Program-made: the position numbers and the translations under genes
From: a bacterium
GTDB lineage: Bacteria > Cyanobacteriota > Vampirovibrionia > Obscuribacterales > Obscuribacteraceae
Direction of reading: 5' to 3'
Assembly (NCBI GenBank): GCA_030431355.1
Contig: JAUIJG010000231.1
Coordinates: forward strand, 1 to 8,209
Length of the DNA stretch: 8,209 bases
Shown here: one piece after another, positions 1-8,209 of the stretch
How the letters are laid out: every line of letters starts with the position of its first letter
Position numbering within the stretch: position 1 is the stretch's first letter
The notes under the pieces: model-generated
Seen by the model: only the letters and a program-made list of their open reading frames with translations
Databases searched by the model: none
Told to the model about the DNA's origin: nothing

Positions 1-513
1 AGACAGTTCGGACAAATTCTACTGGAGAAGGGAAGTGTTACCCATGAACTGCTGGAGGCCGCTATTGTGCTCCAGGACATGGTTGCCAATGATACCTTGA
101 AAGCATTCCAGGCCGGCCAGGCTCTTAGACAGTGCAGAGATGCCCAGGTCTCCGTATACCAGGCTGTGGCCGAGCTAGATCCTCCGGCCCAGGCGCCGCA
201 AAAGCATATCAGCCCTTCGGATCTATTAGTTCAGTCGGGACTGGTGGACAGAGAAAAGATGGATGAATTGGTTCCGGAGCCGTTGGACAGCTCTATCAAA
301 GTGGGCAAAAAAGTTCTCGCCGCCGGAGTAATCAGTGAATCATTTCTCTATCTCGCCTTGAGAACTTACTCTCTTTTCAAACAGGGTTATCTCTCAGCGG
401 ACCAGGCCACAGAAGCCCTGGCCAAGTGCAGAGAAGACAAAGTCAGTCTTGATGAAGCCCTCTCCAAGCTGGACTGGAATGTCCCCGCCAGAATGCAGTG
501 GGTCTGGACATAA
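1..513 (+). CDS. GspE-N/MshEN-like helical repeat protein, C-terminal part (5' truncated)
   Basis: The frame is open from the first base, so the start lies outside the window; 170 C-terminal residues are visible. They contain three copies of a short pattern resembling the GspE/MshE N-terminal (MshEN) helical motif, hydrophobic-Leu-x-x-Gly-x-Val/Ile-Ser/Thr-x-x-x-Leu: visible residues 3-22 (FGQILLEKGSVT...), 73-91 (SDLLVQSGLVDRE...) and 101-120 (VGKKVLAAGVIS...). The first and third copies continue into a second matching half, ending in VSVYQAVAELD and VSLDEALSKLD, so residues 3-60 and 101-158 are tandem repeats of about 58 residues. In known families this fold sits at the N terminus of secretion and pilus ATPases and can bind cyclic di-GMP; here no ATPase domain follows. 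The gene ends 5 nt before the patatin-like gene, which suggests co-transcription. The biological role is unknown; a sensory or scaffold role is only inferred. Confidence 0.75.
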   Translation, partial: RQFGQILLEKGSVTHELLEAAIVLQDMVANDTLKAFQAGQALRQCRDAQVSVYQAVAELDPPAQAPQKHISPSDLLVQSGLVDREKMDELVPEPLDSSIKVGKKVLAAGVISESFLYLALRTYSLFKQGYLSADQATEALAKCREDKVSLDEALSKLDWNVPARMQWVWT

Positions 514-518
514 TCTAG

Positions 519-1541
519 ATGTTCAAAACCAAACAATTGCCAGCTATCGCGGCCCTTACCTCCCTGATGATTCTGGGAGCTGAAGCGAGCACAGCCTCGG
601 CCACTGACACCATATATGAGGACAAGGTCTCCAACAGTTCACAAAATTTCCAGGGCTCTGTCAGCAAAAAAGCAAGACCGAAAGTCGGTCTTGCCCTGGG
701 AGGAGGCGGCGCAAGGGGGGCAGCCCATGTTGGAGTGCTCAAAATTCTGGAGCAGCAAGGAATCACCATAGATTACATCGCGGGCACTAACGTTGGCGCT
801 GTGGTGGGAGGTCTCTATGCTGCCGGGATATCCCTCGACTCCATGGAAGAGATGTTTGTCAAAAGGTCTTTGCTCAAAGCCTATCTGACCGTTCCGCTGA
901 AAGTAAGAATACTGGTGATTCCGCTTTTCAGCACTTCCCGACTGGTCGGCCGCAAGAGCCTGGACGGTCTCTACCGGGGCAATCGCTTCAGAAAGTTTTT
1001 GAACCGCTATGTTCCTGAATCGGAAAGAGACCTCACCGACTTGAAGATTCCTTTTGGTGCAGTCACTTTCGACCTGATCGATGGTGAGGTGAAAGTGCTG
1101 AAAGAAGGAAATCTTGGTAAGGTCTTACAAGCCAGCTCAGCCATTCCTGTATTGCGAAAACCGGTAAAAATGAAGACTTCATCGGGAGACAATCATCTTT
1201 TTGTGGATGGAGGTGTCGCCGTCAATCTCCCGGTAAAACAGGTAAGGGCAATGGGAGCCGATGTGGTGATTGCGGTAAATTTGAATGACTCCCGCACCGC
1301 CAGCAAAGAGTCCGAATTCTATAAGGTTGGCAGCGTAAGCCACAGGGTTATTCAGCTGCACCTGAAGTCTATCGACAAGGAACAGCTTGAGAATGCAGAT
1401 CTTGTCATTGATCCGGATGTGGACGGAATAGGACTGATTTCAAGCAGTCAAAAAGACGCCGAGTATGCAATAAAAGCAGGCGAATCGGCAGCATTAAAAG
1501 AGCTGGATAAATTACACAAACTAACCAAAACAGGTCATTAG
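519..1541 (+). CDS. Secreted patatin-like protein lacking the catalytic serine
   Basis: A 340-residue protein of the patatin-like phospholipase (RssA/NTE) family. Residues 1-28 form a signal peptide with a hydrophobic core and an A-S-A signal peptidase I site (26-28), so export across the inner membrane is expected. The oxyanion loop GGGGARG is intact (61-67), as are the conserved ASSAIPVL stretch (205-212) and the dyad motif VDGG with Asp230. The nucleophile elbow, normally G-T-S-x-G, reads G-T-N-V-G at 89-93, so the serine is Asn91 (AAC codon 789-791). A serine-to-asparagine change should abolish lipid acyl hydrolase activity, so this may be a pseudoenzyme with a binding or scaffold role. 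The remaining fold looks well conserved with no frameshift, which argues against a decaying gene. The start is the only ATG that supplies the signal peptide. No strong Shine-Dalgarno is seen, and the upstream stop is 5 nt away, so translational coupling is likely. Confidence 0.9.
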   Translation: MFKTKQLPAIAALTSLMILGAEASTASATDTIYEDKVSNSSQNFQGSVSKKARPKVGLALGGGGARGAAHVGVLKILEQQGITIDYIAGTNVGAVVGGLYAAGISLDSMEEMFVKRSLLKAYLTVPLKVRILVIPLFSTSRLVGRKSLDGLYRGNRFRKFLNRYVPESERDLTDLKIPFGAVTFDLIDGEVKVLKEGNLGKVLQASSAIPVLRKPVKMKTSSGDNHLFVDGGVAVNLPVKQVRAMGADVVIAVNLNDSRTASKESEFYKVGSVSHRVIQLHLKSIDKEQLENADLVIDPDVDGIGLISSSQKDAEYAIKAGESAALKELDKLHKLTKTGH

Positions 1542-1550
1542 TTTGCCCAG

Positions 1551-1573
1551 TCCGATAGAACTCTCTATCAGGA
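1551..1573. terminator. Weak hairpin between convergent genes
   Basis: GATAGA (1554-1559) and TCTATC (1564-1569) are perfectly complementary around a 4-nt loop, and the outer TCC/GGA can add three pairs if A1570 bulges. It lies just beyond the patatin-like stop codon and overlaps the end of the opposing gene. The stem is AT-rich and no T tract follows on either strand, so intrinsic termination is uncertain. Confidence 0.25.
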
Positions 1574-2422
1574 GAATGTTGGAGAAGCGTTATCCACTTG
1601 CATCTTTAAAGGGGGCAAGTCTCCGGTCAGATAGCCCTCCAGACCACCTTCCATGAGCCTCTGCACATCCTGAAGGAATCTAGCTGCAGGGGCTCCGTCA
1701 ATTATTCGGTGGTCAAAATTGTAGGCCACGGTCATCATCGGTCTAATTTGGATCTCACCGTCCCGTACCACTGCCCGATCTTCAACTTTGCCTATCCCAA
1801 AGATAGTGGTTGTTACACAGGGCGGAACGAGAACCCGGGCGCCATATTTGCCCAGAGTGCTGAGACCGAATGTCGCGCCCTGATATTTCAGACGGAATGC
1901 AGGAAAATGTCTGCCCATCATCAAGATAAACTGCCTTACCAGCCAGGGAAAGTTGTTGAATCGATTTTGAATGTTCAACTGATCTACTTCTTCAAAGTCT
2001 TTAGTGCCGTATGCTTTGAGCTCTTCTGCGATCTGCTCCACCGGCTTGGTATCTGCGTCATCTATCGCGCCGAAGAAAACAGCCGCCTGGGGTCCGACGA
2101 ATCTCTCCACGGTGAATCCGGCTACGATGTTGCCCAGAGTCACTTGACGCCCCCAGGGCATTCTCAAGGTACGGCTCTCGGGATGGGCTCTCTGGGCGAT
2201 GGCTATCGCCTTCAGGAGGATAGCAGTGACAGTAACCTTACTGCCAACGCTCTTCATGCGAGTTCTCAACTCTTCTGCCCAGGTCATATCAATATCGCAA
2301 AGCAGGAGGGTAGGCACACTGCCTTTATTCATAACCTCAATCAGGTCTAGAACGTTCCATCGGGGACGGGGCAACTTGGATACCGAGTAATTGAAGACAC
2401 TCTTTTTCGGATCGTTGGACAT
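1568..2422 (-). CDS. Stand-alone 2-oxoacid dehydrogenase E2-type acyltransferase domain protein
   Basis: A 284-residue protein matching the catalytic domain of dihydrolipoamide acyltransferases (E2), part of the CoA-dependent acyltransferase superfamily with chloramphenicol acetyltransferase. The signature DHRIIDGA is present at 237-244, giving catalytic His238 and Asp242/Gly243. ATFGLSTLGKYG (183-194) corresponds to the conserved strand before the active site that reads TFTISNLG-like in E2 proteins. The N terminus has neither a lipoyl domain nor a peripheral subunit-binding domain, and no E1 or E3 gene is nearby, so it is unlikely to be a normal pyruvate or 2-oxoglutarate dehydrogenase subunit. 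Acyl transfer to an unknown acceptor is the most that can be inferred. There is no signal peptide, so it should be cytoplasmic. The ATG start has only a weak AGGTG-like sequence upstream. It converges with the patatin-like gene and diverges from the pilin-domain gene. Confidence 0.85.
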   Translation of the reverse strand: MSNDPKKSVFNYSVSKLPRPRWNVLDLIEVMNKGSVPTLLLCDIDMTWAEELRTRMKSVGSKVTVTAILLKAIAIAQRAHPESRTLRMPWGRQVTLGNIVAGFTVERFVGPQAAVFFGAIDDADTKPVEQIAEELKAYGTKDFEEVDQLNIQNRFNNFPWLVRQFILMMGRHFPAFRLKYQGATFGLSTLGKYGARVLVPPCVTTTIFGIGKVEDRAVVRDGEIQIRPMMTVAYNFDHRIIDGAPAARFLQDVQRLMEGGLEGYLTGDLPPLKMQVDNASPTFS

Positions 2423-2513
2423 ATTGACTTAGCACCTAACCTACGCTGACTAACTACTACATAACACAATCAAGAGCTTCCGATGTCAGACAAGCCTGTA
2501 ATTGAAAAAATCC

Positions 2514-2541
2514 TTGAAACAGTAGACTACTATTCTATTAT
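2514..2541 (+). promoter_or_regulatory. Candidate sigma70-type promoter for the pilin-domain gene
   Basis: TTGAAA (2514-2519) and TATTAT (2536-2541) are spaced by 16 nt, within the AT-rich 234-nt region between divergent genes. An overlapping TATAAG at 2539-2544 is an alternative -10 box with a longer spacer. This would give a 5' untranslated region of about 105-110 nt before the ATG at 2657. No convincing promoter was found on the opposite strand for the acyltransferase gene. Confidence 0.35.
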
Positions 2542-2656
2542 AAGATTATCAAGAGGATCCCGTGAAGGGCTTTTTGTAAATACCTTTTATTTTTCTTGAA
2601 AGTTAAGCAGTTACCGCTCCTAGCTACTATCTGAGAAAGACGCAACTTTAGGAAGA

Positions 2657-3721
2657 ATGTTTCAGAAGCGCTTCATCAAAAACACCCAACAGTTCAACCC
2701 TGCAGGATTTGAGCTGATTACAAAAAAAAACAATGACAGAAAAATGGATAAAAAGAGCCTTTCCACACCGCTGAGCCCAGGAAATATTGAAATTTCCGGC
2801 AACCATCCAATTAGTTGTTGTCGCATTTCGCCTGAAAAAATAACCCTGGCAGTAATTGGCTTCATTTTGCTCCTCCCCAATTGCGCCCTGGCTAGACGAG
2901 CCAGGGATATCGATGAATTGATGGGGAGACAATTCATTCGTACAACAAAAGACAAAAGAGACTACGTTCTCCTCAATATGAACAAGACTCAGAAAGCGGC
3001 AGAGAACTATGCAGCTCACAATGAAGGTGTTTATCCCCTGAAAATGAACGACGCCTTCAAGAGCTATTTCCCCCTGGGAAACTGTGATGGAAAGAACTAC
3101 ACAACCTACACAATACTCCACAATCCTTACACCGAAAAGCCAGGTTGGCCCAAAGTCTGCCTCATTCCTGATGTGGCGGGTAAGGGTGAGCCCGGCGAGA
3201 TTGAATACTATGTGGATAGAAAGAAAAACAGCTACAAAATATGCGGCAGGCTTGAAGATGGCGGTCTGCTCAAAGAGAGAAAGAGTTCTGCGCCACTATT
3301 TTTGAGGTCGAGCCGGAGACAAGCCAGCCTGGCCAACGCCAGACTGGTCCAGTGGGCAGCAGAAAGATACAACGAAATTGTGAGGGTATATCCGATCGGA
3401 ATGACCAGAACCTTCAAATGCTACTTTCCGGGCGGAGACCCAAAGAAAGCTAAACCCGGTAGACAAATTTGCAATCCTTACACCGGACGCAAGGAGTGGC
3501 CAGTGACAGGCAAAATCAAAAACTTGAGAAACGCAAGGCTGGCTTCGCCTTCCGTACTCAAAAGAGGAACAATAGAATATAGCCGCCTGGAAAGAGGATC
3601 TGACTATGCCATCAGAGTAGGTGGTAAAAATGACCGAGCCCTATCGGGATATGGAGGCCGGCCTACAACCCTGGTTATCGCCAGAGATGGCGATGGAAGC
3701 GGTCACGAAAGACAGTTTTAA
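2657..3721 (+). CDS. Secreted protein with two tandem pseudopilin-like globular domains
   Basis: A 354-residue protein. A hydrophobic stretch (63-73) followed by A-L-A (77-79) looks like a signal peptide with cleavage near residue 80, so the mature protein is probably outside the inner membrane. Two internal copies follow, at about 106-204 and 226-341. Each has an AAE-x-Y helix (114-118, 234-238), a VYP (125-127, 244-246), a Phe-Lys-x-Tyr-Phe-Pro segment (134-139, 253-258), NPYT (156-159, 273-276), a Trp-Pro (164-165, 281-282) and G-x-IEY (180-184, 304-308). This arrangement resembles the C-terminal globular part of type II secretion/type IV pilin-like proteins. The prepilin peptidase motif and FTLIE-type N-terminal helix are absent. 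The ATG has AGGAAG almost abutting it (1-nt gap), which is too close to be ideal; an in-frame stop at 2621-2623 bounds the frame upstream. A second ATG at 2744 would shorten the unusually long leader by 29 residues. Substrate or partner is unknown. Confidence 0.75.
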   Translation: MFQKRFIKNTQQFNPAGFELITKKNNDRKMDKKSLSTPLSPGNIEISGNHPISCCRISPEKITLAVIGFILLLPNCALARRARDIDELMGRQFIRTTKDKRDYVLLNMNKTQKAAENYAAHNEGVYPLKMNDAFKSYFPLGNCDGKNYTTYTILHNPYTEKPGWPKVCLIPDVAGKGEPGEIEYYVDRKKNSYKICGRLEDGGLLKERKSSAPLFLRSSRRQASLANARLVQWAAERYNEIVRVYPIGMTRTFKCYFPGGDPKKAKPGRQICNPYTGRKEWPVTGKIKNLRNARLASPSVLKRGTIEYSRLERGSDYAIRVGGKNDRALSGYGGRPTTLVIARDGDGSGHERQF

Positions 3722-3726
3722 TAGGG

Positions 3727-3758
3727 ATTAGACGGGTGGATGGGGTCACCCGTCTAAT
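3727..3758. terminator. Perfect 12-bp hairpin downstream of the pilin-domain gene
   Basis: ATTAGACGGGTG (3727-3738) and CACCCGTCTAAT (3747-3758) are perfectly complementary around an 8-nt loop. It begins 6 nt after the TAA stop of the pilin-domain gene and lies between two convergent genes, the classic place for a bidirectional terminator. No T run follows on either strand, so it may work as an mRNA 3'-end stabiliser or need other factors. Confidence 0.45.
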
Positions 3759-3880
3759 AAGTACAGTCGGCGATGTTCACGCGGTAACTACTATATTTTC
3801 CTCGAATCGCTCCTGGCATGACCTCAAATAATGCAGGCGCTCTTCAGATTCAAATTTTAGCGTTGAGCCGCTGTCCTGGA

Positions 3881-3905
3881 TCCTGCTGCTGGCTAGACAG
3901 CAGGA
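3881..3905 (-). repeat. GC-rich hairpin at the 3' end of the VIT/VWA gene
   Basis: TCCTGCTG (3881-3888) and CAGCAGGA (3898-3905) pair perfectly across a 9-nt loop. On the minus strand it begins 2 nt after the stop codon of the VIT/VWA gene. A competing CAGGAC/GTCCTG pairing with 3873-3878 is possible. No T tract follows, so a terminator or mRNA 3'-end structure is plausible but unproven. Apart from this and the 3727-3758 hairpin, the 186-nt gap 3722-3907 shows nothing. Confidence 0.35.
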
Positions 3906-3907
3906 CT

Positions 3908-6622
3908 TCAGACAGTGAACTGCCAGAATGAACCATTTTTCCCTAAGGCTCTGGTCAGAGTCGCTTCGGCTTCAGCCAATGCATCATCAAAACCAAGATC
4001 AAGCTGTTTTCGCATCGCTCTCAAACCAGCAACTGTAAGGCTTGGAGCCACCATAGCGGCGAGAAGACTTCTGTAATTGAGAGAAATAATTGTCGAAATT
4101 TTTGGCATTTCATAAGCCACAGGATGGTCATCCAGAGAATTCCGCAACTCCTCACAGGCGATAACGACAGCATCAACCGCCGGCATTTCGCCCTGCTCCA
4201 CCTGAATCCAGAAGTCGGTCCAGGCAAGAACAAATTTGTCCAGACTAACCACCACCTGCATCAAAGGTCCGGTCAGTTTTTCCGGTGAGGCGATTGAGAG
4301 CCTCGACAACCCCTTAAATGCGCTTGTTCCGCTAGATTTAGTAGAACCTTCGTACTTCGCCATATCACTGAAGCCGTAAGAATTGGATTTTGACTCTATC
4401 GATAAAGAATCTTCCTGACAGGGCTCAGACTGTTGCAGCGTGGGCGCAGCCTCTGGTTGAGGGAGACCCAAACCACCAGTCATTGCATATCCACCACCAG
4501 TAGTACCACATGCCGGTGGTGGCGGCGCCCCCCATGCTCCGGACATGGAGCCACTGAAAGAATCAAAACCAGCTGCTCCCCAGCCGCCGGCACCAGTGGA
4601 TCCGGGAACGGAAGCCCCCCAGGAGAGCGGGTTATGAACAGGCTGATAGGTCTTTCTGAGACCAAGGTCTTCTGACTGTATCTCCTCCTCATCCACCACA
4701 GTGAATGCGGTAAATCTGGAGAGAATGGAATACTCCACGGACAAATCTACAATCGCTTCACGAAAGACATCCTTTTCAGCGCCCCAGCCGAATCCACCTT
4801 CTGCAGCTCTAAATCGATCCTCCAGGTCTTGAATTACACGTCTTGCCCATAACTTGCCAATTGCTTCAATGTTCCCTTGTCCCAGAAGAACCTCTTCTTT
4901 GAACTTTCGTCCATCTTGATATTCACCTTCCACAATAAGTGCAGGCACAGCGTCTGCTTGAGTCGCGCCACCTGATTCATAGCGAAAGAATATGTCTACG
5001 GATCGACCAGAGAACAAATCAGGTACCATTTGTGGTGCAATGCTGGACTGTTCAACTTTGCAGTTCAGACCTCTGATGCGCAGCTTGGTGACCACTGGCT
5101 CACCAATGTCACTGGCAATTTTACGCATCGAATCCTCCAGGTCGCTTCCTGGCTCAACTACATAGGAGACCCCACCGGAAAGCTCCGAGAGATGTTTTAA
5201 AAAGCCGTAATTTACTGCGGTATCAATACCTAGAGAAAAAATGCGAATTCCTAAATCACTCTTCTGTAGCAGTTTGAATACATGGGACTCATCTCCCACC
5301 TGACCATCGGTTAAAAGAACGATTACCGGAACACGGTCGGAGTCGGTCTTTTCAAAACGCTCTAGAGCTTCACCCAGGGCAGAACAGATCTCAGTTCCAC
5401 CGGAAGCATCGACCTCGGTTAGAAAGTCCAACGCGGCAGCTACTGCCTCTTCATCGGATTCCACAAAACTGGTATCACCACTTTCTTCATGTCTTCCCCG
5501 ATTCCCAAAGAACCATGAATTTTGATGATCGAAGGCATTGATGGCAAACCGGTCGGCCGGACCAAGGCTGGAGAGAAGATACTTACAAGCCCTCTTAGCA
5601 GAAAGCATCTTGGCTCCCATCATAGATCCCGAGCGGTCCAGCAAGAAGATAAGATCTCTTCCTCTTGTGGTGTCGCTTTCGTCCTGGGAAGAGACCTCGG
5701 GAAGAATTGAAAGCATCCCTACTTTAGCTTTCTGAGTTTCATCGGAGAATGAGTTAAATCGACAAGCGATGCCACTTTCGGCCACAGTCCAGCGAAGAAT
5801 AAAATCACGGTTCATCAGCTCCTTCTTGTTGGCCAGGCTGACTCTCGCTCCACCTTCCTCAAAGTCTAGACGGGTGGCATGCTGAGAGCAGGCAAGGTTT
5901 TTAAGTTTTAGATCGTCCCTGGAGTTCGTCGAGTTCTTAGAGTCAACGCCAAAAGTAACATCGATACGGAGATCGACTTCAGGATCAAAATCTTCAGCCA
6001 ATCTCGGAGGACTTATTCTCGATGCATCCGGAACTCTATCGGAGTCGAGCGATACTCCATCACCTACCTGCTCTCGTGCCACCGGCTCCCCTCCGACATA
6101 ACGCGGTGCCACCACTAAAGGCAACCGCAACTCGGTGGAGCCATCTTCAAAGAAAGAAAGAATCTCACAGTATTTTATTTCAACTTCAAGGGTCTCATCA
6201 GGCTGAATATTTCCCAGGCTGACAGTAAAAATCTCATCTCGTTCTTGCTCCATCAAACAAGCTCTCTTGCCGCTATCCAGGGCTTCTTGATACTGCTTGC
6301 GCGCCTCTGAACGCTCTTGAATTTTGCCTTTTACAGTTCGTTCGCCAACTTTCAATTCCACGGAGTAGATAGAAGCACTGGCACTCACGGGAAAAGTGTA
6401 AACAGCCTCCAGACTCTCTCGATAGCAGTTCTTAAAGCTCTGTCGAATGGTGACATCAGCAAACCGGCTGGAAACTCGGGCATCTATCTCAACGGACTTT
6501 AGAGGCAGGGAAACTTGCTGGTCCTTTCTCTGGGCGAGAATCTCTCCCAGGGAGCGGCTCTTGCCGTAATAGAGCTTGTTCAAAAGTTTTACAACACTAT
6601 TCAGATTCCTCTTCTTGTCCAT
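3908..6622 (-). CDS. VIT domain and von Willebrand factor A domain protein with unique C-terminal region
   Basis: A 904-residue protein. Residues 38-160 form a VIT (vault/inter-alpha-trypsin) domain, including the AVYTFPV and GKIQERSEARKQYQEA-type segments. A beta-rich linker follows, then a VWA domain at about 322-500. The metal-ion-dependent adhesion site is complete: D329-x-S331-x-S333, Thr410 in GGT, and Asp439 in LTDG. Residues 624-645 (SVEYSILSRFTAFTVVDEEE) match the conserved segment after VWA in this family. A low-complexity Gly/Trp/Pro linker (about 667-722) and an unassigned mostly helical region (770-904) end the protein. There is no signal peptide or membrane segment, so a cytoplasmic adhesion or scaffold role is inferred. 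A longer frame exists with an ATG at 6670, but the start at 6622 has a strong AGGAGA 8 nt upstream. It overlaps the end of the MerR-like gene by 26 nt, so the two are almost certainly one operon. Confidence 0.93.
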   Translation of the reverse strand: MDKKRNLNSVVKLLNKLYYGKSRSLGEILAQRKDQQVSLPLKSVEIDARVSSRFADVTIRQSFKNCYRESLEAVYTFPVSASASIYSVELKVGERTVKGKIQERSEARKQYQEALDSGKRACLMEQERDEIFTVSLGNIQPDETLEVEIKYCEILSFFEDGSTELRLPLVVAPRYVGGEPVAREQVGDGVSLDSDRVPDASRISPPRLAEDFDPEVDLRIDVTFGVDSKNSTNSRDDLKLKNLACSQHATRLDFEEGGARVSLANKKELMNRDFILRWTVAESGIACRFNSFSDETQKAKVGMLSILPEVSSQDESDTTRGRDLIFLLDRSGSMMGAKMLSAKRACKYLLSSLGPADRFAINAFDHQNSWFFGNRGRHEESGDTSFVESDEEAVAAALDFLTEVDASGGTEICSALGEALERFEKTDSDRVPVIVLLTDGQVGDESHVFKLLQKSDLGIRIFSLGIDTAVNYGFLKHLSELSGGVSYVVEPGSDLEDSMRKIASDIGEPVVTKLRIRGLNCKVEQSSIAPQMVPDLFSGRSVDIFFRYESGGATQADAVPALIVEGEYQDGRKFKEEVLLGQGNIEAIGKLWARRVIQDLEDRFRAAEGGFGWGAEKDVFREAIVDLSVEYSILSRFTAFTVVDEEEIQSEDLGLRKTYQPVHNPLSWGASVPGSTGAGGWGAAGFDSFSGSMSGAWGAPPPPACGTTGGGYAMTGGLGLPQPEAAPTLQQSEPCQEDSLSIESKSNSYGFSDMAKYEGSTKSSGTSAFKGLSRLSIASPEKLTGPLMQVVVSLDKFVLAWTDFWIQVEQGEMPAVDAVVIACEELRNSLDDHPVAYEMPKISTIISLNYRSLLAAMVAPSLTVAGLRAMRKQLDLGFDDALAEAEATLTRALGKNGSFWQFTV

Positions 6623-7178
6623 CGAATAATTCTCCTGTGCCAGCAGGGTCGCTTTTGCCCGAAGCGCCAAATGCTTCCAGGGCAGCCTTAACCCGGCTTA
6701 AAATCATGCTCTCGTCGATTTTGGGCTTCCAATCATCAGCTATCATCAACTTCAAACCCGGCTCCAGTTCTACTTCGCTGTATCTGCGAATCTCAACTGT
6801 CTCAAGGGGCTCTTTCTTCAATAGCTTTGACTTGACCCGGTTAGACTCCTGAACACTGGTGACTACATTTTCAAGCTCTTCATCGGTGGATCCGTAGAGA
6901 AGGGATTGAATTTCTGAAAGCGGAAGTGAGACGCTTTGCAAAGCCTTGATTGCAAGAATTTGCAACACATGTCTTTCGCCATAGCGAGCCTGTCTTCCTT
7001 CTATAGAAGGTCGATCAAGTATGCCTAGCGATGTGTAATACCTGATAGTGCGCCGATCCGGTGCAGATGAGACCCGGTTGTCCTGCTGCAGATTTTTAAG
7101 TCCGCGCTCTTTTAGTAAGCGAGAGACCCTATTGGATAACTCATCTATCGAGTATTTCGTCGCGTCTTCCGCAACCAT
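6597..7178 (-). CDS. MerR-like transcriptional regulator, partner of the VIT/VWA gene
   Basis: A 193-residue DNA-binding protein. Residues 9-20 (YSIDELSNRVSR) form the first helix of a MerR winged helix-turn-helix. RTIRYYTSLGILDRP (43-57) is the recognition/turn segment, and GRQARYGERHVLQILAIKAL (61-80) is the wing and following helix. Between the first helix and RTIRYY lie about 20 extra residues (21-42) not found in classic MerR proteins. A short helical stretch (86-122) could serve for dimerisation. The tail (128-193) has RRYSEVELEPGLKL and an acidic end, with no cysteine effector site, so metal sensing is unlikely. The start is uncertain: a frame extends to a TTG at 7232, and an ATG at 7196 has no visible ribosome site. 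The ATG at 7178 follows GGTGAG by 9 nt and is preferred. It precedes and overlaps the VIT/VWA gene, so it probably controls its own operon. Confidence 0.85.
   Translation of the reverse strand: MVAEDATKYSIDELSNRVSRLLKERGLKNLQQDNRVSSAPDRRTIRYYTSLGILDRPSIEGRQARYGERHVLQILAIKALQSVSLPLSEIQSLLYGSTDEELENVVTSVQESNRVKSKLLKKEPLETVEIRRYSEVELEPGLKLMIADDWKPKIDESMILSRVKAALEAFGASGKSDPAGTGELFDGQEEESE
6631..6636 (-). promoter_or_regulatory. Ribosome binding site fixing the VIT/VWA start
   Basis: On the minus strand AGGAGA stands 8 nt before the ATG at 6622, inside the 3' end of the MerR-like gene. It decides for the 904-residue form over the longer reading from 6670 and suggests translational coupling between the two genes. 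Confidence 0.8.
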
Positions 7179-7187
7179 AACAGTATT

Positions 7188-7193
7188 CTCACC
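7188..7193 (-). promoter_or_regulatory. Probable ribosome binding site of the MerR-like gene
   Basis: GGTGAG on the minus strand, 9 nt before the ATG at 7178. It is weaker than the site of the VIT/VWA gene but better than anything before the alternative starts at 7196 (ATG) and 7232 (TTG). Confidence 0.4.
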
Positions 7194-7308
7194 CATTGCT
7201 GTGATGCTGTCAAGATACTGCAAAATCAACAAGAACGCAAGTAAAATCTCCCAAAACCCTTTACCCGAAACACTTTACAACCCGCTTCCGATACGGAATG
7301 CACCATAA

Positions 7309-7375
7309 ATTGTAAACTCATCCGTTACAGTTTTACAGTTTTTCTATCATTTACAGTAATCCTGGCAGATTACTG
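7309..7375 (-). promoter_or_regulatory. Candidate promoter/operator of the MerR-VIT/VWA operon
   Basis: On the minus strand TACAAT (plus positions 7309-7314) is a good -10 box, with only a poor -35 box upstream, as is common at activator- or MerR-controlled promoters. Just upstream are three direct repeats, TTACAG on the plus strand (7325-7330, 7333-7338, 7351-7356). There is also a TGTAA-N9-TTACA inverted repeat (7311-7329) and the palindrome CAGTAAT-N8-ATTACTG (7354-7375). This would give a leader of about 120-130 nt before the ATG at 7178. The promoter assignment is an inference; the repeats are directly visible. Confidence 0.4.
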
Positions 7376-7490
7376 CAATATTCAAATTCCAGAATCCGGG
7401 AAGACAAAGCATTGCTTTAGCCTCATATCATCAAGACAAAAAACTAATTCCGGTCATACCAAAGAGCTTTCAAACGTAACAGAGCCAGAC

Positions 7491-7520
7491 TAACAGTATT
7501 TAAATTTGCTGTTACTGTTA
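7491..7520. repeat. Perfect inverted repeat TAACAGTA-N14-TACTGTTA
   Basis: Two 8-nt arms (7491-7498 and 7513-7520) are exact reverse complements around an AT-rich 14-nt centre. Centre-to-centre spacing is 22 nt, about two helical turns, which suits a dimeric DNA-binding protein better than an RNA hairpin. The arms carry the same CAGTA core that recurs across this intergenic region. Confidence 0.5.
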
Positions 7521-7556
7521 ATATTTCCCACCATCCAGCACACTGCCACCCTGGTG

Positions 7557-7585
7557 CTATCAATTGCCGCTGCAGCTTTTGATAG
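7557..7585. repeat. Inverted repeat CTATCAA-N15-TTGATAG
   Basis: Perfect 7-bp arms at 7557-7563 and 7579-7585; the loop contains the self-complementary GCTGCAGC. It lies about 80 nt downstream of the response regulator stop codon and could be part of its 3' end, but no T tract follows on the minus strand. It does not share the CAGTA core. Confidence 0.3.
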
Positions 7586-7664
7586 ACCCTGACCGTATTA
7601 CTGCAAAGAGCCTGTATTGCATCCAATTAGATAACAAACTTTCGAACTAACTGAAGCGCAAATT

Positions 7665-8209
7665 TCAAGCTTCGAGCTTGTAACCCACACCATGCACATT
7701 GCGAATTAAAGACTGCTCCCCTTTGGTATCAATCTTGCTTCTAAGCTTTTTGACACTGGTACGAATTGTCTCCGGGGACTTGTCGGAGTCAGCTGTCCAG
7801 ACCCTGTCCAATAGAGCTTCAGCGCTGAAAACCTGACCTTTGTGGCGCATCAAAAATTCTAATAGAGCAAACTCCATACGAGGCAAGTGGATGTCCTTAC
7901 CCCCCTTGGTGACGGTATGGGCACCAATGTCTAGAGAAATATTGCCTGCACTGAGAACCTCACCAGCAAAATCTTTAGGTCGCCGCATCAAGGCCCTCAG
8001 CCTGGCCGATAACTCCTTGAGATGAAATGGCTTCGTCAGATAATCATCCGCACCGGCATCAAATCCCAACTCCTTGTCAGGAACTGTTCCTCTACCAGTC
8101 AATATCAATATAGGAGTCTCGCCACCTTGCTGTCGAAAAGTCTTGCATACCTCGATACCATCCATCTTTGGAAGGGTGAGATCCATGATGATCACGTCAT
8201 ATTTATAAG
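7665..8209 (-). CDS. OmpR/PhoB-family two-component response regulator (5' truncated)
   Basis: The frame runs off the right edge; 180 C-terminal residues are visible. An apparent GTG start at 8195 lies inside the receiver domain (YDVIIMDLTLPKMDG) and is not the real start. The phospho-accepting aspartate is visible residue 9, with the conserved Thr37 (LILTGRG) and Lys59 (YLTKPF) at normal spacing, so the receiver should be functional; about 45 N-terminal residues are missing. Residues about 84-180 form the winged-helix output domain, ending in IRNVHGVGYKLEA, typical of PhoB/OmpR proteins that bind direct repeats as dimers. The cognate histidine kinase is not in the window, so the signal is unknown. 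The gene has the same orientation as the MerR-like operon but is separated by 486 nt, so it is probably a separate unit. A small inverted repeat (7666-7680) spans its last codons. Confidence 0.93.
   Translation of the reverse strand, partial: YKYDVIIMDLTLPKMDGIEVCKTFRQQGGETPILILTGRGTVPDKELGFDAGADDYLTKPFHLKELSARLRALMRRPKDFAGEVLSAGNISLDIGAHTVTKGGKDIHLPRMEFALLEFLMRHKGQVFSAEALLDRVWTADSDKSPETIRTSVKKLRSKIDTKGEQSLIRNVHGVGYKLEA

Follow-up and report, generated by a model that had tools for sequence, protein, structure and literature searches.

Does a patatin that carries asparagine in place of its catalytic serine represent a decaying gene, or a pseudoenzyme kept by selection, and in the latter case what might such a protein do? 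This question is raised by a gene in the 8,209-nucleotide stretch of DNA analysed here (the window; Table 1), the product of which has Patatin as its sole Pfam match (PF01734, score 90.5 bits, cut-off 27.7) and lacks the nucleophile Ser of the GXSXG motif, its elbow reading GTNVG. The first-pass annotation had described the protein as an otherwise conserved patatin with Asn (AAC) at the elbow serine; the Pfam score and the presence of the GGGGARG, ASSAIP (residues 205–210) and VDGG motifs bear out the first part of this description, and direct reading of the open reading frame together with alignment to PlpD the second. In a phmmer alignment with the solved PlpD, a protein that carries further domains, the two elbows align ungapped, with Asn91 falling on the PlpD elbow Ser and Asp230 pairing with the Asp of its DGG motif. 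The predicted model of the window protein adopts a patatin fold with solved PlpD as the nearest structure, and forms the elbow from strand 86–89 followed by helix 91–101. The patatin fold differs from the alpha/beta hydrolase fold; the best fold matches of the model were patatins and alpha/beta hydrolases were unlisted there, although that fold is not thereby excluded. Judging by eye from its signal-peptide-like N-terminus, the protein is putatively secreted.

Table 1. Features of the window, with positions counted from its first nucleotide.
Feature	Position	Strand	Remarks
F1 (3′ part), helical-repeat protein gene	1..513	+	Directly upstream of the patatin, whose ATG is at 519; truncated at the window edge; last base of the stop codon at 513
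Patatin-fold protein gene without catalytic serine	519..1541	+	ORF, 340 aa; N-terminus signal-peptide-like by eye
Gly-rich loop GGGGARG, oxyanion-type (residues 61–67)	699..719	+	Fits the GGGxR/KG pattern
Nucleophile elbow G89-T90-N91-V92-G93	783..797	+	Codons GGC-ACT-AAC-GTT-GGC
Asn91 codon AAC	789-791	+	Inside elbow GTNVG
VDGG motif (residues 229–232) with dyad Asp230	1203..1214	+	DGG/DGA-type
F3, lone 2-oxoacid dehydrogenase acyltransferase (E2) catalytic domain	1568..2422	-	PF00198; convergent with the patatin
Protein without Pfam match	2657-3721	+	Same place in G004; internal duplication by eye (YPLKMNDAFKSYFPLGNCDGK / YPIGMTRTFKCYFPGGDPKK)
VIT/VWA protein, MerR-type regulator, response regulator	3908-8195	-	Co-directional; order kept in G004

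The listing and alignment covered the best 120 of 3300 homologues, so that Asn or Gly patatins may also exist elsewhere; among these 120, residue 91 is Asn in 37, Ser in 72, Gly in 10 and Asp in one, the window protein being one further Asn. The Asn matches are precisely the 37 nearest clusters among the 120, at 53–97% identity, and named sources are chiefly Candidatus Obscuribacterales and Melainabacteria. A FastTree phylogeny of 194 rows was built from database matches plus sequences from genomes of the same order, taking only those of 98 distinct patatin cores with E < 1e-70. That Asn be common to a clade had been set beforehand as a test, and in this tree all 43 Asn rows, amongst them those of five genomes, form a single clade (the N clade; support 0.997) in which Asn is invariant. 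Four genome copies (L086–L089) are identical to database matches, so that these rows amount to 38 distinct proteins; at 90% identity they fall into 26 groups. The sister clade (26 rows, 25 distinct proteins; support 1.0) has Gly in 18 rows, Ser in seven and Asp in one, the last being P0046, a protein from a metagenome, and the two clades (69 rows) have a joint support of 0.989. Outside this locus clade, Ser is found in 125 of 125 rows, 124 by alignment and the misaligned L140 by direct reading.

We also inferred a tree with IQ-TREE from 62 rows, including 18 outgroup rows, with columns 90–92 taken out and locus rows ≥90% identical dropped, and the Asn clade was recovered (26 rows, support 99/98). 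State changes on this tree number one for N and two for G even when only starred branches are trusted, with four in total; Asn therefore has a single origin and has persisted, whilst the sister clade saw either two or more origins of Gly or a regain of Ser. Independently of the N clade, sister orthologues exchanged their Ser for Gly or Asp. Although the branch uniting the two clades is weak here (73/24), the synteny common to both supports the grouping.

The residues around position 91 have fared differently in the two clades. All 43 N-clade rows have G62, G63, G64, R66, G67, H70, G89, N91, G93, D230 and G231, and 38 have G61, with Ser in the remaining five; directly next to the invariant N91, four letters occur at residue 92 and two at residue 90. 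Invariant columns make up 75 of the 279 core columns of the N clade, over a clade tree length of ~8 substitutions per site, which places N91 within the best-kept quarter. The sister clade retains D230 in 25 of 26 rows, whereas G67 is changed to Ser or Ala in every row and H70 is retained in just five, and its loop is altered even in the seven rows that still have Ser91. For comparison, a Ser-type outgroup of 124 rows, chosen as Ser, keeps G67 in 120 and D230 in all 124. What was lost from the catalytic machinery thus differs between the N clade and its sister, the former keeping the loop with Asn91 and the latter altering it. Gly orthologues at the same locus (L082, L090–L094, L108 and L160) combine Gly at the nucleophile position with a changed loop (GGGGMRSAACVG and similar), and the Gly-type sister orthologues are a probable second group of dead patatins there.

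At the nucleotide level (26 sequences), the codons for residue 91 are AAC and AAT for Asn, GGC and GGT for Gly, and AGC and AGT for Ser, with AAC in four and AAT in two of six N-clade sequences. Ser (AGY) is one transition from Asn (AAY) and one from Gly (GGY), and two from Asp (GAY), in agreement with the earlier remark that AAC lies a single transition from the Ser codon AGC. A sequencing error or lone mutation at this codon was rejected, given Asn in all 37 nearest clusters, the use of both AAC and AAT, and the single clade. Amongst N-genome pairs synonymous changes are saturated, the single pair that gave a value (L087/L089) having a dS of 2.4, so that dN/dS inside the N clade is not estimable. 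Elsewhere, NG86 estimates of dN/dS were ~0.03–0.12 in four Gly-type pairs (L090/L093, L082/L094, L082/L090 and L091/L092), ~0.06 and 0.13 in two Ser-bearing sister-clade pairs (L107/L110 and L083/L103) and 0.09–0.12 in four Ser paralogue pairs. Five of 16 pairs gave no dS, and several of the dS values exceed 1 and are rough. As far as they go, these estimates suggest similar constraint with or without the nucleophile.

The arrangement F1–patatin–F3, with F1 directly upstream and F3 convergent, is present in nine of nine contexts (the window and eight long contexts), and seven genes of the window keep their order and relative orientation in the genome G004: F1, patatin, acyltransferase, F17, VIT/VWA protein, MerR regulator and response regulator, the MerR pair having been matched by direct reading after an overlap filter had left MerR out in the window. 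Besides G004, there was no match at E ≤ 1e-95, a strict E-value cut-off not based on Asn, in a 386-genome sample of the phylum. F3 contains HRIIDG and has no lipoyl-domain match. F1 encodes a predicted all-helical repeat protein of ~400–450 residues; its assignment to a known family was rejected, as its only Pfam match, DUF4388, is sub-threshold (17.8 bits versus 25) and its model, built from 8 rows, is weak (pLDDT 71, pTM 0.43), with designed alpha toroids as best fold matches. The F1 family, which includes the copy at L112:10545-11900 (minus strand), is expanded, with up to 24 matches per genome at E ≤ 1e-20. No signal-peptide-like start was seen on F1 by eye, which means that a secreted patatin might never encounter F1.

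F1 matches at E ≤ 1e-20 occur in 48 of 53 genomes of the order, and 30 F1 loci were read. Amongst the 23 best-matching (L150–L172), the patatin between F1 and F3 has Asn in five genomes, Gly in eight and Ser in five, and in five there is no patatin between them; six more distant F1 copies (L173–L178) have no patatin alongside, and at L179 (G050) a Ser patatin sits between F1 and F3. In the five genomes where F1 and F3 are neighbours without a patatin between (G010, G035, G040, G041 and G042; L225–L229), tblastn at E ≤ 1e-3 found no patatin remnants in the gap, giving chance-level matches only (E ≥ 0.23). Since these related genomes keep F1 and F3, the patatin is dispensable in some lineages. 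In G010, ~15 bases separate the F1 and F3 matches. An F1 tree clusters the N genomes together with the patatin-less G010, two internal nodes having support near 0, a grouping which fits vertical descent plus one loss, and the F1–patatin–F3 locus of Candidatus Obscuribacterales, an order of uncultured relatives of cyanobacteria, looks vertically inherited. Horizontal transfer of the N form was rejected because the F1 tree, with the same two near-0 nodes, also unites the N genomes, and because the 386-genome sample gave G004 as its sole match at the strict E-value cut-off.

Other patatins are plentiful in the same cells. Seven genomes (G004, G014, G021, G022, G023, G025 and G034; five N, two G) contain 82 patatin matches, 6–18 per genome, and the locus copy lacks Ser in all seven whereas 74 of 75 non-locus patatins have it, the remaining one (L223) being a fragment without the elbow; this count took the elbow-like motif in the best-scoring frame, with L127 (GTSIG) added by direct reading. 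In the genomes examined, it is thus this locus that has lost the nucleophile, and not the patatins at large. Each N genome has 5–17 other patatin matches, all candidate partners, and gene order singled out no specific paralogue.

Taken as a whole, the sequence evidence supports reading the Asn patatin as a selected pseudoenzyme, and this preference over a decaying gene, already voiced in the first-pass annotation, is well supported by the Asn clade, the five open N-genome frames and the conserved synteny. Decay within the N clade was rejected on the open frames in five of five N genomes, the invariant catalytic surroundings and the synteny. Some observations would nevertheless fit a decaying or neutral gene, namely five related genomes whose locus has no patatin, a sister clade in which Gly took part in two or more separate changes, and a dN/dS that is not estimable within the N clade; against them, and against a sequencing error, stand the 37 Asn protein clusters, the open frames in all five N genomes and the dN/dS of ~0.03–0.12 in the Gly-type pairs versus 0.09–0.12 in the Ser-type paralogue pairs, so that we regard this explanation as extremely improbable. 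As Asn has replaced the serine with the rest of the active site kept, a probable role is that of a non-cutting lipid-binding or regulatory protein. By sequence and analogy we lean, without great assurance, towards a dead patatin that, Ser having been lost at this locus, would bind lipid and regulate or present it, likeliest for a Ser-bearing paralogue. The patatin at the F1–F3 locus has lost its nucleophile Ser, to Asn once in the lineage of the window, and Asn has been held invariant alongside G62–G64, G67, Arg66, His70 and the dyad Asp. Lacking the nucleophile, the protein would not cleave esters through the Ser/Asp dyad, and its preserved pocket could still bind an acyl chain or phospholipid; it may then sense lipids, present them or regulate a partner, for which a Ser-bearing patatin paralogue in the same cell is the most plausible candidate, in the manner of ABHD5/CGI-58, where a GXNXG elbow goes with non-hydrolysing co-activation of a patatin lipase. 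The absence of the patatin in five genomes, the saturated dS between N genomes, the possibly different compartment of F1, the lack of a partner by gene order and the weak 73/24 join all count against the lipid-regulator reading. A broader version, in which lineage-specific bacterial dead patatins co-regulate living patatins via lipid binding, with Asn convergent with ABHD5 regulating PNPLA2, is put forward tentatively and might well prove wrong.

The pseudoenzyme could instead be purely structural or competitive, a hetero-oligomer subunit or a decoy with no lipid in its dead site. A fold can outlive its active site, as in the sister clade, which retains the fold with G67 changed to Ser or Ala in 26/26 rows, an elbow mostly altered (Ser91 in 7/26) and His70 in only 5/26; yet in the N clade G62–G64, Arg66, G67, His70 and Asp230 are kept in 43/43 rows, seemingly beyond the need of a scaffold, and we consider this alternative unlikely. 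It is less probable still, and indeed rather improbable, that Asn91 itself works catalytically, either by positioning a water with Asp230 or by deamidating to a nucleophilic Asp. The strict invariance of Asn91 next to the variable V92 and T90 would suit such a role, as would the Asp carried there by P0046 of the sister clade, but same-locus orthologues have Gly, which is incapable of such action, N-V is not among the fast sites of deamidation, and we know of no patatin that uses an elbow Asn catalytically. Hydrolase or acyltransferase activity through some other nucleophile, for instance one of the ASSAIP serines, Ser206 or Ser207, seems very improbable: Ser206 is present in 42 of 43 N rows but is equally conserved in Ser-type patatins (123/124), which argues that it is not a replacement nucleophile, and residue 207 varies amongst the 43, with Ser in 32 rows and Cys in 11.

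The missing nucleophile matters for annotation, as patatins are usually labelled phospholipases from homology alone. Among the best 120 of 3300 homologues, five Asn matches (P0006, P0016, P0017, P0019 and P0034) and one Gly match (P0042) are called ‘patatin-like phospholipase family protein’ at their source, a phospholipase name given to proteins without the nucleophile. With Asn, Gly and Ser orthologues at one locus (and Asp in a metagenome relative) and Ser paralogues in the same cells, the transition from enzyme to pseudoenzyme and the purpose of the dead site become directly testable at that locus. If true, the proposal would mean a patatin regulating patatins in bacteria, its Asn convergent on that of the animal ABHD5.

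Amongst known systems, the patatin domain of PlpD from Pseudomonas aeruginosa (5fqu, 5fya) has a Ser-type elbow where the window patatin has Asn. A published description of this Asn patatin family was not found in the open-licence papers searched. Patatins lacking the Ser were known before, and the Asn clade in this bacterial order adds a new variant: TgPL1 of Toxoplasma is described in a review as a patatin without the catalytic Ser that keeps its other catalytic residues, as the Asn patatin does, and a lipid-binding or co-enzyme role has been proposed for it (PMC10513453), with knockout phenotypes reported in two further papers (PMC7365478, PMC10653942). TgPL1 is however a protein of a eukaryotic parasite, whereas here a bacterial orthologous group shows one Asn clade and separate Gly and Asp changes at one locus. 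The Gly and Asp substitutions of the sister clade recur in other inactive hydrolases, DPP10 (Gly) and DPP6 (Asp) having their Ser so replaced and the DPP10 elbow being unaltered (PMC4350108); these belong to a peptidase family with a beta-propeller, and DPP10 modulates potassium channels. The nearest functional analogy that we found in print is ABHD5/CGI-58, which likewise has Asn for the nucleophile Ser in a GXNXG elbow, is described as lacking ester hydrolase activity and co-activates the patatin lipase PNPLA2 (ATGL) (PMC4706320, PMC4849665, PMC12871566), the last of these also noting a reported protease activity and disputed acyltransferase activities. ABHD5 is an animal protein of the alpha/beta hydrolase fold with a known partner lipase, whilst the window protein is a patatin, for which a comparable co-activating role may be suggested by analogy.
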